Shown: positions 1 to 64,000 of the stretch, in pieces | How the letters are laid out: every line of letters starts with the position of its first letter | How positions within the stretch are numbered: the first letter of the stretch is position 1 | Assembly: GCF_030316825.1 (NCBI RefSeq) | Contig: NZ_JASZYU010000001.1 | Coordinates: 1,488,001-1,552,000 of the forward strand | Direction: 5' to 3' | Source: Variovorax fucosicus | GTDB lineage: Bacteria; Pseudomonadota; Gammaproteobacteria; Burkholderiales; Burkholderiaceae_C | Length of the DNA: 64,000 bases | Translations under genes and position numbers: made by a program | Notes under the pieces: model-generated | Database searches by the model: none | Told to the model about the DNA's origin: nothing | Seen by the model: the letters and a program-made list of their open reading frames with translations, nothing else

Positions 1-723
1 GCGCAGCCGCTTCAGGTAGCCTTTGGGCGGCAGGTACCAGCCGGCCGAACCGGCCACCGGCTCGACGATGATCGCAGCCACGTTGCTCGGGTCGTGCAGT
101 GGCAGGATGCGTTGTTCGAGCTCCAGCAGCGGGTCTTCGGCCCAGGCTGGCTCCTCGTTGTGGATGTAGGCATGGTTCACCGAGTCGTGGATGAAGCGCA
201 TGTGATCCACCCGCGGCAGGAACGCCGTGCCGAACACCTTGCGGTTGCCCGGAATGCCGCCGACCGACATGCCGCCGAAGCCGACGCCGTGGTAGCCCTT
301 CTCGCGGCCGATGAAAACGTTGCGGTGGCCCTCGCCGCGCGCACGATGGTAGGCCAGCGCCACTTTCAGCGAGGTATCGGCCGCTTCGCTGCCCGAGTTG
401 CAGAACAGCACCTTGTTCAGGTCGCCGGGAGCCAGCGCCGCGATCATCTCGGCCGCCTTGAACGCACGGTCGTTGCTGACCTGGAAGGCGGTGGCGTAGT
501 CGAGCGTGTCGAGCTGCTGCTTGATCGCCTCGTTGATGGGCTTCCGTTTATGGCCCGCGCCCACGCACCAGAGCGACGAGATGCCGTCGATCACCTTCTT
601 GCCGTCGTGCGTGGTGAACTCCATGCCGTCGGCCGCCACGAACACGCGCGGATCCTTCTTGAAATGGCGGTTGGGGGTGAAGGGCAACCACTGGTTGTCC
701 ATGTTGAAATCGTTGAAGGCCAT
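1..723 (-). CDS. Omega-amino acid--pyruvate aminotransferase (class III), N-terminal part, runs off window
   Basis: PLP-dependent class III aminotransferase that would move the amino group of an omega-amino acid such as beta-alanine to pyruvate. The 241 visible codons begin at an ATG at 723 and carry family blocks: an N-terminal NDFNMDNQWLPFTPNRHFK stretch, the cofactor-binding FCNSGSEAADTSLK segment, an HRNVFIGREKGYHG block and VEPVAGSAGW. The catalytic PLP lysine lies beyond the window edge, so the exact substrate class cannot be fixed. Transcribed away from purU; the 89-bp gap at 724-812 would hold both promoters. Confidence 0.9.
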   Translation of the reverse strand, partial: MAFNDFNMDNQWLPFTPNRHFKKDPRVFVAADGMEFTTHDGKKVIDGISSLWCVGAGHKRKPINEAIKQQLDTLDYATAFQVSNDRAFKAAEMIAALAPGDLNKVLFCNSGSEAADTSLKVALAYHRARGEGHRNVFIGREKGYHGVGFGGMSVGGIPGNRKVFGTAFLPRVDHMRFIHDSVNHAYIHNEEPAWAEDPLLELEQRILPLHDPSNVAAIIVEPVAGSAGWYLPPKGYLKRLR

Positions 724-812
724 GGGTCGCTCCTGGCGCGGCGCGCTGGGGGAAAGGGGCATTCTGGCACCGGCCATGCACCCCTGCCGCGGCTGCGACA
801 ATGCTCGCCCTT

Positions 813-1661
813 ATGAGCACTGCGTACATCCTCACCCTCTCCTGCCCCGATCGCACCGGCATCGTGCACGCCGTCTCCGGCTTCCTGCTCGAGCGCGGCG
901 GCAACATCGAAGAGGCGGCCCAATACAACGACCACGACACCGGCCTGTTCTTCATGCGCGTGCGCTTCGCCTGCGCCGTGCCCGACGAGGCCGCGCTGCG
1001 TTCGCAGATCGCGCTGCTGGCCGAGAGCTTCGGCATGCACTGGCAACTGCACGCCGCCGCCGTGCCGATGAAGACGGTGATCCTGGTCAGCAAGGACGGC
1101 CACTGCCTGAACGACCTGCTGTTCCGCTGGAAGAGCGGGCATCTTGCGATCGACGTGCGCGCCATCGTCTCGAACCACCGCGACTTCTACCAGCTCGCGG
1201 CCAGCTACAACGTGCCGTTCCACCATATCCCGGTGACGGCCGCAACCAAGGCACAGGGCGAGGCCAAGCAGCTCGAGGTCATCGAGGCCGAGGGCGCCGA
1301 ACTCGTGGTGCTGGCGCGCTACATGCAGATCCTCAGCAACGACCTGTGCCAGAAGCTGGCCGGCCGCGCGATCAACATCCACCATTCGTTCCTGCCGAGC
1401 TTCAAGGGCGCCAAGCCCTACTACCAGGCGCACGACCGCGGCGTGAAGCTGATCGGCGCCACCGCACACTACGTGACGGCCGACCTCGACGAAGGCCCGA
1501 TCATCGAACAGGACGTGGCGCACGCCGACCACACCGACACGGTGGAAGACCTCACCGCACGCGGCCGCGACACCGAGAGCCAGGTGCTGGCGCGCGCCGT
1601 GAAGTGGCACAGCGAGCACCGCGTGCTGCTGAACGGGCACCGCACCGTGGTGTTCCGCTGA
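813..1661 (+). CDS. purU: Formyltetrahydrofolate deformylase
   Basis: Hydrolyses 10-formyl-tetrahydrofolate to formate and tetrahydrofolate, balancing the one-carbon pool. The 282-residue product has an N-terminal ACT domain (about residues 1-80, beginning YILTLSCPDRTGIVHAVSGF) and a C-terminal formyltransferase fold (about 86-280) with the INIHHSFLPSFKGAKPY motif and a DEGPIIEQD block, both typical of PurU. Length matches the family. The start at 813 is preferred over an in-frame ATG at 801 because the family begins just before the YILTL strand; neither start has a strong ribosome binding site. Confidence 0.94.
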   Translation: MSTAYILTLSCPDRTGIVHAVSGFLLERGGNIEEAAQYNDHDTGLFFMRVRFACAVPDEAALRSQIALLAESFGMHWQLHAAAVPMKTVILVSKDGHCLNDLLFRWKSGHLAIDVRAIVSNHRDFYQLAASYNVPFHHIPVTAATKAQGEAKQLEVIEAEGAELVVLARYMQILSNDLCQKLAGRAINIHHSFLPSFKGAKPYYQAHDRGVKLIGATAHYVTADLDEGPIIEQDVAHADHTDTVEDLTARGRDTESQVLARAVKWHSEHRVLLNGHRTVVFR

Positions 1662-1674
1662 GAGGCCGCGCGCA

Positions 1675-2025
1675 ATGCAGGGCTTGCGCGGGCTCGCCTG
1701 GCTGCTGGTGTTCCAGTCCGCGGGCGAACTGCTGTCGCGCGGCCTCTCGCTGCCGCTGCCCGGTCCGGTGCTCGGACTGGTCCTGATGCTCGCCGGCTTG
1801 CGCTTCGAAGCGATCCGCGAACCCGTCGGCGAATGCGCCGGCTTTCTGCTCTCGCACCTTTCGCTGCTGTTCATCCCGGTGGGCGTCGGCGTGATGACCC
1901 ATTTGGCGCTCGTGAGCCAGTACGGCGGCCGCATGTTGCTGGTGATCGCGCTGTCGACCTGGATCGGGCTCGCGGTGACGGCGCTGGTGCTCTTCTGGCC
2001 CGACCGCGCGAGAAAGGACGCCTGA
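1675..2025 (+). CDS. CidA/LrgA family holin-like membrane protein
   Basis: Small (116 aa) four-helix membrane protein of the CidA/LrgA family, thought to act with an LrgB-type partner in murein hydrolase export or metabolite transport. Visible family marks are the FQSAGELLSR segment, the LPLPGPVLGLVLML helix and the late VGVGVMTHLALV helix. It begins 13 bp after purU stops, so it may be read from the same transcript. Its TGA shares one base with the ATG of the next gene (TGATG), the usual coupling of the lrgA-lrgB pair. CidA and LrgA cannot be told apart from sequence alone. Confidence 0.88.
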   Translation: MQGLRGLAWLLVFQSAGELLSRGLSLPLPGPVLGLVLMLAGLRFEAIREPVGECAGFLLSHLSLLFIPVGVGVMTHLALVSQYGGRMLLVIALSTWIGLAVTALVLFWPDRARKDA

Positions 2026-2750
2026 TGCCGCACTTCGTCCAGCTCTGGGTCTACCTCACGGCAACGCCGCTGTTCGGCCTGACGGCGACCCTGGTGGTGT
2101 ACCTGCTCGCGCAGGCAGCCTACAGCCGGCTGGGCAATGCACCGTGGGCCAATCCGGTGTTGTGGTCGGTGGTGGTGATTGCGGGCTGCCTGCTCGCCAC
2201 CGGCGTCGACTACCCGACCTACTTTGCCGGCGCGCAGTTCATCCACTTCCTGCTCGGGCCGGCCGTCGTCGCACTGGCCTGGCCGCTGTGGCAGCGCCGT
2301 GCCGAACTGCGCGCACGCTACGGCCGGCTGTTGCTGGCAGCGTTGCTCGGCGGTGCCGCCGCCAGCGGCTCGGCGCTTGCGCTCGGCTGGGCGGTGGGGT
2401 TGCCGCACGACGTGGTGCTGTCGCTGGCGCCCAAGTCGGTCACGGCGCCGGTCGCGATGGGCATTGCTGAAAAGATCGGCGGCATCCCGGCGCTGTCGGC
2501 CGTGTTCGCCGTGCTCACCGGCATGATCGGCGCGCTCTCGGGCAAGTACCTGTTCGATGCATTGCGCATCGGCACCGGCCCGCTGGGCATGGCAGCGCGC
2601 GGCTTTGCGCTCGGCACCTCGGCGCACGGCATCGGCGCGGCACGCGCGCTGCATGTGAACGCCGACGCCGGCGCCTATGCCGGGCTCGCGCTCGGCCTGC
2701 AGGTGGTGCTGGCGGCGCTGCTGATGCCGCTGGTGTTTCGCCTGCTCTAG
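2025..2750 (+). CDS. lrgB: LrgB family membrane protein
   Basis: Partner of the preceding CidA/LrgA-like protein. The 241-residue product is nearly all hydrophobic helices and carries the family's conserved central segment LAPKSVTAPVAMGIAEKIGG and the late GTSAHGIGAARAL motif. The start at 2025 overlaps the upstream stop by one base and fits the usual LrgB length of about 230-245 residues. It is convergent with the next gene, and the two coding ends overlap by 4 bp. Confidence 0.92.
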   Translation: MPHFVQLWVYLTATPLFGLTATLVVYLLAQAAYSRLGNAPWANPVLWSVVVIAGCLLATGVDYPTYFAGAQFIHFLLGPAVVALAWPLWQRRAELRARYGRLLLAALLGGAAASGSALALGWAVGLPHDVVLSLAPKSVTAPVAMGIAEKIGGIPALSAVFAVLTGMIGALSGKYLFDALRIGTGPLGMAARGFALGTSAHGIGAARALHVNADAGAYAGLALGLQVVLAALLMPLVFRLL

Positions 2751-3979
2751 CCAGCCGCCGCGCTTCGCTCGGCCCCGGTGGCAGGCACGGTCGGCGACCC
2801 GATCAACCGCGTCACGCGGTCCAGCATCGAGAACAGCACGTCGATGCCATAGCCCGTGACGAAGGCCGCCGCAAAGGGCAGCGACAGGCTGCTGGCACCC
2901 TGCAGCGAGGTGCTGCCGTTGGCCGTCGAGAACCATCCGATCACGATGCCGGCCACGCCGCCCAGCGTGACGCGCATGAACATCGGAAACCATTCGACGG
3001 CCGGCGTGCGCACGCTGGCCACGTGCCGCATCATGAAGACGGTGGCGCCGAGCAGCCCATAGAGAAAGGGCAGGATCCACTGCGCCCGGGCCGAGGCATT
3101 GAACTTGATCTGCGGCGCCATCGTCAGTTGCTCCTGGATCTGGCTGTCGATGTTCGACGCCGGCTGGTCGCGGCCAACGACATTGATCAGGAAGCAGAAG
3201 TCCGCCACATCGTCCTTCACTGCGGTCTGAAGCCAGGGCGGCTGCTGCGTGATGCTCTTGGGCGGCTTGAAGTCGCCGTCATCGCCGCCCAGGCACAGCT
3301 CCGGATCGGGGCTTGGCGCAAGCGTGGGCATGCCTTTGTCCGCTGCGGTGAAGGTGGCGATCCAGTCCTGCCACGCCTTGTGCAGGCCGATCACGGGATT
3401 GAGCGTCATGTCGGCCGCAGCGCGGCTCTGCCCGTAGGAATTGACGATCCGCCCGTAGATAAAAGCGAGCTCGACCGCCTTCTCCCGATACTGTTCCTGG
3501 AGCGCGGCGCGCTCGGTGAGTTGCTTGTCCTGGGCCATGCGGCGCAGCGCCGACAGCTTCTGGCGCGCATTCAGGCGCTGCACCTGTTCGATGTTGGCCA
3601 GCGCATCCTGCTCGCTCTGCAGCGCCAGCATGTAGACCACCAGAAAGCCCAGCACGACCAGCGCGAACGACGCAAGCCAGAACTGCGCCACGCGGCCCCG
3701 CTGCTGGTTTTCGGGCAGGAAAGGGTCGCGCCTGAACTTGAGGTCTGCCACGGTCATGGGCGCGATCCGCTGCGCACCGAGGCTGAGCGCGGCCAGAACC
3801 GGCTTGGCATCCCTTCTTTGCGGGTCGAGCAGCGCCTGGTCGGCGCGGTCGGAAGCCGCCAGCAGATCCTCGGTCATCAGCCCCGCCTTGGCGGCGTAGG
3901 CGCAGACAAGGCGCAGGTCGGACACCAGCGCTTCGAGATCCACGATCGGTTGTGCGTTCGCCGTCTGCTCCATCGCCAC
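2747..3979 (-). CDS. Membrane protein of unknown function with N-terminal cytoplasmic segment
   Basis: I do not recognise the family. The 410-residue protein has a soluble N-terminus (1-95), one clear hydrophobic helix near 98-120 (FWLASFALVVLGFLVVYML), a charged helical or coiled-coil stretch about 123-175 rich in Q, E, R and K, a central extracytoplasmic-looking part with two cysteines in a short CLGG/CFL context, then three C-terminal hydrophobic helices about 295-390. The layout suggests an inner-membrane protein with a periplasmic domain. It follows a small secreted-protein gene by only 6 bp, so the two are probably co-transcribed. Confidence 0.75.
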   Translation of the reverse strand: MAMEQTANAQPIVDLEALVSDLRLVCAYAAKAGLMTEDLLAASDRADQALLDPQRRDAKPVLAALSLGAQRIAPMTVADLKFRRDPFLPENQQRGRVAQFWLASFALVVLGFLVVYMLALQSEQDALANIEQVQRLNARQKLSALRRMAQDKQLTERAALQEQYREKAVELAFIYGRIVNSYGQSRAAADMTLNPVIGLHKAWQDWIATFTAADKGMPTLAPSPDPELCLGGDDGDFKPPKSITQQPPWLQTAVKDDVADFCFLINVVGRDQPASNIDSQIQEQLTMAPQIKFNASARAQWILPFLYGLLGATVFMMRHVASVRTPAVEWFPMFMRVTLGGVAGIVIGWFSTANGSTSLQGASSLSLPFAAAFVTGYGIDVLFSMLDRVTRLIGSPTVPATGAERSAAAG

Positions 3980-3985
3980 CTCCGC

Positions 3986-4192
3986 TCAGCCGAGCGTGCC
4001 TTCCGCACGACCATACGGCGTGGGACAACTGCACGCGCCGCCCGGCTGGCCCGGGGGCTGGGCCCAGCACCACAGGCGGGGCGTAAAGCAGATGGTGCCG
4101 GGCGCATGCTTGGGTACCTGCGCGGATGCGCCCAGTGCCAGCAAGCTCAGCGCGGCCGCCACGAGCGGCCGGAACAACGGGGTGGCGTCCAT
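3986..4192 (-). CDS. Small secreted cysteine-containing protein
   Basis: Short gene (68 aa) with a clear signal peptide: MDATPLFRPLVAAALSLLAL then an ASA-Q cleavage site. The mature part is only about 43 residues, with four cysteines and many Pro, Gly and Trp (CFTPRLWCWAQPPGQPGGACSCP), so it is likely disulfide-bonded in the periplasm. I do not recognise a family. The ATG at 4192 was chosen because it starts the signal peptide; longer in-frame readings would bury it. It sits 6 bp upstream of the membrane protein that ends at 2747. Confidence 0.6.
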   Translation of the reverse strand: MDATPLFRPLVAAALSLLALGASAQVPKHAPGTICFTPRLWCWAQPPGQPGGACSCPTPYGRAEGTLG

Positions 4193-4323
4193 CGAAGGGC
4201 CCTCCAGATCCCGCGTCGGCCGGAGGCCGTGGCGGGTTGGCGCCAGTATGGCGAGCCGCCTGGTGTCGCGCATCCTCCTTCGGGGGTAATGCCGGCATGG
4301 CCTACGCCATACCTCCTGCCTCA

Positions 4324-4355
4324 CAAAAAAAACGCCCGCCATGGCTGGCGGGCGT
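4324..4355 (-). terminator. Rho-independent terminator for the gene ending at 4379
   Basis: A 9-bp perfect stem (ACGCCCGCC / GGCGGGCGT) with a 6-nt loop, followed on the minus strand by a run of eight or more T. It begins about 24 bp after the stop codon of the WxxGxxW-type protein gene read on the minus strand. Confidence 0.78.
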
Positions 4356-4378
4356 CTGTTCACGATGACTGCGGTCGA

Positions 4379-4786
4379 TCAGTTGCGGTTCGGATTGTCC
4401 GGCCGGCGGTCGGCACGGTTCGGCACACCGTCGCCGTCGCGATCACGGTCGGCACGGTTCGGCACGCCGTCGTGATCCCGATCCCATTGGCCGCGGCGCA
4501 TTTCCCAACGGCCGTCCCGCTCACGCCATTCGGGCGCGCGGTACTGATAGCCGGGCCGCGCGCGAACCTGCTGGCCGCGGATCCACACATACCGGCTGCC
4601 CCGCCATTCCCAATGGCCCGGCACCCACGCCTGGCCGCGGTGCAGCCTTGGCACACGTTCGGCGCGCGGCGGGGGCGGTGCGACCTGAACCGTGACACGG
4701 GGCTGAGCTTGCGCAACCGTCGGCACGGTGAAGGCGCCCAGCGACAACACGGTGGCGGCGCCGGCGGCAAGAATGAGTCTTTTCAT
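4379..4786 (-). CDS. Secreted YXWXGXWX-repeat-like protein with acidic DxDxDG repeats
   Basis: Periplasmic or surface protein of 135 residues. A signal peptide (1-27, ending VAQAQ) is followed by a proline-rich linker, then aromatic repeats of the form WVPGHWEWRGSRYVWIRG, which resemble the YXWXGXWX repeat family, and a C-terminal pair of DRDHDGVPNRADRDRDGDG units that look like calcium-binding thrombospondin type 3 repeats. The two units come from a 39-bp tandem duplication in the DNA. It has its own terminator. Function unknown; metal binding is an inference from the aspartate spacing. Confidence 0.85.
   Translation of the reverse strand: MKRLILAAGAATVLSLGAFTVPTVAQAQPRVTVQVAPPPPRAERVPRLHRGQAWVPGHWEWRGSRYVWIRGQQVRARPGYQYRAPEWRERDGRWEMRRGQWDRDHDGVPNRADRDRDGDGVPNRADRRPDNPNRN
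4408..4472 (-). repeat. 39-bp-period tandem repeat inside a coding region
   Basis: Two 26-bp segments, at 4408-4433 and 4447-4472, are identical except for one base and lie exactly 39 bp apart. They encode the duplicated DG-VPNRADRD unit near the C-terminus of the secreted protein. The period is a multiple of three, so copy-number change would keep the frame. Confidence 0.75.
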
Positions 4787-4915
4787 GGGGGCTCCTCATG
4801 AGTTACAGGAGCCTTCATGGTGGGCAGGCCGTGTAAAGCCTCTGTCAGCGGGACTCGGCAGCTTGTGTAAAGCCGGATCGCCAACCGTAACCCGGCGAGC
4901 TGCTGTTTCCCGCCC

Positions 4916-6169
4916 CTATTCAAGCAACTGGCGCAGGTCGATCGCCGACGCCATGGCCGCGTAGCCGGCATCGCCCGGATGCAGGTGGTCGCCGCTGTCA
5001 TAGAGCGGATTCAGCGCCTGCGGGTCGCGCGGATCGCGCATCACCGCATCGAAGTCGACTACGCCGACCTGCTGCCGGCCGCGGATCCACCGGTTCACGG
5101 CCTGCCGCCGCGCTTCGTTGTCTGCGTTCCAGTAGCCACTGCCCTTGATCGGCATCAGCGTGCCAAGCACGACTTTCACACCCTTGGCACGCGCCTGGTC
5201 GATCAGCCGCTGCAGCCCTGCCGTGAGTTGCTCCGCGCTGACCGGATCGCCCACGGGCACCGGGCTGCCGGCCGGGCCGTTGAGCGCGCCGAAGCCGATG
5301 TCATTGATGCCGATCAGGATGATCGCGTGCGTCACGCCGCTTTGCCCCAGCACATCGCGCTCGAACCGGTCGATGCCCTTGGGGCCGATCCAGTCGCTGA
5401 GCAGGCGGTTGCCCGAGATGCCGGCATTGAGCACCGCCACGGTCGTGCTGTTCTTCGCCGGCTCCCGCAGGCGCTCTGCCAACCGGTCCGGGTAGCGCGT
5501 GCGCACCGGCGCAAACGCGTTGACGCCCTCGGTGACCGAATCGCCGAAAGCCACCACCACGCGGGCCGATGCGGGGCCCGCCACATCGAGCCCGGTGACG
5601 ATGTGGTTCCAATCGGGCTGCACCGCGCCTTCGAGCATCGCACTGGCCACCGAATTGCCGGGCACGGCCCAAGTCGCGCTCAACGGCAGGTGGTGCGCCG
5701 TCCCGAACGGCGTCGCCTCGTCCAGATAGAAGCTGACTGCCACGGCCTGCCCTGCGCGCACCGCGACGGGTGCCGCATCGCTCCAGGCTTCGGTGCCCGG
5801 CGCAATGGTGATTGCCCGTTGCCCGCCGAAATACAGTGGCCGTAGCGTGGCCGGCGACACGCCAGGCCCGCCCGTGCCGATCGCGGCAGTCGCTTCGGCC
5901 ACATGCAGCGGCACGGTGCCGAACAGGTTGGAGAAGCGCACGCGCACCCGGTCGCCTCCCACGGTGGGGAACACGCGCTGGCGCAGGGTCGTCCGCGCGG
6001 GGAACGCCGCAGGCGCCGGGGCGGCGCCCGCAGGGGCGGCGGCCGGAAAGTGCTGCAGCGGGGCGGCGGCCCAACTGGCGACCCAGCGCGGCGGCGCCGG
6101 ATCGGCCCGGGCCACGCACGCGCCAGCCCACAGCAGCACCAGCCAGACGAGCAGCGAAGTTCGTTTCAT
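4916..6169 (-). CDS. SGNH/GDSL-family hydrolase, secreted
   Basis: Esterase or acyl-hydrolase of the SGNH superfamily, 417 residues. An N-terminal signal peptide (MKRTSLLVWLVLLWAGACVARA) is followed by a beta-rich domain of about 160 residues and the catalytic domain. All four SGNH blocks are visible: VVAFGDSVTEG (nucleophile Ser), AGISGNRLL (Gly), ILIGINDIG (Asn) and DSGDHLHPGDAGY (Asp/His). The order and the N-terminal extra domain match the rhamnogalacturonan acetylesterase-like secreted hydrolases. The natural substrate cannot be told. The ATG at 6169 starts the signal peptide. Confidence 0.87.
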   Translation of the reverse strand: MKRTSLLVWLVLLWAGACVARADPAPPRWVASWAAAPLQHFPAAAPAGAAPAPAAFPARTTLRQRVFPTVGGDRVRVRFSNLFGTVPLHVAEATAAIGTGGPGVSPATLRPLYFGGQRAITIAPGTEAWSDAAPVAVRAGQAVAVSFYLDEATPFGTAHHLPLSATWAVPGNSVASAMLEGAVQPDWNHIVTGLDVAGPASARVVVAFGDSVTEGVNAFAPVRTRYPDRLAERLREPAKNSTTVAVLNAGISGNRLLSDWIGPKGIDRFERDVLGQSGVTHAIILIGINDIGFGALNGPAGSPVPVGDPVSAEQLTAGLQRLIDQARAKGVKVVLGTLMPIKGSGYWNADNEARRQAVNRWIRGRQQVGVVDFDAVMRDPRDPQALNPLYDSGDHLHPGDAGYAAMASAIDLRQLLE

Positions 6170-6234
6170 GCGACCAAAGCCGCGCAGTCTAAAGGCCTCA
6201 TGGCCCCCGCGACGCCCGAGGCGCCCGGGACGTG

Positions 6235-9200
6235 TTACCAGGTGTCGACGTAGGCGACTGCGGGCTCGGGCGGGCGCGCCGCCGAGGCCAGGCCGCGCAC
6301 CAGCCAGACCCGCGTGTCGGCCGGGTCGATCACGGCGTCGATCTCGAGTGTCTGCGCCATGTTGATGGCCTCGCCGTTGGCGTACTGCTGCGCCACGAGT
6401 TGCGTGAAGAGCGCGTCGCGCGCGGCGCCCTCGGCCGCGGCCTCGAGCTCCTTGCGGTAGCCGAGCCGCACCGCGCCTTCGAGCCCCATCGCGCCGAACT
6501 CGCCGGTCGGCCAGGCCACGGTGAACACCGGCGCATCGAAGCCGCCTGCCGCCATCGCCTGCGCACCGAGCCCGTAGCCCTTGCGCAGCACCACGCAGAA
6601 GTACGGCACGCGCAGGTGCGCGGCCACCATGAACATGCGGCACACGTGGCGCACCTGCGCCTGCGCCTCGATCTCGGGGCCGACCATGAAGCCGGGCGTG
6701 TCGCACAGCGCGACGATCGGCAGCCCGTGCGCGTTGCACAGCTGCATGAAGCGCGCGGCCTTGTCGGCGGCGGCCACGTCGATCGCGCCACCCAGGTGCT
6801 GCGGGTTGTTGGCGAGCAGCCCGACCGGCTTGCCCTCGATGCGCGCCAGCGCGGTGAGGATGCCGGCGCCGAAGCCGGCGCGCAGTTCGAGCAGCGAGCC
6901 GCTGTCGACCAGGCCGCGCATCGCGGCGCGCACGTCGTACACGCGCAGCCGGTTCTCCGGCACCGCATGGCGCAGCGCACGCGGGTCGGCGCAGTGCCAG
7001 TCCAGCGTCGTGCCCTGAAAGTACGAGAGGTACTGCTTCGCCGCTGCGACCGCCTCGGCCTCGTCCTGCACCAGGATGTCGATCACGCCGTTTTTCGACT
7101 GCACGCCGCTCGGGCCGATCTGCTCCGGTGCGAAGGTGCCGAGCCCGCCGCCTTCGATCATGGCCGGTCCGCTCATGCCGATGTTGCTGCCGCGCGTGGC
7201 AATGATCACGTCGCTGCAGCCCAGCAGCGCCGCGTTCCCCGCGAAGCAGCGGCCATGCACGATGCCGACCACCGGCACCTTGCCCGACAGCGCCGCGAAC
7301 TGGCTGAAGGTGTGGTTGTTGAGGCCGGCCACGATCGGCATGTCGGTGTCGCCCGGCCGGCCGCCGCCGCCCTCGGCGAACAGCACCACCGGCAGCTTGA
7401 GCTGGTGCGCGATGCCGAGCATGCGGTCGGTCTTGTGGTGGTTGCGCATGCCCTGCGTGCCGGCCAGCACCGTGTAGTCGTAGGCCAGCACGGCGCAGCG
7501 CGACTTCTCGGGGCCGAACTGCCTGGCGTTGATGCTGCCGATGCCGGTGACCATGCCGTCGGCCGGCGTGTTGGCGATCAGGTCGTCCAGCTTGCGCCGC
7601 CGCGTCTGCGCCGCGATGGCGAGCGCGCCGTACTCGCTGAAGTTGCCGGGGTCGGTGTCGAGGTCGCACAGGTCGGCGATGTTGGCGCGCGCGGTGCGGC
7701 CGCCCTGCTGCGCGCGCTTGGCCACGGCCGCAGCGCGGTTGGCATCGAGCGTGGGCGCGTGGCGGTCGATGACCTTCTGCAGATCGGGGCGGATCGCATC
7801 GAGGTCGTGCGCGGCCTGCACCTCGGCCTCGACCGCATGCGCATCGACCGCTTCGAGCTGCACCAGCGGCTGCCCTTCGACCAGGTAGTCGCCCGGCGCC
7901 GCGAACAGTGCCACCACGCGGCCGGCCTGCGGTGCGTTGAGCAGATGCTCCATCTTCATGGCATCGAGCACGCCGAGCTGTGCGCCAGCCGGCAGCACGT
8001 CGCCGACCGCGACTTCGAACTGCACGAGCCTGGCGGCCATCGGCGCCCGAATCGTCAGGCCGTCGTCGTCATCCGGCGCAGGTGCAGGCGCGACCGCGGC
8101 GGGTGTGGTCACCTTCCTGGCCGGTTGTTCGAGCCGGGCCGCCGCGGCCAGCAGCTCGCCGAGGTGCGCTTCGACGAAGCGCGTGTGCACCGCCTGCGTC
8201 GCAAACTCGGGCCGCGCGGCAATGGCGCGCAGCAGCGCAAGGTTGGTCGCAATGCCTTCGATGCGGCACTCCTCCAGCGCGCGCAGCGAGCGGCGCAGCG
8301 CGTCGGCGAAGCGCGGCGACGACGACTGCACGATCAGCTTGGCCAGCAGCGTGTCGTAGTGCGGCGATGGCGCAAGCCCCGCGTAGCCGTGGCTGTCGAC
8401 GCGCACGCCGGGCCCTTCGGCCAGATCGAAACGCGACAGCGTGCCGCTCGCAGGCCGCGCCTGGCCTGCTGCATCGAGCGTCTCGGCATTGATGCGCCAC
8501 TGGATCGCAAAGCCGCGTTGCGGCGCCGTGTGCCCTTCTTCGACGCCGAGTTCGCGCAATGGCTGGCCGCCTGCCACGGCGATCTGCAACTGCACCAGGT
8601 CGAGCCCGGTCACGGCTTCGGTCACCGTGTGCTCGACCTGCAGGCGCGGATTTGCTTCGATGAACACGAAGGGCAGCGACGTCGAGCTTTCATCGACCAG
8701 AAACTCGAAGGTGCCGAGGCTGCGGTAGCCGACCGCCTTGGCCATGCGCAGCGCCGCATCGGTGATTTGCGCACGGAGCGACTCCGGCAGCGACGGGCTC
8801 GGCGCGATCTCGACCAACTTCTGAAAGCGCCGCTGCAAGGTGCACTCGCGCTCGCCCAGGCTTGCGACGGCCATGCCATCGCCGATCACCTGCACTTCGA
8901 TATGCCGCGCGTCAAGCATCAGGCGCTCGACGTAGACGCCGTCGACACCGAACGCCGCCCTGGCTTCCGACACGCAGCGCGCGTGCGCTTCGGCCAGGTC
9001 TTCGGCATGCAGCACCGCGCGCATGCCGCGGCCGCCGCCGCCACCGATGGCCTTGACCATGACGCCGGCCTGCGCGCCATCAGCGGTCTGCGCGGCGAAA
9101 AATGCCTGGGCCTGCGCCAGCGTGGCCGCGCCGGCGCTGCCAGGCATCACCGGCACGCCGCACTGTTCGGCCAGCGCGCGGGCGCGCGCCTTGTCGCCGA

Positions 9201-9534
9201 ACAGCGCGAGCTGGTCGGGCGTGGGGCCGATGAACATCAGGCCGGCATCGGCGCAGGCCTGCGCGAAGTCGGCGCGTTCGCTGAGGAAGCCATAGCCCGG
9301 GTGCACCGCGTCGCAGCCTTCGGCGCGCGCCACGGCAAGCAGCGCCGCGATGTCGAGGTAGGCCGAGGGGCCGGTGGCATCGAGCGCGACGGCCCTGTCG
9401 GCCAGCTGCACATGCAGCGCCTGCGCATCGTCCCTGGCAAACACGCCGACGCTGGCAATGTCCAGATCGCGCAGCGCACGCACCAGCCGCACCGCGATCT
9501 CGCCGCGGTTGGCCACAAGAATTTTTTTGAACAC
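6235..9534 (-). CDS. Single-chain biotin-dependent acyl-CoA carboxylase (BC-BCCP-CT fusion)
   Basis: A 1,099-residue enzyme that would carboxylate an acyl-CoA using biotin, ATP and bicarbonate. Domains in order: biotin carboxylase (about 1-450, starting VFKKILVANRGEIAVRL, with the GGGGGRGMR ATP loop and FIEANPRLQVEHTVTE), a biotin carrier domain with DAMKMEH (biotinyl Lys527), then both halves of the carboxyltransferase (about 590-1,080, with EGGGGRPGDT, GAAL-type turns and GYGLGAQAMAAGGF). This order is that of the single-chain, long-chain acyl-CoA carboxylase type. The start is taken as GTG at 9534, 8 bp after the upstream stop; an ATG is not available near the BC start. Probably in one operon with the acyl-CoA synthetase. 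Substrate unknown. Confidence 0.92.
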   Translation of the reverse strand: MFKKILVANRGEIAVRLVRALRDLDIASVGVFARDDAQALHVQLADRAVALDATGPSAYLDIAALLAVARAEGCDAVHPGYGFLSERADFAQACADAGLMFIGPTPDQLALFGDKARARALAEQCGVPVMPGSAGAATLAQAQAFFAAQTADGAQAGVMVKAIGGGGGRGMRAVLHAEDLAEAHARCVSEARAAFGVDGVYVERLMLDARHIEVQVIGDGMAVASLGERECTLQRRFQKLVEIAPSPSLPESLRAQITDAALRMAKAVGYRSLGTFEFLVDESSTSLPFVFIEANPRLQVEHTVTEAVTGLDLVQLQIAVAGGQPLRELGVEEGHTAPQRGFAIQWRINAETLDAAGQARPASGTLSRFDLAEGPGVRVDSHGYAGLAPSPHYDTLLAKLIVQSSSPRFADALRRSLRALEECRIEGIATNLALLRAIAARPEFATQAVHTRFVEAHLGELLAAAARLEQPARKVTTPAAVAPAPAPDDDDGLTIRAPMAARLVQFEVAVGDVLPAGAQLGVLDAMKMEHLLNAPQAGRVVALFAAPGDYLVEGQPLVQLEAVDAHAVEAEVQAAHDLDAIRPDLQKVIDRHAPTLDANRAAAVAKRAQQGGRTARANIADLCDLDTDPGNFSEYGALAIAAQTRRRKLDDLIANTPADGMVTGIGSINARQFGPEKSRCAVLAYDYTVLAGTQGMRNHHKTDRMLGIAHQLKLPVVLFAEGGGGRPGDTDMPIVAGLNNHTFSQFAALSGKVPVVGIVHGRCFAGNAALLGCSDVIIATRGSNIGMSGPAMIEGGGLGTFAPEQIGPSGVQSKNGVIDILVQDEAEAVAAAKQYLSYFQGTTLDWHCADPRALRHAVPENRLRVYDVRAAMRGLVDSGSLLELRAGFGAGILTALARIEGKPVGLLANNPQHLGGAIDVAAADKAARFMQLCNAHGLPIVALCDTPGFMVGPEIEAQAQVRHVCRMFMVAAHLRVPYFCVVLRKGYGLGAQAMAAGGFDAPVFTVAWPTGEFGAMGLEGAVRLGYRKELEAAAEGAARDALFTQLVAQQYANGEAINMAQTLEIDAVIDPADTRVWLVRGLASAARPPEPAVAYVDTW

Positions 9535-9542
9535 GAATGCCT

Positions 9543-11162
9543 TTACTGGTCTTTGAGCAGGCGGCGCAGCACCTTGCCGGCGCCCGTCGTCGGCAATGCA
9601 TCGATGAAGGCCACGGAACGCGGCGCCTTGTAGCTGGCCATGTTGTCGCGCGACCAGGCCATCAATGCGTCGGCATCGACCTCGGCACCGGCCTTCCTCA
9701 CGATGAAGGCCTTCACCACTTCGCCCTTCTCGGCATCGGGCTGCGCGATCACCGCAGCCTGCGCCACCGCGGGGTGCTTGATCAGGATGGTCTCGACCTC
9801 TTCCGGGAACACGCTGTAGCCGGAAACCTTGATCATTTCCTTGAAGCGGCCGATGAAGCTGAGGTAGCCGTCGGCGTCGAGCTTGCCCATGTCGCCGGTG
9901 TGCACCCAGCCGTTGCGCAAGGTGGCCGCAGTGGCCTCTGGCTTGTTCCAGTAGCCCTTGAAGGTGCCGGGGCTGGCCAGCACGATTTCGCCGATCTCTC
10001 CGGTCGGCACATCCGCGCCGGTGTCGGCATCGACGATGCGGATCGTGACGCCCGGCACCGGCACGCCCTGCGTGCCCCAGCGCGGCGCGTGATGCGGCGT
10101 GTAGGTGTCGCAGGTGTGGGTTTCGCTGAGCCCATAGGCGGCTTCGAACGAGGTGCAGTTTTTCGCGAAGCCCTTCCACTGCGCGGCCAGCCCTTCAGTG
10201 AAGGTGATGCCGAAACTCGTGACCGGGTTCATGCGCAGGCTGGCCAGGTCGAACGACGCGATGTCGGGCAGCTGCATCACGGCCACGTTCATCGGCGCGA
10301 TGCTGTACCACCAGCTCACCTTGTATTTTTCGATGGCCTGCGGCACCGCGTGCGGGTCGAAGCGGTGCAGCAGCACCGACGTGGCACCGGTCAGCACCGG
10401 CACGTTGACACCCATCAGCATGCCGGCGATGTGGTACAGCGGCGCGATGGAGAGCAGCACATCGTCGGCCGTCACGCCGTTGCAGTCGGCCGCTGCCGCC
10501 GTCTTGAACAGCGCATTGCCATAGCTCAGCATCGCGCCCTTGGGCAGGCCGGTGGTGCCCGAGGTGTAGGTCATGAGGGCGACGTCGTCGAGCTCGACCG
10601 CCACGGGTTGCGGCGTCGCGCCGCTGCGCATCACGGCCAGGAAGTCTTCGCAGCCCACGGGCAGCTCGCGCGGCGCCTGCTGCGCCTGCTGCGCGATACG
10701 CAGCTCGGCCGGCAGGTCGAGCGCAGGCTCCGGCGGCAACAGATCGGCATAGTGCACCGCGAACACATGCTCCAGTTGGCTCTGCGGCCGCACCTTGTCG
10801 ACCACCGGCAGCAACGACGAGGCCGCGACGATCACGCGTGCCTTCAGGTCACCGACCTGGTAGGCCAGCTCATGCTCCTTGTTGAGCGGCCCGCTCGGGC
10901 AGACGATGGCGCCGATCTTCTGGATGCCGAAGTGCGCGACCAGATACTGCGGGCAGTTGTTGAGGAACAGCACGACCGGCTCGCCCTTGCGCACACCTAG
11001 CGCTTGCAGCCTTGCGGCGAAGGCGTCGCTCGCGCGATCGAGTTCGGCCCAGCTCATGCGGGTGCCGTACCAGATGCAGGCCGCCTGGTCGCCGCGCAGA
11101 CGTGCGTTGTCGCGCAGGAAGGCGTGCAGGGGTTGTTGCGGACGAACTTCTTTTGTCTCCAT
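9543..11162 (-). CDS. AMP-dependent acyl-CoA synthetase/ligase
   Basis: Activates a carboxylic acid to its CoA thioester through an acyl-adenylate. The 539-residue protein carries the adenylate-forming signature TYTSGTTGLPKGAMLSY, the AYGLSETHT motif, the WVHTGDMGKLDADGYLSFIGR hinge region and a C-terminal catalytic lysine context (GAGKVLRRLLKDQ). It is followed at once by the acyl-CoA carboxylase and is divergent from a TetR regulator and an ABC binding protein. The context suggests uptake, CoA activation and carboxylation of one organic acid. Which acid is not evident. Confidence 0.93.
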   Translation of the reverse strand: METKEVRPQQPLHAFLRDNARLRGDQAACIWYGTRMSWAELDRASDAFAARLQALGVRKGEPVVLFLNNCPQYLVAHFGIQKIGAIVCPSGPLNKEHELAYQVGDLKARVIVAASSLLPVVDKVRPQSQLEHVFAVHYADLLPPEPALDLPAELRIAQQAQQAPRELPVGCEDFLAVMRSGATPQPVAVELDDVALMTYTSGTTGLPKGAMLSYGNALFKTAAAADCNGVTADDVLLSIAPLYHIAGMLMGVNVPVLTGATSVLLHRFDPHAVPQAIEKYKVSWWYSIAPMNVAVMQLPDIASFDLASLRMNPVTSFGITFTEGLAAQWKGFAKNCTSFEAAYGLSETHTCDTYTPHHAPRWGTQGVPVPGVTIRIVDADTGADVPTGEIGEIVLASPGTFKGYWNKPEATAATLRNGWVHTGDMGKLDADGYLSFIGRFKEMIKVSGYSVFPEEVETILIKHPAVAQAAVIAQPDAEKGEVVKAFIVRKAGAEVDADALMAWSRDNMASYKAPRSVAFIDALPTTGAGKVLRRLLKDQ

Positions 11163-11220
11163 GGCGTCACTCTCTCAGGGTTAGCGATAGCCGCTTTCGC
11201 CAGATCGTGCCCGAACAATC

Positions 11221-11234
11221 CTACCGATGGGTAG
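11221..11234. promoter_or_regulatory. Possible TetR operator: CTACC-N4-GGTAG palindrome
   Basis: A perfect 5-bp inverted repeat with a 4-bp spacer lies in the divergent region between the acyl-CoA synthetase and the TetR gene, and it overlaps the TetR start codon. Its position suits an operator controlling both directions. Only one copy is seen and the arms are short. Confidence 0.4.
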
Positions 11235-11898
11235 AACTTTGGAGACACCGCACAAACCCGGGCTTCCCCATGGCACGGGACGCCAGCGCGCGGCCACCGC
11301 CAGCACCGAAGTGCAGCGCGAGCGCATCCTGCAGGCCGCGGCCGAGCTGTTCGCGCGCCAGGGCTATGCCAACACCACGATGGCGCAGATCGTCGGCGCC
11401 CTGGGCGTGACCAAGCCCTTCGTCTACTACTACTTCCGCGACAAGCAGGAGATCTTCGAGGTGCTCTCATGGCGGCCGGCGGTCGCCTGCTTCACCGTGC
11501 TCGACCTGCCCGCCGATGATGCACGCCCGGCCTGCGCCAAGGTGCTCGAAGCGCTGGAGCGGCTGATCCGCGCGACGGTGGCGCACTACCCCTGCGGCTT
11601 CTTTCCGTACCGCGAGCCGCAGGTCTACCGGCCCGAATACACGGCCGCGCTGAAGAAGCTGGCCAACCACTTCTACGGCCGGCTGTGCCCGCTGCTCGAA
11701 CAGGCGCGCCGCGATGGAGACCTCGACTTTGCCGACACCAAGATCACCGCGCTCGCAGCCTGCAGCCTGCCCGGATTTCTCTACACCTGGTACCGGCCCG
11801 ACGGTCGCCTGTCGGCAGACGAAGTGGTGGCCGAGCTCAGCACCCTGGCGGGGCGTGTGCTCGGCCTGAAGATCAAACCCACTGGAGACACCCCATGA
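11227..11898 (+). CDS. TetR/AcrR family transcriptional regulator
   Basis: DNA-binding regulator of 223 residues. The helix-turn-helix is at about 32-78 (ERILQAAAELFARQGYANTT, then IVGALGVTKPFVYYYFRDKQ); the rest is the ligand-binding part. It stands divergent to the acyl-CoA synthetase-carboxylase operon and overlaps the ABC binding-protein gene by 4 bp (ATGA), so it probably controls both, with an acyl-CoA or the free acid as likely effector. No clear ribosome binding site precedes the ATG at 11227; no other in-frame ATG lies before the helix-turn-helix, so translation may be leaderless. Confidence 0.88.
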   Translation: MGRTLETPHKPGLPHGTGRQRAATASTEVQRERILQAAAELFARQGYANTTMAQIVGALGVTKPFVYYYFRDKQEIFEVLSWRPAVACFTVLDLPADDARPACAKVLEALERLIRATVAHYPCGFFPYREPQVYRPEYTAALKKLANHFYGRLCPLLEQARRDGDLDFADTKITALAACSLPGFLYTWYRPDGRLSADEVVAELSTLAGRVLGLKIKPTGDTP

Positions 11899-13154
11899 AG
11901 CTCGCCCTTTCGCTGCGCCCGGTGGCGCTCGCATCCCTCTTGCTGGCCGGCGGCGCCGTGCTGGCACAGCCGGCCACCTACAAGATCGCCTACATCGATC
12001 CGCTCTCGGGCCCGTTCGCCAATGTCGGCGAGCTGATGCTGGCGCACACGCGCTACGCGATCGACGACATCAATGCCAGGGGCGGACTGCCGGGCGGCCA
12101 GAAGATGCAACTGCTCCAGTTCGACAGCAAGCTCTCGGCGCAGGAAAGCCAGAGCGCGTTGCAGGCTGCGATCGACCAGGGCGCACGCGCCATCGTCACC
12201 GGCGGCTCGGGCTCGTCGGTGGTGGCGGCGCTGGTGCAGGCGGTGAACCGCTGGAACGAGCGCAATCCGGGCAAGGAGCTGCTCGTGCTGAACCACTCCT
12301 CGATCGACCCCGACCTCACCGGCAAGTCGTGCAGCTTCTGGCACTTCCAGACCGATGCCAACACCGCGATGAAGATGAAGGCGATTGCCAACTACATCAA
12401 GAAGACGCCGGACGTGAAGAAGGTCTACCTGCTCAACCAGGACTACGCGCACGGCAAGCAATGGGCCAGCTACGGCCGCCAGATGGTCGGCCTCGCGCGG
12501 CCCGACGTGCAGTTCGTCGGCGAGGCGCTGCATCCGATCGGCCGCGTGAAGGACTTCTCGCCCTACCTCGCCAACATCAAGCAGAGCGGCGCCGATTCGG
12601 TGATCACCGGCAACTGGGGCCAGGACATGACCCTGCTGCTGAAGGCCGCGGGCGATGCCGGCTACAACCTGCGCTACTTCAACCACAGTGCGGGCTCGGT
12701 GCCAGGCACCGTTCTGGCGGTTTCGCAGGCCAGGATGGGGCAGCTGACCTGGGTCGCCGAATGGCACCCCGGCCAGGCCGACGTGCCGAAGGTCGACGCG
12801 CTGGCCAAGGCCTACAAGGCCAAGACGCAAAAGGACTTCCTGGCGCCACGCATCGAGATGACCCCGCGCATCCTGGCCGCCGCCATCGTCAAGGCCGGCA
12901 GCACCGATGCGTCGAAGATCGCGAAGGCGATGGAAGACCTCACGTTCGAATCGGTGGTCGGCCCGGTGCGCATGCGCGCCGAAGACCACCAGCTGCTGCT
13001 GCCGCAGGTGGTCAACACCATCGCGCCGGTGGACGGCAAGGCCGTCAAGGTCGGCTGGGAAGGCACCACGTACGGCTTCCGAACCGATGCCGTCTATACC
13101 GGCAACGAGCTGGCGCAGGGCACGGAGTGCAAGATGGTGCGGCCGGCGCAATAA
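11895..13154 (+). CDS. Branched-chain amino acid-type ABC transporter substrate-binding protein
   Basis: Periplasmic binding protein (419 aa) of the LivJ/type I family. A signal peptide (1-23, ending AVLAQ) precedes YKIAYIDPLSGPFANVGELM and a two-lobe fold typical of binding proteins for amino acids, amides or aromatic acids. It overlaps the TetR stop by 4 bp. No permease or ATPase gene follows, so it must work with a transporter encoded elsewhere, or serve as an orphan receptor. By context it may capture the acid that the divergent synthetase activates. Confidence 0.92.
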   Translation: MKLALSLRPVALASLLLAGGAVLAQPATYKIAYIDPLSGPFANVGELMLAHTRYAIDDINARGGLPGGQKMQLLQFDSKLSAQESQSALQAAIDQGARAIVTGGSGSSVVAALVQAVNRWNERNPGKELLVLNHSSIDPDLTGKSCSFWHFQTDANTAMKMKAIANYIKKTPDVKKVYLLNQDYAHGKQWASYGRQMVGLARPDVQFVGEALHPIGRVKDFSPYLANIKQSGADSVITGNWGQDMTLLLKAAGDAGYNLRYFNHSAGSVPGTVLAVSQARMGQLTWVAEWHPGQADVPKVDALAKAYKAKTQKDFLAPRIEMTPRILAAAIVKAGSTDASKIAKAMEDLTFESVVGPVRMRAEDHQLLLPQVVNTIAPVDGKAVKVGWEGTTYGFRTDAVYTGNELAQGTECKMVRPAQ

Positions 13155-13181
13155 GGCGCGCGCCGAACAAGCAGATGCTTC

Positions 13182-13385
13182 TCAGTCGGCGCTGAGTCGC
13201 CGCACCACCGCAGCGCCGACGATCAGCGCGTTGGAGTAGTTCGGCTGCGCCCGGGCCGCCACTTCGACGCGGCGGTACACCAGCACATCCTGCGACTCGT
13301 CGTTGGCGGCTTCGAGCACCACCCAGTAGAACTGTCCCTCTTCGCGCTCTTCCACGGTGAGCGCCAAATCGCACATGGTCGCCAA
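13182..13385 (-). CDS. Small conserved-looking protein, TTG start
   Basis: A 67-residue soluble protein (core ALTVEEREEGQFYWVVLEA, then DVLVYRRVEVAARAQP) that I do not recognise. The TTG at 13385 has AAGGAG exactly 6 bases upstream, a near-ideal ribosome binding site, whereas the in-frame ATG at 13376 would be 15 bases away; I therefore prefer the TTG. It is convergent with the ABC binding-protein gene, and divergent from arginase across about 156 bp. Confidence 0.7.
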   Translation of the reverse strand: MATMCDLALTVEEREEGQFYWVVLEAANDESQDVLVYRRVEVAARAQPNYSNALIVGAAVVRRLSAD

Positions 13386-13541
13386 ATCAATCTCCTTGGT
13401 TGTGGATACCCCCCCTGCAACGTTCTTTGTCAGAACGATCGAGCTACGCAGTTATTGCACAGGCGGATTCAGGTTTCGGCAAAGATGTGTGCGGGAACGT
13501 GGCAGAGTTCACGCGACCGGCGAACAAGAAGGATTCAACCC

Positions 13542-14453
13542 ATGCCCACCACCCTCGAACTGATCGGCGCACCCACCGACATCGGCGCCAGCGTGCGCGG
13601 CGCCGGCATGGGCCCCGACGCGCTGCGCGTGGCCGACCTGCCCGGCATGCTCGCGCGGCTCGGCTTCGCGGTGCGCGACAGCGGCAACCTGGCCGGGCCG
13701 GCCACGCCCTGGGCCGCGCCGCAAGCCGGCCTGCGGCATGTGGACGAAGTGGTGGCCTGGAACCGCTCGGTCTATCAGGCCGTGGACAGTGCGCTCGGCG
13801 CCGGCCATCTGCCGGTGCTGCTGGGCGGCGACCACTGCCTGGCGATCGGTTCGATCAGCGCCATTGCCTGGCACGTGCGCCGGCGCGGGCAGAAGCTGCG
13901 CGTGATCTGGCTCGACGCGCACACCGACGTCAACACCGACACCACCAGCCCCAGCGGCAACATCCACGGCATGCCGGTCGCCTGCCTGCTGGGCCACGGC
14001 CCGGCCGCGCTGACCGGCTGGAGCGGCGAGCAGGCCGCGGTCGCCCCTGATGCGATTCGCTTCCTCGGCATCCGCAGCGTCGACGCCGAGGAAAAAAAGT
14101 CCATCCGCGCGCACGGGCTGCAGGTGTTCGACATGCGCCACATCGACGAGCACGGCATGCGCACCACGATGACCGAGGCGCTGCAGGACGTGGACGACAA
14201 CACCCACCTGCATGTGAGTTTCGACCTCGACTGCCTCGACCCCGACTACGCGCCCGGCGTTGGCACCGGCGTGCGGGGCGGCCCGACCTGGCGCGAGATG
14301 CAGCTGTGCATGGAAATGATCGCCGACACCGGCCGGCTGGGCTCGCTCGACGTGGTGGAGCTCAACCCCGCACTCGACGTGCGCAACCGCACCGCCGAGG
14401 TGGCGGTGGAGCTGATCGAGAGCCTGTTCGGCAAGTCGACGCTGGTGCGCTGA
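13542..14453 (+). CDS. rocF: Arginase
   Basis: Hydrolyses arginine to ornithine and urea using a binuclear manganese centre. The 303-residue protein shows all the metal-ligand motifs of the arginase fold: GGDHCLAIGS, WLDAHTDVNT and SFDLDCLDPDYAPGVGT, plus the NIHGMPVACLLG block typical of true arginases rather than agmatinases. It lies with glutamate dehydrogenase and PutA, so the neighbourhood would take arginine and proline to glutamate and 2-oxoglutarate. Confidence 0.94.
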   Translation: MPTTLELIGAPTDIGASVRGAGMGPDALRVADLPGMLARLGFAVRDSGNLAGPATPWAAPQAGLRHVDEVVAWNRSVYQAVDSALGAGHLPVLLGGDHCLAIGSISAIAWHVRRRGQKLRVIWLDAHTDVNTDTTSPSGNIHGMPVACLLGHGPAALTGWSGEQAAVAPDAIRFLGIRSVDAEEKKSIRAHGLQVFDMRHIDEHGMRTTMTEALQDVDDNTHLHVSFDLDCLDPDYAPGVGTGVRGGPTWREMQLCMEMIADTGRLGSLDVVELNPALDVRNRTAEVAVELIESLFGKSTLVR

Positions 14454-14550
14454 CAAGGCAAAGGCCGGACTCCTACGTCGGCTTGTGAAGTCCGTGACAT
14501 GCAGGCCGCCGCGGCATGCCCTACAGTGGGCCGGCCCTGCGCATTCGACC

Positions 14551-14994
14551 ATGCAAGCCGTTCCCCCAGACTCATCCCCGAACCCGCCGCCGCGCGCCCT
14601 GCGCGTGCTGGTGGTCGAGGACGACCCCCAAACCCTGATGCTGACGGTCGAAATGGTGCAGTTGCTCGGCCATTGGGCCACCGGCGTGAAGAGTGCCGAG
14701 CTTGCCAAGGATCGCTTCATGGAGGGTGCGTTCGATGTGCTGCTCACCGATATCGGCCTGCCCGCGCTGTCGGGCTATGACCTGGTGGAGAGCCTGCTCG
14801 CGCACCACCAACTGCGGGTGATCTTTGCGACTGGTCAGACCCGGCCTGCCCGGCCGGTGGCCGGCACGCTGTGGCTGCAAAAGCCGTTCGGGATCGACCA
14901 GCTCGAAGAGGCGCTGGCAACGGCCGCCGACGGCCTCAGCCCCGGTTCGGAGAAGAAGGCACTGGAAAAGTCGTCGCCGGAGCAACCGGGCTGA
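14551..14994 (+). CDS. Single-domain response regulator (CheY-like receiver)
   Basis: A 147-residue stand-alone receiver domain: acidic pocket VVEDDP near residue 22, phospho-acceptor Asp in VLLTDIGLPALSGYDL, a switch Thr in IFATGQT and the lysine in LWLQKPFG. No output domain follows; the last 30 residues are low-complexity. No histidine kinase gene adjoins it, so the partner is unknown. Its 3' end overlaps the convergent lipoprotein gene by 59 bp, which is unusual but keeps both reading frames intact. Confidence 0.82.
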   Translation: MQAVPPDSSPNPPPRALRVLVVEDDPQTLMLTVEMVQLLGHWATGVKSAELAKDRFMEGAFDVLLTDIGLPALSGYDLVESLLAHHQLRVIFATGQTRPARPVAGTLWLQKPFGIDQLEEALATAADGLSPGSEKKALEKSSPEQPG

Positions 14995-15595
14995 CCGGGG
15001 GATCCTCTGCCGCCGGCGCCTCGTCCGGCGGCGCCAGGAAGCGGTCGAGCAGCACGAAGAAGCGGTCGTAGAAGCGCTCGTCCGTCAGCGTTTCGCTCGC
15101 CACCTTGACCAGCGCGTCGTCGCTGGCCGAGAACGGCACCGAGAGCGATCCGAACGCGCCGACACCGACGCTGGCCGAGTTGTTGGTTTTCTTCAGGCTG
15201 TAGCGATCCTGCAGCGCGCTGACGAAAGCGATGGTGGTGCGAGGCTTGTTCCGGCCCGCGCCGGCCTCCTTGGCGCAGACCACGCGGAACTCGACCTCGA
15301 CATGCACCTCGTTGGCCGGCTGGAAGCTCTTGCGCCCGGTGACGAGGTCAGGGTTGGCCGCCGTGATCAGATAGCCCTGGCTCAGCAGCGCACGGCGCGC
15401 GGCCTCGCAGGTCTGGGCCTCGGTGGCCGTGTAGGTACGGGTGTGGGTGGTGGTGGAGTCGAATTCCTCGGGCTCGTACGAGATGCGGCGCGTCGGCGAG
15501 GTCGAGCCGCAACCGGCCAGCAGCAACGCCGCCAGCAGAAGCAGCGGTGCGCGCGGCAGCGCGGTCGATGGGAAAGGCAAGGCGGGCAGAGGCAT
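14936..15595 (-). CDS. DUF2242-like lipoprotein
   Basis: Lipoprotein of 219 residues: signal sequence with lipobox LLLAGC, then a conserved-looking domain (ETTTHTRTYTA-type start, then CEAARRALLSQGY, TGRKSFQPANEVHVEVEFRV) that I recall as DUF2242, common in Burkholderiales. The ATG at 15595 puts the lipobox about 30 residues in; a longer ORF starting at 15646 would give an odd N-terminus. Function unknown. Convergent, with 59 bp overlap, to the response regulator. Confidence 0.83.
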   Translation of the reverse strand: MPLPALPFPSTALPRAPLLLLAALLLAGCGSTSPTRRISYEPEEFDSTTTHTRTYTATEAQTCEAARRALLSQGYLITAANPDLVTGRKSFQPANEVHVEVEFRVVCAKEAGAGRNKPRTTIAFVSALQDRYSLKKTNNSASVGVGAFGSLSVPFSASDDALVKVASETLTDERFYDRFFVLLDRFLAPPDEAPAAEDPPVSPVAPATTFPVPSSPNRG

Positions 15596-15683
15596 GGGAG
15601 GACGGATGCTACCCGGCACGGCGCCGGCCCCGCTTCGAGCAAGCAAATGCCGTGCGCGTTCCCCGGCGCCTGCCAGACAGCGG

Positions 15684-16295
15684 TCAGCGACCGATGTGGA
15701 CGATGTGATCCGCGCGTGCGCGCGTGGACTCGATCAGCTGTGCGTTCGGGTCGTCGGTGGCGGCCACCCAGGCGATTGCGGCCTCGGGGCTGCGGCCGAA
15801 CTGCTCGTGCCTGCGGGTCAGGCGTTCGCGCCGCAGGGTGTCATCGACCTCGACATACCAGGCCTCGTCGAGCAGCGCCGCCGCGGCCGGCCACAACAGA
15901 AGGTAGTTGCCTTCGGTGATGACCAGTTGCGTTTGCGGCAGCACCGCGATGGCGCCGGCGACCGGCTCCTCGATCTCGCGGCGGAACTCGGGGGCGTAGA
16001 CGGTTTCGTTGGGGCCCTGCAGGCGCAAGCGTTGCAGCAACGCCGCGTAGCCCGCGCTGTCGAAGGTGTCGGGTGCGCCCTTGCGCGCGGCCCGGCCGAG
16101 CCGTTGCAGTTCGACATTGGCGAGGTGAAAGCCGTCCATCGGCACGACCTGCGCGCGCGGGCCCAGCGCCTCTTGCAGCGCCGCGGCGAGCGTGGATTTG
16201 CCGGCGCCGGGGGCGCCGACCAGCCCAAGCAGCTTGCGCCGGCCATCGGCCAGCAGCGCGTCGACGCGCGCCAGCTCGGTGGCTCCGATCTGCAT
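15684..16295 (-). CDS. P-loop nucleoside/pantothenate-kinase-like protein
   Basis: Small-molecule kinase of the uridine kinase/PanK-type P-loop group, 203 residues. It has Walker A LVGAPGAGKSTLA, the VVPMDGFHLAN motif that places the substrate, ITEGNYLLL, and a C-terminal base region. NCBI-type naming would be nucleoside/nucleotide kinase family protein. The start codon shares its A with the stop of gdhA (TGATG), so translation is coupled with glutamate dehydrogenase. The substrate is not known. Confidence 0.86.
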   Translation of the reverse strand: MQIGATELARVDALLADGRRKLLGLVGAPGAGKSTLAAALQEALGPRAQVVPMDGFHLANVELQRLGRAARKGAPDTFDSAGYAALLQRLRLQGPNETVYAPEFRREIEEPVAGAIAVLPQTQLVITEGNYLLLWPAAAALLDEAWYVEVDDTLRRERLTRRHEQFGRSPEAAIAWVAATDDPNAQLIESTRARADHIVHIGR

Positions 16296-17569
16296 CAGGG
16301 ATACAGGCCGCGCTCTTGCCGCGCCATCAGGATGCGCTCGCAAGCCACCGCATAGGTGGCCGTGCGCAGCGTGATCTTGTGCTTGTCGGCCGTGTCCCAG
16401 ATGTGGTTGAGCGCGTTCATCATGATGCGGTCGAGCCGCACGTTGATCTCGTCCTCGTCCCAGAAGAAGGACGAGAAGTCCTGAACCCATTCGAAGTAGC
16501 TCACCGTCACGCCGCCGGCGTTGCAGATCACGTCGGGCACCACCAGCACGCCGCGCTCGGCCAGGATGTCGTCGGCCTCCGGCACCGTCGGGCCGTTGGC
16601 GCCTTCGAGCACGAGCTTGGCGCTGGTCTTCTTGGCGCGCGCAGCGGTGATCTGGCCTTCGAGCGCGGCCGGAATCAGGATGTCGCAGGCCACGTCCCAG
16701 AACTGCTCGTTCGGCACCACGTCACCGCCCTTGAAGCTGACCGCGCCCGCGACGGTGCGCGAGATCGGGATCAGCTTTTCCAGGTCGAGGCCCTTTTCGT
16801 TGACCACGGTGCCGGTGTGATCCTGCACCGCCACGATGATCGCGCCCGCTTCGGCGAACAGCTCGGCCGCGACCGAGCCCACGTTGCCGAAGCCCTGCAC
16901 CGCGATGCGTGCACCGCGCAGGTCGAGGCCGAGGCGGCGCGCCGCTTCGCGGCCGGTGACGAACACGCCGCGGCCGGTGGCCTTGACGCGGCCCAGCGAG
17001 CCGCCCAGGTGCAGCGGCTTGCCGGTGACGACGCCGGTGGCAGTGCCGCCGACGTTCATCGAATAGGTGTCCATCATCCAGGCCATGATCTGGCCGTTGG
17101 TGTTGACGTCGGGCGCCGGAATGTCGGTGTGCGGGCCGATGATGATGCCGATCTCGCTGGTGTAGCGGCGCGTGACCTTCTCCAGCTCTTTCAACGACAG
17201 CTTCTTGGGGTCGACGCGGATGCCGCCTTTGGCGCCGCCGTAGGGCAGGTTCACTGCGGCGGTCTTGACCGTCATCCAGGCCGACAAGGCCATCACTTCC
17301 TCGAGCGTCACGTCGGGGTGGAAGCGCACGCCCCCCTTGCCCGGGCCGCGCGACATGTTGTGCTGCACGCGGTAGCCCTCGTAGTGGGCGATGCGGCCGT
17401 CGTCCATCTCGATCGGCACGTCGACGATCAGCGCGCGCTTGGGGCGCTTCAGCGTCTCGACCCACTTGGCCAGGCCGCCGAGGTAGGGCACGACGCGGTC
17501 GACCTGCTGCAGGTAGGTGCCCCACGGGCTGTTGGGCGTGGGATTGACGAAGGACAGTTTTTCGCTCAT
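16295..17569 (-). CDS. gdhA: Glutamate dehydrogenase (Glu/Leu/Phe/Val dehydrogenase family)
   Basis: Interconverts glutamate and 2-oxoglutarate plus ammonia. The 424-residue length is that of the hexameric family. Visible motifs: [13 protein letters not shown] (substrate-binding lysines), [20 protein letters not shown], the Rossmann segment [15 protein letters not shown] and [10 protein letters not shown]. The ATG at 17569 follows a GAGG-rich leader. Next to putA and arginase, it probably serves the catabolic direction, passing carbon from proline and arginine into the TCA cycle. Cofactor choice (NAD or NADP) is not settled by sequence. Confidence 0.95.
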
Positions 17570-17653
17570 GAGGAGGCCTCGGGTGAATGGATGGGCGAAA
17601 CGATAGCCGTGTCGCGCCCGCGACGCCATGGGCTATGCCAGTTGCGTTGGCCG

Positions 17654-20608
17654 TTATGCGCTTGCGGCAAGCAGCGCGGCATTGCCGCCTGCCGCCGTCG
17701 TGTTGATGGTTACCGTCTGCTCCGCACAGAAACGGTAGAGGTAATGCGGGCCGCCCGCCTTCGGGCCGGTGCCGCTCAGGCCCTCGCCACCGAACGGCTG
17801 CACGCCGACCACCGCGCCGATGATGTTGCGGTTCACGTAGATGTTGCCGACATGCGCCTGCGCGGCCAGCGCAGCCGCGCGCGAGTCGATGCGGGTCTGG
17901 ATGCCGAGCGTGAGGCCGTAGCCCAGCGTGTTGATGCGCTCGATGACGGCCGACGGCTCGCCCGACCAGCGCACGATCTGCAGCACCGGGCCGAAGATCT
18001 CGGCCTTGACGCTGTCGATGGAATCCACCTCGTAGGCGGCGGGCGCGATGAAATTGGCCGCCTCCCGGGTCGGTGCGGCGGGCGCCAGCAGCACTTTCTG
18101 CTCGGCGCCCAGGCGTTGCGTGGCGCGCGTGATGTTGTCGAAGGCCTCGGCATCGATGACCGGGCCGACGTCGGTGGCGAGCAGCGCCGGGTCGCCGCCG
18201 GCCAGCTCGGCGGCCGCGCCCCGGATCATCTCGATCACGTGGTCGGCGATGCCCTCGTGCACGCACAGCAGGCGCAGCGCCGAGCAGCGCTGGCCGGCCG
18301 AGCGGAACGCGCTCTGCACCACCGCGTCGACCACCTGCTCGGGCAATGCGCTCGAATCGACCAGCATCGCGTTGATGCCGCCGGTCTCGGCGATCAGCGG
18401 GACGATCGCGCCGTCCTTCGCGGCCAGCGCACGGTGGATGATCTTCGCGACCTGGGTCGAGCCGGTGAACACCACGCCCGCCACGCCGGGCGCTGCGACC
18501 AGCGCGGCACCCACGGTTTCGCCCGGGCCGTGCAGCAGTTGCAGCACGTCGGCGGGCACGCCCGCGGCATGCAGCAGCCTGACGGCTTCGAGCGCGACGG
18601 CCGGTGTCTGCTCGGCCGGCTTGGCCAGCACCGTGTTGCCTGTGGCGAGCGCCGCCGCCACCTGGCCCATGAAGATCGCGAGCGGAAAGTTCCAGGGGCT
18701 GATGCAGACCCACGGCCCGCGCGCGGTGAGCCGGAGTTCGTTGCTTTCCCCCGTGGGTCCGGGCAGCGCGACCGGCCGCATGATCCGCTCGGCCTCGTCG
18801 GCGTAGTAGCGCAGGAAGTCGACTGCCTCACGCACTTCGGCGATGGCGTCGCCCCAGGTCTTGAAGGCCTCCTTGACCAGCAGCGCGCAAAAGCGCGGCA
18901 GGTCGGCCTGCAGCGCATCGGCGGCCTGGCGCAGCATGGCGGCGCGCGCGCCAACGGGGGTCTTGTGCCACTGCCGGTAGCTGGCGGCGCTGGCCTGCAC
19001 CGCACTGGCGGCCGAGGCGGCCGTTGCTTCGGGCACGGCCGGCACCACGGTTGCGGCACCGGCGGCCAACAGCGGCGCGCGCATCGATTCGACCGCGAGG
19101 TCGAGCCCCGTGCTGTTGCGCCGGGCCGGCGCCGGGCCGTAGAGCCATTCGGGCGCAGGCAACGGCGACGCGGCGGTCAGGTGCAGCGGCGAGGCCAGCA
19201 ACTCGTCAAGCGGCACATGGTCGTCGCCGAGCTGGTTCACGAACGACGAATTCGCGCCGTTTTCCAGCAGGCGCCGCACCAGGTAGGCCAGCAGATCCTT
19301 GTGCTGGCCTACCGGAGCGTAGACGCGCACCGGCGCCGGGGTGGTCTTCATGAGTTCGCGGTAGACGCCCTCGCCCATGCCATGCAGCCGCTGCAGCTCG
19401 AAGGGCGTGTTGCCAGCCATCTGCAGGATCGCCGCGATCGTGCCGGCGTTGTGGGTAGCGAACTGCGGGTAGATCGCATCGGGCGCGGCCAGCAACGCAC
19501 GCGCGCAAGCCAGGTAGCTCACGTCGCTATGGTGCTTGTGCGTGAACACGGGGTAGTGCGGCAGGCCGAGCTCCTGCGCGCGCTTGATTTCGGCATCCCA
19601 GTAGGCGCCCTTCACCAGCCGGCACATCAGGCGCAGCCGGTACTTGCGCGCCAGCGCGGTGACGTGCTCAATGAGTTCCAGCGCGCGGGTCTGGTAGGCC
19701 TGCATCGCAAGGCCGAAGCCCTGCCACTGCGGGCGTTCGGCGGCGACCCGGGCGGCCAGCGCCTCGAACACGTCGAGCGAAAGCTCCAGCCGATCCACCT
19801 CTTCGGCGTCGATCGTCAGGTTGAGGTTGGCGTCGGCCGCGCGTTCGCAGAGCTGCCAGACGGCCGGCACCAGCTCGCGCAGCACGCGCTCGCGCTGCGC
19901 GTCTTCGTAGCGCGGGTGCAGCGCGCTGAGCTTGATGGAAATGCCGTCGTTCCGGGCGGGGGCGCCTGCGCTGTCTGCGGCGGCCGCGATCGAATCGATC
20001 GCGTCGAGGTAGCTTTGCAGATAGCGTGCGGCATCGGCCGCGGTGCGCGCGCCCTCGCCCAGCATGTCATAGCTGTAGCGCAGCTGAGGCTGCTTCTTCT
20101 GCGCCGAGCGCGCCTCCTGCATCGCTTCGCCGATGGTCTGGCCCAGCACGAACTGGCGGCCCAGCAGTTGCACGGCGCGCAACGTGGCCGCGACCACGGT
20201 GCGCGCACCGAGCTTGGCCATGAGGCCCGGTGCATGCTCGCCATCGGGCAGGAACTTCTTGGACAGCGCGATCGCGGACGACGACAGCCGCGACAGCGCG
20301 GAATCGGCGGCGCCATCGAAATCGGCCCGCCCGAGCTGGTCGGCGGTGAGCGCAATCGCGGTTTCGGCATCGGGCACGCGCAGCAGCGCCTCGGCCAGCC
20401 GCATGAGCGCCAGGCCCTCGGCGCTGGAGATCGGATATTCGCGCAGCAGGCTTTCCATGGCCCAGAACGGCGGCGGATTGCGCCGCACCTGTTCGACCCA
20501 GGGAGCGGCCACGGCGGCGGCCGCATGCCAGTCGAGTGCGCCGGCAAGTGCGGCGAGGCGCCGGGACACGACGTCGGCTTCGGGGCGGTAGGGGTTTGGC
20601 AGGCGCAC
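17654..20608 (-). CDS. putA: Bifunctional proline dehydrogenase / L-glutamate gamma-semialdehyde dehydrogenase (no DNA-binding domain)
   Basis: Oxidises proline to glutamate in two steps within one protein. Of 984 residues, about 130-430 form the FAD-dependent proline dehydrogenase barrel (with SIKLSALHPRYE, RLMCRLVKGAYWDAEIK and FATHNAGTI), and about 500-960 form the aldehyde dehydrogenase (SPWNFPLAIF, FTGSTQVAK, AETGGINAM, catalytic Cys775 in SAGQRCSAL). It lacks the N-terminal ribbon-helix-helix found in trifunctional PutA of enterobacteria, so it should not repress itself. The divergent Lrp/AsnC gene is the obvious regulator. Confidence 0.96.
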   Translation of the reverse strand: MRLPNPYRPEADVVSRRLAALAGALDWHAAAAVAAPWVEQVRRNPPPFWAMESLLREYPISSAEGLALMRLAEALLRVPDAETAIALTADQLGRADFDGAADSALSRLSSSAIALSKKFLPDGEHAPGLMAKLGARTVVAATLRAVQLLGRQFVLGQTIGEAMQEARSAQKKQPQLRYSYDMLGEGARTAADAARYLQSYLDAIDSIAAAADSAGAPARNDGISIKLSALHPRYEDAQRERVLRELVPAVWQLCERAADANLNLTIDAEEVDRLELSLDVFEALAARVAAERPQWQGFGLAMQAYQTRALELIEHVTALARKYRLRLMCRLVKGAYWDAEIKRAQELGLPHYPVFTHKHHSDVSYLACARALLAAPDAIYPQFATHNAGTIAAILQMAGNTPFELQRLHGMGEGVYRELMKTTPAPVRVYAPVGQHKDLLAYLVRRLLENGANSSFVNQLGDDHVPLDELLASPLHLTAASPLPAPEWLYGPAPARRNSTGLDLAVESMRAPLLAAGAATVVPAVPEATAASAASAVQASAASYRQWHKTPVGARAAMLRQAADALQADLPRFCALLVKEAFKTWGDAIAEVREAVDFLRYYADEAERIMRPVALPGPTGESNELRLTARGPWVCISPWNFPLAIFMGQVAAALATGNTVLAKPAEQTPAVALEAVRLLHAAGVPADVLQLLHGPGETVGAALVAAPGVAGVVFTGSTQVAKIIHRALAAKDGAIVPLIAETGGINAMLVDSSALPEQVVDAVVQSAFRSAGQRCSALRLLCVHEGIADHVIEMIRGAAAELAGGDPALLATDVGPVIDAEAFDNITRATQRLGAEQKVLLAPAAPTREAANFIAPAAYEVDSIDSVKAEIFGPVLQIVRWSGEPSAVIERINTLGYGLTLGIQTRIDSRAAALAAQAHVGNIYVNRNIIGAVVGVQPFGGEGLSGTGPKAGGPHYLYRFCAEQTVTINTTAAGGNAALLAASA

Positions 20609-20696
20609 GGCAATTCCTTGGTTGATATCGCTATGTTCTCTACTCTCGTGGCGAATTACTCACCAAAACACCCGCATCCAACCGGATAATCATCCA

Positions 20697-21164
20697 ATGC
20701 CTGACCTCGACCGCATCGACCTTCGGCTGCTGAAGATCCTCCAGGAAGACGGCCGCATCTCCAACCTCAAGCTGGCGGAAGCCGTCGCCCTCTCGCCGAC
20801 CGCCGTGCTGGCCCGCGTGCAGCGCCTCACGCGCGACGGCTTCATCCGCGGCTACGAAGCGCAACTCGACCCGCACAAGCTCGGCCGCGGCATGCTGGTG
20901 TTCGTCGAGGTGCTGCTCGATCGGACCACGCCCAATGTGTTCGAGCAGTTCAAGGCCGCGGTGCAGGTGCGCGACGAGATCATGGAATGCCACATGGTGG
21001 CCGGCGGCTTCGACTACCTGCTCAAGACCCGCATGGCCGACATGGCCGCCTACCGCGACTTCGCCGGCACCGTACTGTGGCAGTTGCCCGGCGTGCGCGA
21101 AACGCGCACCTACGCCGTGATGGAAGAGGTCAAGAGCACGACGCGGCTGGCGTTGCCGGCCTGA
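20697..21164 (+). CDS. Lrp/AsnC family transcriptional regulator, likely proline-responsive
   Basis: A 155-residue regulator: an N-terminal winged helix-turn-helix (DRIDLRLLKILQEDGRIS, then LAEAVALSPTAVLARVQRL) and a C-terminal RAM/ACT-like domain for amino-acid binding (HMVAGGFDYLLKTR). It is transcribed away from putA across 88 bp (20609-20696), an arrangement known from PutR/putA pairs where the regulator activates putA when proline is present. The start at 20697 gives the standard family length. Confidence 0.93.
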   Translation: MPDLDRIDLRLLKILQEDGRISNLKLAEAVALSPTAVLARVQRLTRDGFIRGYEAQLDPHKLGRGMLVFVEVLLDRTTPNVFEQFKAAVQVRDEIMECHMVAGGFDYLLKTRMADMAAYRDFAGTVLWQLPGVRETRTYAVMEEVKSTTRLALPA

Positions 21165-21176
21165 GCGCCGACCCCG

Positions 21177-21875
21177 TCAGCTGCGCCCACCGAAGATCGC
21201 CGACCCCACGCGCACCATCGTGCTGCCGGCCGCGATGGCCGCTTCCAGGTCGGCCGACATGCCGAGCGACAGTACATCGAGCGGCATGCCGGCCGCACGG
21301 ATCTGGTCGAAAACCGCGGTGGCGCGCAGGAACAGCTCGCGTTGCGCTGCGAAATCGGGCGCCGGCTCGGGAATCGCCATCAGCCCGCGGAGTTGCAGCC
21401 GTGGCAGCGCCGCAACGGCGCGCGCCAGCGCCAGCGCCTCTTCGGCCGGCACGCCCGACTTGTTGGCGCCGCCGTCCACATTGACCTGCAGGCACACCTG
21501 CAGCGGCGGCAGCCCGGCCGGGCGCTGCGCGCTGAGGCGCTCGGCGATCTTCAGGCGGTCGATGCTGTGCACCCAGTCGAACTGCTCGGCCACGGCGCGC
21601 GTCTTGTTGCTTTGCAGCGGCCCGATGCAATGCCATTCGAGGGTTGCGCGCAGATCGGCCAGCGCCTCGATCTTGGCCAGGCCTTCCTGGACGTAGTTTT
21701 CGCCGAAGGCGTGCTGTCCGGCCGCGTGGGCTTCGCGCAACGCTTCGGGCGGAAACGTCTTGCTGACTGAAAGCAGGCGCACGCTTGCAGGATCGCGCCC
21801 GACAGCCGTGCAGGCCGTCACGATCCTCGCCTGAACTTGCTGGAGCTTGTCGCCAATCATCGTCATAATCGTCAA
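21177..21875 (-). CDS. yggS: YggS family PLP homeostasis protein
   Basis: PLP-binding protein (PLPHP, 232 aa) that keeps vitamin B6 and amino-acid pools in balance, without known catalysis. Family marks: the PLP lysine in LLSVSKTFP, HAFGENYVQEG, WHCIGPLQSNK, the Gly-rich NVDGGANKSG and LSLGMSADLEAAI. The ATG at 21875 is followed by two more in-frame ATGs at 21866 and 21860, any of which could be used. It is divergent from pilT, the usual placement of yggS beside pilT in many proteobacteria. Confidence 0.94.
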   Translation of the reverse strand: MTIMTMIGDKLQQVQARIVTACTAVGRDPASVRLLSVSKTFPPEALREAHAAGQHAFGENYVQEGLAKIEALADLRATLEWHCIGPLQSNKTRAVAEQFDWVHSIDRLKIAERLSAQRPAGLPPLQVCLQVNVDGGANKSGVPAEEALALARAVAALPRLQLRGLMAIPEPAPDFAAQRELFLRATAVFDQIRAAGMPLDVLSLGMSADLEAAIAAGSTMVRVGSAIFGGRS

Positions 21876-21937
21876 AACCGTATCAAAACGTGACCGACCC
21901 TTCTGGCCGGTCGCGTCACTGCTGATTGAGGAGTCTC

Positions 21938-22981
21938 GTGGACATTACCCAATTGCTGGCGTTCAGCGTCAAGAACAAGGCGTCGGACTTGCACCTTTCT
22001 TCCGGTCTGCCGCCGATGATCCGGGTGCACGGCGACGTGCGGCGCATCAACGTCGACGCGCTGGACCACAAGCAGGTGCATGCCATGGTGTACGACATCA
22101 TGAGCGACACGCACCGCAAGCACTACGAAGAGTTCCTCGAAGTCGACTTTTCCTTCGAAATCGAAGGCCTGGCGCGCTTTCGCGTGAATGCCTTCAACCA
22201 GTCGCGCGGCGCGGCAGCGGTGTTCCGGACGATTCCCTCGAAGATCCTTTCGCTCGAACAGCTCAACGCACCCAAGATCTTCGGCGATCTGGCGCTCAAG
22301 CCGCGTGGCCTGGTGCTGGTCACCGGCCCCACGGGCTCGGGCAAGTCGACCACGCTGGCGGCGATGGTCAATTACCTCAACGAAACCGAGTACGGCCACA
22401 TCCTGACGGTGGAAGACCCGATCGAGTTCGTGCACGAGTCCAAGAAGTGCCTGATCAACCAGCGCGAAGTCGGGCCGATGACGCTCTCGTTCGCGGCCGC
22501 GCTGCGCTCCGCCCTGCGCGAAGACCCGGATGCGATCCTGGTCGGCGAAATGCGCGACCTGGAAACCATCCGCCTCGCCATGACCGCGGCCGAAACGGGC
22601 CACCTGGTGTTCGGCACGCTGCACACCTCGTCGGCCGCCAAGACCATCGACCGGATCATCGACGTGTTCCCCGGCGAAGAAAAGGACATGATCCGGGCGA
22701 TGCTTTCGGAGTCGCTTCAGGCCGTGATTTCGCAGACCCTGTGCAAGACCAAGGACGGCCAGGGCCGCGTGGCGGCGCACGAGATCATGCTGGGCACCCC
22801 CGCCATCCGCAACCTGATCCGCGAAGGCAAGGTGGCGCAGATGTATTCGTCGATCCAGACCGGCCAGGGCCAGGGCATGCAGACGCTCGACCAAAACCTG
22901 ACCGACCTGGTGCGCCGGAGTGTCATTTCGGCTGCCGAAGCACGCGGCAAGGCCAAGATCCCCGAGAATTTCCCAGGATGA
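21938..22981 (+). CDS. pilT: Type IV pilus twitching motility ATPase
   Basis: Hexameric retraction ATPase that depolymerises type IV pili at the inner membrane. The 347-residue product carries Walker A GPTGSGKSTTLAAM, the Asp box ILTVEDPIEF, Walker B ILVGEMRD and the His box TGHLVFGTLHTSSA, plus the C-terminal AIRNLIREGK motif diagnostic of PilT. The start is GTG at 21938, with AGGAG four bases upstream; an in-frame TTG at 21926 would contain the Shine-Dalgarno itself and is rejected. pilU follows after a 171-bp gap filled largely by a dispersed repeat. Confidence 0.96.
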   Translation: MDITQLLAFSVKNKASDLHLSSGLPPMIRVHGDVRRINVDALDHKQVHAMVYDIMSDTHRKHYEEFLEVDFSFEIEGLARFRVNAFNQSRGAAAVFRTIPSKILSLEQLNAPKIFGDLALKPRGLVLVTGPTGSGKSTTLAAMVNYLNETEYGHILTVEDPIEFVHESKKCLINQREVGPMTLSFAAALRSALREDPDAILVGEMRDLETIRLAMTAAETGHLVFGTLHTSSAAKTIDRIIDVFPGEEKDMIRAMLSESLQAVISQTLCKTKDGQGRVAAHEIMLGTPAIRNLIREGKVAQMYSSIQTGQGQGMQTLDQNLTDLVRRSVISAAEARGKAKIPENFPG

Positions 22982-22986
22982 CTTCG

Positions 22987-23086
22987 GCTCGCCCCCAGTC
23001 TGCGCGCACTGCGTGTCGCTTCGCCAACCCCCTGCCGGGGGCAACACCGGCGGCCCGGCAGAGCCGGTTCCGCGGTATTTCGCGAA
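22987..23086 (+). repeat. Dispersed intergenic repeat, copy 1 (pilT-pilU gap)
   Basis: About 100 bp closely matching segments at 24289-24390 and 58721-58822. Core order: a GCCCCCAG box, CGCGCACT/CGTGTCGCTTCGCC, a CCCCC-N4-GGGGG hairpin followed by CAACACC, then a CGGC-AGA-GCCG hairpin and GGTTCCGCGGT. Two hairpins in one unit resemble REP-type elements. All copies read in the same direction as the gene they follow. Confidence 0.85.
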
Positions 23087-23152
23087 TGGGAATAACCTCT
23101 TACGGCCGCGCTCGTCCATCGACGACGGCACACTGAATCAGGAGTCGCAATC

Positions 23153-24289
23153 ATGGAACGCGATCAAGCCAGCCAGTTCATCAACGACCTGCTCAAGCTC
23201 ATGGTGAGCCGCAACGGCAGCGACCTGTTCATCACGGCCGACTTTCCGCCGGCGATCAAGGTCGATGGCAAGGTCATCAAGGTGTCGGGCCAGGCGCTCG
23301 GCGCGCAGCACACGCTGGCCCTTACCCGCTCGATCATGAACGACCGGCAGACGGCGGAGTTCGAGCGCACCAAGGAGTGCAATTTCGCGATCTCGCCGAC
23401 CGAGATCGGCCGCTTCCGGGTGAACGCGTTCGTGCAGCAGGGCAAGATCGGCATGGTGCTGCGCACCATCCCGCAAAAGCTGCCGACCATCGACGGGCTC
23501 GGCATGCCGCAGATTCTGAAAGACGTGGCGATGACCAAGCGCGGGCTGACCATCCTGGTCGGCGCCACCGGCTCGGGCAAATCGACCACGCTGGCCGCGA
23601 TGGTCGACTGGCGCAACGAAAACTCGCAAGGCCACATCGTCACGGTGGAAGACCCGATCGAATTCGTGCACCCGCACAAGAACTGCGTGGTGACGCAGCG
23701 CGAAGTGGGCATCGACACCGACACCTGGGAGGCCGCGCTCAAGAACACGCTGCGCCAGGCGCCAGACGTGATCCTGATGGGCGAAATCCGCGACCGCGAA
23801 ACGATGGACCATGCCATCGCCTTCGCCGAAACGGGCCACCTCTGCATGGCCACGCTGCACGCCAACAGCGCCAACCAGGCGCTCGACCGGATCATCAACT
23901 TCTTCCCGGAAGAGCGCCGCATGCAGCTGCTGATGGACTTGTCGCTGAACCTGCGGTCGCTGGTGTCGCAGCGCCTGGTGCCCACCGAAGACGGGCGCGG
24001 CCGCGTGGCGGCGGTCGAGATCCTGCTGAACACGCCGCTGATCTCCGACATGATCCTGAAGGGCGAGGTCGGCGAGATCAAGGAAATCATGCGCAAGAGC
24101 CGCAACCTCGGCATGCAGACCTTCGACCAGGCGCTGTACGACCTGTTCGAATACAACGCGATCTCGCTCGAGGACGCACTGCGCAACGCCGATTCGCAGA
24201 ACGACCTGCGGCTGCAGATCAAGCTCAACAGCCAGCGCGCCCGCACGACCGACCTCTCGGCCGGCACCGAGCACTTCGCGATCGTTTAG
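23153..24289 (+). CDS. pilU: PilT/PilU family type IV pilus ATPase
   Basis: Accessory retraction ATPase paralogous to PilT, 378 residues. Motifs: Walker A GATGSGKSTTLAAMVDWRN, Asp box VTVEDPIEFVHPHKN, Walker B ILMGEIRDRETM and His box TGHLCMATLHANSANQ; the ANSANQALDRI form and the longer C-terminal tail ending TEHFAIV are typical of PilU rather than PilT. AGGAG lies 9 bases before the ATG. It forms the usual pilT-pilU pair and probably works as a PilT-dependent helper. A second repeat copy begins at its stop codon. Confidence 0.95.
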   Translation: MERDQASQFINDLLKLMVSRNGSDLFITADFPPAIKVDGKVIKVSGQALGAQHTLALTRSIMNDRQTAEFERTKECNFAISPTEIGRFRVNAFVQQGKIGMVLRTIPQKLPTIDGLGMPQILKDVAMTKRGLTILVGATGSGKSTTLAAMVDWRNENSQGHIVTVEDPIEFVHPHKNCVVTQREVGIDTDTWEAALKNTLRQAPDVILMGEIRDRETMDHAIAFAETGHLCMATLHANSANQALDRIINFFPEERRMQLLMDLSLNLRSLVSQRLVPTEDGRGRVAAVEILLNTPLISDMILKGEVGEIKEIMRKSRNLGMQTFDQALYDLFEYNAISLEDALRNADSQNDLRLQIKLNSQRARTTDLSAGTEHFAIV

Positions 24290-24390
24290 CTCGCCCCCAG
24301 GCTGCGCGGCACTTCGTGTCCGCTACGCCAACCCCCTACCGGGGGCAACACCTGCGGCCCGGCGGAGCCGGTTCCGCGGTGTTCACCGCT
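24289..24390 (+). repeat. Dispersed intergenic repeat, copy 2 (after pilU)
   Basis: Second full copy of the repeat seen at 22987-23086, starting in the last base of the pilU stop codon. It shows the same GCCCCCAG start, CCCCC-N4-GGGGG hairpin, CAACACC and CGGC-N3-GCCG hairpin, and ends 12 bp before the next start codon. Several substitutions lie outside the hairpin stems. Confidence 0.85.
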
Positions 24391-24401
24391 AAGCTTCGGG
24401 G

Positions 24402-25328
24402 ATGACTTCAACCATCACCCCTAAAACCTACGACTCCACCCCTTCTCGCAAAGTCGCCTTTCTTGGCCTTGGCGTGATGGGATACCCGATGGCCGGCCAC
24501 TTGGCGCTGGCGGGCCACAGCGTGACGGTCTACAACCGCACGGCGGCCAAGTCGGCTGGATGGCTGGCGCAACTCACCGGGGCCAAGGCCACCGGCACGC
24601 TCAAGCAAGGTGCCACGCCTCGTGAGGCGGTGGCGGGCGCGGAGATCGTGTTCTGCTGCGTCGGCAACGACGATGATCTGCGCTCGGTGGTGCTCGGCGA
24701 CGACGGTGCCTTCGCCGGCATGCAGAAGGGCGCGGTGTTCGTCGACCACACCACGGCCTCGGCCGACGTGGCGCGTGAGCTGTCCAAGACCGCGCTCGCG
24801 CTGGGTCTGCAGTTCATCGATGCACCGGTGTCCGGCGGCCAGGCCGGCGCGCAGAACGGCGCGCTGACGGTGATGTGCGGTGGCGACGCCGCCACGTTCG
24901 AACAGGTCAAGCCGGCAATCGCGGTCTTTGCGCGCGCCGTCACGCTGCTCGGCGAAAGCGGCGCGGGCCAGTTGGCCAAGATGGTCAACCAGATCTGCAT
25001 CGCGGGACTCGTGCAGGGCCTGAGCGAAGCCATCGCCTTCGGCCAGCGGGCCGGCCTCGACATGGAGGCGGTGCTCGGCGTCATCAGCAAGGGCGCGGCA
25101 CAGAGCTGGCAAATGGAAAACCGCGGCAAGACCATGATCGACGGCAAGTTCGACTACGGCTTTGCCGTCGACTGGATGCGCAAGGATCTGGGGCTGGTGC
25201 TCGACGAGGCCAAGCGCAACGGCGCCCGGCTGCCGGTCACGGCACTGGTCGACCAGTTCTATGCCGACGTGCAGCAGTCCGGCGGCAAGCGCTGGGACAC
25301 CTCCAGCCTCATCACCAGGCTGAAGTAG
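24402..25328 (+). CDS. NAD(P)-dependent beta-hydroxyacid dehydrogenase (3-hydroxyisobutyrate dehydrogenase family)
   Basis: Oxidoreductase of the 3-hydroxyisobutyrate/tartronate-semialdehyde group, 308 residues. N-terminal Rossmann motif FLGLGVMGYPMAGHLALAG, substrate loop DAPVSGGQAGAQNGALTVM, catalytic lysine in AKMVNQICIAGLVQGLSEA. Which hydroxyacid it uses (3-hydroxyisobutyrate, D-glycerate/tartronate semialdehyde or a succinic-semialdehyde type) cannot be decided from motifs. It follows pilU and a repeat element and is probably an independent unit. Confidence 0.91.
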   Translation: MTSTITPKTYDSTPSRKVAFLGLGVMGYPMAGHLALAGHSVTVYNRTAAKSAGWLAQLTGAKATGTLKQGATPREAVAGAEIVFCCVGNDDDLRSVVLGDDGAFAGMQKGAVFVDHTTASADVARELSKTALALGLQFIDAPVSGGQAGAQNGALTVMCGGDAATFEQVKPAIAVFARAVTLLGESGAGQLAKMVNQICIAGLVQGLSEAIAFGQRAGLDMEAVLGVISKGAAQSWQMENRGKTMIDGKFDYGFAVDWMRKDLGLVLDEAKRNGARLPVTALVDQFYADVQQSGGKRWDTSSLITRLK

Positions 25329-25341
25329 TCGCGCGCCGGAA

Positions 25342-26121
25342 TCAGCGCACCGGCGAGGTCGTGACGCCGCTGCCGGCGGGCGCCGGTGCCGCCGTACCGC
25401 CCGTCGAGGGCAGTGGCGCCATCGGCGGCAGCGGCACGCGCGCGGAAGAGGACGACGCCCCATCCTGCACTGGCGGCGGCGGTGCGCCGGTACCGCCCTG
25501 GCGGGCCTGCGTCGCGGCCAGGTCGGCATCGGAGACGACCTCGACCACCCGCACCACCTTCTGCACACCCGGCACGCCGCGCGTGATGTCGGTCGCGCGG
25601 TCGACCTCGCGGCGCGTGGCAATGCCCATGAGATAGACCACGCCGCGCTCGGTCACGACCTTGAACGCGTTGGCAAAGATGTCCTTCTGGTCGAGCAGCG
25701 AGGCCTTGACCTTGCCGGTGATGAAGGCGTCGTTGGAGCGCTGCGGCAGCGTGCTGCCCGGCCCGACGGTGATTTCATTGACGACCGAGCGCACGTTGTC
25801 GACCCGCGAAACCGACTCCTCGACGCGGCGCCGGTCGCCCTCGTTGCCGACCGTGCCCACCAGCAGCACCTGGCGGTTGAAGCTGATCACGGTGACGTTC
25901 ATGTCGTCGTTGGCGATGTCGCGCACGCGGGCCGCGCCACGCAGTTCGATGCCCTGGTCGTCGAGCTGGGCGCCCGAGGTGCGACGGTCGGTCGCCACCA
26001 TGCCGGCACCGGCGACGGCCGCCCCGCCGATCACCAGCGGCACGCAGCCCGCGAGGCCGGCCACCAGAGCGGCGCCGGCCGTGAGTGCGCACGCCAGGCG
26101 TTGAGTGGATGTCATCGTCAT
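25342..26121 (-). CDS. dolP: Dual BON-domain outer-membrane lipoprotein
   Basis: Envelope lipoprotein of 259 residues: lipobox LVAGLAGC (Cys26), then two BON domains (about 60-125, RGAARVRDIANDDMNVTVISF through VNEITVG, and 135-205, ITGKVKASLLDQKDIFANAFKVVT), then a Pro/Ala/Ser-rich tail of about 45 residues not found in the E. coli protein. DolP (YraP) supports outer-membrane integrity. The ATG at 26121 overlaps the diaA stop by 4 bp and has AGGAAG upstream. It ends the conserved rsmI-yraN-diaA-dolP neighbourhood. Confidence 0.89.
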   Translation of the reverse strand: MTMTSTQRLACALTAGAALVAGLAGCVPLVIGGAAVAGAGMVATDRRTSGAQLDDQGIELRGAARVRDIANDDMNVTVISFNRQVLLVGTVGNEGDRRRVEESVSRVDNVRSVVNEITVGPGSTLPQRSNDAFITGKVKASLLDQKDIFANAFKVVTERGVVYLMGIATRREVDRATDITRGVPGVQKVVRVVEVVSDADLAATQARQGGTGAPPPPVQDGASSSSARVPLPPMAPLPSTGGTAAPAPAGSGVTTSPVR

Positions 26122-26744
26122 AGGGAAACTTCCTGTTCTCCGAGTAGCTGGGCATCCACACCGTCGCACATGCAGTGCAGCGCGAGCAGGTGGACTTCGT
26201 GGATACGTGCCGCACGCTCGTGCGGCACACAGACCTGGACATCGGTTTCGCGCAGCGCGCGCCCGACCGCACCGCCGTTGCGCTCGCCACGGCCATCGCC
26301 CGGCGCATTGCCGAGCAGGGCGACCACGGTCATGTCGCGCGCATGGGCCGCCTCGACCGCGGCCAGCACGGCGGCGGATTGCCCGCTGGCGCTGATGGCC
26401 AGCAGCACGTCGCCGGCCTGGCCCAATGCGCGCACCTGGCGCGCCAGCCGGTCGGCATCGGCGGCTTCGGGCGTGTCGGCCAGCGGATCGGCGCTGTCGC
26501 CGGCCAGCGCAATGGCGCCGAGTTCGGGGCGCTCGCGCTCGAAGCGGCCGACGAACTGCGCCGCGAACTGCGCCGCGAGCAGGCCGGAGACGCCTGCGCC
26601 GCAGGCGAGTATCTTGCCGCCGCTGGTCACGCAGGCCAGCAGCGCCTGCATCGCTTGCGAAATGGGTTTGCTGAGGGCGGGCCCGGCCTGGTACTTGAGG
26701 TCGGCGCTGTCGATGAAGTGCTGCTGAATACGTTGCTCGAGCAT
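26118..26744 (-). CDS. diaA: SIS-domain phosphosugar-binding protein (DiaA/GmhA family)
   Basis: Sugar isomerase-fold protein, 208 residues. The SIS core is visible: GGKILACGAGVSGLLAAQFAA for the first loop, then VLLAISASGQSAAVLAAVEAA and an HEVHLLALHCMCDGVD C-terminal helix. In E. coli DiaA binds DnaA and helps start replication; GmhA isomerises sedoheptulose 7-phosphate. The position between yraN and dolP favours the DiaA role. The ATG at 26744 gives normal length; the longer ORF adds an unlikely basic leader. Confidence 0.87.
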   Translation of the reverse strand: MLEQRIQQHFIDSADLKYQAGPALSKPISQAMQALLACVTSGGKILACGAGVSGLLAAQFAAQFVGRFERERPELGAIALAGDSADPLADTPEAADADRLARQVRALGQAGDVLLAISASGQSAAVLAAVEAAHARDMTVVALLGNAPGDGRGERNGGAVGRALRETDVQVCVPHERAARIHEVHLLALHCMCDGVDAQLLGEQEVSL

Positions 26745-26785
26745 GTTGGCCCGGATGATAGCGACAGCCGGTGCAACAAATCGTG

Positions 26786-27169
26786 TTAGCCCGCGTCGAA
26801 CGCGCCCTGCAGCCACTCTATGCCGCCCCCCTCCACCAGCACCACGTCGAACCGGCAGGGCGGCCAGCTGCGCAGCTTCATGAGGTAGTGCCGCGCCGCG
26901 AACACGATGCGGCGCTGCTTGACGCCCGTGATGCTGCCGCCGGCACCGCCGTGCGTGCCGCTGGCGCGGCGGCGCACCTCCACGAAGACGAGCGTGCCGT
27001 CGCGCGGTGCGCGCATGATCAGGTCGATCTCGCCGCCCCCGCGCCCCGGGGTTCGATAATTGCGCGCGACGAGCAGCAGCCCGGCATCGAGCAAATGCGC
27101 GAGCGCCGCGTCTTCACCGGCGTCACCACGCTGTTTCGTCGTCCCTGATCTCTTGTTCTGGAGAAACAC
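26786..27169 (-). CDS. yraN: UPF0102/YraN family nuclease-like protein
   Basis: A 127-residue protein with the restriction-endonuclease-like core of the YraN family: TTKQRGDAGEDAALAHL, NYRTPGRGGGEIDLIM and the EVRRR strand (usual form FVEVK-R). It is probably a Holliday-junction or repair-linked nuclease, but the family remains poorly defined. I prefer the GTG at 27169, which has AGGGAG seven bases upstream; a GTG at 27208 would run well into the start of rsmI. Only 2 bp separate the two divergent start codons. Confidence 0.89.
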   Translation of the reverse strand: MFLQNKRSGTTKQRGDAGEDAALAHLLDAGLLLVARNYRTPGRGGGEIDLIMRAPRDGTLVFVEVRRRASGTHGGAGGSITGVKQRRIVFAARHYLMKLRSWPPCRFDVVLVEGGGIEWLQGAFDAG

Positions 27170-27171
27170 CC

Positions 27172-28113
27172 TTGAGCTCCCTGGCCCCCGCTTCGTTCGG
27201 CGCCGCACTGCAGGCGGCGCGCGATGCCGCGGGTGCGCAGCATTATCCGCAGGGCACGCTGTACGTGGTTGCCACGCCGATCGGCAACTTGGCCGACATC
27301 ACGCTGCGTGCGCTGCATGTGCTGGAAATCGTCGACGCGATCGCCTGCGAAGACACGCGCCACACGCAGAGCCTGCTGCGCGCCTACGGCATCGACCGGC
27401 CCGGTGCCCGCCTGCTCGCCGTGCACCAGCACAACGAGGCCGAGGCCGCACAGGGCGTGATCGCACGGCTCGCGCAGGGCGAACGCATCGCCTATGTGAG
27501 CGACGCCGGCACGCCGGGCGTGAGCGACCCCGGCGCCCGGCTCACGGCCGCGGTGCGCGAGGCCGGCCACCGCGTGCTGCCGCTGCCGGGCGCCAGCAGC
27601 GTCACCACGCTGCTGAGCGCGGCCGGGCTGGTCGGCAGCGAGGACGACGGCAGCGCTTTCGTGTTCGCCGGCTTCCTGCCGACCAAGGCTGGCGAGCGCG
27701 ATACCGCCGTGCAGCGCCTGGCGCACGAACCGCGCGCGGTACTGCTGCTGGAGGCGCCGCACCGCATCGAGGCCATGGCGAAGGCGCTGGCCGCGCTGGG
27801 CTCGCGCCGCGTGACGCTGGGCCGCGAGCTCACCAAGCAGTTCGAAGAAATCGCCACCGTCGCCGCGGAGGCGTTACCGGCCTGGCTCGCGGCCGGCCCG
27901 CAACGCACGCGCGGCGAATTCGCGCTGGTGCTGCATCCGTCCGCGAAAGCGGACGACGATGCGGGCGACGGCGAGCGCGTGCTGCGCCTGCTGCTGGCCG
28001 AGCTGCCGGTGAAGACCGCCGTCAAGCTCGCCGCCGAGATCACCGGCGCACCGCGCAACGCGCTGTACGACGCCGCGCTCAGGCTGCGCGATCAGGCGTC
28101 CAGCTCGGAATAG
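27172..28113 (+). CDS. rsmI: 16S rRNA (cytidine(1402)-2'-O)-methyltransferase
   Basis: SAM-dependent methyltransferase that modifies C1402 of 16S rRNA, tetrapyrrole-methylase fold, 313 residues. Family blocks: LYVVATPIGNLADITLRAL, CEDTRHTQSLL, YVSDAGTPGVSDPGARL, LPGASSVTTLLSAAGL and EITGAPRNALYDAAL. The start is TTG at 27172 with GGAG eight bases upstream; no ATG occurs before the first strand. Divergent from yraN with start codons 2 bp apart. Its 3' end overlaps the convergent GST gene by 22 bp. Confidence 0.94.
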   Translation: MSSLAPASFGAALQAARDAAGAQHYPQGTLYVVATPIGNLADITLRALHVLEIVDAIACEDTRHTQSLLRAYGIDRPGARLLAVHQHNEAEAAQGVIARLAQGERIAYVSDAGTPGVSDPGARLTAAVREAGHRVLPLPGASSVTTLLSAAGLVGSEDDGSAFVFAGFLPTKAGERDTAVQRLAHEPRAVLLLEAPHRIEAMAKALAALGSRRVTLGRELTKQFEEIATVAAEALPAWLAAGPQRTRGEFALVLHPSAKADDDAGDGERVLRLLLAELPVKTAVKLAAEITGAPRNALYDAALRLRDQASSSE

Positions 28114-28820
28114 CGCCGGAAGATCCCGTCTTCATTGAACGGGATGCGCCGCGGGCTGTGCAGGTACTCGTGGACGCGCTGGCGCCGCGCGACGTTGGTG
28201 TGCAGCTTGGCAACCGATGGCGTCTTGGCCAGCGCGCGCGCCGTGGCTTTCGGAAAGGCGTATTGCAGGCCCGCCACCAGCTGGAACAGCGACAGGTCGG
28301 CATAGCTCAGCGCGCTGCCGACAAGGTGCGTGTCGCCAGCCGGATTGCGCTGGAGCACCTGCTCGAACCAGCCGAGGAACTTGGGGATGCGCTCGTCGCG
28401 GAACGACTGCGCCACGCGCCGCGCCTCGGGCTGCTGGTCTTCGTAGTAGAGGCCGATGCCGACCGGATGGTGCGTGTCGTGCGCCTCGGCCACCACGTCG
28501 GCGATGGTCAGTTGCAGCTGGTGCGTCCAGATGCGCGCCTCTTCGCTTTCGCCCACCAGGTGCAGGCGCGGGCCGAGGTACAGCAGGATCGCCGCGGTCT
28601 GGCCGACGGTGATGTCGCCGTGCACCAGGAACGGTGGCGCAAAGGGCGCGAACGGGTTGTGCGGGTCGCGCACCCGGCGCATCAGCGCGGCCTCGCCACC
28701 GCCGGTGGCCGGCAACTCGCGCGCCACGTCGACATAGTCGACACCCGCCGCCTCGAGCGCGAGGCGAACGAATTCGCCGCGGCCCTGGATGGTGGGCCAG
28801 TAGTGCAGTTGGTAGGTCAT
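28092..28820 (-). CDS. Glutathione S-transferase
   Basis: A 242-residue GST with a thioredoxin-like N-terminal domain (YQLHYWPTIQGRGEFVRLALEAAG, cis-Pro in PFAPFAPPFLVHGD, then TVGQTAAILLYLG in place of the usual ES-AI motif) and an all-helical C-terminal domain with the N-capping segment SYADLSLFQLVAGL. Substrate unknown; it resembles the sigma/alpha-like GSTs that conjugate electrophiles. Stand-alone gene, convergent with rsmI. Confidence 0.9.
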   Translation of the reverse strand: MTYQLHYWPTIQGRGEFVRLALEAAGVDYVDVARELPATGGGEAALMRRVRDPHNPFAPFAPPFLVHGDITVGQTAAILLYLGPRLHLVGESEEARIWTHQLQLTIADVVAEAHDTHHPVGIGLYYEDQQPEARRVAQSFRDERIPKFLGWFEQVLQRNPAGDTHLVGSALSYADLSLFQLVAGLQYAFPKATARALAKTPSVAKLHTNVARRQRVHEYLHSPRRIPFNEDGIFRRYSELDA

Positions 28821-28919
28821 GGGAGGGTCGTTGGCGCTGTCGCCTTATTTTCAACGCAAGCTTCAAGCCAGCCCGGCTGCTGGCAAACTCCACCTCCTCA
28901 AAAAGAAGGACGCTTTTCG

Positions 28920-29675
28920 ATGACCCATGCCATCTACCCCTCGCTGAAGGGCCGCACTGTTTTCGTCTCGGGCGGCGCCTCGGGCATCGGCGCAGACGTG
29001 GTCGCGGCTTTTGCGGCGCAAGGCTCGAAAGTCGGCTTCGTCGACATCGACGAGACCGCCGGCCAGGCCCTGGCGCAGAAGCTCGGCGCCGACAGCGCGC
29101 TGTTCCAGCGCTGCGACGTGACCGACATCGCCGCACTGCGCGCCGCCATCGATGCGGTGCGCGCGCGCTTCGGCCCCATCGGCGCACTGGTCAACAACGC
29201 GGCCAACGACCATCGCCACAAGGTGGCCGACGTGACCCCCGAATTCTTCGACCGGACGGTGGCCGTCAACCTCAAGCACCAGTACTTCGCGGCCCAGGCC
29301 GTGGCGCCCGACATGGTGCAGCTGGGCGGCGGCAGCATCATCAACCTCGGCTCGGTGAGCTGGATGAACAAGAACACCGACCTCTCGGTCTACGCCATGT
29401 GCAAGTCGGCCGCGCAGGGCCTCACGCGCTCGCTGGCGCGCGACCTCGGCAAGCAGAACATCCGTGTCAACACGCTGGTGCCGGGCTGGGTCATGACCGA
29501 GCGGCAGCTCAAGCTGTGGGTGAAGCCCGAATCCGCCGCCGAGATCGACACCGCGCAATGCCTGCCCGGCCGCGTGATGGGCAGCGACATCGCATCCATG
29601 GCGCTGTTTCTCGCCGCCGACGACTCGCGCATGTGCAGCGCGCAGAACTTCGTCGTGGACGCCGGCTGGAGCTAA
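28920..29675 (+). CDS. Short-chain dehydrogenase/reductase (SDR)
   Basis: Classical SDR of 251 residues: cofactor loop FVSGGASGIGADVV, acidic residue in VDIDET (favours NAD), NNAAND, catalytic Ser in NLGSVSWMN and the YAMCK catalytic pair, then VNTLVPGWVMTER. The SVSWMNKN and PESAAEIDTAQCLPGRVM segments resemble sugar or aldose 1-dehydrogenases (galactose, arabinose, xylose type), but the substrate is an inference. The ATG at 28920 has AAGAAGGA upstream. Confidence 0.91.
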   Translation: MTHAIYPSLKGRTVFVSGGASGIGADVVAAFAAQGSKVGFVDIDETAGQALAQKLGADSALFQRCDVTDIAALRAAIDAVRARFGPIGALVNNAANDHRHKVADVTPEFFDRTVAVNLKHQYFAAQAVAPDMVQLGGGSIINLGSVSWMNKNTDLSVYAMCKSAAQGLTRSLARDLGKQNIRVNTLVPGWVMTERQLKLWVKPESAAEIDTAQCLPGRVMGSDIASMALFLAADDSRMCSAQNFVVDAGWS

Positions 29676-29739
29676 GCTAAGGCCCCCGCCAAGGCCGCCG
29701 CAGGCGCAGAATTCAGGTCTCGTCCGAAAGGAGGTGCCT

Positions 29740-30120
29740 ATGCTGATGGATGCCCCGGTAACCACCATGTTGCCCGTGAAGGATCTGGAGCGCGCCCGAC
29801 GCTTCTACGAAGGTTCGCTCGGCCTGCGGCCCGGCGAGCTGAAGCCCGATGGCAAGTTCACCTACGACTGCGGAGGCACCACGCTGGCGCTGTTTCCGAA
29901 AGAAGGCGGCACCAAGGCCGACCACACCGCCGTCAGCTTTCGGGTGCCCGACATCGCGGCGAGCATTGCTGAGTTAAAGCAGGCTGGCGTGGTGTTCGAG
30001 AACTACGACTTTCCGGGGCTGAAGACTGTGGAGCATGTCTGCGTGCTGGGCGCGGAAAAGGCGGCCTGGTTTCTCGATACTGAAGGCAACATCCTCTGTT
30101 TGCATCAGGATCTGGGGTAG
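29740..30120 (+). CDS. VOC family (glyoxalase/bleomycin-resistance fold) protein
   Basis: Single VOC domain, about 126 residues: TTMLPVKDLERARRFYEGSLG, then HTAVSFRVPDIAASIAELK and the C-terminal WFLDTEGNILCLHQ strand. It could be a small dioxygenase, an isomerase or a drug-binding protein. The AAAGGAGGT ribosome binding site ends at 29735 and supports the ATG at 29740; an in-frame ATG at 29746 is the alternative. It is the last clearly core-like gene before the low-GC island. Confidence 0.85.
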   Translation: MLMDAPVTTMLPVKDLERARRFYEGSLGLRPGELKPDGKFTYDCGGTTLALFPKEGGTKADHTAVSFRVPDIAASIAELKQAGVVFENYDFPGLKTVEHVCVLGAEKAAWFLDTEGNILCLHQDLG

Positions 30121-30380
30121 GGGATGGAGCAAGACCAATGCAATGCGCGCGCCGCGGCACGGCTGTAGCCAATCTACGGCGTCGCGCGCAACCTTGCCGA
30201 ACAGCTGCGGACGACGTTTGACGCATGGCTGAGCACAGTGAGGTGAAGCAGACACATGCCTGACAAAGTCTTCGTGCCTGCGGATGCGGACTTCGTACTG
30301 GTAATTCTGATGGGGCTGGCAATGTGCGCGCCCATCCGTAGGACGATCACGGAACGACAGCAAGCAGTCGAACGTTTACG
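30121..30380. other. Gene-poor junction before the low-GC island
   Basis: 260 bp between the VOC gene and the ADP-ribosylglycohydrolase gene. I see no convincing gene; a 42-codon ORF on the plus strand starts at 30256 but has no recognisable content. Base composition shifts from GC-rich to lower GC across this stretch, so it probably contains the island boundary. I could not find a copy of the tRNA-Arg 3' end here. Confidence 0.4.
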
Positions 30381-32063
30381 CTAGCTCCGCTTGAGGCGTG
30401 CTCGTCGGGCTTTTACAACGATTGCAGCGTAGCCCATAGCTAGCTCTAGGCCATTTGGTTGCTCGGCAAATCCTAGTAGGTGCGTCCCGATCAGCGCCGG
30501 GTCAAACTGAGCCCGAATGGCCAGGTCACTAAGTTCATCTAGCGATGGCAGATCGACACTTTTTTTCCGCGCAGGCTCATTCTTCTCAGTGAAATCTCTA
30601 CCAGGAGCTTGGTTAAACATGTCAGGAGTAGCGACTTGAGGGGGCATATGCGATCGGGCGAGAGCGTTCTTCGGGGACGTCTGTGGCAGCGGCCGTCGTC
30701 GATCAGGCAGTGAGTGAGGGGGGAGTTCCTTGAGCAAGACGCGACGCTTACAGAGAACAGTTTGTCCAAAAGAAAGACGCCCCCACTGCCAAACAGTTCC
30801 CTTTTGGTTCGAAGTGAACTCCTCCCCAAAATTCTCTAACGCGCCAAGACCAGCTATGGCAAGGCTCTCGCCAAATCGCCCTACCGAGTCAAGAGACGTT
30901 CTCGGCGGCTGCCAATAGAGCAGATCTGGATAAGTGAAGCTGACCCCTCCCTGCCCTTGGCTGATTGAAAAAAGTCTCATCGCCTCTCGTTCCAGATAAT
31001 CGTGATCCTGCACCCTTTCATTTGGCGGCGCTTGATCAAACCGTGCTCCCAGCAACGCGCCCGCCATCGTGGCTATGGTGTCCGTGTCACTGTGGAGCAG
31101 GTTCGCAACAACCTCTAAGGCTTTTTGCGGGCCGAGATCCTTGAGTAGCCAAGCTGCCGCTAAAGAGAAAAGACTGGCTTTAAGTCCCGAGCCGCGCTGA
31201 GCATCGCTAAAACCATCTAACGATTGAACGATCGATCGATACGCATCCTCGCGCCCCCCTTCGATCAAAGATATGGCGAATCCGACGGAGTGCGCCCATT
31301 CATCAGCCACGTCTAAAACTATGCTTTCCAGCGAACTGCCGCTATATTTCTCCCACGTTGGACGCCAGAACGTATTGAGATCAGGATCCCCCGCGATGAT
31401 TTCCGGAAGTCCCTGCACAACTTGGGCGAAGTCCATCCAATCACTCGGTTCAGGAATGACGCCCGTTCTCAATACATACGCCAACGTGGAAGCATGAATC
31501 ATTGCGCCGGCAATCCCACGCACATGTCCATGAGTACAGACCGCATTGCGAACGACGTCCGGCAGAAAGGATTTTTCGTTCGCGAGTTCTCCAGCGCACC
31601 AGACATGCGGCTGCACTCGCATAGCCGCGCCGTTGCCGCCCCCGGTCACGTAAGTGATGTCACCGTTGTTGAAAAAGTTGCTGAACCAGTTCGTGCCGCG
31701 ATTTGCTAATGAACTAGCCGCCGCCTTACTGCCACGTCCAGCACCGAGGGAATAAGTAAGCCAGATCGGTAGCTCGACTTTCGCAAAGGCCTCAACATCA
31801 AAGACCCCGTCCCCGCGAATGGCTCGAGAGACTGCTAACCTTAACTGCGTGTCATCCGAATAGCTACCTGCGTCAAGTTTCGCTAGAGCCCCAAAGCGCC
31901 CACCGACCATTCTTTTCCACGGCACCAACTGACGTGATGTGGGCTCGCCAATCCTTTGAGCAATCAAGCTTGGGTTGGCCAACTCGGTGGGGAAGCCTAG
32001 GGCATCGCCGTAAGCCGCCCATAGGCAGGATGAAATTGTTCGCAGCTTGCGAGAGTCGCTCAT
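30381..32063 (-). CDS. ADP-ribosylglycohydrolase (ARH/DraG fold) with C-terminal extension
   Basis: Predicted hydrolase that removes ADP-ribose from a target, 560 residues. The ARH motifs are all present: YGDALGFP (about 18-25), YSDDTQL (68-74, metal ligands), GGGNGAAMRVQP (141-152) and LHSDTDTIATMAGALLGA (323-340, second metal set). About 190 residues after the ARH domain are unassigned and include a basic, Pro-rich linker around 430-500. It follows the DarT-like gene by 9 bp in the same direction, which suggests it counters that transferase. The known DarT antitoxin, DarG, has a macrodomain instead. GC is lower than in flanking genes. Confidence 0.86.
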   Translation of the reverse strand: MSDSRKLRTISSCLWAAYGDALGFPTELANPSLIAQRIGEPTSRQLVPWKRMVGGRFGALAKLDAGSYSDDTQLRLAVSRAIRGDGVFDVEAFAKVELPIWLTYSLGAGRGSKAAASSLANRGTNWFSNFFNNGDITYVTGGGNGAAMRVQPHVWCAGELANEKSFLPDVVRNAVCTHGHVRGIAGAMIHASTLAYVLRTGVIPEPSDWMDFAQVVQGLPEIIAGDPDLNTFWRPTWEKYSGSSLESIVLDVADEWAHSVGFAISLIEGGREDAYRSIVQSLDGFSDAQRGSGLKASLFSLAAAWLLKDLGPQKALEVVANLLHSDTDTIATMAGALLGARFDQAPPNERVQDHDYLEREAMRLFSISQGQGGVSFTYPDLLYWQPPRTSLDSVGRFGESLAIAGLGALENFGEEFTSNQKGTVWQWGRLSFGQTVLCKRRVLLKELPPHSLPDRRRPLPQTSPKNALARSHMPPQVATPDMFNQAPGRDFTEKNEPARKKSVDLPSLDELSDLAIRAQFDPALIGTHLLGFAEQPNGLELAMGYAAIVVKARRARLKRS

Positions 32064-32072
32064 AGTTGAAGC

Positions 32073-32726
32073 CTACTTTATGCTGCCGAACAACTCGGGG
32101 CGCACCCGGATATCCACTGCCGGATGGCCGACCACCGAACATTGCGACGCAAGCTCGTCGGCGAATTCGTCAGCGGATACGTAGACCGCCTGTAGAAAGT
32201 CAGTTGAGAGTTCTCCTGGATAGAGAATCTCAGCTTGCGCGCAAGTGGTGAGCGCTGGCGACAGCGCGACATCCCGTTGAATGATTGAGCTACTACGCGA
32301 ACTGCTCCACTGAACAATCCGACGCCCAAATGCTGCCTCGAGTGCGTCGCCGCCTTGGTTGCGCTTAACACCGCTGTACATGTTATTCGTAGTAGTGAAA
32401 TAGACGCCCTGATGGTTAAGAATGTCTGGCGAGAAATCGAAGATGCACCACCAAAAATCCTTCTCTTTGTGCCAAGACCCAGCGGAAACGTTGAAGAACG
32501 ACTCGTTGATCCGCGAAATGGAGAGGTTCACGTAGTCGAGCCATTTCTCGTCCCGACTGCGATCAGCGGCGTTGGGCATAAAGATGTGCTCAAGCCTCTC
32601 GTCCTTGTTCAAACGCGCCCTCGCCTTGATAGCGCGTGCATCTAGAATTCCCAAAGAGCCTTTGTTGCTGGTGAAATGCAGAATCGATTCGATGCGGCGA
32701 GTAGCAATTATCTCGGCAATATTCAT
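32073..32726 (-). CDS. darT: DarT-like (DUF4433) ADP-ribosyltransferase
   Basis: Likely NAD-dependent ADP-ribosyltransferase acting on DNA bases, 217 residues. Resemblance to DarT: N-terminal ILHFTSNKGSLGIL (His17, NAD-binding start), the WLDYVNLSISRINESFF segment, WWCIFDFSPDILNHQGVYFTT, and a late AEILYP strand whose Glu166 sits where DarT has its catalytic glutamate. The assignment rests on these motifs, not on an alignment. Its ATG overlaps the helicase stop by 4 bp (ATGA), and the ADP-ribosylglycohydrolase follows 9 bp later, so the three genes form one unit. Confidence 0.76.
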   Translation of the reverse strand: MNIAEIIATRRIESILHFTSNKGSLGILDARAIKARARLNKDERLEHIFMPNAADRSRDEKWLDYVNLSISRINESFFNVSAGSWHKEKDFWWCIFDFSPDILNHQGVYFTTTNNMYSGVKRNQGGDALEAAFGRRIVQWSSSRSSSIIQRDVALSPALTTCAQAEILYPGELSTDFLQAVYVSADEFADELASQCSVVGHPAVDIRVRPELFGSIK

Positions 32727-34141
32727 ACTGTCTTCTTCTCATACTTTCCAGCTGCAAAAAAGTCGGCTAGCTCAGGCTTGTCCTCAGGCTTATAGCCGAT
32801 CACGACGGTCTTTCGTGCACGACCTACGCCCATGGCGAGAAGGCGCCTAAGGGTGACTAGCTTCTCTTCCTCGTTTGTTGCGCCAACTTCCTCAATAGAC
32901 AGCACTTCAGCGTTCAGGCCCAAGATGAACACATGATCGAACTCAAGGCCCTTTGCAGAATGCAGAGTGCTTAGCGCAATATTTTCGGAACCCTGGGGCC
33001 ATTCGTTATTTCGAGCGATCTCAACATACGGCAGTTTTTCTCTTGCCAAAGTAGCTCGCAGCCCGCCCTCGCCGTCGAACCAGCCGTAGCCTTTTGGGTG
33101 CAGGAAAGCGACAGATTCCAAGTTGAGGTCAACTTCATCTTTGATGAAGTTGAGTGCGAACCTGAGCTGACCTGAATACTTGCCTTCCAAGACAACTGGA
33201 AGAGTTCCAGACCTAGCGGCACTCTTGAAATCCGGCATGCTGCCGTCGTCATCGATGGGGATACCCTCCAAGATGGAGGCTGCAAACTGAGCAATCTCCT
33301 TGGAGTTTCGATAGTTGGTGCTGAGCCGAAAGCTATTCTCGGGCCGAACAGTCACGCCTACCTCTTGCCACGTAAAGCTTCGCGCATAGATCCGTTGAGC
33401 GGAGTCAAGTACAAAGGTGGCTGTGTGTTCACTCGCCATTTGAGCCATTACAGCCCTGACTTGATTTGCAGAGAAGTCCTGCGTTTCGTCGACAACGACC
33501 ACGTCGTAGCTGGCTAGATTCGCAGTTGCCACCCGCACCGCAAGGTCGCTCCAGTCGAGCTTTTCCGCCTCAAGCTTGTACTCCAGATACGGCAAAATTA
33601 CAGTGGCCATTAAAAGTTCTCTGGCTGCTTTTTCCATTCGAGGAGTGTTGCCGCGCCCATCTCTTCGAACAGTCAGGTAGGCCCCTAGGTCGTCTGGCAA
33701 GAACTTCCCGAGCACATACTCCACTTCATCAATAATGAAGGCGTCAGAAAATGGAAGCCCCGCCCCCAATTGCCGCAGTTTCCGGTGTGCCACCTTTTCG
33801 TCGAGGAGGTTTACAGATCCGAGAAGACCCATGGCCCATTTCGAGAAGGTGCTGATCTCCAAGCTAATAGTGCTACCTTGCTCGAACTGCTTCGCCGCCA
33901 ACTCAGCTACGTATCCGCGCAACGTCCTGTTGAACGTGAGAATAAGTACTCTCAGTTGAGTCTTATCGTGCTGCCGCTTCATCCGACTGAGGAAGAACGC
34001 TACGGCCTGTCGCAGCTTAAGGACAGCGGTAGTCGTCTTACCGCTTCCCGCCGCTCCCCGGATGACCTCAACCCCGGGTCGTACACGGGAGAAGAGCGCC
34101 AGCTGTTCTGGTGTGGGTGTAACCTCCATCAGCGCTTTCAT
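32723..34141 (-). CDS. Superfamily 1 (UvrD/Rep-like) DNA helicase
   Basis: SF1 helicase of 472 residues, first gene of the three-gene unit. Motifs in order: Walker A IRGAAGSGKTTTAVLKL (about 28-44), motif Ia LILTFNRTL, Walker B VVVDETQDFSANQ, motif III FVLDSAQRIYA, motif IV LSTNYRNSKEI, motif V ALSTLHSAKGLEFDHVF and motif VI MGVGRARK. It is shorter than UvrD and lacks most of the 1B/2B insertions. The start at 34141 has AAGGG upstream; a longer frame to 34180 and an internal ATG at 34129 are alternatives. Sequence is lower in GC than the core genes. Confidence 0.87.
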   Translation of the reverse strand: MKALMEVTPTPEQLALFSRVRPGVEVIRGAAGSGKTTTAVLKLRQAVAFFLSRMKRQHDKTQLRVLILTFNRTLRGYVAELAAKQFEQGSTISLEISTFSKWAMGLLGSVNLLDEKVAHRKLRQLGAGLPFSDAFIIDEVEYVLGKFLPDDLGAYLTVRRDGRGNTPRMEKAARELLMATVILPYLEYKLEAEKLDWSDLAVRVATANLASYDVVVVDETQDFSANQVRAVMAQMASEHTATFVLDSAQRIYARSFTWQEVGVTVRPENSFRLSTNYRNSKEIAQFAASILEGIPIDDDGSMPDFKSAARSGTLPVVLEGKYSGQLRFALNFIKDEVDLNLESVAFLHPKGYGWFDGEGGLRATLAREKLPYVEIARNNEWPQGSENIALSTLHSAKGLEFDHVFILGLNAEVLSIEEVGATNEEEKLVTLRRLLAMGVGRARKTVVIGYKPEDKPELADFFAAGKYEKKTV

Positions 34142-34394
34142 GCGAAACCCTTCTATTTGTTGTGCTCGCGGCGTGGGCACGCAATTGCCCGTTCCATTTT
34201 GTGTGGCACTTCTGGAAGTGTCTAGTCAAAGGTCGGGAGCGCCTCTTCAGCGGAACGCGCTCCAACCCGGCCGAGAGGCGACGTTCGATCCGTTCCAAAT
34301 CATTCGTCAACGTTTTGATATGGGTGGCAAGCGAAGGATTTAACCCGGAGTTTGACCGCTGGATGTAGGGCTAAAAGTCAGTTTAAAAATCGCT

Positions 34395-35003
34395 TCATTC
34401 CAAGGAGCCCTGCTTCTCCAACTCAGTGGCCGCATCGGCGAAGGCAGAGAGAAACTCTGCAACTACCTCGTAAATGCGTTCGAGCGACTGATTCGTAACG
34501 TCCAGATAGCGAAGCGTACCGTTGTAAGGTGTGCTGTACCTATCGGGCTCCCGGAATCCGCTAAGGGCGTGGTGACCATCCGGCGCGTGCGATTCAGGAT
34601 GCGCCTCGTTCTCCCCCCGATGCGCGGTCGCATGGCGGAGCAGCTCTATGTCGGGGAAGTACTCGTCAAGGCGCTTAGACGCGCTCCGCATAGTCGATGT
34701 GTTGAGCAATGGCCGCAGCGATGGACAAGCTCGGAGCATGACGGAGCGGATCTTCTCGAGCCGAGCTCGAAGGTGATACAGCTCCAGAACACATTCATTG
34801 CAGGCTATGAAGCGCCAGCGACTTGCAACTGATCTTGAGATTGAAGATGGAGGCTGCTTGGAGGTCTCATAAAGGAGGAGTGCCGCCTCCCAAGCCTCAA
34901 CGCTGTAGTTCAAGCCCGTCAGCGCCGCATAGAGATCCTTGATCGCGACAACCTCTCCAGGAGGTGTGGCTATCGAGGGCCAGAGCAGTGGGACTTCGAG
35001 CAT
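34395..35003 (-). CDS. Hypothetical protein with HEPN-like RHxxxH motif
   Basis: A 202-residue, mainly helical protein of the low-GC region; I do not recognise a named family. It contains LLRHATAHRGE, in which Arg123-His124-x3-His128 fits the R(N/D/H)xxxH active-site pattern of HEPN ribonucleases. The helical N-terminal two thirds also fit a HEPN-type bundle. It lies 253 bp upstream of the helicase in the same direction, so it may be a separate unit. HEPN identity is an inference from a short motif. Confidence 0.55.
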   Translation of the reverse strand: MLEVPLLWPSIATPPGEVVAIKDLYAALTGLNYSVEAWEAALLLYETSKQPPSSISRSVASRWRFIACNECVLELYHLRARLEKIRSVMLRACPSLRPLLNTSTMRSASKRLDEYFPDIELLRHATAHRGENEAHPESHAPDGHHALSGFREPDRYSTPYNGTLRYLDVTNQSLERIYEVVAEFLSAFADAATELEKQGSLE

Positions 35004-35180
35004 TTTTCAGACCTAGCGTTGCAAATAAAGGCGCATGTGGATTGAGCCCCCGGGCGCCTCCTCAAAGGTGGCTTCGATACAGAAGGAATTTGCCTCCACC
35101 GCGAGAAAATACTCCGAAAGTAGCCTCACACTCCAGCGGCTCACTGCGAACGGCAATCTGTGGGTTTTCAGAGGAGAAAT

Positions 35181-35215
35181 AAAAAATCCGGAAGAGTTTG
35201 AACTCATCCGGATTT
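35181..35215 (-). terminator. Rho-independent terminator after tRNA-Arg
   Basis: Stem AAATCCGGA / TCCGGATTT (35184-35192 and 35207-35215), with further pairing of AGAGTT and AACTCA inside, followed on the minus strand by T residues. It begins 6 bp beyond the CCA end of the tRNA gene. Confidence 0.78.
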
Positions 35216-35220
35216 GTATT

Positions 35221-35295
35221 TGGTCCCGCCGCCAGGAATCGAACCTGGATCTCAGCCTTCGGAGGGCCGAATTCTATCCGTTGAAATACAGCGAG
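35221..35295 (-). tRNA. tRNA-Arg, anticodon CCG
   Basis: A 75-nt cloverleaf read on the minus strand: acceptor CTCGCTG pairing with CGGCGGG (two G-U pairs), D arm TTTC-AACGGATA-GAAT, anticodon stem CGGCC/GGCTG around loop CTCCGAA (anticodon CCG), T arm CCAGG-TTCGATT-CCTGG, discriminator A and an encoded CCA. The D stem has a U-U mismatch at 10-25, but everything else folds normally. A terminator follows. The low-GC island begins right downstream of its 3' end, a common integration site. Confidence 0.88.
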
Positions 35296-35336
35296 AGAGG
35301 GGTGCGCCGGCCTGGGCCAGCGCTCTGGATTATCGC

Positions 35337-36029
35337 CTATCGCGCAGGGATGCTGCTGCGCGCCCCTGAGCCGGGCCCGGTCTCCGGCGCGGCGAGGTCG
35401 GCGCGCAGGCCGGGGCGGTCGAAGCCCAGGCCGGCAAGGTAGACATTGAAGGTGCGGCGGCCGGTGGGCACCAGCGCAAAGGCCACGGGATCGAGCAGCC
35501 AGTTCTGGATGAGGCCGCTGATGAGGGCGTGCAGGCCATGCGCGGCCATGCTGGCCGGCAGCGGCAGCTTGAGCTTGGCGCGGCGCGAGGCCAGCCGCAG
35601 CGCCTTTTCGAAGTCGACGATGCAGGCATCGCGGCTCTCGAGGTGGCGCAGTTGCAGCGACGCGGTTTCGCCCGCGTATTCGACCTTGTGGATTGCCACC
35701 TCGAACACACGGCGCACCTGCGGGTCGGTGGTCACCTGGCGCAGCGCGCCGACCATCGCGTTCTCGATCGCATCGAGCGGATCCTGCGCCGGTTCGTCGG
35801 TGAAGCGCGCCGCGGCCTCGAGCGGCAGCTTGACGCGGTCCATCATCGCGTTGAACAGATCCGCCTTGTCCTTGAAGTGCCAGTAGATCGCGCCGCGCGT
35901 TGCCCCGGCCTGCTGCGCGATCTGCTGCAGCGAGGTCTGCGAGACGCCTTGCGCCTGAAACAGCAGCTCCGCGGCATCGAGCAACCGATGCCGCGTGGCC
36001 AATGCTTCTTCCTTCGTACGTCGTGCCAC
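35337..36029 (-). CDS. TetR/AcrR family repressor of the RND efflux operon
   Basis: AcrR/TtgR-like repressor, about 230 residues. The helix-turn-helix segment is RHRLLDAAELLFQAQGVSQT, then IAQQAGATRGAIYWHFKDKADLF, very close to AcrR/MexR-type TetR pump repressors. The ligand domain would bind pump substrates. The GTG at 36029 gives the standard start VARRTKEEALATRHRL; the longer frame to 36092 would reach into the operator region and is rejected. It is divergent from the efflux genes, with a palindromic operator between them. Confidence 0.91.
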   Translation of the reverse strand: MARRTKEEALATRHRLLDAAELLFQAQGVSQTSLQQIAQQAGATRGAIYWHFKDKADLFNAMMDRVKLPLEAAARFTDEPAQDPLDAIENAMVGALRQVTTDPQVRRVFEVAIHKVEYAGETASLQLRHLESRDACIVDFEKALRLASRRAKLKLPLPASMAAHGLHALISGLIQNWLLDPVAFALVPTGRRTFNVYLAGLGFDRPGLRADLAAPETGPGSGARSSIPAR

Positions 36030-36090
36030 CAAATTTCCTGATTTGTAAATAGAGCGCCCCTCCTTTATCGTGGGGCCTTTGCCGGCTGTC

Positions 36091-36114
36091 ACTATACATC
36101 CATGAATGTATGTA
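36091..36114. promoter_or_regulatory. AcrR-type operator palindrome
   Basis: A 24-bp inverted repeat in the divergent promoter region, with arms ATACATcCA and TGAATGTAT (one mismatched pair). As I recall it, the E. coli AcrR operator in front of acrAB is a 24-bp palindrome of the same form; compared from memory, about 19 of 24 positions agree. Placement between the repressor and the adaptor gene supports it. Confidence 0.78.
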
Positions 36115-36217
36115 AACTAGCGGGCTTGCCCTAGGTCGCGGCGTTGCCATGGTTTTTGTTTTTGCCTGGCACGCAGCGCCCCACCCCGTCTTTTCGTGCC
36201 TCACTGGAAGGAATCGC

Positions 36218-37495
36218 ATGCCCGTCTCGCATGTTTCTCATCGTTCGTCGTTTCCGCTGCGTGCCGTCGTGGCCGCCCTCGCCACCGTGGCGCTGCTCTC
36301 GCTGGCCGCGTGCGGCAAAGGCGAGGCGCCAGCCGCCGCAGGCGGCGCACCGGGCGGTGCTGGAGGCGGCAAGCCGCCGGCGCCCGAAGTGGGCGTGGTG
36401 ATTGCCACGCCGGGCAATGTCGGCCTGGTGACGGAGCTGCCCGGCCGGCTCGAAGCCTCGCGCGTCTCGCAGGTGCGGGCACGGGCGGCCGGCATCCTGC
36501 AGGAGCGGCTGTTCCGTGAAGGCAGCGACGTGAAGGCCGGGCAGGCGCTGTTCAAGATCGATCCGGCGCCCTACGCGGCCGCGGCGCAGAGCGCTGCAGC
36601 CAGCCTGGCGCGGGCAGAGGCGAACGCGGCCCAGGCCAAGGCCCTGGCCGAGCGCTACAAGCCGCTGGTCGAAGCCAACGCGGTCAGCAAGCAGGAGTAC
36701 GCCACGGCGGTCGCCTCGGCCAAATCGGCCGAAGCCGACGTGGCCGTAGGCCGCGCGTCGGTCGCCACCGCGAAGATCAACCTCGGCTACGCATCGGTCA
36801 CCGCACCGATCTCGGGCCGCATCGGCCGCGCGCTCGTCACCGAAGGCGCACTGGTCGGCCAGGGCGATGCGACGGAGCTGGCGGTGATCCAGCAGATCAA
36901 CCCGCTCTACGTGAACTTCACCCAGTCGGCCTCCGAGGTGCTGAAGCTGCGCCGCGCAATGCAGGACGGCCAGTTCAAGCAGGCCGACGGTTCCGCCGCG
37001 GCCAGCATCCGCGTGGTGCTCGAAGACGGCAGCGAATACGCCCTGCCCGGCAAGCTGCTGTTCACCGACCTGACGGTCGACCCCACCAGCGGCCAGGTGA
37101 CGCTGCGTGCCGAGGTGCCGAACCCGAAGGGCGACCTGCTGCCGGGCCTTTATGTGCGCGTGCGCATCGAGCAGGCCCAGGTCAGCAACGCGATCACGGT
37201 GCCGCAGCAGTCGGTCACCCGCACGCAGCAGGGCGACACGGTGTCGGTGGTCGATGCCGAAGGCAAGATCAGCAAGCGCACCGTGAAGATCAGCGCCGCG
37301 CAGAACAACCAGTGGGTGGTTCTCGACGGCCTGAAGGCCGGCGAACAGGTGATGGTCGACGGCTTCCAGAAGCTGCAGATGATGCCGCCCGGCACGCCGG
37401 TGAAGGCCGTGCCGTGGAAGGCACCGGCCCCGGGTGCGGCAACGCCGCCGGCCGCACCTGCCGCAGCCGCTTCCGCGCCGGCGGCGAAGCAGTAA
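36218..37495 (+). CDS. RND efflux periplasmic adaptor (membrane fusion lipoprotein)
   Basis: AcrA/MexA/TtgA-type adaptor, 425 residues, linking the inner-membrane pump with the outer-membrane channel. Lipobox LLSLAACGKG near residue 30, Gly/Ala-rich linker, barrel-sandwich half motif LPGRLEASRVSQVRARAAGIL, a long alpha-hairpin (about 120-185, QSAAASLARAEANAAQAKAL), second lipoyl half TAPISGRIGRALVTEGALV, then beta-barrel and membrane-proximal domains. The ATG at 36218 has AAGGA upstream. First gene of a three-gene efflux operon; an Ala/Pro-rich tail closes it. Confidence 0.95.
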   Translation: MPVSHVSHRSSFPLRAVVAALATVALLSLAACGKGEAPAAAGGAPGGAGGGKPPAPEVGVVIATPGNVGLVTELPGRLEASRVSQVRARAAGILQERLFREGSDVKAGQALFKIDPAPYAAAAQSAAASLARAEANAAQAKALAERYKPLVEANAVSKQEYATAVASAKSAEADVAVGRASVATAKINLGYASVTAPISGRIGRALVTEGALVGQGDATELAVIQQINPLYVNFTQSASEVLKLRRAMQDGQFKQADGSAAASIRVVLEDGSEYALPGKLLFTDLTVDPTSGQVTLRAEVPNPKGDLLPGLYVRVRIEQAQVSNAITVPQQSVTRTQQGDTVSVVDAEGKISKRTVKISAAQNNQWVVLDGLKAGEQVMVDGFQKLQMMPPGTPVKAVPWKAPAPGAATPPAAPAAAASAPAAKQ

Positions 37496-37508
37496 GGAGC
37501 GCGCCCGC

Positions 37509-40500
37509 ATGGCCAAGTTCTTTATCGAGCGCCCGATCTTCGCGTGGGTGATCGCGCTATTCGTCATCGTGATGGGCAGCGTGGCAATCACGCAGTTGCC
37601 GATCTCGCAGTACCCGCCGGTGGCACCGCCCGCCATCGTGATCACCACCGCGTACCCGGGCGCCTCGGCCCAGACGCTGGAGGACAGCGTGCTGTCGGTG
37701 ATCGAACGTGAAATGAATGGTTCGCCCGGCCTGATCTACATGGAGTCGGTGGCGCAGGCCGACGGCACCGGCACGATCACGGTCACCTTCGAAACGGGCA
37801 CCAATGCCGACCTGGCGCAGGTGGACGTGCAGAACCGCCTCTCGCGCGCCACGCCCCGCCTGCCGGCCTCGGTGACGCAACAGGGCGTGCGCGTCGACAA
37901 GTCGCGCAACAACTTCCTGCTGTTCACGATCCTGTCTTCGGACAATCCGGCGATCGACCCGATCGCGCTGGGCGACTACGCCTCGCGCAACGTCCTGCCT
38001 GAACTGCAGCGCGTGGCCGGCATCGGCCAGGCGCAACTGTTCGGTACCGAACGCGCCATGCGCATCTGGATCGACCCGACCAAGCTGCAGGGCTTCAACC
38101 TGTCGGCAGCCGACGTCAATGCCGCCATCCGCGCGCAGAACGCGCAGGTGTCTTCGGGCTCGATCGGCGACCTGCCGAACATCACCGGCCAGAGCATCGC
38201 AGCCACCGTGGTGGTCAACGGCCAGCTCACCAGCGTGACGCAGTTCGGCAACATCGTGCTGCGTGCCAACACCGACGGCTCGGCCGTGCGCCTGAAGGAC
38301 GTGGCGCGCATCGAACTCGGCGGCCAGGCCTACGCAACCTCGGCCCGCCTGAACGGCCAGCCGGCCGTCGGTATCGGCGTGCAGCTGGCGCCCAACGGAA
38401 ATGCGCTGCAGTCGGCCAAGGCGATCCGCGCCAAGATGACCGAGCTCGCCAAGTACTTCCCCGAAGGCGTGAAGTGGACGATTCCGTACGACAGCTCGCG
38501 CTTCGTGAGCATCTCCATCACGGAAGTGGTGAAGACGCTGTTCGAGGCGGTGGCGCTGGTGTTCGTGGTGATGTTCCTGTTCCTGCAGAACTGGCGCTAC
38601 ACGATCATTCCAACCATCGTGGTGCCGATCGCGCTGCTGGGCACCTTTGCCGTGCTGTCGGCACTGGGCTTCTCGATCAACGTGCTCACCATGTTCGGCA
38701 TGGTGCTGGTGATCGGCATCGTGGTGGACGATGCGATCGTGGTGGTCGAGAACGTCGAGCGCATCATGACCGAGGAGGGCCTGTCACCGCTCGATGCCAC
38801 GCGCAAGGCCATGAAGCAGATCTCGGGCGCCATCATCGGCGTGACCGTGGTGCTGATCTCGGTGTTCGTGCCGCTGGCCTTCTTCGCCGGCTCCACCGGC
38901 AACATCTACCGCCAGTTCTCCGCGGTGATGGTCGCGTCGATCGGCTTCTCGGCCTTCATGGCGCTGTCGCTCACGCCGGCGCTCTGCGCCACGCTGCTCA
39001 AGCCGATCGAAAAGGGCAGCCATCATGAAAAGAAGGGCTTCTTCGGCTGGTTCAACCGCGGCTTCTCGCGCACGGCCAAGGGCTACGAAGGCTGGGTGGC
39101 GCGCATGCTCAAGCGCGCGGCGCGCTACCTGATCATCTACGTGGCGATCGCCGCCGCGGTGGTGGTCATCTTCCGCGGCCTGCCGACCTCGTTCCTTCCG
39201 CAGGAAGACCAGGGCAACATCATCGTGAACGTGCAGCTGCCGCCGGGTGCGACGCAGGAGCGCACGCTGTCGGTGATGGAGCAGGTCGAAGGCTTCATCC
39301 TGAAGCAGCCCGAAGTGCAGAGCATGGTGGGCGTGCTGGGCTTCAGCTTCTCGGGCCAGGGCCAGAATGCCGGCCTCGCGTTCGTGACGCTGAAGGACTG
39401 GGATCAGCGCAAGGAACCGAGCCAGTCGGCCGAGGCGCTCGCGGGCCGGGCGTTCGGCGCGCTTTCGAGCGTGCGCGACGCGTTCATCTATCCGCTGAGC
39501 CCGCCGCCCATTCCCGAACTGGGCAATGCCAGCGGCTTCACCTTCCGCCTGCAGGATCGCGGCGGTGCCGGCCACGAGGCGCTCGTCAACGCGCGCAACC
39601 AGTTGCTCGGCATGGCCAGCAAGAGCCCGCTGCTGGCGCAGGTGCGCCCGGACGGCCTCGAAGATGCGCCGCAGCTGCAGATCGACATCGACCGCGACAA
39701 GGCCAATGCACTGGGCGTGACGTTCGATGCGATCAACACGACGCTGTCGACCGCACTCGGCTCCAGCTACATCAACGACTTCCCGAACCGGGGCCGTCTG
39801 CAGCGCGTGGTGGTGCAGGCCGATGCGCCGGCACGGATGCAGCCGCAGGATCTGCTGAAACTCAACGCGAGCAACGCGCAGGGCAACCCGGTGCCGCTCT
39901 CGACCTTCGCGACGACGCGCTGGGTCAACGGTGCGCAGCAGACGGTGCGCTACAACGGCTACCCGGCCGTGCGCATCTCGGGCTCGGCCTCGGCGGGCAA
40001 CAGCTCGGGCGCGGCGATGGCCGAGATGGAAAAGCTCGCCGCGCAGCTGCCACCCGGCTTCGGCTTCGAATGGACCGGCCAGTCGCGCGAAGAAAAGCTC
40101 GCCGGCTCGCAGGCCATCATCCTGTACGGCTTCGCGATCCTGGCGGTGTTCCTGTGCCTGGCCGCGCTGTACGAGAGCTGGACGATTCCGCTCTCGGTGA
40201 TCATGGTGGTGCCGCTCGGCGTGCTCGGCGTGCTGCTGGCGACGATGCTGCGCGCCTACTCGAACGACGTGTACTTCCAGGTCGGCCTGATCACCATCAT
40301 CGGGCTCTCCGCGAAGAACGCGATTCTGATCATCGAGTTCGCGAAAGACCTGCAGGCCACCGGCAAGGGCGTGGTCGAGTCGGCGCTCGCCGCGGCCCAC
40401 CTGCGGTTCCGCCCGATCGTGATGACCTCGCTGGCCTTCGGCCTTGGCGTCGTGCCGCTGGTGACGGCCAGCGGCGCCGGCTCGGCAAGCCAGCGCGCCA

Positions 40501-40667
40501 TCGGCACCGGCGTGCTGGGCGGCATGGTGACCGGCACCGCGCTCGCGGTGTTCTTCGTCCCCGTGTTCTTCGTGGTCGTGCGCACCGTGTTCAAGGGCAG
40601 CGCGCGGCAACGTGAGGCCGACAAGCGGCATGCGGCCGCCGCCGGCATCGAGGAAGAAAAAGCATGA
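37509..40667 (+). CDS. RND multidrug efflux permease (AcrB/MexB type)
   Basis: Proton-driven trimeric drug exporter of the hydrophobe/amphiphile RND family, 1,052 residues. N-terminus MAKFFIERPIFAWVIALFVI is typical. The proton-relay pair is Asp407-Asp408 in GIVVDDAIVVVENVER, numbered as in E. coli AcrB. Twelve membrane helices in two repeats flank two large periplasmic loops. LPQEDQGNIIV and NAILIIEFAKDL are further family blocks. It starts 13 bp after the adaptor and its stop overlaps the channel gene by 4 bp. Confidence 0.97.
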   Translation: MAKFFIERPIFAWVIALFVIVMGSVAITQLPISQYPPVAPPAIVITTAYPGASAQTLEDSVLSVIEREMNGSPGLIYMESVAQADGTGTITVTFETGTNADLAQVDVQNRLSRATPRLPASVTQQGVRVDKSRNNFLLFTILSSDNPAIDPIALGDYASRNVLPELQRVAGIGQAQLFGTERAMRIWIDPTKLQGFNLSAADVNAAIRAQNAQVSSGSIGDLPNITGQSIAATVVVNGQLTSVTQFGNIVLRANTDGSAVRLKDVARIELGGQAYATSARLNGQPAVGIGVQLAPNGNALQSAKAIRAKMTELAKYFPEGVKWTIPYDSSRFVSISITEVVKTLFEAVALVFVVMFLFLQNWRYTIIPTIVVPIALLGTFAVLSALGFSINVLTMFGMVLVIGIVVDDAIVVVENVERIMTEEGLSPLDATRKAMKQISGAIIGVTVVLISVFVPLAFFAGSTGNIYRQFSAVMVASIGFSAFMALSLTPALCATLLKPIEKGSHHEKKGFFGWFNRGFSRTAKGYEGWVARMLKRAARYLIIYVAIAAAVVVIFRGLPTSFLPQEDQGNIIVNVQLPPGATQERTLSVMEQVEGFILKQPEVQSMVGVLGFSFSGQGQNAGLAFVTLKDWDQRKEPSQSAEALAGRAFGALSSVRDAFIYPLSPPPIPELGNASGFTFRLQDRGGAGHEALVNARNQLLGMASKSPLLAQVRPDGLEDAPQLQIDIDRDKANALGVTFDAINTTLSTALGSSYINDFPNRGRLQRVVVQADAPARMQPQDLLKLNASNAQGNPVPLSTFATTRWVNGAQQTVRYNGYPAVRISGSASAGNSSGAAMAEMEKLAAQLPPGFGFEWTGQSREEKLAGSQAIILYGFAILAVFLCLAALYESWTIPLSVIMVVPLGVLGVLLATMLRAYSNDVYFQVGLITIIGLSAKNAILIIEFAKDLQATGKGVVESALAAAHLRFRPIVMTSLAFGLGVVPLVTASGAGSASQRAIGTGVLGGMVTGTALAVFFVPVFFVVVRTVFKGSARQREADKRHAAAAGIEEEKA

Positions 40668-42073
40668 CCTCCAAGAAACTGATTCCGACCTTGCTGGCCG
40701 CGGCGTTGCTGGCCACCGGCTGCTCGCTGATTCCCACCTACGAACGCCCGGCCGCGCCGGTGCCGACCGTGTTCCCGGGTGATCCGGCGCAGCCGGCCGG
40801 CCCGGCCGCCGCCTCGGTGCCGTGGCAGACATTCTTCACCGATCCGCGCCTGGCGAAGCTGATCGACACCGCGCTGGCCAACAACCGGGATCTGCGCGTG
40901 TCGGTGCTCAACATCGAGCAGGCGCGCGCGCAGTTCCAGGTTCAGCGTTCCGCGCTGTTTCCGGCGGTGGGCCTGACGGGCAGCGGTTCGCGCTCGAGCC
41001 CCAACGCCTTCCAGGCCTTCGACAGCAGCCTGGGCAGCGTGTCGTCGCAGTACAGCGTCAACCTCGGCATCACGGCCTGGGAGCTCGACTTCTTCGGCCG
41101 CATCCGCAGCCTCAAGGACAACGCACTGGCCCAGTACCTGGCCACGGAGGAATCGCGCAAGGCCGCACAGATCAGCCTCATCACCTCGGTGGCGAACGGC
41201 TGGCTGACGCTGCTGGCCGACGAAGAGCTGCTCGACATCACGCGCCAGACGCTGACCACGCGCGAAGACACGCTGCGCCTCACGAAGATGCGCTTCGACA
41301 ACGGCGTCTCGTCGGAAATCGACTTCCAGCTCGCCAACTCGCTGGCCGAGACCGCACGCGCCACCTATGCGCAGCAGCAACGCACGCGCCTGCAGGACGA
41401 GAACGCGCTCGCACTGCTGCTCGGCGCGCCGGTGCCGGCCGAGGCATTGGCGGGCGCCCGCGGCCTGGCCGGTGCTGCACCCATGCCCGATGTGCCGGCC
41501 GGCCTGCCCTCCGACCTGCTGATCGAACGGCCGGACATCCGCGCCGCCGAACAGCAACTGATCGCGGCCAACGCCAACATCGGCGCGGCGCGCGCGGCGT
41601 TCTTTCCGAGGGTGTCGCTGACGACCTCCATCGGCACGGCGAGCACCCAGTTCTCGGGGCTGTTCGACAGCGGCACCAAGGCCTGGAGCTTCGCGCCGCA
41701 GATCACGCTGCCGATCTTCGATGCGGGGCGCAACCAGGCCAACCTGGACTCGGCACGGGCAGGCCGCGAGATCGCGGTGGCGCAATACGAGAAGTCGATC
41801 CAGAGCGCGTTCCGCGAAGTGGGCGACGCACTGGCCGGCCGCGTGACGCTGGGCGAGCAGGCGCGCGCGCTGCGTGCCACGGCGGATGCCGAAGGCGTGC
41901 GCTACAAGCTGGCCGACCTGCGCTATCGCAACGGCATCGCGAGTTCGCTCGACCTGCTCGACTCGCAGCGCTCGCTGTTCACTGCGCAGCAGGCTGCGGT
42001 GCAGGTGCAACTGCAACTGCTCCAGAACCAGGTGGTGCTCTACAAGACCCTGGGCGGCGGCTGGAAGGAATGA
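40664..42073 (+). CDS. Outer-membrane efflux lipoprotein (OprM/NodT/TolC family)
   Basis: Outer-membrane channel of the tripartite pump, 469 residues. Lipobox LLATGCSLIPTYERP, then two repeats of the outer-membrane-factor fold; FFTDPRLAKLIDTALANNRDLRV, ITAWELDFFGRIRSL and LLIERPDIRAAEQQLIAANANIGAARAAFFP are hallmarks of the NodT/OprM branch. It overlaps the pump gene by ATGA, so all three pump parts are made from one transcript. Confidence 0.95.
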   Translation: MTSKKLIPTLLAAALLATGCSLIPTYERPAAPVPTVFPGDPAQPAGPAAASVPWQTFFTDPRLAKLIDTALANNRDLRVSVLNIEQARAQFQVQRSALFPAVGLTGSGSRSSPNAFQAFDSSLGSVSSQYSVNLGITAWELDFFGRIRSLKDNALAQYLATEESRKAAQISLITSVANGWLTLLADEELLDITRQTLTTREDTLRLTKMRFDNGVSSEIDFQLANSLAETARATYAQQQRTRLQDENALALLLGAPVPAEALAGARGLAGAAPMPDVPAGLPSDLLIERPDIRAAEQQLIAANANIGAARAAFFPRVSLTTSIGTASTQFSGLFDSGTKAWSFAPQITLPIFDAGRNQANLDSARAGREIAVAQYEKSIQSAFREVGDALAGRVTLGEQARALRATADAEGVRYKLADLRYRNGIASSLDLLDSQRSLFTAQQAAVQVQLQLLQNQVVLYKTLGGGWKE

Positions 42074-42118
42074 GTGGCGGCCCGGCGGCTGTCTGGAGGG
42101 GGCTGCGAAGGCCCTCTC

Positions 42119-42124
42119 TATAAT
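42119..42124 (+). promoter_or_regulatory. Possible -10 box (TATAAT) for the cytochrome c gene
   Basis: A perfect TATAAT in a GC-rich gap, 51 bp before the cytochrome start codon. No convincing -35 hexamer stands 16-18 bp upstream, so the call rests on the -10 alone. Confidence 0.38.
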
Positions 42125-42174
42125 CCGCCGGTTAACCCCACGCCCCCGAAGAAGCCCCCGATTTTGAGGACGCC

Positions 42175-42843
42175 ATGAGCGCAGACCCGCATTACCAGGC
42201 CACCGAAGACGCCCATACCGGCCCGATCAAGAATCCCAAGCAGCTGCTGCTGGCGGTTTTTTTCTCCTTCGTTGCCCCCATCCTGATCATCGTCGGGCTG
42301 GTTTCGTACGTGGTGTCGGAGTCGCACCCCGCCGGCACCACCACCACCGAGCTCGACCTGTACGGCGTCTCGAAGGACGTGCGTGACCGCGATGTGGCAG
42401 AGCGCCTCAAGCGCGTCGGCTCGATCGAGATCCGCGATGCCAACCGCCCGCTCGCCCTCGGCGAAGCTGTGTTCAAGGGCCAGTGCATCGCCTGCCATGG
42501 CGCGCCCGGCATCCCGGGTGCACCGCACTTCAGCGACGCGGCCGCCTGGGCGCCGCGCATCGGCCAGGGCTATGCCACGCTGCTTGAACATGCGCTCAAG
42601 GGCAAGGGCGCCATGCCGGCGCAAGGCGGCGGCGACTTCGAAGACCTCGAAATCGGCCGTGCCGTGGTCTACATGGCCAACTCGGGCGGCGCCAAGTTCC
42701 CGGTGCCGGATCGCCCGGCCGCCGGTGCAGCACCGGCCGAAGGCGCCGCGTCGGGTGCAGCACCCGCAGCACCCGCAACAGCCGCACCCACGACAGCCGC
42801 CGCCGCGCCTGCAGCGCCTGCCGCCGAAGGCGCCGCCAAGTAG
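42175..42843 (+). CDS. Membrane-anchored c-type cytochrome (cytochrome c5-like)
   Basis: Electron carrier of 222 residues: an N-terminal membrane helix (about 22-45, LLLAVFFSFVAPILIIVGLVSYV) holds it to the inner membrane, and a single haem domain follows with the haem-binding Cys104-Ile-Ala-Cys107-His108 and an axial methionine candidate in KGKGAMPAQGG. The C-terminal 45 residues are Ala/Pro-rich. This architecture is frequent in Burkholderiales cytochrome c5 proteins. A ribosome binding site GAGGA precedes the ATG; a terminator follows. Confidence 0.89.
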   Translation: MSADPHYQATEDAHTGPIKNPKQLLLAVFFSFVAPILIIVGLVSYVVSESHPAGTTTTELDLYGVSKDVRDRDVAERLKRVGSIEIRDANRPLALGEAVFKGQCIACHGAPGIPGAPHFSDAAAWAPRIGQGYATLLEHALKGKGAMPAQGGGDFEDLEIGRAVVYMANSGGAKFPVPDRPAAGAAPAEGAASGAAPAAPATAAPTTAAAAPAAPAAEGAAK

Positions 42844-42864
42844 GCTCGGCGCGCAGCAGCCATC

Positions 42865-42894
42865 AAAAAAGCCGGCCCTGTGGCCGGCTTTTTC
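42865..42894. terminator. Bidirectional terminator between cytochrome c and the convergent gene
   Basis: Nine-bp stem AAGCCGGCC / GGCCGGCTT with a 4-nt loop, A-run on one side and T-run on the other, placed 21 bp after the cytochrome stop and 30 bp before the convergent gene's stop. It could serve both strands. Confidence 0.75.
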
Positions 42895-42923
42895 TTTGCC
42901 TGTTCCGACCTGTTCCTGGGCCG

Positions 42924-43463
42924 CTACGCGTGGGACACGGCGCGCCCGGCCGCCGGGCTCATGACATGGCCGAAGCGTGCGGGCAGGTCGGCCGCCAGCA
43001 CGTCTTCGGGCTGCCAGCGCCCCTGCTCGATCGCCTCGGCGGCCAGCCCCACGTCCTGCGTGTGCACCAGGCCCAGCCCGATCGGCGCCACCAGGTAGAG
43101 CCGCCCCTGTTCGTCGAGCAGGCAGCCGGTCGGCTCCACCGCCACGCCGGTGTGGGCCGTGACCGAAAAATCGGGCTCGCCGATGCGCCACACCAGCGGT
43201 GCCGCCTCCAGCTCGACGTACACGCGCTGCGGCCCGTTCTGGAAGAACCACTGGCCGGCCTCGTCGTGCTCGTAGTTGCGCTGGATGAAGTCGATCAGCT
43301 TGTCGTGCCGCAGCAGCGACCCCTTGGCCGTGGCGAACGGGCCGGCCGCCTGCGTGCGGTCGTCGCGCATGTACCAGTTGCCGCGGGCGTCGAGCCCGAG
43401 CCAGCCGTAGCAATGCGGCACGTTCGGCCACTTGGCAAGCGCCTGTTTGACGATGTCATCCAT
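42924..43463 (-). CDS. Conserved hypothetical protein (Burkholderiales type, unknown function)
   Basis: A 179-residue soluble protein beginning MDDIVKQALAKWPNVPHCYGW and rich in aromatic residues (GNWYMRDDRTQ, QWFFQNGPQRVYVELE). I recall near-identical proteins as a domain-of-unknown-function family in Burkholderiales but cannot give its number with confidence. It overlaps the end of the YheT-like hydrolase gene by 8 bp in the same direction, so the two are translated together. Confidence 0.76.
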   Translation of the reverse strand: MDDIVKQALAKWPNVPHCYGWLGLDARGNWYMRDDRTQAAGPFATAKGSLLRHDKLIDFIQRNYEHDEAGQWFFQNGPQRVYVELEAAPLVWRIGEPDFSVTAHTGVAVEPTGCLLDEQGRLYLVAPIGLGLVHTQDVGLAAEAIEQGRWQPEDVLAADLPARFGHVMSPAAGRAVSHA

Positions 43464-44457
43464 GGGGCAGATTTTGCGCGCCCAGCAGCCAGGCGCCAAC
43501 CGCTTCGGGCATCGCGCCTACATGGCCGGGCGGACGGCCCTGCGGAAAGCCGACATGGCCGCCGTGCGGCGGCTGCCACAGGGTGACGTGGGGGCCGACG
43601 TCCGCCTGGCGCGGCAGGCTCGCGGCCGGCACGAAGGGGTCGTTGGTGGCGTTGACCACCAGCGCGGGAATGCGGATCGCATGCAGGTGCGGCTTGGCGG
43701 AGCCGCGCAACCAGTAGTCGTCGGTGTCGCGAAAGCCGTGCAGCGGCGCGGTGAAGATGTTGTCGAAGGCGTAGAGATCGCGGGCGGCCAGCATGCGCTC
43801 GCGGTCGAACAGGCCCGGGTGCTGCGCCAGCTTGGCCAGCGCCTTCGGCTTCATGGTCGACAGGAACATGCGCGTGTAGACCAGCCGGTTGAAGCCCTGC
43901 CCGATCGCGCGCCCGCCGGCGGCAAGGTCGATCGGCGCCGACACCGCGGCCACGGCGCTGGCAATGCGGCTGGCGCTGTCGCCGGCCTCCTCGGCCCAGC
44001 GCAGCAGCGCATTGCCGCCGAGCGACACGCCGACAGCGAACAGCGCACCGCCGCCTGCCGCATCGTGCCGCGCACGCAGGCGCGCCAGGATCCAGCCGAT
44101 CTCCTCGAAGTCACCCGAGTGGTAGGCCCGTGGCGCCAGGTTCAGCTCGCCGCTGCAGCCGCGGAAATGCGGCACGGCGAAGGCCATGCCGTTCGCGGCG
44201 GCGAAGGCGGCGAACGCCTCGGCGTAGTGGCTGCGCGACGAGCCCTCGAGCCCGTGGAACAGCACCAGCAGCGGCCTGGGCCCCGGTGCAACAGGCCCGT
44301 CGATGAAGTCGACGTCGACGAAGTCGCCGTCCGGCGTGGGCCAGCGCTCGCGCCGGTAGACCGGTGCAGGGCCGTCCAGGCGGCGCGCATAGAGCGCGGG
44401 CCAGATCGTCTGCAGGTTGCCGCCGGGTAGCCAGCGCGGTGCGGTGTACTGCTGCAT
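43456..44457 (-). CDS. YheT family alpha/beta hydrolase
   Basis: Alpha/beta-hydrolase of 333 residues, YheT/ABHD1-3 type. Family marks: YTAPRWLPGGNLQTIWPAL at the N-terminus, LVLFHGLEGSSRSHYAEAF (oxyanion turn), FRGCSGELN, the nucleophile elbow VGVSLGGNALLRW, an Asp in NATNDPFVP and the His in PHGGHVGF. Likely a lipid or ester hydrolase of unknown substrate. It lies between an NTF2-like gene (13 bp upstream) and the conserved hypothetical gene, all on the same strand. Confidence 0.91.
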   Translation of the reverse strand: MQQYTAPRWLPGGNLQTIWPALYARRLDGPAPVYRRERWPTPDGDFVDVDFIDGPVAPGPRPLLVLFHGLEGSSRSHYAEAFAAFAAANGMAFAVPHFRGCSGELNLAPRAYHSGDFEEIGWILARLRARHDAAGGGALFAVGVSLGGNALLRWAEEAGDSASRIASAVAAVSAPIDLAAGGRAIGQGFNRLVYTRMFLSTMKPKALAKLAQHPGLFDRERMLAARDLYAFDNIFTAPLHGFRDTDDYWLRGSAKPHLHAIRIPALVVNATNDPFVPAASLPRQADVGPHVTLWQPPHGGHVGFPQGRPPGHVGAMPEAVGAWLLGAQNLPHG

Positions 44458-44470
44458 CCGTGGTGTCAGG

Positions 44471-44923
44471 TCAGTGAAGGGTTTGCGGCGGGTCGTTGGC
44501 CTCGTCGGGCGCGTGCGCGGCGCCGGGGCTCGCATGGTGCGCCACCATGCGCCAGCCCTGCGCGGTCTTGTGATAGACGTTGGTGGCAAGCACGTAGGCG
44601 TGGCGCGGGCCTTCGGACGTGAGCACTTCGATGCGCTCCAGCACGTTGTGCACCGCGCTCGCCAGCGACTCCACCTTGCGCACGCGCGCCGGTGTCGCAT
44701 GGATCGCGCCGTTGCCGAACATCTGCTCGAACGCCGCGCGGATCGCGCCCGGCCCGACCAGCCGTGGCCCGCCCGGGTGCACGCAGAACATCTCGTCGTC
44801 GTCGGCCCAGCACGCCATCAGCGCCTCGATGTCGCCGCGCTGCAGCGCTTCGTAGAAAGCGGCCTCGACGTCATCGGCAGTGCCGCCGACGCTGACCGCG
44901 GTGCGAGAGGGGGACTTGGGCAT
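44471..44923 (-). CDS. NTF2-like (SnoaL/DUF4440-type) protein
   Basis: A 150-residue single NTF2-fold domain: DDVEAAFYEALQRGDIEALMACWADDDEMFCVHPGG, then AIRAAFEQMF and WRMVAHHASPG. Such proteins include ketosteroid isomerase-like enzymes and many with unknown ligands; no catalytic residue pair lets me choose. It precedes the YheT-like hydrolase by 13 bp. Its promoter region faces the rut operon promoter across 257 bp. Confidence 0.82.
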   Translation of the reverse strand: MPKSPSRTAVSVGGTADDVEAAFYEALQRGDIEALMACWADDDEMFCVHPGGPRLVGPGAIRAAFEQMFGNGAIHATPARVRKVESLASAVHNVLERIEVLTSEGPRHAYVLATNVYHKTAQGWRMVAHHASPGAAHAPDEANDPPQTLH

Positions 44924-45056
44924 GAGAGCAGAGGAAAGGAGGAAGGGCCGGGGCGGGAGTCAACGATTGTGCCGCTTGCACCGGCGCGCCCCATGCACCG
45001 TCAGACGCCATTTGCACCAATGCGTTCCGTGCGCCGAAAGAGTAAGCGCTCCATTT

Positions 45057-45072
45057 TGGACCATTTGGTCAA
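45057..45072. promoter_or_regulatory. RutR-like operator upstream of rutA
   Basis: TGGACCATTTGGTCAA differs at one position from the RutR palindrome I recall for E. coli, TTGACCA-N2-TGGTCAA. It lies about 50 bp upstream of the sigma-54 promoter of the rut operon. A second near-copy lies at 50346-50361. Confidence 0.78.
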
Positions 45073-45093
45073 ACGAGCGACGCCAGACGCGCG

Positions 45094-45118
45094 CAAGTTG
45101 TTGATTTCAAACAACTTG
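45094..45118. promoter_or_regulatory. Perfect inverted repeat CAAGTTGTT-N7-AACAACTTG before rutA
   Basis: A perfect 9-bp inverted repeat with a 7-bp spacer, between the RutR-like site and the sigma-54 promoter (5 bp before the promoter). It has no T-run, so it does not look like a terminator; an operator or a DNA-bending site is more likely. The factor is unknown. Confidence 0.45.
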
Positions 45119-45122
45119 TAGG

Positions 45123-45140
45123 CTGGCACGGGGTATGCAT
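45123..45140 (+). promoter_or_regulatory. Sigma-54 (RpoN) promoter of the rut operon
   Basis: CTGGCACG-N4-ATGCAT: GG at 45125-45126 and GC at 45137-45138 with exactly 10 bases between, the defining sigma-54 spacing. One base differs from the TTGCA consensus at -12. It leaves a leader of about 30 bases before rutA. A TGCACCA element (possible NtrC half-site) lies at 45013-45019. Confidence 0.78.
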
Positions 45141-45180
45141 AGGACGGCTCCATCCACCTTATGACCCAGGAGCGCACCGC

Positions 45181-46293
<1,113 letters not shown>

Positions 46294-46301
46294 GGCGCTC
46301 C

Positions 46302-47093
<792 letters not shown>

Positions 47094-47118
47094 TCTCGTT
47101 TTTCAAGAAGGAGCAACC

Positions 47119-47508
47119 ATGCCCAAGCAAGCCATCATCCCGCCCGGCACCACCACGCCGATCGCCCCCTTCGTGCCCGGCACCATGGCCGACGGTGTCG
47201 TCTACGTGTCGGGCACGCTGCCATTCGACAAGGACAACAACGTGGTTCACGTCGGCGACGCCACGGCGCAGACGCGCCACGTGCTGGAAACCATCAAGAG
47301 CGTGATCACGACGGCCGGCGGCACCATGGACGACGTGACCTTCAACATGATCATGATCAAGGACTGGGCCGACTACGCCAAGGTCAATGCGGTGTACGCC
47401 GAGTACTTTCCGGGCGTGAAGCCGGCGCGCTACTGCATCCAGTGCGGGCTGGTGAAGCCCGACGCGCTGGTGGAAATCGCATCCATTGCACACGTCGGCA
47501 AGCCCTGA
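47119..47508 (+). CDS. rutC: RidA-family aminoacrylate deaminase/peracid-related protein
   Basis: YjgF/RidA-fold trimer subunit of 129 residues: [24 protein letters not shown], then [32 protein letters not shown], with the Arg and Glu of the RidA pocket. In the Rut pathway RutC speeds 3-aminoacrylate hydrolysis. AAGGAG stands nine bases before the ATG at 47119. It sits in the usual rutABC order. Confidence 0.95.
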
Positions 47509-47512
47509 GCCC

Positions 47513-48322
47513 ATGGCGCTGCACACCGAAGTCCACGGCAAGGCGAAGGCCGGCGCGCCGAGCGTGCTGCTGTCCTCCGGCCTCGGCGGCTCGGCCGCCT
47601 TCTGGAAGCCGCAGATTCCCGCGCTGGTCGATGCCGGCTGGCGCGTGGTCGCCTACGACCAGCGCGGCACCGGGCGCAGCCCCGAGGCACTGCCCGCCGG
47701 CCACACCATCGCCGACATGGCGCGCGACGTGGCCGAGGTGCTCGATGTCACCGGCACCGCGCAATGCGTCCTGGTCGGCCATGCACTGGGCGGACTGGTC
47801 GGCCTGCAGCTCGCGCTGGACGCGCCCGAACGCGTTGCCGGGCTCGTGCTGATCAATGCATGGTCCAGGCCCAACCCGCATTCGGCGCGCTGCTTCGACG
47901 CCCGGCTCGCGCTGCTCGGCGCCTGCGGCGCGCGCGCATATGTCGAGGCGCAGCCGATCTTCCTGTACCCGGCCGCCTGGGCCGCGGCGCATGCCGAACA
48001 GGTCAATGCCGAGGTGGAACACGCGGTGGCCCATTTCCCGGGCGAAGCCAACATGCGTGCGCGCATCGCGGCACTGCGCGCCTTCGATGCCGATGCACGA
48101 CTCGCGGACATCGCCACGCCCACGCTGGTGGCCGCTGCGCAGGACGACGTGCTGGTGCCCTGGACCTGCTCGCAGCGCCTGGCCGATGGCCTGCCGCATG
48201 CCACGCTCGACCTGGTGCCGCACGGCGGCCATGCGCACAGCGTGACCGACCCAGACAACTTCAACCGCACGCTGCTCGCCTTCCTGGCGCAGCAAACCAA
48301 CCTGACCGGAATTCCTGCATGA
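47513..48322 (+). CDS. rutD: Alpha/beta hydrolase of the Rut pathway
   Basis: Hydrolase proposed to speed aminoacrylate breakdown to malonic semialdehyde, 269 residues. Motifs: [18 protein letters not shown], the nucleophile-elbow region [16 protein letters not shown] with Ala in place of the usual Ser, Asp in [10 protein letters not shown] and His in PHGGHAHSV. The Ser-to-Ala swap at the elbow (GHALGG) is also found in RutD-type proteins. It begins 4 bp after rutC and overlaps rutE by ATGA. Confidence 0.94.
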
Positions 48323-48909
48323 GCCCCGCACTCGACGCCACCGCATTGGCAGCCCTGTTCACCGAAGCGCGCACCCAGAACGGCTGGACGGCCGAGCCCG
48401 TGTCCGACGCGCAGCTCGCACAGATCTACGCGCTCGCGCGCATGGGCCCGACCTCGGCCAACTGCTCGCCCGGACGCTTTGTTTTCGTGCGCACGCCCGA
48501 GGCCAAGCAGCGGCTGGCACCGGCACTGTCGGCCAGCAACTACGACAAGACGATGACCGCACCGGTGACCGTGATCGCCGCCTGGGACACCGCGTTCTAC
48601 GACAAGCTGCCCAAGCTCTTTCCGCACACCGATGCCCGTCCCTGGTTCACCGGCAGCCCGGAGATGGCACACGAAACGGCGTTCCGCAACGGCACCTTGC
48701 AGGCGGCCTACCTGATGCTCGCCGCACGATCGCTCGGGCTCGATGCGGGGCCGATGTCAGGCTTCGACAAGGCCAAGGTCAACGCCGCATTCTTCGCCGG
48801 CACCACCTGGACTGCCAACTTCCTCATCAACCTCGGCCACGGCGACCCGTCGAAGGTTTTCAGCCGCCTGCCGCGGCTGGACTTCGACGAAGCCTGCACG
48901 CTGGCCTGA
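48319..48909 (+). CDS. rutE: Malonic semialdehyde reductase
   Basis: Nitroreductase-fold flavoenzyme (196 aa) that reduces malonic semialdehyde to 3-hydroxypropionate. Family marks: [20 protein letters not shown] at the FMN site, a [26 protein letters not shown] core and the short C-terminus [16 protein letters not shown]. Translation is coupled with rutD through ATGA. Its aldehyde substrate is toxic, which fits the compact operon. Confidence 0.95.
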
Positions 48910-48932
48910 CCCCACGCCGCCGGAGCACTCCC

Positions 48933-49478
48933 ATGCTGAACCCGACCATTTCCGCCACCAGCCGCGGCGCCCTGCCCTCCGCGCATGGGGTGGCGCTGCC
49001 CCGCAGCGAATACCGCGATGCCATGGCGAGGCTCGGCGCTGCGGTCAACATCATCACCACCGACGGCGTGGCCGGCCGGGCCGGCTTCACCGCCTCGGCC
49101 GTGTGCAGCGTGACGGACGACCCGCCGACGCTGCTGCTGTGCCTGAACCGCACGGCATCGGTGTACCCGGCCTTCCAGACCAACGGTGTGCTGTGCGTGA
49201 ACGTGCTGGCCGCAGGCCAGCAGACGCTGTCGGGCGTGTTTGGCGGCAAGACGCCCATGGACGAGCGCTTTGCCAGCGCGAACTGGCGCCGCTGCATCAC
49301 CGGCTCGCCAGTGCTCGACGGCGCGGCCGTCTCGTTCGATTGCCGCGTGGTGCGCAGCACCGGCGTCGGCACGCACGACGTGCTGTTCTGCGAAGTGGTG
49401 GCGATCGCCGTCGGTGCGGCTGCGCACGGCCTCATCTACTTCGACCGCCGCTACCACGACCTGCTGCCGCCGCACTGA
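48933..49478 (+). CDS. rutF: FMN reductase partner of RutA
   Basis: NADH:FMN oxidoreductase that supplies reduced flavin to RutA, 181 residues. The flavin-reductase-like fold shows as [17 protein letters not shown]-type start, [26 protein letters not shown] and the [11 protein letters not shown] strand. Last gene of the rut operon; rutR converges on it with a 2-bp gap between stops. No rutG uracil permease gene follows. Confidence 0.94.
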
Positions 49479-49480
49479 AT

Positions 49481-50218
49481 TCAGGGCGGCGGAGCGATGC
49501 CTCCGAGCACGATGCGCTGCACGTTGTCCACCGTCTGCTCGAAGAACTCCGGATCGTCGAGCGTGCGGCCGGTGATGGCCTGCACCTGCACGCCGAAATC
49601 CGCGTAGTGCTGCGTGATCGCCCACAGCGCAAAGATCAGGTGGTGCGGATCCGTCGGCGCCAGCTTGCCGGCCTCGACCCAGGCGCGGATCACTTCCGAC
49701 TTGCGCTCGACCAGCGTGCGCAGCTCGCGGCCGAGCTCGTCGCGCAGCAGCGGCGCGCCCTGGATCATTTCGAGGCAGAACAGGCGCGATGCATCGGGCC
49801 GGTCGCGCGAGATCACCAGCTTGCGGCGGATGTAGTCGCTGATGGCTTCGCGCGGATCCTGCTCGGCGCTGAAGCCGCGCAACGGCTCGAGCCATATGGC
49901 CAGCAGGTCGCGCAGCACGCTCACGTAGAGCTCTTCCTTGTTCGCGAAGTAATAGAGCAGGTTGCTCTTGGAGACATCGGCGCGCGCGGCCACCTGGTCG
50001 AGGCTGGTGCCCTGCAGGCCGAAGCGCGAGAACAGGCCGAGCGCGGCCGCGAGGATGACGCTGCGCTTGTCCTCGATCTGGCGCAGCCGGCGGCTCACGG
50101 CGGCGGGGCTGCGCGTGCCGGGTGCACGCTTGCCCAGCGCGCGCTGCGAGGGCTTGGTCGCCAGCTTGCCAGCCGCGCCTGCGCGCGTGGCGGCCGCCCC
50201 ACCTGTGGTCTTTGGCAT
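49481..50218 (-). CDS. rutR: TetR-family pyrimidine-responsive regulator
   Basis: RutR-type regulator, 245 residues, released from DNA by uracil or thymine in E. coli. After a basic Ala/Gly-rich N-terminal arm (about 1-45, longer than in E. coli), the helix-turn-helix reads KRSVILAAALGLFSRFG, then VAARADVSKSNLLYYFANKEELY, close to RutR. The ligand domain contains SRLFCLEMIQGAPLL and the WAITQHYADFGVQV helix. The ATG at 50218 was chosen from family fit. Its own promoter region (50219-50430) is shared with the dioxygenase-ABC operon and contains a RutR-like box, so it may regulate itself. Confidence 0.93.
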   Translation of the reverse strand: MPKTTGGAAATRAGAAGKLATKPSQRALGKRAPGTRSPAAVSRRLRQIEDKRSVILAAALGLFSRFGLQGTSLDQVAARADVSKSNLLYYFANKEELYVSVLRDLLAIWLEPLRGFSAEQDPREAISDYIRRKLVISRDRPDASRLFCLEMIQGAPLLRDELGRELRTLVERKSEVIRAWVEAGKLAPTDPHHLIFALWAITQHYADFGVQVQAITGRTLDDPEFFEQTVDNVQRIVLGGIAPPP

Positions 50219-50345
50219 GTCCTGTTGCTTTCTTCGATTGCTCTGTGTCCGGTGCATCGCATGCTCGCACGAGTCATACCCGCACCGCGCACCACCGGAA
50301 GGCGCGCGCATGGCCGATGCACCACACGGACGCAGGCTACTGCAT

Positions 50346-50361
50346 TTGTCCATTTGGTCAA
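50346..50361. promoter_or_regulatory. RutR-like operator upstream of the dioxygenase-ABC operon
   Basis: TTGTCCATTTGGTCAA matches TTGACCA-N2-TGGTCAA with one mismatch. It ends 1 bp before the sigma-54 promoter elements, so a bound RutR would touch the promoter. The matching box in front of rutA lies about 50 bp upstream instead. Confidence 0.78.
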
Positions 50362-50362
50362 A

Positions 50363-50380
50363 CTGGCACAGACGTTGCAT
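50363..50380 (+). promoter_or_regulatory. Sigma-54 (RpoN) promoter of the dioxygenase-ABC operon
   Basis: CTGGCACA-N4-TTGCAT: GG at 50365-50366 and GC at 50377-50378 with 10 bases between, nearly perfect consensus. The leader to the ATG at 50431 would be about 40 bases. A TGCACCA element (possible NtrC half-site) is at 50318-50324. Confidence 0.83.
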
Positions 50381-50430
50381 ACCAGCCGTGCTGACGCCCC
50401 TGTTCAGGCGTTGCCCCAAGGATTCAAGGC

Positions 50431-51432
50431 ATGACATTGCTTTCCGTACCGATCATCGATCTCTCGCCCTATTTCTCCGGCACCGCAGCAGGCCGCGCCG
50501 AGGTTGCGCGCAAGGTGGACGAGGCCTGCCGCAGCATCGGCTTTCTCGTCATCACGAACCACGGCATTTCGCCCGAGTTGATCGAGCGCGTGTCGACGCT
50601 GTCGCGCCGCTTCTTCGAGTTGCCGCTGGCCGAGAAGCGCAAGGTCGATCGTCCGCGCGAAGACGCGGTGCGCGGCTACAGCGCGGTTGGCGAGGAGGGC
50701 CTGTCGTACAGCCTCGAAGAGGAAGCGCCGGGCGACCTGAAGGAGTCGTTCTCGACCGGCCCGTCGAACGTGCCCGATGACGAATACCACCGCGGCCCGG
50801 CGGCCGGCCCGCACTTCGAGCCCAACAGCTGGCCCGACATTCCCGGCTTCCGCGAGGCCTGCGAGGCGTACTTCGAGGCGATGAGCGATCTCGCGCGCTC
50901 GCTGATGCGGATCTTCGCGCTCAGCCTCGAGTTGCCCGAGTACTTCTTCGACGACAAGATCAATGAACACATCAGCATGTTCCGCGTGCTGAGCTACCCG
51001 CCGCAGAAAGAGGCGCCGCTGCCCGGCCAGTTGCGTGCCGGCGCGCACAGCGACTACGGCAGCCTCACCATCGTGCTGCCGGACGACAAGGGCCTGCAGG
51101 TGCGCAACAAGGCCGGCGAATGGGTCGACGTGCCGCTGATCCCCGGCGGGCTGGTGGTGAACATTGCCGACCTCATGATGCAGTGGACCAACGACCAGTG
51201 GGTGTCGACCCTGCACCGCGTGGTGAACCCGCCCTTCGAGGCGGCCAGCACCAACCGCCGCCAGTCGCTGGTGTTCTTTCACCAGCCCAACTACGACGCG
51301 ATGGTGGAGTGCCTGCGCAGCTGCCTCGCGCCCGGCGAAAAACCCAAGTACGCGCCGATCTCTTCGGGCGACCACCTGATGTCGAAGTTCGTCAAGCAGA
51401 CCACCTTCGGCGGCACCAAGGCTGCGGCCTGA
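50431..51432 (+). CDS. 2-oxoglutarate/Fe(II) dioxygenase (isopenicillin N synthase-like)
   Basis: Non-haem iron oxygenase of 333 residues. The double-stranded beta-helix ligands are visible: His206 and Asp208 in AGAHSDYGSLTIV, His262 in VSTLHRVVNP, and the 2-oxoglutarate-binding Arg277-x-Ser279 in NRRQSLVFFHQP. The N-terminal DIN-type domain starts VPIIDLSPYFSG. Fungal thymine-7-hydroxylase belongs to this same superfamily branch, and the operon has RutR and sigma-54 control, so oxidation of a nucleobase such as thymine is a reasonable guess but not shown. Confidence 0.93.
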   Translation: MTLLSVPIIDLSPYFSGTAAGRAEVARKVDEACRSIGFLVITNHGISPELIERVSTLSRRFFELPLAEKRKVDRPREDAVRGYSAVGEEGLSYSLEEEAPGDLKESFSTGPSNVPDDEYHRGPAAGPHFEPNSWPDIPGFREACEAYFEAMSDLARSLMRIFALSLELPEYFFDDKINEHISMFRVLSYPPQKEAPLPGQLRAGAHSDYGSLTIVLPDDKGLQVRNKAGEWVDVPLIPGGLVVNIADLMMQWTNDQWVSTLHRVVNPPFEAASTNRRQSLVFFHQPNYDAMVECLRSCLAPGEKPKYAPISSGDHLMSKFVKQTTFGGTKAAA

Positions 51433-51445
51433 ACCCGACGACGCC

Positions 51446-51832
51446 ATGGCCCACCTGTCGTACGTCAACGTGTTCGCGAAAGACGTGGTCGCGCTCAGCG
51501 GCTTCTACCAGCGCGTGTTCGGCTTTCCCGAGATCGAGGCGATCCGTTCGCCGATCTTTCGCGGACTCGACACCGGTCGGTCCAGCCTCGGCTTCAACGC
51601 GCTGGACGCCTACGAGTTGCTGCACCTGGCCGAGTTCTCGGACACGCGCGGCGTCAAGTTCCTGCTGAACATCGACGTCGACAGCCAGGCCGAGGTCGAC
51701 CGCATGGTGCCCATCGCCGTCGAGGCCGGCGCCACGCTGGTCAAGGCGCCCTATGTCACCTACTACCACTGGTACCAGTCGGTACTGCTCGACCCCGAAG
51801 GCAATGTGTTCCGCATCAATTTCATGATGTGA
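51446..51832 (+). CDS. VOC family protein
   Basis: A single VOC/glyoxalase-fold domain, 128 residues: LSYVNVFAKDVVALSGFYQRVFGFPE at the start and WYQSVLLDPEGNVFRINFM at the end. It starts 13 bp after the dioxygenase gene and lies within the seven-gene operon. Function unknown. It could process the dioxygenase product or hold a metal-bound substrate. Confidence 0.87.
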   Translation: MAHLSYVNVFAKDVVALSGFYQRVFGFPEIEAIRSPIFRGLDTGRSSLGFNALDAYELLHLAEFSDTRGVKFLLNIDVDSQAEVDRMVPIAVEAGATLVKAPYVTYYHWYQSVLLDPEGNVFRINFMM

Positions 51833-51894
51833 CGAGCGCCTGCGGCCAGTCGTTTTTTTCTAGTCCTCCCCTGCCCACCACGAAAGGTTCTTCC

Positions 51895-52986
51895 ATGTTC
51901 CGCACTCTTTCCCCAGGCGCTGTTCTGGCGCTGACCGTCTGCACCGTGCTGGCGGTGCCCGCCATGGCCGCCGACGGCTTCACCCTCAAGGGCGAACCGA
52001 AGATCGCCATGCTGTATTTCGGCCCCAAGAACGACGGCGGCTGGACGCAGGCCTTCGACGAGGCGCGCATCAAGGTCGAGACCGCGCTGGGCAAGAAGAT
52101 CCAGTTCGTCGAGAACGTGCCCGAAGATGCGTCGGCCATCAAGCCGGCCGCCGAGCGCTTCATTTCGCGCGGCGCCAACATCGTGATCGGCACCGCCTTC
52201 GGCTACTCCGACACCTTCAAGGAGCTGGCTGCCAAGTACCCCGACGTCGCCTTCCTGAACGGCTCGGGCACCACCAACGGCACCAACCTCGAATCGTTCT
52301 ACGGCCGCACCTACGAAAGCCAGTACCTCTGCGGCATGGCCGCCGGCGCGGCGTCGAAGAGCGGCAAGCTCGGCTTCGTCGCGGCCAACCCGTTCGGCGT
52401 GGTGAACTGGACCGTCAACGCGTTCGCGCTCGGCGCGCAGAAGATGAATCCGAACGCCACCGTCAACGTGATCTACACCGGCGCCTGGAACGACCCGGTG
52501 AAAGAGCGCGCGGCCGCGATGGCGCTGATCGACCAGGGTGCCGACGTGATCGGCCAGCACGTCGACTCGCCCACACCGCAGATCGTGGCGCAGGAGCGCG
52601 GCGTCTACGGTACCGGCCACCACCGCGACCTGCGCCAGTTCGCGCCCAAGGCCACGCTGTGCTCGTCGGTCTGGGTCTGGGACAAGTTCCTCACGCCGGA
52701 GTTGAAGAAGGTCATGGCGGGCAACTGGAAGCCTTCGCAGTACGGCGCCTTCATCGAGATGAAGGACGGCGGCACCGACATCGCCGGCTTCGGCGCGGGC
52801 GTGCCGAAGGACAAGGCCGCGCTGATCACCGCGGAACGCGATGCGATCCTCAAGGGCAAGCAGGTCTATGCAGGCCCGCTGAAAGACCGCGACGGCAAGG
52901 AACGCGTGGCCGCCGGCGCCGCGCTGTCGGACGCCGACCTCTGGAAGATGGACTGGTACGTCAAGGGCGTGGTCACGCAGAAGTAG
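51895..52986 (+). CDS. BMP-family ABC transporter substrate-binding protein (nucleoside/nucleobase type)
   Basis: Periplasmic binding protein of the Med/BMP (PnrA-like) family, 363 residues. A signal peptide (1-23, ending AMA-A) is followed by KIAMLYFGPKNDGGWTQAFDEA, the GTAFGYSDTFKELAAKYPDVAF strand and RTYESQYLCGMAAGAASKSG. Relatives bind purine nucleosides or other nucleobase compounds. AAAGG precedes the ATG at 51895. With the next three genes it makes a complete BmpDEFG/Nup-like importer. Confidence 0.94.
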   Translation: MFRTLSPGAVLALTVCTVLAVPAMAADGFTLKGEPKIAMLYFGPKNDGGWTQAFDEARIKVETALGKKIQFVENVPEDASAIKPAAERFISRGANIVIGTAFGYSDTFKELAAKYPDVAFLNGSGTTNGTNLESFYGRTYESQYLCGMAAGAASKSGKLGFVAANPFGVVNWTVNAFALGAQKMNPNATVNVIYTGAWNDPVKERAAAMALIDQGADVIGQHVDSPTPQIVAQERGVYGTGHHRDLRQFAPKATLCSSVWVWDKFLTPELKKVMAGNWKPSQYGAFIEMKDGGTDIAGFGAGVPKDKAALITAERDAILKGKQVYAGPLKDRDGKERVAAGAALSDADLWKMDWYVKGVVTQK

Positions 52987-53024
52987 GCGCACGAGGCACG
53001 ACACGGGCACGGCACAAGGCAGGG

Positions 53025-54545
53025 ATGGCGACCGCACTTCAACTGACGGGCATCGGCAAGTCCTTCGACGGCTTCAAGGCGCTGATCGATGCGGACTTCA
53101 GCGTGCGCCGGGGCGAGGTGCATGCGCTGCTCGGCGAGAACGGCGCGGGCAAGTCGTCGCTGATGAACATCGCGGCCGGGCTCTACGCGCCCGAGGCCGG
53201 CCAGATCCTGGTCGACGACAACCCGGTGCAGTTCAGCGGCCCGCGTGACGCGGCGCGCCACCACATCGGCATGGTGCACCAGCACTTCAAGCTGGTGAAG
53301 CCGTTTACCGTGGCCGAGAACATCATGCTGGGCCATCCGCTCGCCACTGGCGAGGGCAGCCACCGCAAGCGGCTTGCCACGCTCGAGGCCGAGATCCGCG
53401 CCAAGGCCGCGGCGCTGGGCTTCGACATCGATCCGCGCCAGCGCACCGAGCGCCTGTCGATCGCCGAGCAGCAGCGCGTCGAGATCCTGAAGGTGCTGCT
53501 GGCCGGCGCGCGCATCCTGATCCTCGACGAACCCACCGCCGTGCTGACCGACCAGGAGGCCGAGCGCCTGCTGTCTACCGTGCATGCGCTCTCGCGCAAC
53601 GGCGCCGCGGTGGTGCTGGTCACGCACAAGATGGCCGACGTCAAGACCTGGGCCGACCGCGTGACCGTGATGCGCGGCGGCCGCACGATCCGGACGGTCG
53701 ATCCCCGGACCGTGGCGATCGCGGAGCTGGTGCAGCTCACGGTCGGCGAATCGATCGCGCTGCCCGGCGCCGGGCAGCGCACGCGCACGCCGGCCGGCGA
53801 GGCGCGGCTCACGGTTCGCGGACTGCGCTCGGCCCCGGCCGCCGGCCGCCCTGCGCTCGACGGCGTCGACCTCACGCTGCACGCCGGCGAGATCTACGGC
53901 CTGGCGGGTGTCGGTGGCAACGGGCAGAGCGAGCTGTCCGCGGCGCTGATGGGGCTCGACCCCGCGATCGAAGGCAGCATCACGCTGCAGGATTTCGGCG
54001 ACCTGCGGGCCGCCACCACTTCCGGTCGCCGTGCGCTGCAGTTCGCGGCCATCCCGGCGGATCGCTACGGCATTGCACTGGCGGGCGCCTTGTCGGTGGC
54101 CGAGAACTTCGGCATCGGCCAGGTGCATGACGGGCGCTACGGTTCGCCCTGGCGGCTCGACACGAAGCAGATGGAAGCCGACGCGAAGACGGCCGTTGCG
54201 GCGTTCGACGTGCAGGGCGTGCGCCAGCTCGACCAGAAGGCCGCGCTGCTGTCCGGCGGCAATGCACAGAAGCTGGTGCTTGCGCGCGAGTTCGGCCGCG
54301 CGCCGCGCATCGTGCTGGCACACAGCCCGAGCCGCGGCCTCGACGTGCGCGCCAGCGCCGAGGTGCATGCGCGGCTGCTGGCTGCGCGCGATGCGGGCGC
54401 CGCGGTGCTGCTGATCAGCGAAGACCTCGACGAGGTGCTGGCCCTATCGGATCGCGTGGGCGTGATGACGCGCGGGCGCATCGTGGCCGAATTCGAACAG
54501 CCGGCCGATCGACAGGCGATCGGGCAGGCGATGGTGAGCAGATGA
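53025..54545 (+). CDS. ABC transporter ATP-binding protein (double-domain, BMP/sugar type)
   Basis: Fused tandem ATPase of 506 residues. First half: Walker A LLGENGAGKSSLMNI, Q-loop in GMVHQHFKL, signature LSIAEQQRVEILK and Walker B ILILDEPTAVLT. Second half: GVGGNGQSELSAALMG in the Walker A place (no Lys, as usual in this family), signature LLSGGNAQKLVLARE and RIVLAHSPSRGLDV with the Walker B Glu replaced, so the second site is probably non-hydrolytic. Overlaps the first permease gene by ATGA. Confidence 0.94.
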   Translation: MATALQLTGIGKSFDGFKALIDADFSVRRGEVHALLGENGAGKSSLMNIAAGLYAPEAGQILVDDNPVQFSGPRDAARHHIGMVHQHFKLVKPFTVAENIMLGHPLATGEGSHRKRLATLEAEIRAKAAALGFDIDPRQRTERLSIAEQQRVEILKVLLAGARILILDEPTAVLTDQEAERLLSTVHALSRNGAAVVLVTHKMADVKTWADRVTVMRGGRTIRTVDPRTVAIAELVQLTVGESIALPGAGQRTRTPAGEARLTVRGLRSAPAAGRPALDGVDLTLHAGEIYGLAGVGGNGQSELSAALMGLDPAIEGSITLQDFGDLRAATTSGRRALQFAAIPADRYGIALAGALSVAENFGIGQVHDGRYGSPWRLDTKQMEADAKTAVAAFDVQGVRQLDQKAALLSGGNAQKLVLAREFGRAPRIVLAHSPSRGLDVRASAEVHARLLAARDAGAAVLLISEDLDEVLALSDRVGVMTRGRIVAEFEQPADRQAIGQAMVSR

Positions 54546-55696
54546 ACTCCACCCCCTTGCAGGCGGCAGCGCCAGCGGCCGGGCAAAGCCAGCTCCGTGG
54601 TGTTCCCGGCAAAGAGCCCACCGCGCAGGCCCGGCCGCTGGCCAGCCGCCGTTTCGCGCTGGAAATCCGCCAGCAGATGGCCTGGCCGCGGCAGGCGCTG
54701 ATCCTGGCCGTGTCGCTCGCGATCGGCATGGGCATCTCGGCCGCGATCCTGGTGGCGGCCGGCGTGCCCGCCAACGAACTGCTCAACGAATTCGTGCTGC
54801 AGACGCTGTTCGACAAGCAGAGCCTGCAGGCCGTGCTGTTTCAGGCCGCACCGATGATCCTGGTCGGCATCGCGGCGTCGCTGGCGTTCCGCGCACGCTT
54901 CTGGAACCTGGGGCTCGAAGGCCAGATGATCTGGGGCGCGATCGGCGCGACGGCGATCTCCTTCTTCGACCTCGGCCCGCCCGCGCTGCGCCTGCCGTTG
55001 ATGCTGGCCATGGCGATCGCGTTCGGCCTGCTCTGGGCGCTGGCGCCGGCGCTGCTCAAGCTCAGGCTGGGCGTGAACGAGATCATCTCGTCGCTGATGC
55101 TCAACTACATTGCGGGCAACTTCCTGCTGCACCTGGTGTACGGGGCCTGGAAAGACCCGAAGGATTCGTTTCCGTACTCGCCGCAGTTCCGCGCCTTCGA
55201 GCGCCTGCCGGAATGGTTCGGCAATGTCAGCACAGCCGCCATCGGGCTGGCGCTGTGCGTGGCACTTCTTGCCTGGTGGTTCGTCGGCGTCAGCCGCGCC
55301 GGGCTGTACCTGCGCTTCGTCGATGCCAATCCGCGCATGGCCGATGCGGTGGGCGTGCCGGTGCGGCGCATGATCCTGTCGGCGGTGCTGCTGTCGGGCG
55401 CGCTCTCGGGCATTGCGGGCTTCGTCGTCGTGGCGGGCCAGGAAGGCCGGCTGACGCAGGCCTTCCATTCGGGCTACGGCTTCTCCGGCATCCTGATCGC
55501 CTTCCTCGCGCGCAACAACCCGCTGGCGGCAACCGTGGTCGCGGTGCTGGTGGCGGCCTTGTTCGTGGCCGGACGGAACCTGCAGGTTTTCTATCAGATC
55601 CCGTTCTCGATGGTGCAGCTGATCCAGGCGATCGTGGTGATCTGCGTGGCATCGTCGGACTTCTTCATCCGCCACCGCATCCGCAACGTCCGATGA
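54542..55696 (+). CDS. ABC transporter permease 1 (BMP system)
   Basis: Membrane-spanning subunit of the importer, 384 residues. After about 35 hydrophilic residues come eight to ten hydrophobic helices, with the family segments FRARFWNLGLEGQMIWGAIGA, LRLGVNEIISSLMLNYIAG and GYGFSGILIAFLARNNPLAA. The first 22 residues (STPLQAAAPAAGQSQLRG) are encoded by a degenerate copy of the genome's dispersed repeat, so this N-terminal tail seems to be a late addition. ATGA overlaps at both ends couple it with the ATPase and with permease 2. Confidence 0.94.
   Translation: MNSTPLQAAAPAAGQSQLRGVPGKEPTAQARPLASRRFALEIRQQMAWPRQALILAVSLAIGMGISAAILVAAGVPANELLNEFVLQTLFDKQSLQAVLFQAAPMILVGIAASLAFRARFWNLGLEGQMIWGAIGATAISFFDLGPPALRLPLMLAMAIAFGLLWALAPALLKLRLGVNEIISSLMLNYIAGNFLLHLVYGAWKDPKDSFPYSPQFRAFERLPEWFGNVSTAAIGLALCVALLAWWFVGVSRAGLYLRFVDANPRMADAVGVPVRRMILSAVLLSGALSGIAGFVVVAGQEGRLTQAFHSGYGFSGILIAFLARNNPLAATVVAVLVAALFVAGRNLQVFYQIPFSMVQLIQAIVVICVASSDFFIRHRIRNVR
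54548..54608 (+). repeat. Degenerate partial repeat copy 4, inside the permease coding sequence
   Basis: 61 bp that align without gaps to the second half of the copy at 58721-58822 (from the CCCCC hairpin through CAACACCAGCGGC and CGGCAAAGCC to GGTGTTCCC), with about 12 mismatches by hand count. It starts 3 codons after the permease ATG and is read in frame. Confidence 0.65.
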
Positions 55697-56628
55697 ACGC
55701 CTTCGCCATCGCCACCAACTGGCTCGGCAACGCGCCGGACTTCGCCGTGCCCTACGCGCTGGCCGCGCTGGGCCTGATCCTCACCGAACGCGCGGGCGTG
55801 CTGTCGCTCGGCGCCGAGGGGCTGATGCTGGTCGGCGCGCTGGCCGGCATCGGCGCGCAGATCGCGCTGGGACAGCCGGGCATCTCGCTGGTGATCGCGA
55901 TGCTGGCGGCCAGCGGCGTGTCGCTGCTGTTCGCGGTGATGGTGATCCTGCTGCGCGTGAACCAGGTGATCGCCGGGCTTGCGCTGGTGTTCTTCTGCCA
56001 GGGCCTCACCAGTCTCATGGGGACGCTGTTCGGCTGGACCAACGTCGCCGTCACGAGCTTCAGCGCGATCCCGCTGTGGCCCCTGTCCGACCTGCCGCTG
56101 GTCGGCCGGTTGTTCGCGCAGAACATCGTCGTGTACCTCACGCTGCCGATCTTCATCGGCGTGGTCTGGTATCTCACGCGCACCAGCGCCGGCCTGCGCC
56201 TGCGCGCGGTCGGCGAGAACCCGCAGGCGGCCGATGCGGCCGGCATCAGCGTCACCGCATGGCGCTTTGCGGCCGTGCTCGCGGGCGCTGCACTGGTCGG
56301 CCTGGCCGGCGCCTACATCTCGGTCGTCAGCACCAAGCTGTGGATCGCGGGCATGACCGGCGGGCGTGGCTGGATCGCGGTCGGCCTCGTGATCTTCGCG
56401 CGCTGGTCGCCGTGGAAGGCACTGGCCGGCGCAGTGCTGTTCGGCTGCATCGAGGCGCTCATTCCGCAACTCGCCGCGGCCGGCGTGCAGTTGCCGCAGT
56501 ATTTCGTGCTGATGACGCCCTATGCGGTGACGCTGGCCGTGATGGTGTGGGTGGCGCTGGCACGCCGCGGTGGCGACGGCGAGCCCGGCGCGCTGGGCCA
56601 GCCCTACCTGCGGGAGGAACGCCGATGA
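55693..56628 (+). CDS. ABC transporter permease 2 (BMP system)
   Basis: Second membrane subunit, 311 residues, eight or so hydrophobic helices. Family segments: LILTERAGVLSLGAEGLMLVGA, RVNQVIAGLALVFFCQGLTSL, LRLRAVGENPQAADAAGI and GMTGGRGWIAVGLVIFARW. It overlaps permease 1 and the next hydrolase by ATGA each, giving tight translational coupling through the end of the operon. Confidence 0.94.
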   Translation: MNAFAIATNWLGNAPDFAVPYALAALGLILTERAGVLSLGAEGLMLVGALAGIGAQIALGQPGISLVIAMLAASGVSLLFAVMVILLRVNQVIAGLALVFFCQGLTSLMGTLFGWTNVAVTSFSAIPLWPLSDLPLVGRLFAQNIVVYLTLPIFIGVVWYLTRTSAGLRLRAVGENPQAADAAGISVTAWRFAAVLAGAALVGLAGAYISVVSTKLWIAGMTGGRGWIAVGLVIFARWSPWKALAGAVLFGCIEALIPQLAAAGVQLPQYFVLMTPYAVTLAVMVWVALARRGGDGEPGALGQPYLREERR

Positions 56629-57326
56629 CGCCGATGACACCAACGCCCCTGCGCGCCTTCGTCTACGAACAGCCGCGCGAACTGGACGCGGCGCAGTTCG
56701 CCGACTACCTCGACCCGGCCACCACGGCGGTGATCTCGATCGACATGCACCGCGGCCACCTCGACGATTCGCCCGACTGCCCCTGCCCCGCACCGCGGGC
56801 GCGCGACGTGGTGGCGCCGATCGACGCGTTCCACGACGCCGTGCGTGCACTCGGCGGCCGCATCGTGCACGTGAAGTCGACGCTGCGGCCCGATGGGGTC
56901 GACGACGTGCGCGGCATTCCGTCCGCCTGGCGCCGCACCTTTCCGCTGCATGTGGGCCCGATCCCGAATGCCGATGCGCACGCGATCGAAGGCTCGCCGT
57001 GGACCGAATGGGTCACGCGAGTCGAGCCCGGCGACATGCGCGTCGAGAACAAGCGGCGCCTGTCGGCCTTCTACCCGACCGATCTGGATTTCTTGCTGCG
57101 CAACCAGCGCATCACGACGGTGGTGCTCGACGGCGGCTTCACCGACTGCTGCGTGCTCAACACGGCGTTCGATGCCAACAACCACAACTACCGCGTGATC
57201 GTGCTGCGCGATCTGGTGCGCGGCACCGACGCGGCGCTCGAAGCCGCGGCGCTCACCATGGTGTCGCTGCACCTAGGCCTGGTGATGGAGTCGCAGGATC
57301 TGCTGGCCCAGTGGCGCGGCGGCTGA
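56625..57326 (+). CDS. Isochorismatase-fold cysteine hydrolase (amidase-like)
   Basis: Last gene of the dioxygenase-ABC operon, 233 residues. The cysteine-hydrolase triad is complete: Asp in AVISIDMHRGHLDD, Lys in VENKRRLSAF and Cys in LDGGFTDCCVLNTAFD. RutB, biuret hydrolase and N-carbamoyl amidases share this fold; with RutR and sigma-54 control, release of ammonia or carbamate from a ring-cleavage product is likely. Exact substrate unknown. Its stop adjoins the stop of the next, convergent gene (57326/57327). Confidence 0.9.
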   Translation: MTPMTPTPLRAFVYEQPRELDAAQFADYLDPATTAVISIDMHRGHLDDSPDCPCPAPRARDVVAPIDAFHDAVRALGGRIVHVKSTLRPDGVDDVRGIPSAWRRTFPLHVGPIPNADAHAIEGSPWTEWVTRVEPGDMRVENKRRLSAFYPTDLDFLLRNQRITTVVLDGGFTDCCVLNTAFDANNHNYRVIVLRDLVRGTDAALEAAALTMVSLHLGLVMESQDLLAQWRGG

Positions 57327-58085
57327 TCAACTCTGCGCGCCGAGCCAGCCCCGCACCACTTCCGGCAAGTTGCCCTGCGCCGCCTGCCAAACGACTTCAG
57401 GCGCCGCGATGTGCACGCCGGGCGGTGCGGTGCGCAGCGCCAGCTCGACGAACTCGGCCACCTTGCTGGCACGCACCGGCTGCTCGCTGTTCGGCACCAT
57501 GAAGCGGAAGATCGACAGCATCCATGCCGCCAGCCGCTCGGCCGGATTGGCGAAACGCTGCGCGGCCGGCTTCTGCGCCGAGCGCACCAGCAGCACGCGC
57601 TCGAAGCCGAGCGCCACCACGGCCTGTTCGTCGAGGCTGGCCAGCCCTCGCTTGAGCGCCTCGGGCATCCGGCCCTGCGCGTGCGGCTGCACGATCGCCA
57701 GCGTCTGCACGCCGCAGGCCTTGAGCCAGCGCGCGAGTTCGGGCAGTTCGGCCGGCGCGGGCGTCCAGAGCGCGCGCTCGCGGTCGTGATAGAGGCGCGG
57801 CGGGTCGAACGACACCAGCGCCGCATCGGCCTTGCGCAACGGCCACTGCGCGATCGGCCCGGCCGGCACGACGGCCGTTTCCACGCCGCGCAGCCCGTCG
57901 GTGATCGGCTCTTTCGCCAGCACCAGCATGTGGGCATGGCGCTGCGCGCCGGCCATGCGCCGCAACAGTTCGTTGCCGAGCGCCCCAGTGGCGCCGGCGA
58001 TCAGCAAAGTGGTCGCGGCAGCCCCGGTGTAGGACGGCGGCTTGCGTTGCGCCGCCTGCAGTGCCTGAAAGGGATCGACCACCAT
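57327..58085 (-). CDS. NAD(P)-binding Rossmann-fold protein (atypical SDR)
   Basis: A 252-residue atypical SDR-like protein with a clear dinucleotide loop, LLIAGATGALGNELLRRM, but no YxxxK catalytic pair that I can see. C-terminal RASKVAEFVELALRTAP resembles NAD(P)H-binding regulators of the NmrA or HTATIP2 type. Likely a cofactor-binding or redox-sensing protein. It is convergent with the transporter operon and divergent from lemA across 45 bp. Confidence 0.83.
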   Translation of the reverse strand: MVVDPFQALQAAQRKPPSYTGAAATTLLIAGATGALGNELLRRMAGAQRHAHMLVLAKEPITDGLRGVETAVVPAGPIAQWPLRKADAALVSFDPPRLYHDRERALWTPAPAELPELARWLKACGVQTLAIVQPHAQGRMPEALKRGLASLDEQAVVALGFERVLLVRSAQKPAAQRFANPAERLAAWMLSIFRFMVPNSEQPVRASKVAEFVELALRTAPPGVHIAAPEVVWQAAQGNLPEVVRGWLGAQS

Positions 58086-58130
58086 CCATCTATGCTAACT
58101 TCGCCGCCTTGCACTCAGGAGGATCGCTCG

Positions 58131-58721
58131 ATGTTGAAACGCTGGCTTGGAATGATGGTGCTGGCCCTGTCGCTGACGGGCTGCGGATACAACGACTTTC
58201 AGAAGCTCGACGAGGCGAGCAAGTCTGCCTGGAGCGAGGTGCTGAACCAGTACCAGCGCCGTGCCGACCTGGTGCCGAACATCGTCGCCAGCGTGAAGGG
58301 CGAGGCCAATTTCGAGCAGGAGACGCTCACCAAGGTGATCGAGGCGCGCGCCAAGGCCACGTCGATCCAGGTCACGCCCGAGACGCTGAACAACCCCGAG
58401 GCGTTCAACAAGTTCCAGCAGGCACAGGGTGAGCTGTCAGGCGCGTTGTCGCGGCTCATGGTGGTGGCCGAGCGCTATCCGACGCTGCAGGCCAACCAGG
58501 CGTTTCGCGACCTGCGCGTGACGCTCGAAGGCACCGAGAACCGCATCACCGTGGCGCGCAACAACTACATCAAGACGGTGCAGGAGTACAACGTGCTCTC
58601 GCGCAGCTTTCCGACCAACGTGACGGCCAAGATCTTCGGCTACCCGCCGAAACAGACCTTCAGCGTGCAGAACGAGGCCGAGATCTCCAAGCCACCCACG
58701 GTCGACTTCAACAAGAAGTAG
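58131..58721 (+). CDS. lemA: LemA family lipoprotein
   Basis: Membrane-attached helical protein, 196 residues. Lipobox LSLTGCGYNDFQ (Cys18), then NQYQRRADLVPNIVASVKGEANFEQETL and TVQEYNVLSRSFPTNVTAKIFGYPPKQTF, which are LemA marks. AGGAGG lies eight bases before the ATG. It is paired with two TPM-domain genes, the usual lemA-ygcG set. Role unknown; these sets are linked with envelope stress in some bacteria. Confidence 0.93.
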   Translation: MLKRWLGMMVLALSLTGCGYNDFQKLDEASKSAWSEVLNQYQRRADLVPNIVASVKGEANFEQETLTKVIEARAKATSIQVTPETLNNPEAFNKFQQAQGELSGALSRLMVVAERYPTLQANQAFRDLRVTLEGTENRITVARNNYIKTVQEYNVLSRSFPTNVTAKIFGYPPKQTFSVQNEAEISKPPTVDFNKK

Positions 58722-58822
58722 GTCCACCCCCAGTCTTCGCGCACTTCGTGTCGCTTCGCCAACCCCCTCGCCGGGGGCAACACCAGCGGCCCGGCAAAGC
58801 CGGTTCCGCGGTGTTCCCCGAA
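58721..58822 (+). repeat. Dispersed intergenic repeat, copy 3 (lemA-TPM gap)
   Basis: Third full copy of the repeat at 22987-23086, filling the whole gap between the lemA stop and the next ATG. It has the CCCCC-N4-GGGGG stem, CAACACCAGCGGC and the CGGC-AAA-GCCG stem. The start codon of the TPM gene lies directly at its end. Confidence 0.87.
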
Positions 58823-59770
58823 ATGGCCGCGCCTTCGGCGGCGGCCTTCTTGCGATGGGTGCTGGCCGCCTGCTTCTTTTTTGTGCTGGCGCCGGCAGGG
58901 GCATTCGCGCAGGGGGTGCTGCCGGTGCCGGCGCTCACGGCCCGGGTGATCGACCAGACCGGCACGCTCGATGCCACGCAGTTGCAGGTGCTCGAGGCCA
59001 AGCTGGCCGGGTTCGAGCAGAAGAAGGGGTCGCAGATCGTGGTGCTGATGGTGCCGACCACGGCGCCGGAAGACATCGCGAGCTATGCCCACCGCGTTGC
59101 CGCCACCTGGAAGATCGGCCGCAAGGAGGTGGGCGATGGCGTGCTGGTGATCGTGGCGAAGGACGACCGCAAGATGCGCATCGAGGTCGCCAAGGCCCTT
59201 GAAGGCGCGGTGCCCGATCTGGCGGCGGCGCGCATCATCGACAACGAGATGAAGCCGCGCTTTCGCAACAACGATTTTGCGGGCGGGCTCAGCGCGGCGA
59301 CCGACCAGCTCATCGCGCGCATCAACGGCGAGGCACTGCCCGAGGTCAGCGGTGAAGCCGGCGGCAAGGGCGCCGGCGGCCTGCTCGGCAACCTCGACAT
59401 CGACTGGGCCGAGCTTGGCATCTTCCTGTTCTTCGGCGTGCTCGTGATCGGCCGCGTCGCGCGCTCGATTTTCGGCAACAAGCTGGGGCCGCTGGTCACC
59501 GGCCTTGGGGCGGGCGCGATCGCGATGGTCGTCACCGCCAGCGTGGTGCTGGCCGTGATCGCCGGTTTCGTGGCGCTGCTGTTCACGCTGTTCTCGGGCG
59601 CCATCTCCCTGCCCTCGCTCGGTGGCGGGCGCGGTGGCGGCGGTTTTGGCGGTGGCGGTGGTGGGTTTGGCGGCGGCTTCGGCGGCGGCTCGTCGGGTGG
59701 CGGGGGCGGTGGCTTCAGCTCCGGCGGTGGTGGCGATTTCGGGGGCGGTGGCGCCTCGGGGGACTGGTAG
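58823..59770 (+). CDS. TPM-domain (YgcG) membrane protein with Gly-rich tail
   Basis: A 315-residue protein: signal peptide (about 12-33, FLRWVLAACFFFVLAPAGAFAQ), TPM domain (about 40-180, with DQTGTLDATQLQVLEAKLAGFEQ and VIVAKDDRKMRIEVAKALEG), two hydrophobic helices, then a Gly/Ser tail of about 60 residues ending in a DW. Typical YgcG architecture. The ATG at 58823 touches the repeat and has no clear ribosome binding site; a start at TTG or GTG near 58850 is an alternative. Operon with lemA and the next TPM gene. Confidence 0.88.
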   Translation: MAAPSAAAFLRWVLAACFFFVLAPAGAFAQGVLPVPALTARVIDQTGTLDATQLQVLEAKLAGFEQKKGSQIVVLMVPTTAPEDIASYAHRVAATWKIGRKEVGDGVLVIVAKDDRKMRIEVAKALEGAVPDLAAARIIDNEMKPRFRNNDFAGGLSAATDQLIARINGEALPEVSGEAGGKGAGGLLGNLDIDWAELGIFLFFGVLVIGRVARSIFGNKLGPLVTGLGAGAIAMVVTASVVLAVIAGFVALLFTLFSGAISLPSLGGGRGGGGFGGGGGGFGGGFGGGSSGGGGGGFSSGGGGDFGGGGASGDW

Positions 59771-59772
59771 CG

Positions 59773-60294
59773 ATGGCCGGGTTCTCTTTCAAGACGCTGG
59801 GCCGCATCTGGCGGCATCGCTGGATCGACGAGGCGCAGGTGCGCCGCGTGCTGCCGGCCGACATGCTGGAGCGGCTCACGCGCCGCGTCGCGGCCAGCGA
59901 GCATCGCCACACCGGCGAAATCCGCATCTGCGTCGAGGCCGGATTGCCGATGTCCTACCTCTGGCGCGATGCGCCGGCGCGGCAACGCGCGATCATGCTG
60001 TTCGGCAAGCTGCGCGTGTGGGACACCGCGCAGAACAACGGCGTGCTCGTCTACCTGCTGCTGGCCGAGCACGCGATCGAGATCGTGGCCGACCGCGGCA
60101 TCGACGCGCATGTCGATGCCGCCGAATGGTCCTCCATGACCCAACGCATGGGCGCCGCTTTTCGCGAGGGGCGCTTCGAGGATGGGCTGACGCAGGCGCT
60201 CGAGGAGGTGTCGGCCCTGCTGGTCACGCACTTCCCGGCGGCCGAAGGCAGCGACAACCGCAACGAGCTGCCCGACGCACCCGTCGTCCTGTGA
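59773..60294 (+). CDS. Second TPM-domain protein, soluble
   Basis: A 173-residue cytoplasmic TPM-type protein (RIWRHRWIDEAQVRRVLPADMLERL, then VAASEHRHTGEIRICVEAG, KLRVWDTAQNNGVLVYLLLAEHAIEIVADRG). It starts 2 bp after the previous stop and lacks signal peptide and Gly-rich tail. It resembles the short TPM protein that often follows ygcG. Function unknown. Confidence 0.88.
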   Translation: MAGFSFKTLGRIWRHRWIDEAQVRRVLPADMLERLTRRVAASEHRHTGEIRICVEAGLPMSYLWRDAPARQRAIMLFGKLRVWDTAQNNGVLVYLLLAEHAIEIVADRGIDAHVDAAEWSSMTQRMGAAFREGRFEDGLTQALEEVSALLVTHFPAAEGSDNRNELPDAPVVL

Positions 60295-60301
60295 GCGTGT
60301 C

Positions 60302-60907
60302 GTGAACGCACCGCCTGCGCTGGCGCAGCGCTTCATCGACGAAGCCCTGCGCAACGACCACAACCGCGCCATCCTGCAGCGCCTGCCTGCGCTGGCCCTG
60401 CCTGACGCCTGGCTGGTGGCCGGCTGCCTGTTCCAGACCGTGTGGAACCTGCAGGCCGGCCGCGCGCCGGACGCCGGCATCCGCGACTACGACCTGTTCT
60501 ATTTCGACGGCAGCGACCTGTCGGAAGCCGCCGAGGCGGCCGTCGGCGCACGCGTGCAGGCCCTGCTGGCCGACCGCGGCATCGTGGTCGAGGCCAAGAA
60601 CCAGGCGCGGGTGCACACCTGGTATCGCGCCTGGTTCGGCCATGACTATCCGGCGCTCGGCAGCGCGCGCGACGGCATCGACCGGTTTCTGGTGGCCGGC
60701 ACCTGTGTTGCGCTGCAGCCCGGGCCACACGGGCCGGTGCTCTACGCGCCGTACGGACTGGAGGCAATCTACCAGGGTGTGCTGGCGCCGAACCCGTTGT
60801 GCGACCACCGCGCGCTGTACTTGCGCAAGGCAGCCGACTACGCCGACCGCTGGCCCGGGCTGCGCCTTACGGCCGGGACGACTGAGACGGCCGGAACGAA
60901 CGTTTAG
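60302..60907 (+). CDS. Nucleotidyltransferase-family protein (DUF925-like)
   Basis: A 201-residue protein that resembles the nucleotidyltransferase-like family: LPDAWLVAGCLFQTVWNLQ, then IRDYDLFYFDGSDLSEAAE with the catalytic-type acidic pair, and RDGIDRFLVAGTCVALQP. Likely a minimal nucleotidyltransferase fold acting on an unknown molecule. It lies 7 bp after the TPM gene and overlaps the convergent cNMP protein by 4 bp. Confidence 0.83.
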   Translation: MNAPPALAQRFIDEALRNDHNRAILQRLPALALPDAWLVAGCLFQTVWNLQAGRAPDAGIRDYDLFYFDGSDLSEAAEAAVGARVQALLADRGIVVEAKNQARVHTWYRAWFGHDYPALGSARDGIDRFLVAGTCVALQPGPHGPVLYAPYGLEAIYQGVLAPNPLCDHRALYLRKAADYADRWPGLRLTAGTTETAGTNV

Positions 60908-61470
60908 CGGTCGAGCAAGCGCCGGTTGACTGCGTGCGTCGCGTCCAGTTCGAGCTGCACCGCGCGGCTCACGCTCGCCAGGGCGCGCAGGCGGCGGTTG
61001 CTTTCGCGCACGCGCGCCGACAGCGCCACCGAAACGCCCAGCAGCAGGCGTGCCGCCGCGGAAGGCTGCGTATCGATCAGGGCCAGCAACATGGCGCCCG
61101 ACAAGGTCGCGAGCTTGAGGTCGGTCAACGCGGTGCAGGTGGCCGAGCGCGGCGAGCCATCGAGCATGCCCATCTCGCCGATCAGGCTGCCAGGCCCGAG
61201 CACCGAGATGACGACTTCCTCGCCCGGAATGCCGCCCCCGCTCTCTGCGCGGACTTCGCCTTCGAGCACCAGCGCCATGTAGTCGGTGTCTTCGGCCTCG
61301 CCCTCTTCCATCAGCACGGTGCCGATGCTGACGAAGGCGGGCTCCATCAGGTTGACCACGATCGTGGCCTCGGCAAGGCTCATGTGCGTCGACGGCGCAG
61401 CCGCCATCAGCAGCCTGGCGGCGCGCTCCCGCAGATCGGGCGTGGCAAGGGAAGGATGGGTGTGCGGCAT
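60904..61470 (-). CDS. Cyclic nucleotide-binding domain protein (no DNA-binding domain)
   Basis: A single Crp/EPAC-like cNMP domain, 188 residues: FVSIGTVLMEEGEAEDTDYMALVLEGEV, LGPGSLIGEMGMLDGSPRSATCTALTDLKLATL, then a C-terminal helix ending the protein. No helix-turn-helix follows, so this is not a transcription factor by itself; it could sense or buffer a cyclic nucleotide or dock to a partner. Stand-alone gene before pdeM. Confidence 0.86.
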   Translation of the reverse strand: MPHTHPSLATPDLRERAARLLMAAAPSTHMSLAEATIVVNLMEPAFVSIGTVLMEEGEAEDTDYMALVLEGEVRAESGGGIPGEEVVISVLGPGSLIGEMGMLDGSPRSATCTALTDLKLATLSGAMLLALIDTQPSAAARLLLGVSVALSARVRESNRRLRALASVSRAVQLELDATHAVNRRLLDR

Positions 61471-61488
61471 ACGAAACAGAACGCAGGT

Positions 61489-62169
61489 TCAGGGGAGTGT
61501 TGCCGGCAGCGCCCAGACAGCCGCACCGCCGACACCATGGAATTGTCGGCCAGGCGCGGGCTCCATGAGCCAGCCACCGGTGAATTCTCCGAAGGCCGGC
61601 AGGATCGCCTGGCCCGGCTCGCTCACGAAACACGGCAGCCGCAGGCTGTCGCGCCCACGGCCGTAGAGCCGGCACACCGGATGCAGATGGCCGGCCAGCA
61701 CGAAGTGCGTGGGGTGCGTTTGCGGGTGGTGGCAGCAGGCGAACGGGCCGAGCAGATACGGCTCGTCGACCACATCGATGGCGAGTGATGCGGGCGGATC
61801 GCCGGCACGGCTGTCGTGGTTGCCGCGCACCAGCGTCATCGCAACGCCGGCATGGCGAATGCGCCAGGCTTCGACCGCGGCGAGCACCGTGCGCGCCTGC
61901 GCGGCATGCAGAAAGTCGCCGAGGAACACGATGCGTTGCGGCGCATGCCGTGCAATGAGATCGTCGAGCCGCGCCAGGTTCTCCAGCGTGGTGCCGCCCG
62001 GCACCGGCTGGCCGAGCGCGCGGTACGTGGCCGCCTTTCCGAGGTGCAGGTCGGCCACGAACAAGGTCTCGCCCCCGGGCCACCAGAGCGCGCGCTCGGG
62101 CAGCAGATGCAGCTGTTCGTCCGCCCAACGGATCGGGAACGGCGAAGTGGGGAGGTTCGCGGAAATCAC
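61489..62169 (-). CDS. pdeM: Ligase-associated DNA damage response endonuclease PdeM
   Basis: Calcineurin-like metallophosphoesterase, 226 residues from the chosen start. Metal motifs: FVADLHLGKAATY (DxH), IVFLGDFLHA (GD), LVRGNHDSRAG (GNHD) and LAGHLHPV (GHxH). PdeM goes with the LigD-unrelated ligase, Lhr-type helicase and exonuclease repair set. I prefer GTG at 62169 because an ATG at 62244 would overlap the start codon of the divergent HNH-like gene and give a long unusual leader. Confidence 0.88.
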   Translation of the reverse strand: MISANLPTSPFPIRWADEQLHLLPERALWWPGGETLFVADLHLGKAATYRALGQPVPGGTTLENLARLDDLIARHAPQRIVFLGDFLHAAQARTVLAAVEAWRIRHAGVAMTLVRGNHDSRAGDPPASLAIDVVDEPYLLGPFACCHHPQTHPTHFVLAGHLHPVCRLYGRGRDSLRLPCFVSEPGQAILPAFGEFTGGWLMEPAPGRQFHGVGGAAVWALPATLP

Positions 62170-62242
62170 GGGCCACGAGTGTCGCAAAAAAGATGCGCCA
62201 ACGCGGGCCGGAGGGGTCTTGGCTTCGGCGAACATAGGGCCC

Positions 62243-62545
62243 ATGAGCGTGCAAGCACTGAAGTCTTCTTTTGGCGGCAATTGCCACTGGTGTGGCCTGC
62301 CGATGGATTTTTCGGAGCCGCGCAGCCAGCCTGATTCGGCCACCATCGAGCACCTGCTCGATGCCCCGCTCGGCAGCATACGCAAGCCGAAGCACCGGCG
62401 GCTGGCACACGCCGTCTGCAACCGCATGCGCAACGAATTCAAGCTGCAGGCCGAGCGGCAGTTTCAGGCGTGGATTGCGAACCGCGTCGCCGAAGCAGCG
62501 ACCACCTTGCAATCGGACCCGGCCAACCCCAGTTCTTCCGCATGA
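62243..62545 (+). CDS. Small HNH-endonuclease-like zinc protein
   Basis: A 100-residue protein with HNH-type marks: CHWCGLP (first Cys pair), ATIEHLLDAPLG (Glu-His) and LAHAVCNRMRNEF (His-Cys-Asn). The pattern C-x2-C, EH, H-x3-CN fits a minimal HNH nuclease fold. It overlaps trxC by ATGA, so it is a real translated gene in an operon with it. Ribosome binding site is weak. Confidence 0.75.
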   Translation: MSVQALKSSFGGNCHWCGLPMDFSEPRSQPDSATIEHLLDAPLGSIRKPKHRRLAHAVCNRMRNEFKLQAERQFQAWIANRVAEAATTLQSDPANPSSSA

Positions 62546-62991
62546 CCGAATCGCCTTCGCTGCACATCGTCTGCCCGCACTGCCACACCACCAACCGCGT
62601 GCGCGCGGCGCAGTTGGGCAGCGCGCCCGATTGCGGCAGCTGCCACCGCCCGCTGTTCACGGCGCACTCTACGGCGCTGGCCGACGAAGCGACATTCGAC
62701 CGCCACATCGCGCGCAACGAGATCCCGGTGCTGGTCGACTTCTGGGCGCCCTGGTGCGGCCCCTGCCGCCAGATGGCGCCGGGCTACGAGCAGGCTGCGG
62801 GGCAGCTGGAACCGCAGGTCCGGCTGGCCAAAGTCGACACCGAGGCGCTGCCCGCGCTGGGCGCGCGCTTCAACATCCGCAGCATTCCGACGCTGGCGCT
62901 GTTTCGCGGCGGGCGCGAGGTGGCGCGGCAGGCCGGGGCGATGGGCGCGGCGGACATCGTGCGGTGGGTGAAAGCCAACGGAGCCGGTTGA
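62542..62991 (+). CDS. trxC: Thioredoxin TrxC (thioredoxin 2)
   Basis: Zinc-containing thioredoxin of 149 residues. An N-terminal zinc ribbon (Cys11-x2-Cys14 and Cys31-x2-Cys34) precedes the thioredoxin fold with active-site WCGPC (Cys72, Cys75), FNIRSIPTLALF and a cis-Pro. TrxC reduces disulfides under oxidative stress. It is translationally coupled with the upstream HNH-like gene. Convergent with the helicase gene, 6 bp apart. Confidence 0.95.
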   Translation: MTESPSLHIVCPHCHTTNRVRAAQLGSAPDCGSCHRPLFTAHSTALADEATFDRHIARNEIPVLVDFWAPWCGPCRQMAPGYEQAAGQLEPQVRLAKVDTEALPALGARFNIRSIPTLALFRGGREVARQAGAMGAADIVRWVKANGAG

Positions 62992-62997
62992 AGCGCG

Positions 62998-64000
62998 TCA
63001 CAGCGGCGGCAATGGCCGCGAGGGCTTGCGCTCCCGCCGCGGCTTGCCCGCCGAACGCGCGCCGCCGCGTTCCGAGGCGCCCTCCTGCCCGAACGCCAGC
63101 GTGCTCCTGACGCGCTCCGCATCGCCGACCGGCACCGCGCCGCCTGCGGCCTTCTCCAGTTGTTCGACCATGCGCGCAATGCGGTCGGCCACGTTCTCGT
63201 TGGTGAGCTTTTCGCGGAACAGCTCGACCATGAGCGGAAACGCGAAGGGCGTGGGCCTTGCCAGTGACTGAACCACGAGTTGCTGCGTGCTGATGCGCGC
63301 CAGGCTCGCGCGCAGGCGGCTGATTTCCAGCTCTTGCGCGAGCAGCTCGGCCTCGGCCTGCAGCAGCAGCTTGTTCTGCGGGTCGTACTTTCGGAACACC
63401 TCCCAGAACAGCGAGGACGAGGCCTGCAGTTGCTTGTTGCTGCGCTTCTCGCCCGGGTAGCCCTGAAAGATCAGGCCCGACACGCGCGCGATCTCGCGGA
63501 AGCGGCGCTGCGCGAGTTCGCCGGCGTTCAGGCTTTGCAGCACCTCGTGCAGCAGCGTCGCTTCATCGCGCGCCGCCAGCACCTGCGGCAACAGTGTTGG
63601 CCAGTCGACTTCGGTGGCGCTCAGCAGTTCGAAGCCGTAGTCGTTGACCGCGATCGAGAAGGTGCGCGGGGCGTGCTGCGCGACGCGCCAGGCGATCAGG
63701 CTGGCAAGGCCGAGGTGCACGTGGCGGCCGGCGAACGGGTAGAGAAAAAGGTGCCAGCCTTCGCGCGTCTTGAGCAGCTCGGCCAGCAGCGTTTTTGGTG
63801 TCGGCAGTGCCGACCACTGCTGCTGGATCTCGAGCAGCGGGCGCACGCACTGCAACTCGGGTGAGTCGTAGCGGCCCGCGCCGGCCAGCGCAAGCTGCTG
63901 CACCACCGCATCGGCCAGCGTGGTCGACAGCGGCATGCGGCCACCGTTCCAGCGCGGCACGGCTGGCCGCTTGCCGCTGGCGCGCCGCACCCAGGCCGTC
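62998..64000 (-). CDS. Ligase-associated DNA damage response DEXH helicase (Lhr type), C-terminal part, runs off window
   Basis: C-terminal third of an Lhr-like helicase; the frame stays open to the window edge. The visible segment contains [54 protein letters not shown] and [20 protein letters not shown], which match the ligase-associated Lhr-type helicases, and a basic tail [12 protein letters not shown]. The RecA-like ATPase motifs lie outside. It would be read before pdeM, but the HNH-like and trxC genes lie between them on the other strand. Confidence 0.9.

Follow-up and report, generated by a model that had tools for sequence, protein, structure and literature searches.

A three-hairpin repeat directly behind stop codons in Variovorax, probably a high-copy branch of the Beta-proteobacterial repeat element

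The described system closest to the repeat reported here is the Beta-proteobacterial repeat element (BRE), an element of about 90 bp from Bordetella and Comamonadaceae that was named in 2011 (PMC3110155). In the parts of that description compared here, BRE units are 75-91 bp long with a GC content of about 69% (63.7-78.9), stand in tandem with no or few nucleotides between them, are mostly intergenic and at times overlap the ends of ORFs by a few bases; their copy number varies at a locus, there are at most 29 per genome, no Variovorax is listed, and those parts give neither an anchoring to stop codons nor hairpins and propose no function (PMC3110155). The same parts name ERIC, NEMIS/Correia, RUP and BOX as small mobile repeats (PMC3110155), and in the rows consulted of a survey of stem-loop families the betaproteobacteria are Bordetella and Neisseria (PMC2267715). 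According to the portion of PMC2817692 that was used, REP-associated tyrosine transposases (RAYTs) are defined by the REPs that flank them. In E. coli, as given in the sections compared of PMC12306157, REPs down-regulate translation only if they are less than 16 nt from the stop codon, for which an earlier study is cited, and 446 of 4,072 predicted REPs lie 15 nt or less from a stop, the earlier study as cited there giving 260 of 496. Beyond BRE, a search of open-licence PMC text and of titles and the beginnings of abstracts returned no published description of the repeat.

The repeat was encountered in the window, that is, the whole stretch of 64,000 nucleotides of Variovorax fucosicus DNA that was analysed. 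A sequence-only reading of this DNA had claimed that two copies bracket pilU and that a third is about 34 kb away, and the family covariance model finds the repeat at all three sites (Table 1). The genes 5' of copies 1 and 2 are two PilT/PilU-family ATPase genes, and the MamQ match of the gene 5' of copy 3 is below the cut-off. That the repeat can reach the very edge of a stop codon is borne out by copy 2, and the match of copy 3 ends 5 nt 5' of an in-frame ATG at 58823. The repeat is about 95 bp long and consists, from 5' to 3', of a leader and the hairpins H1, H2 and H3, all behind the stop codon. The leader, from 0 to about 12 nt past the stop, is C-rich and ends in NCCCCC. H1 has a variable stem with the usual cap CAC-nnn-GTG-T and is followed by a short linker and then by H2, which is CCCCC-loop-GGGGG, and H3 consists of a 6-bp outer stem, then GCGG/CCGC, then CCGGC/GCCGG. 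Two hairpins had been described, a C5/G5 hairpin and then a CCGGC/GCCGG hairpin, and both are present in that order, but the count was wrong, as a third hairpin, GCG-CAC-loop-GTG-T-CGC, lies upstream of them; likewise, the last hairpin is present but is longer than had been claimed, with AACACC...GGTGTT outside GCGG/CCGC and CCGGC/GCCGG. A conserved H3 block pattern matches all three window copies and an H2 block pattern with a fixed loop length matches copy 3 only, each with 0.00 matches in 100 dinucleotide-preserving shuffles. An extension of H1 by a GGC/GCC stem, which appeared in one centroid structure, was discarded, as position 13 had changes that its partner did not share. Among the Rfam 15 covariance models there was no family match to the repeat and the window gave one tRNA only; between 22950 and 24450 there were just four sub-threshold matches with E values of 3.5-9.7. 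The weak match in the window is either a decayed copy or chance. The gene under it resembles ABC transporter permeases, and it may be a decayed copy that has turned coding.

Table 1. Copies of the repeat in the window, their hairpins and one weak match
Feature	Start	End	Strand	Evidence and remarks
Copy 1	22987	23081	+	111.5 bits (family covariance model); starts 5 nt past the pilT stop TGA 22979-22981
Copy 1, H1	23004	23019	+	sequence; H1 covariation
Copy 1, H2 (CCCCC/GGGGG)	23028	23041	+	sequence; pair counts
Copy 1, H3	23043	23079	+	covariation; its outer stem, AACACC/GGTATT, has one C.A mismatch
Copy 2	24289	24385	+	109.2 bits; shares the G of the pilU stop TAG (24287-24289)
Copy 2, H1	24306	24323	+	GCGG/CCGC, 1 bp more than H1 of copies 1 and 3
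Copy 2, H2	24332	24345	+	sequence
Copy 2, H3	24347	24383	+	sequence, folding, family model
Copy 3	58722	58817	+	109.2 bits; adjoins TAG 58719-58721, the stop of a gene with a weak MamQ match
Copy 3, H1	58739	58754	+	sequence, family model
Copy 3, H2	58763	58777	+	sequence, family model
Copy 3, H3	58779	58815	+	sequence, folding, family model
Weak H3-like match	54512	54606	+	36.9 bits (family model), 32.6 bits in a further scan; spans the start of ORF 54542-55696

The evidence for this structure is covariation and not folding energy. The folding-energy z values of the three window copies are unremarkable (0.64, -1.37 and -2.05), folding energy being uninformative because the composition is GC-rich throughout. 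In a 32-row alignment 97.7% of the cells pair and two-sided changes are seen at six pairs, every one of them in H3; of five measures of pairing, four are higher than in any of 500 shuffles and the fifth, further pair types, was reached by 20 of the 500. Covariation is silent on H2 because H2 varies too little and is without two-sided change. The outer pairs of H1 fail in 6 and 8 of the 32 rows of the MAFFT alignment owing to asymmetric gap placement by MAFFT, and when H1 is aligned on its cap there are 3.42 contiguous pairs past the cap compared to 1.78 in shuffled sequences (maximum 2.02), as counted in the 259 copies, out of 322, whose cap could be recognised. These 322 are what was kept of 385 H3 elements after those with fewer than five outer pairs had been excluded from the H1-cap, run-length and other-species counts. 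The 385 places with an H3 core in the sequences retrieved display 32 distinct outer stems that are fully paired over six positions, G.T being counted as a pair, and these include AACACC/GGTGTT, GCAGTC/GACTGC, GCACCC/GGGTGC and AGCAGC/GCTGCT. Outside the genus but within the family, 37 copies were examined, and 204 of their 222 outer H3 positions pair, where shuffling gave a mean of 148 and a maximum of 164, and in the remaining three groups outer H3 pairing was also higher than in each of 200 shuffles. For the distant set RNAalifold, with no structure supplied, arrives at these three hairpins as well.

When the genome of 5.81 Mb in 16 contigs was searched with the covariance model R1, built from 32 aligned copies, the repeat was found at 123 places at E ≤0.01, a count from which decayed copies may have escaped because only 150 of 10,332 first-look candidates were scored. 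Of these matches 66 are on the + strand and 57 on the - strand, and 111 score above 60 bits. The sequence-only reading had proposed such a count and had named about three copies with no orientation bias as the outcome that would speak against it; the genome holds far more than that, with a strong bias of orientation. A second model, R2, has 16 rows, 15 of them from other genera or families and 12 of them copies of family f4, and it finds 114 places in this genome, all among the 123 of R1 and none outside them. Among the nine places without an R2 match four apparently have a 3' hairpin of another kind, one is the weak match in the window and four are weak. By this f4-rich model the Variovorax copies and the short f4 copies are linked as one family. 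R1 matches were present in 18 of 18 further Variovorax genomes and in none of 12 genomes of other families. In wider searches, where 28 candidates per genome were scored at the family level and 10 at the order level with stricter filters so that the counts are lower bounds, the repeat was present in at least 93 of 150 sampled genomes of its family, this genome and another Variovorax included, and, at much lower sensitivity, in at least 13 of 399 genomes of the order, four of these 13 being outside its own family and two further families being represented. An exact core pattern run over named genomes matched at least 114 loci, and among the matches listed all are Variovorax except one, which is 'Burkholderiales bacterium 8X', scaffold VARIO8X. 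Within the genome under study the density of good copies differs between contigs, with 8 in the 978 kb of contig C8 compared to 67 in the 2.54 Mb of C1 and 25 in the 1.13 Mb of C7, and C8, with its low density, might represent a second replicon or have a different origin.

The strongest result is a positional rule, namely that the 5' end of the repeat is at a same-strand stop codon. Positions rest on gene calls from a simple codon-usage caller trained on the window, and they were counted for the 111 copies above 60 bits, leaving out the 12 R1 matches at or below 60 bits. Eighty copies lie between co-directional genes, 23 before a convergent gene and 6 + 2 in other arrangements. The upstream gene is on the same strand in 103 of the 111, as expected from the earlier description of a dispersed, REP-like element behind a gene in the same direction, and on the opposite strand in eight, two of which abut the called start codon of that gene. 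One of the 103 sits inside a called gene near its 3' end, and among the 102 that remain, 101 start between -5 and +14 nt from the upstream same-strand stop (99 at -5 to +7 nt and two at 13 and 14 nt) and the last has an overlap of 32 nt with the called gene end. The next gene, on the other hand, starts at a loose distance, from -7 to 316 nt. If the copies were placed uniformly in these spacers, 46.8 of them would fall within 14 nt, with a maximum of 61 in 2000 runs. In spacers of at least 60 nt, 28 of 28 copies are 14 nt or less and 26 of 28 are 7 nt or less from the stop, and of the 23 copies in convergent pairs all have the 5' end no more than 7 nt from the sense stop and none has the 3' end that near to the other stop. 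In copies whose leader ends in TGTT this TGTT is 1-3 nt past the stop in all eight that have a same-strand gene, so the true insertion points may lie even nearer the stop. Downstream of the copies in the 102 spacers there are 102 other sense-strand TAA, TAG or TGA triplets, 62 spacers having at least one, and since these are unused the triplet alone cannot be the target; this avoidance has a probability of about 1e-24 if all triplets were equally open, and it is compatible with selection after insertion. Being anchored to working stops rather than to stop triplets, the element is tied to translation. In 100 copies the median distance from the stop to the cap stem of H1 is 20 nt, and about 20 nt past a stop is close to the edge of a terminating ribosome. 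This tight coupling to the stop codon and the third hairpin are features that the earlier reading had missed.

Two kinds of known element would be placed in the same manner. An integron attC site is also an imperfect palindrome directly behind a stop in the sense orientation, and its position relative to the gene is the same. However, a search of 114 copies for the two halves of the attC core consensus gave GTTRRRY in one and RYYYAAC in two, there are three hairpins and not one, and this genome has no integron integrase above the family cut-off but only sub-cut-off tyrosine recombinase matches. With its core sites nearly absent and no integrase over the cut-off the attC site was rejected, and we give it next to no credence. 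A portable transcription terminator would likewise follow stops with a strong GC hairpin, as the repeat does, and the C-rich leader could load Rho. Against this, TTTT is present near the end in 4 of 111 copies and T5 in 1 of 111, 80 copies are between co-directional genes, the spacer measures a median of 36 nt when the repeat is subtracted, and some copies have a distinct T-run hairpin behind them (in the flanks of, for example, L002, L012 and L027). The role in termination that had been suggested earlier is contradicted by the missing U-tract, for which reason an intrinsic terminator was rejected as the general function, and a portable terminator seems to us quite improbable.

The positional rule extends to other species. 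In Variovorax loci taken from named records or from around pilU, the C-run of the leader is at -3 to 20 nt from the stop in 112 of the 128 copies that have a same-strand upstream gene; a further 13 have an opposite-strand gene, three have no gene and 7 of 151 were unparsed. Of the 16 that do not conform, ten are 97-394 nt downstream, as would be later members of tandem arrays, two are at 21 and 37 nt and four are at -12 to -10 nt. The rule is obeyed by 19 of the 21 copies with a same-strand gene that come from other genera of the family, with three more having an opposite-strand gene and 8 of 32 being unparsed for the leader, and in one locus of a different genus, L319, the repeat is again directly behind what reads as the 3' end of pilT. 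The f4 relatives are 77-89 bp long with a GC content of 0.72-0.84 and are often in tandem, with an array spacing of 80-132 nt. As the leader parser failed on all 25 copies of f4 and f30, their position was read from the H3 core to the stop, and in 10 of 27 f4 core matches the stop is 46-52 nt before the H3 core, which is just before the leader; ten others are later array members, four are without an upstream gene call and three, the first copies of L343, L344 and L359, do not fit. There was no H3-core match in the f30 loci L355-L357 nor in L351 and L354.

The f4 and f30 relatives (L342-L361) fit most of the traits of BRE in the text compared, BRE being matched by its description and not by its letters. 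The length of f4 fits that description, whereas its GC content is higher and some of its arrays are looser, with about 40 nt between units; the Variovorax copies, at about 95 bp, are longer than the published 75-91 bp and have a spacing of 95-97 nt. The repeat is therefore probably a high-copy Variovorax branch of BRE, an identity that we infer from the description since the letters of BRE are absent from the text compared. The likeness to REPs, BIMEs and their RAYTs, as far as the portion used of PMC2817692 describes them, is that the repeat is high in copy number, palindromic, extragenic and present in arrays and that the genome has a RAYT-type gene. All 12 Variovorax genomes that were scanned gave a single match to a Y1/REP-type transposase, the one of this genome (L031, G000:C1:876199-876525) scoring 77.4 bits with NCBIfam REP_Tyr_transpos, just below the cut-off of 80. 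An ordinary REP moved by this single RAYT would explain the high copy number and the palindromes. However, RAYTs are defined by flanking REPs in the account cited above, and there is no R1 match in the 3.3 kb around the transposase of this genome, that is, no repeat within 1.5 kb on either side of it, so the nuclease link that had been proposed earlier, taken as a link to a transposase, is unsupported at this locus. Such transposases are also found in genomes of other families without a match to the repeat (G020, G023 and G025), and the repeat, at about 95 bp, with three hairpins and a fixed orientation to the upstream gene, is several times the length of a REP, which also counts against this explanation; we consider it unlikely. 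The repeat is like the stop-proximal REPs of E. coli in being a hairpin repeat just past the upstream stop, but the shares of E. coli REPs so placed are those given at the outset from the sections compared of PMC12306157, in contrast to nearly every copy with a same-strand gene here.

What makes the repeat look mobile, as had been suggested earlier, is its copy number together with filled and empty orthologous junctions and tandem arrays. Of 30 Variovorax loci, four have the repeat in the gap behind the pilT stop (L282, from the genome under study, L289, L298 and L300) and six have it in the gap behind the pilU stop (L282, L283, L285, L289, L295 and L297), with a remnant there in L301. When the flanks of copies above 60 bits were compared by blast with the 114 named loci, 34 orthologous junctions for 24 copies were usable (both flanks matching at least 150 nt, gap no more than 330 nt), and 21 were filled and 13 were without the repeat; 21 of 34 is not a rate because the named loci had been picked for holding a copy somewhere. 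Among the 13, L153 has by eye a decayed piece of leader and H1, and in L154, at the site of window copy 3, the repeat is absent and there are 10 nt between stop and start. At L090 and L134 the orthologous sites hold a different subtype. L301 and L309 look like losses, and the changes between filled and empty are not polarised. In genome G008 five tandem copies with a spacing of 96 nt are behind pilT and three more with a spacing of 95 nt are behind the gene after pilU, the internal junction being the same. Downstream of pilU in the sister genomes L283 and L285, a segment of 81 nt that lies between two inverted copies is inverted in one relative to the other, at 97.5% identity, which indicates that the repeat can mediate rearrangement. 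Among the loci compared we found no target-site duplication, transposition event or mobilising enzyme, and a target duplication is undefinable because the compared species are too distant. The repeat is thus presumably mobile and non-autonomous. ERIC, NEMIS/Correia, RUP and BOX are small, non-autonomous, structured and intergenic, as is the repeat, but they are from other hosts, the likeness is one of kind and not of compared sequence, and neither terminal inverted repeats nor a target duplication could be made out in the repeat.

Several copies depart from the usual form. A copy of 60 bp (G000:C8:924112-924171) has kept the leader and H3 and has lost H2 and part of H1, and it is still 6 nt past a stop codon. 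Chimeric copies at G000:C7:872767, C8:155325, C11:258237 and C1:502517 have the usual leader, H1 and H2 with a different 3' module that is rich in GGCCGGCCGC-TTCG-GGCGGCC, the match at C1:502517 holding just the beginning of this module, and they suggest a modular, mosaic family. In the pilT-pilU gap of L288 a more divergent structured insert, with the hairpins CCCCCC...GGGGG and GGCCGCC/GGCGGCC, is at the same stop codon and is possibly another branch of the repeat family.

Whether the hairpins are kept as RNA or as DNA bears on a further explanation, that the repeat is an RNA element of the upstream gene which the host maintains for ribosome stalling or protection from 3' decay like that by REPs in E. 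coli. A start no more than 14 nt from the stop in 101 of 102 copies is what this explanation would lead one to expect. Wobble pairs in the stems of H3, counted in 322 or 327 elements with relatedness ignored, differ between groups. In Variovorax there are 10 G.T compared to 27 A.C on the sense strand, which speaks against selection on sense RNA and for a DNA palindrome or the other strand; a sense A.C is a G.T on the other strand, and the excess in Variovorax would fit a hairpin of the bottom strand. Outside Variovorax there are 14 G.T and 2 A.C, which fits sense RNA, although ten of the 14 are in related tandem copies of f4 and may be one shared change. Pooled, the counts are 24 G.T and 29 A.C, or 29 and 26 if the selection of elements counts G.T as paired. 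There is also an alternative fold, as the C5 of the leader can pair with the G5 of H2 in place of H2 itself, and this is the minimum-energy fold in one of the three window copies. The lengths of the three runs are correlated (p 4e-4 for leader C and H2 G, 1e-5 for H2 C and H2 G and 3e-4 for leader C and H2 C, by Fisher tests on 299 copies with relatedness ignored), which is suggestive only as there are few events in related sequences, and it is a possibility that the leader and H2 C-runs, both able to pair with the same GGGGG, would form a switch. The alternative fold and the correlated run lengths would suit an RNA element as do the wobble pairs outside Variovorax, whereas the wobble pairs within Variovorax do not, and nor does the patchy presence of the repeat at a given gene within the genus, as in the pilT and pilU gaps. 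Taken together, we hold a host-maintained RNA element to be possible, but doubtful.

The explanation that we favour, and that seems on balance somewhat probable, is that of a non-autonomous, modular, palindromic repeat of the Burkholderiales, high in copy number in Variovorax, with hairpins that act at the level of DNA and with copies kept behind working stops. By this explanation the hairpins in Variovorax would be kept since spreading copies need them as folded DNA, and cells would retain mainly those copies that are behind a working stop, where they are tolerated or used. When transcribed, the hairpins would lie just past the terminating ribosome and the repeat would give the upstream gene a structured 3' untranslated region. 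Judging from REP biology, the 15-bp H3 might block 3'-to-5' exonucleases and the repeat would perhaps slow translation termination, and the upstream message would in this manner be set apart from the rest of the operon, for example that of pilT from that of pilU. By this analogy an effect on the mRNA of the upstream gene is likely, and the influence on mRNA stability that the sequence-only reading had suggested is plausible. A bolder proposal is that the functional stop itself is the address, so that copies would be placed through translation termination, for instance by copying the 3' fragment of an mRNA that was cleaved at a stalled ribosome, and not by recognition of DNA; we regard this as a long shot.

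The repeat is thus ordinary in kind but unusually disciplined, and its anatomy and its positional rule are new. Its copies stand in one orientation where translated genes end, and do so in several genera, which is far more specific than the label 'intergenic' that small bacterial repeats usually receive. There are about 100 marked stops per genome, for which the orthologues without the repeat in sister species are controls, and with this set one could ask if the repeats alter what becomes of the mRNA upstream and how a non-coding element comes to be where it is. Should the repeat and BRE prove to be linked, an element for which no function was given in 2011 gains a concrete anatomy and position. 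Finally, the stop codons before the copies are TGA in 43 cases, TAG in 35 and TAA in 24, compared to 38, 14 and 8, respectively, in the called genes of the window, so that TGA looks under-used before the copies.
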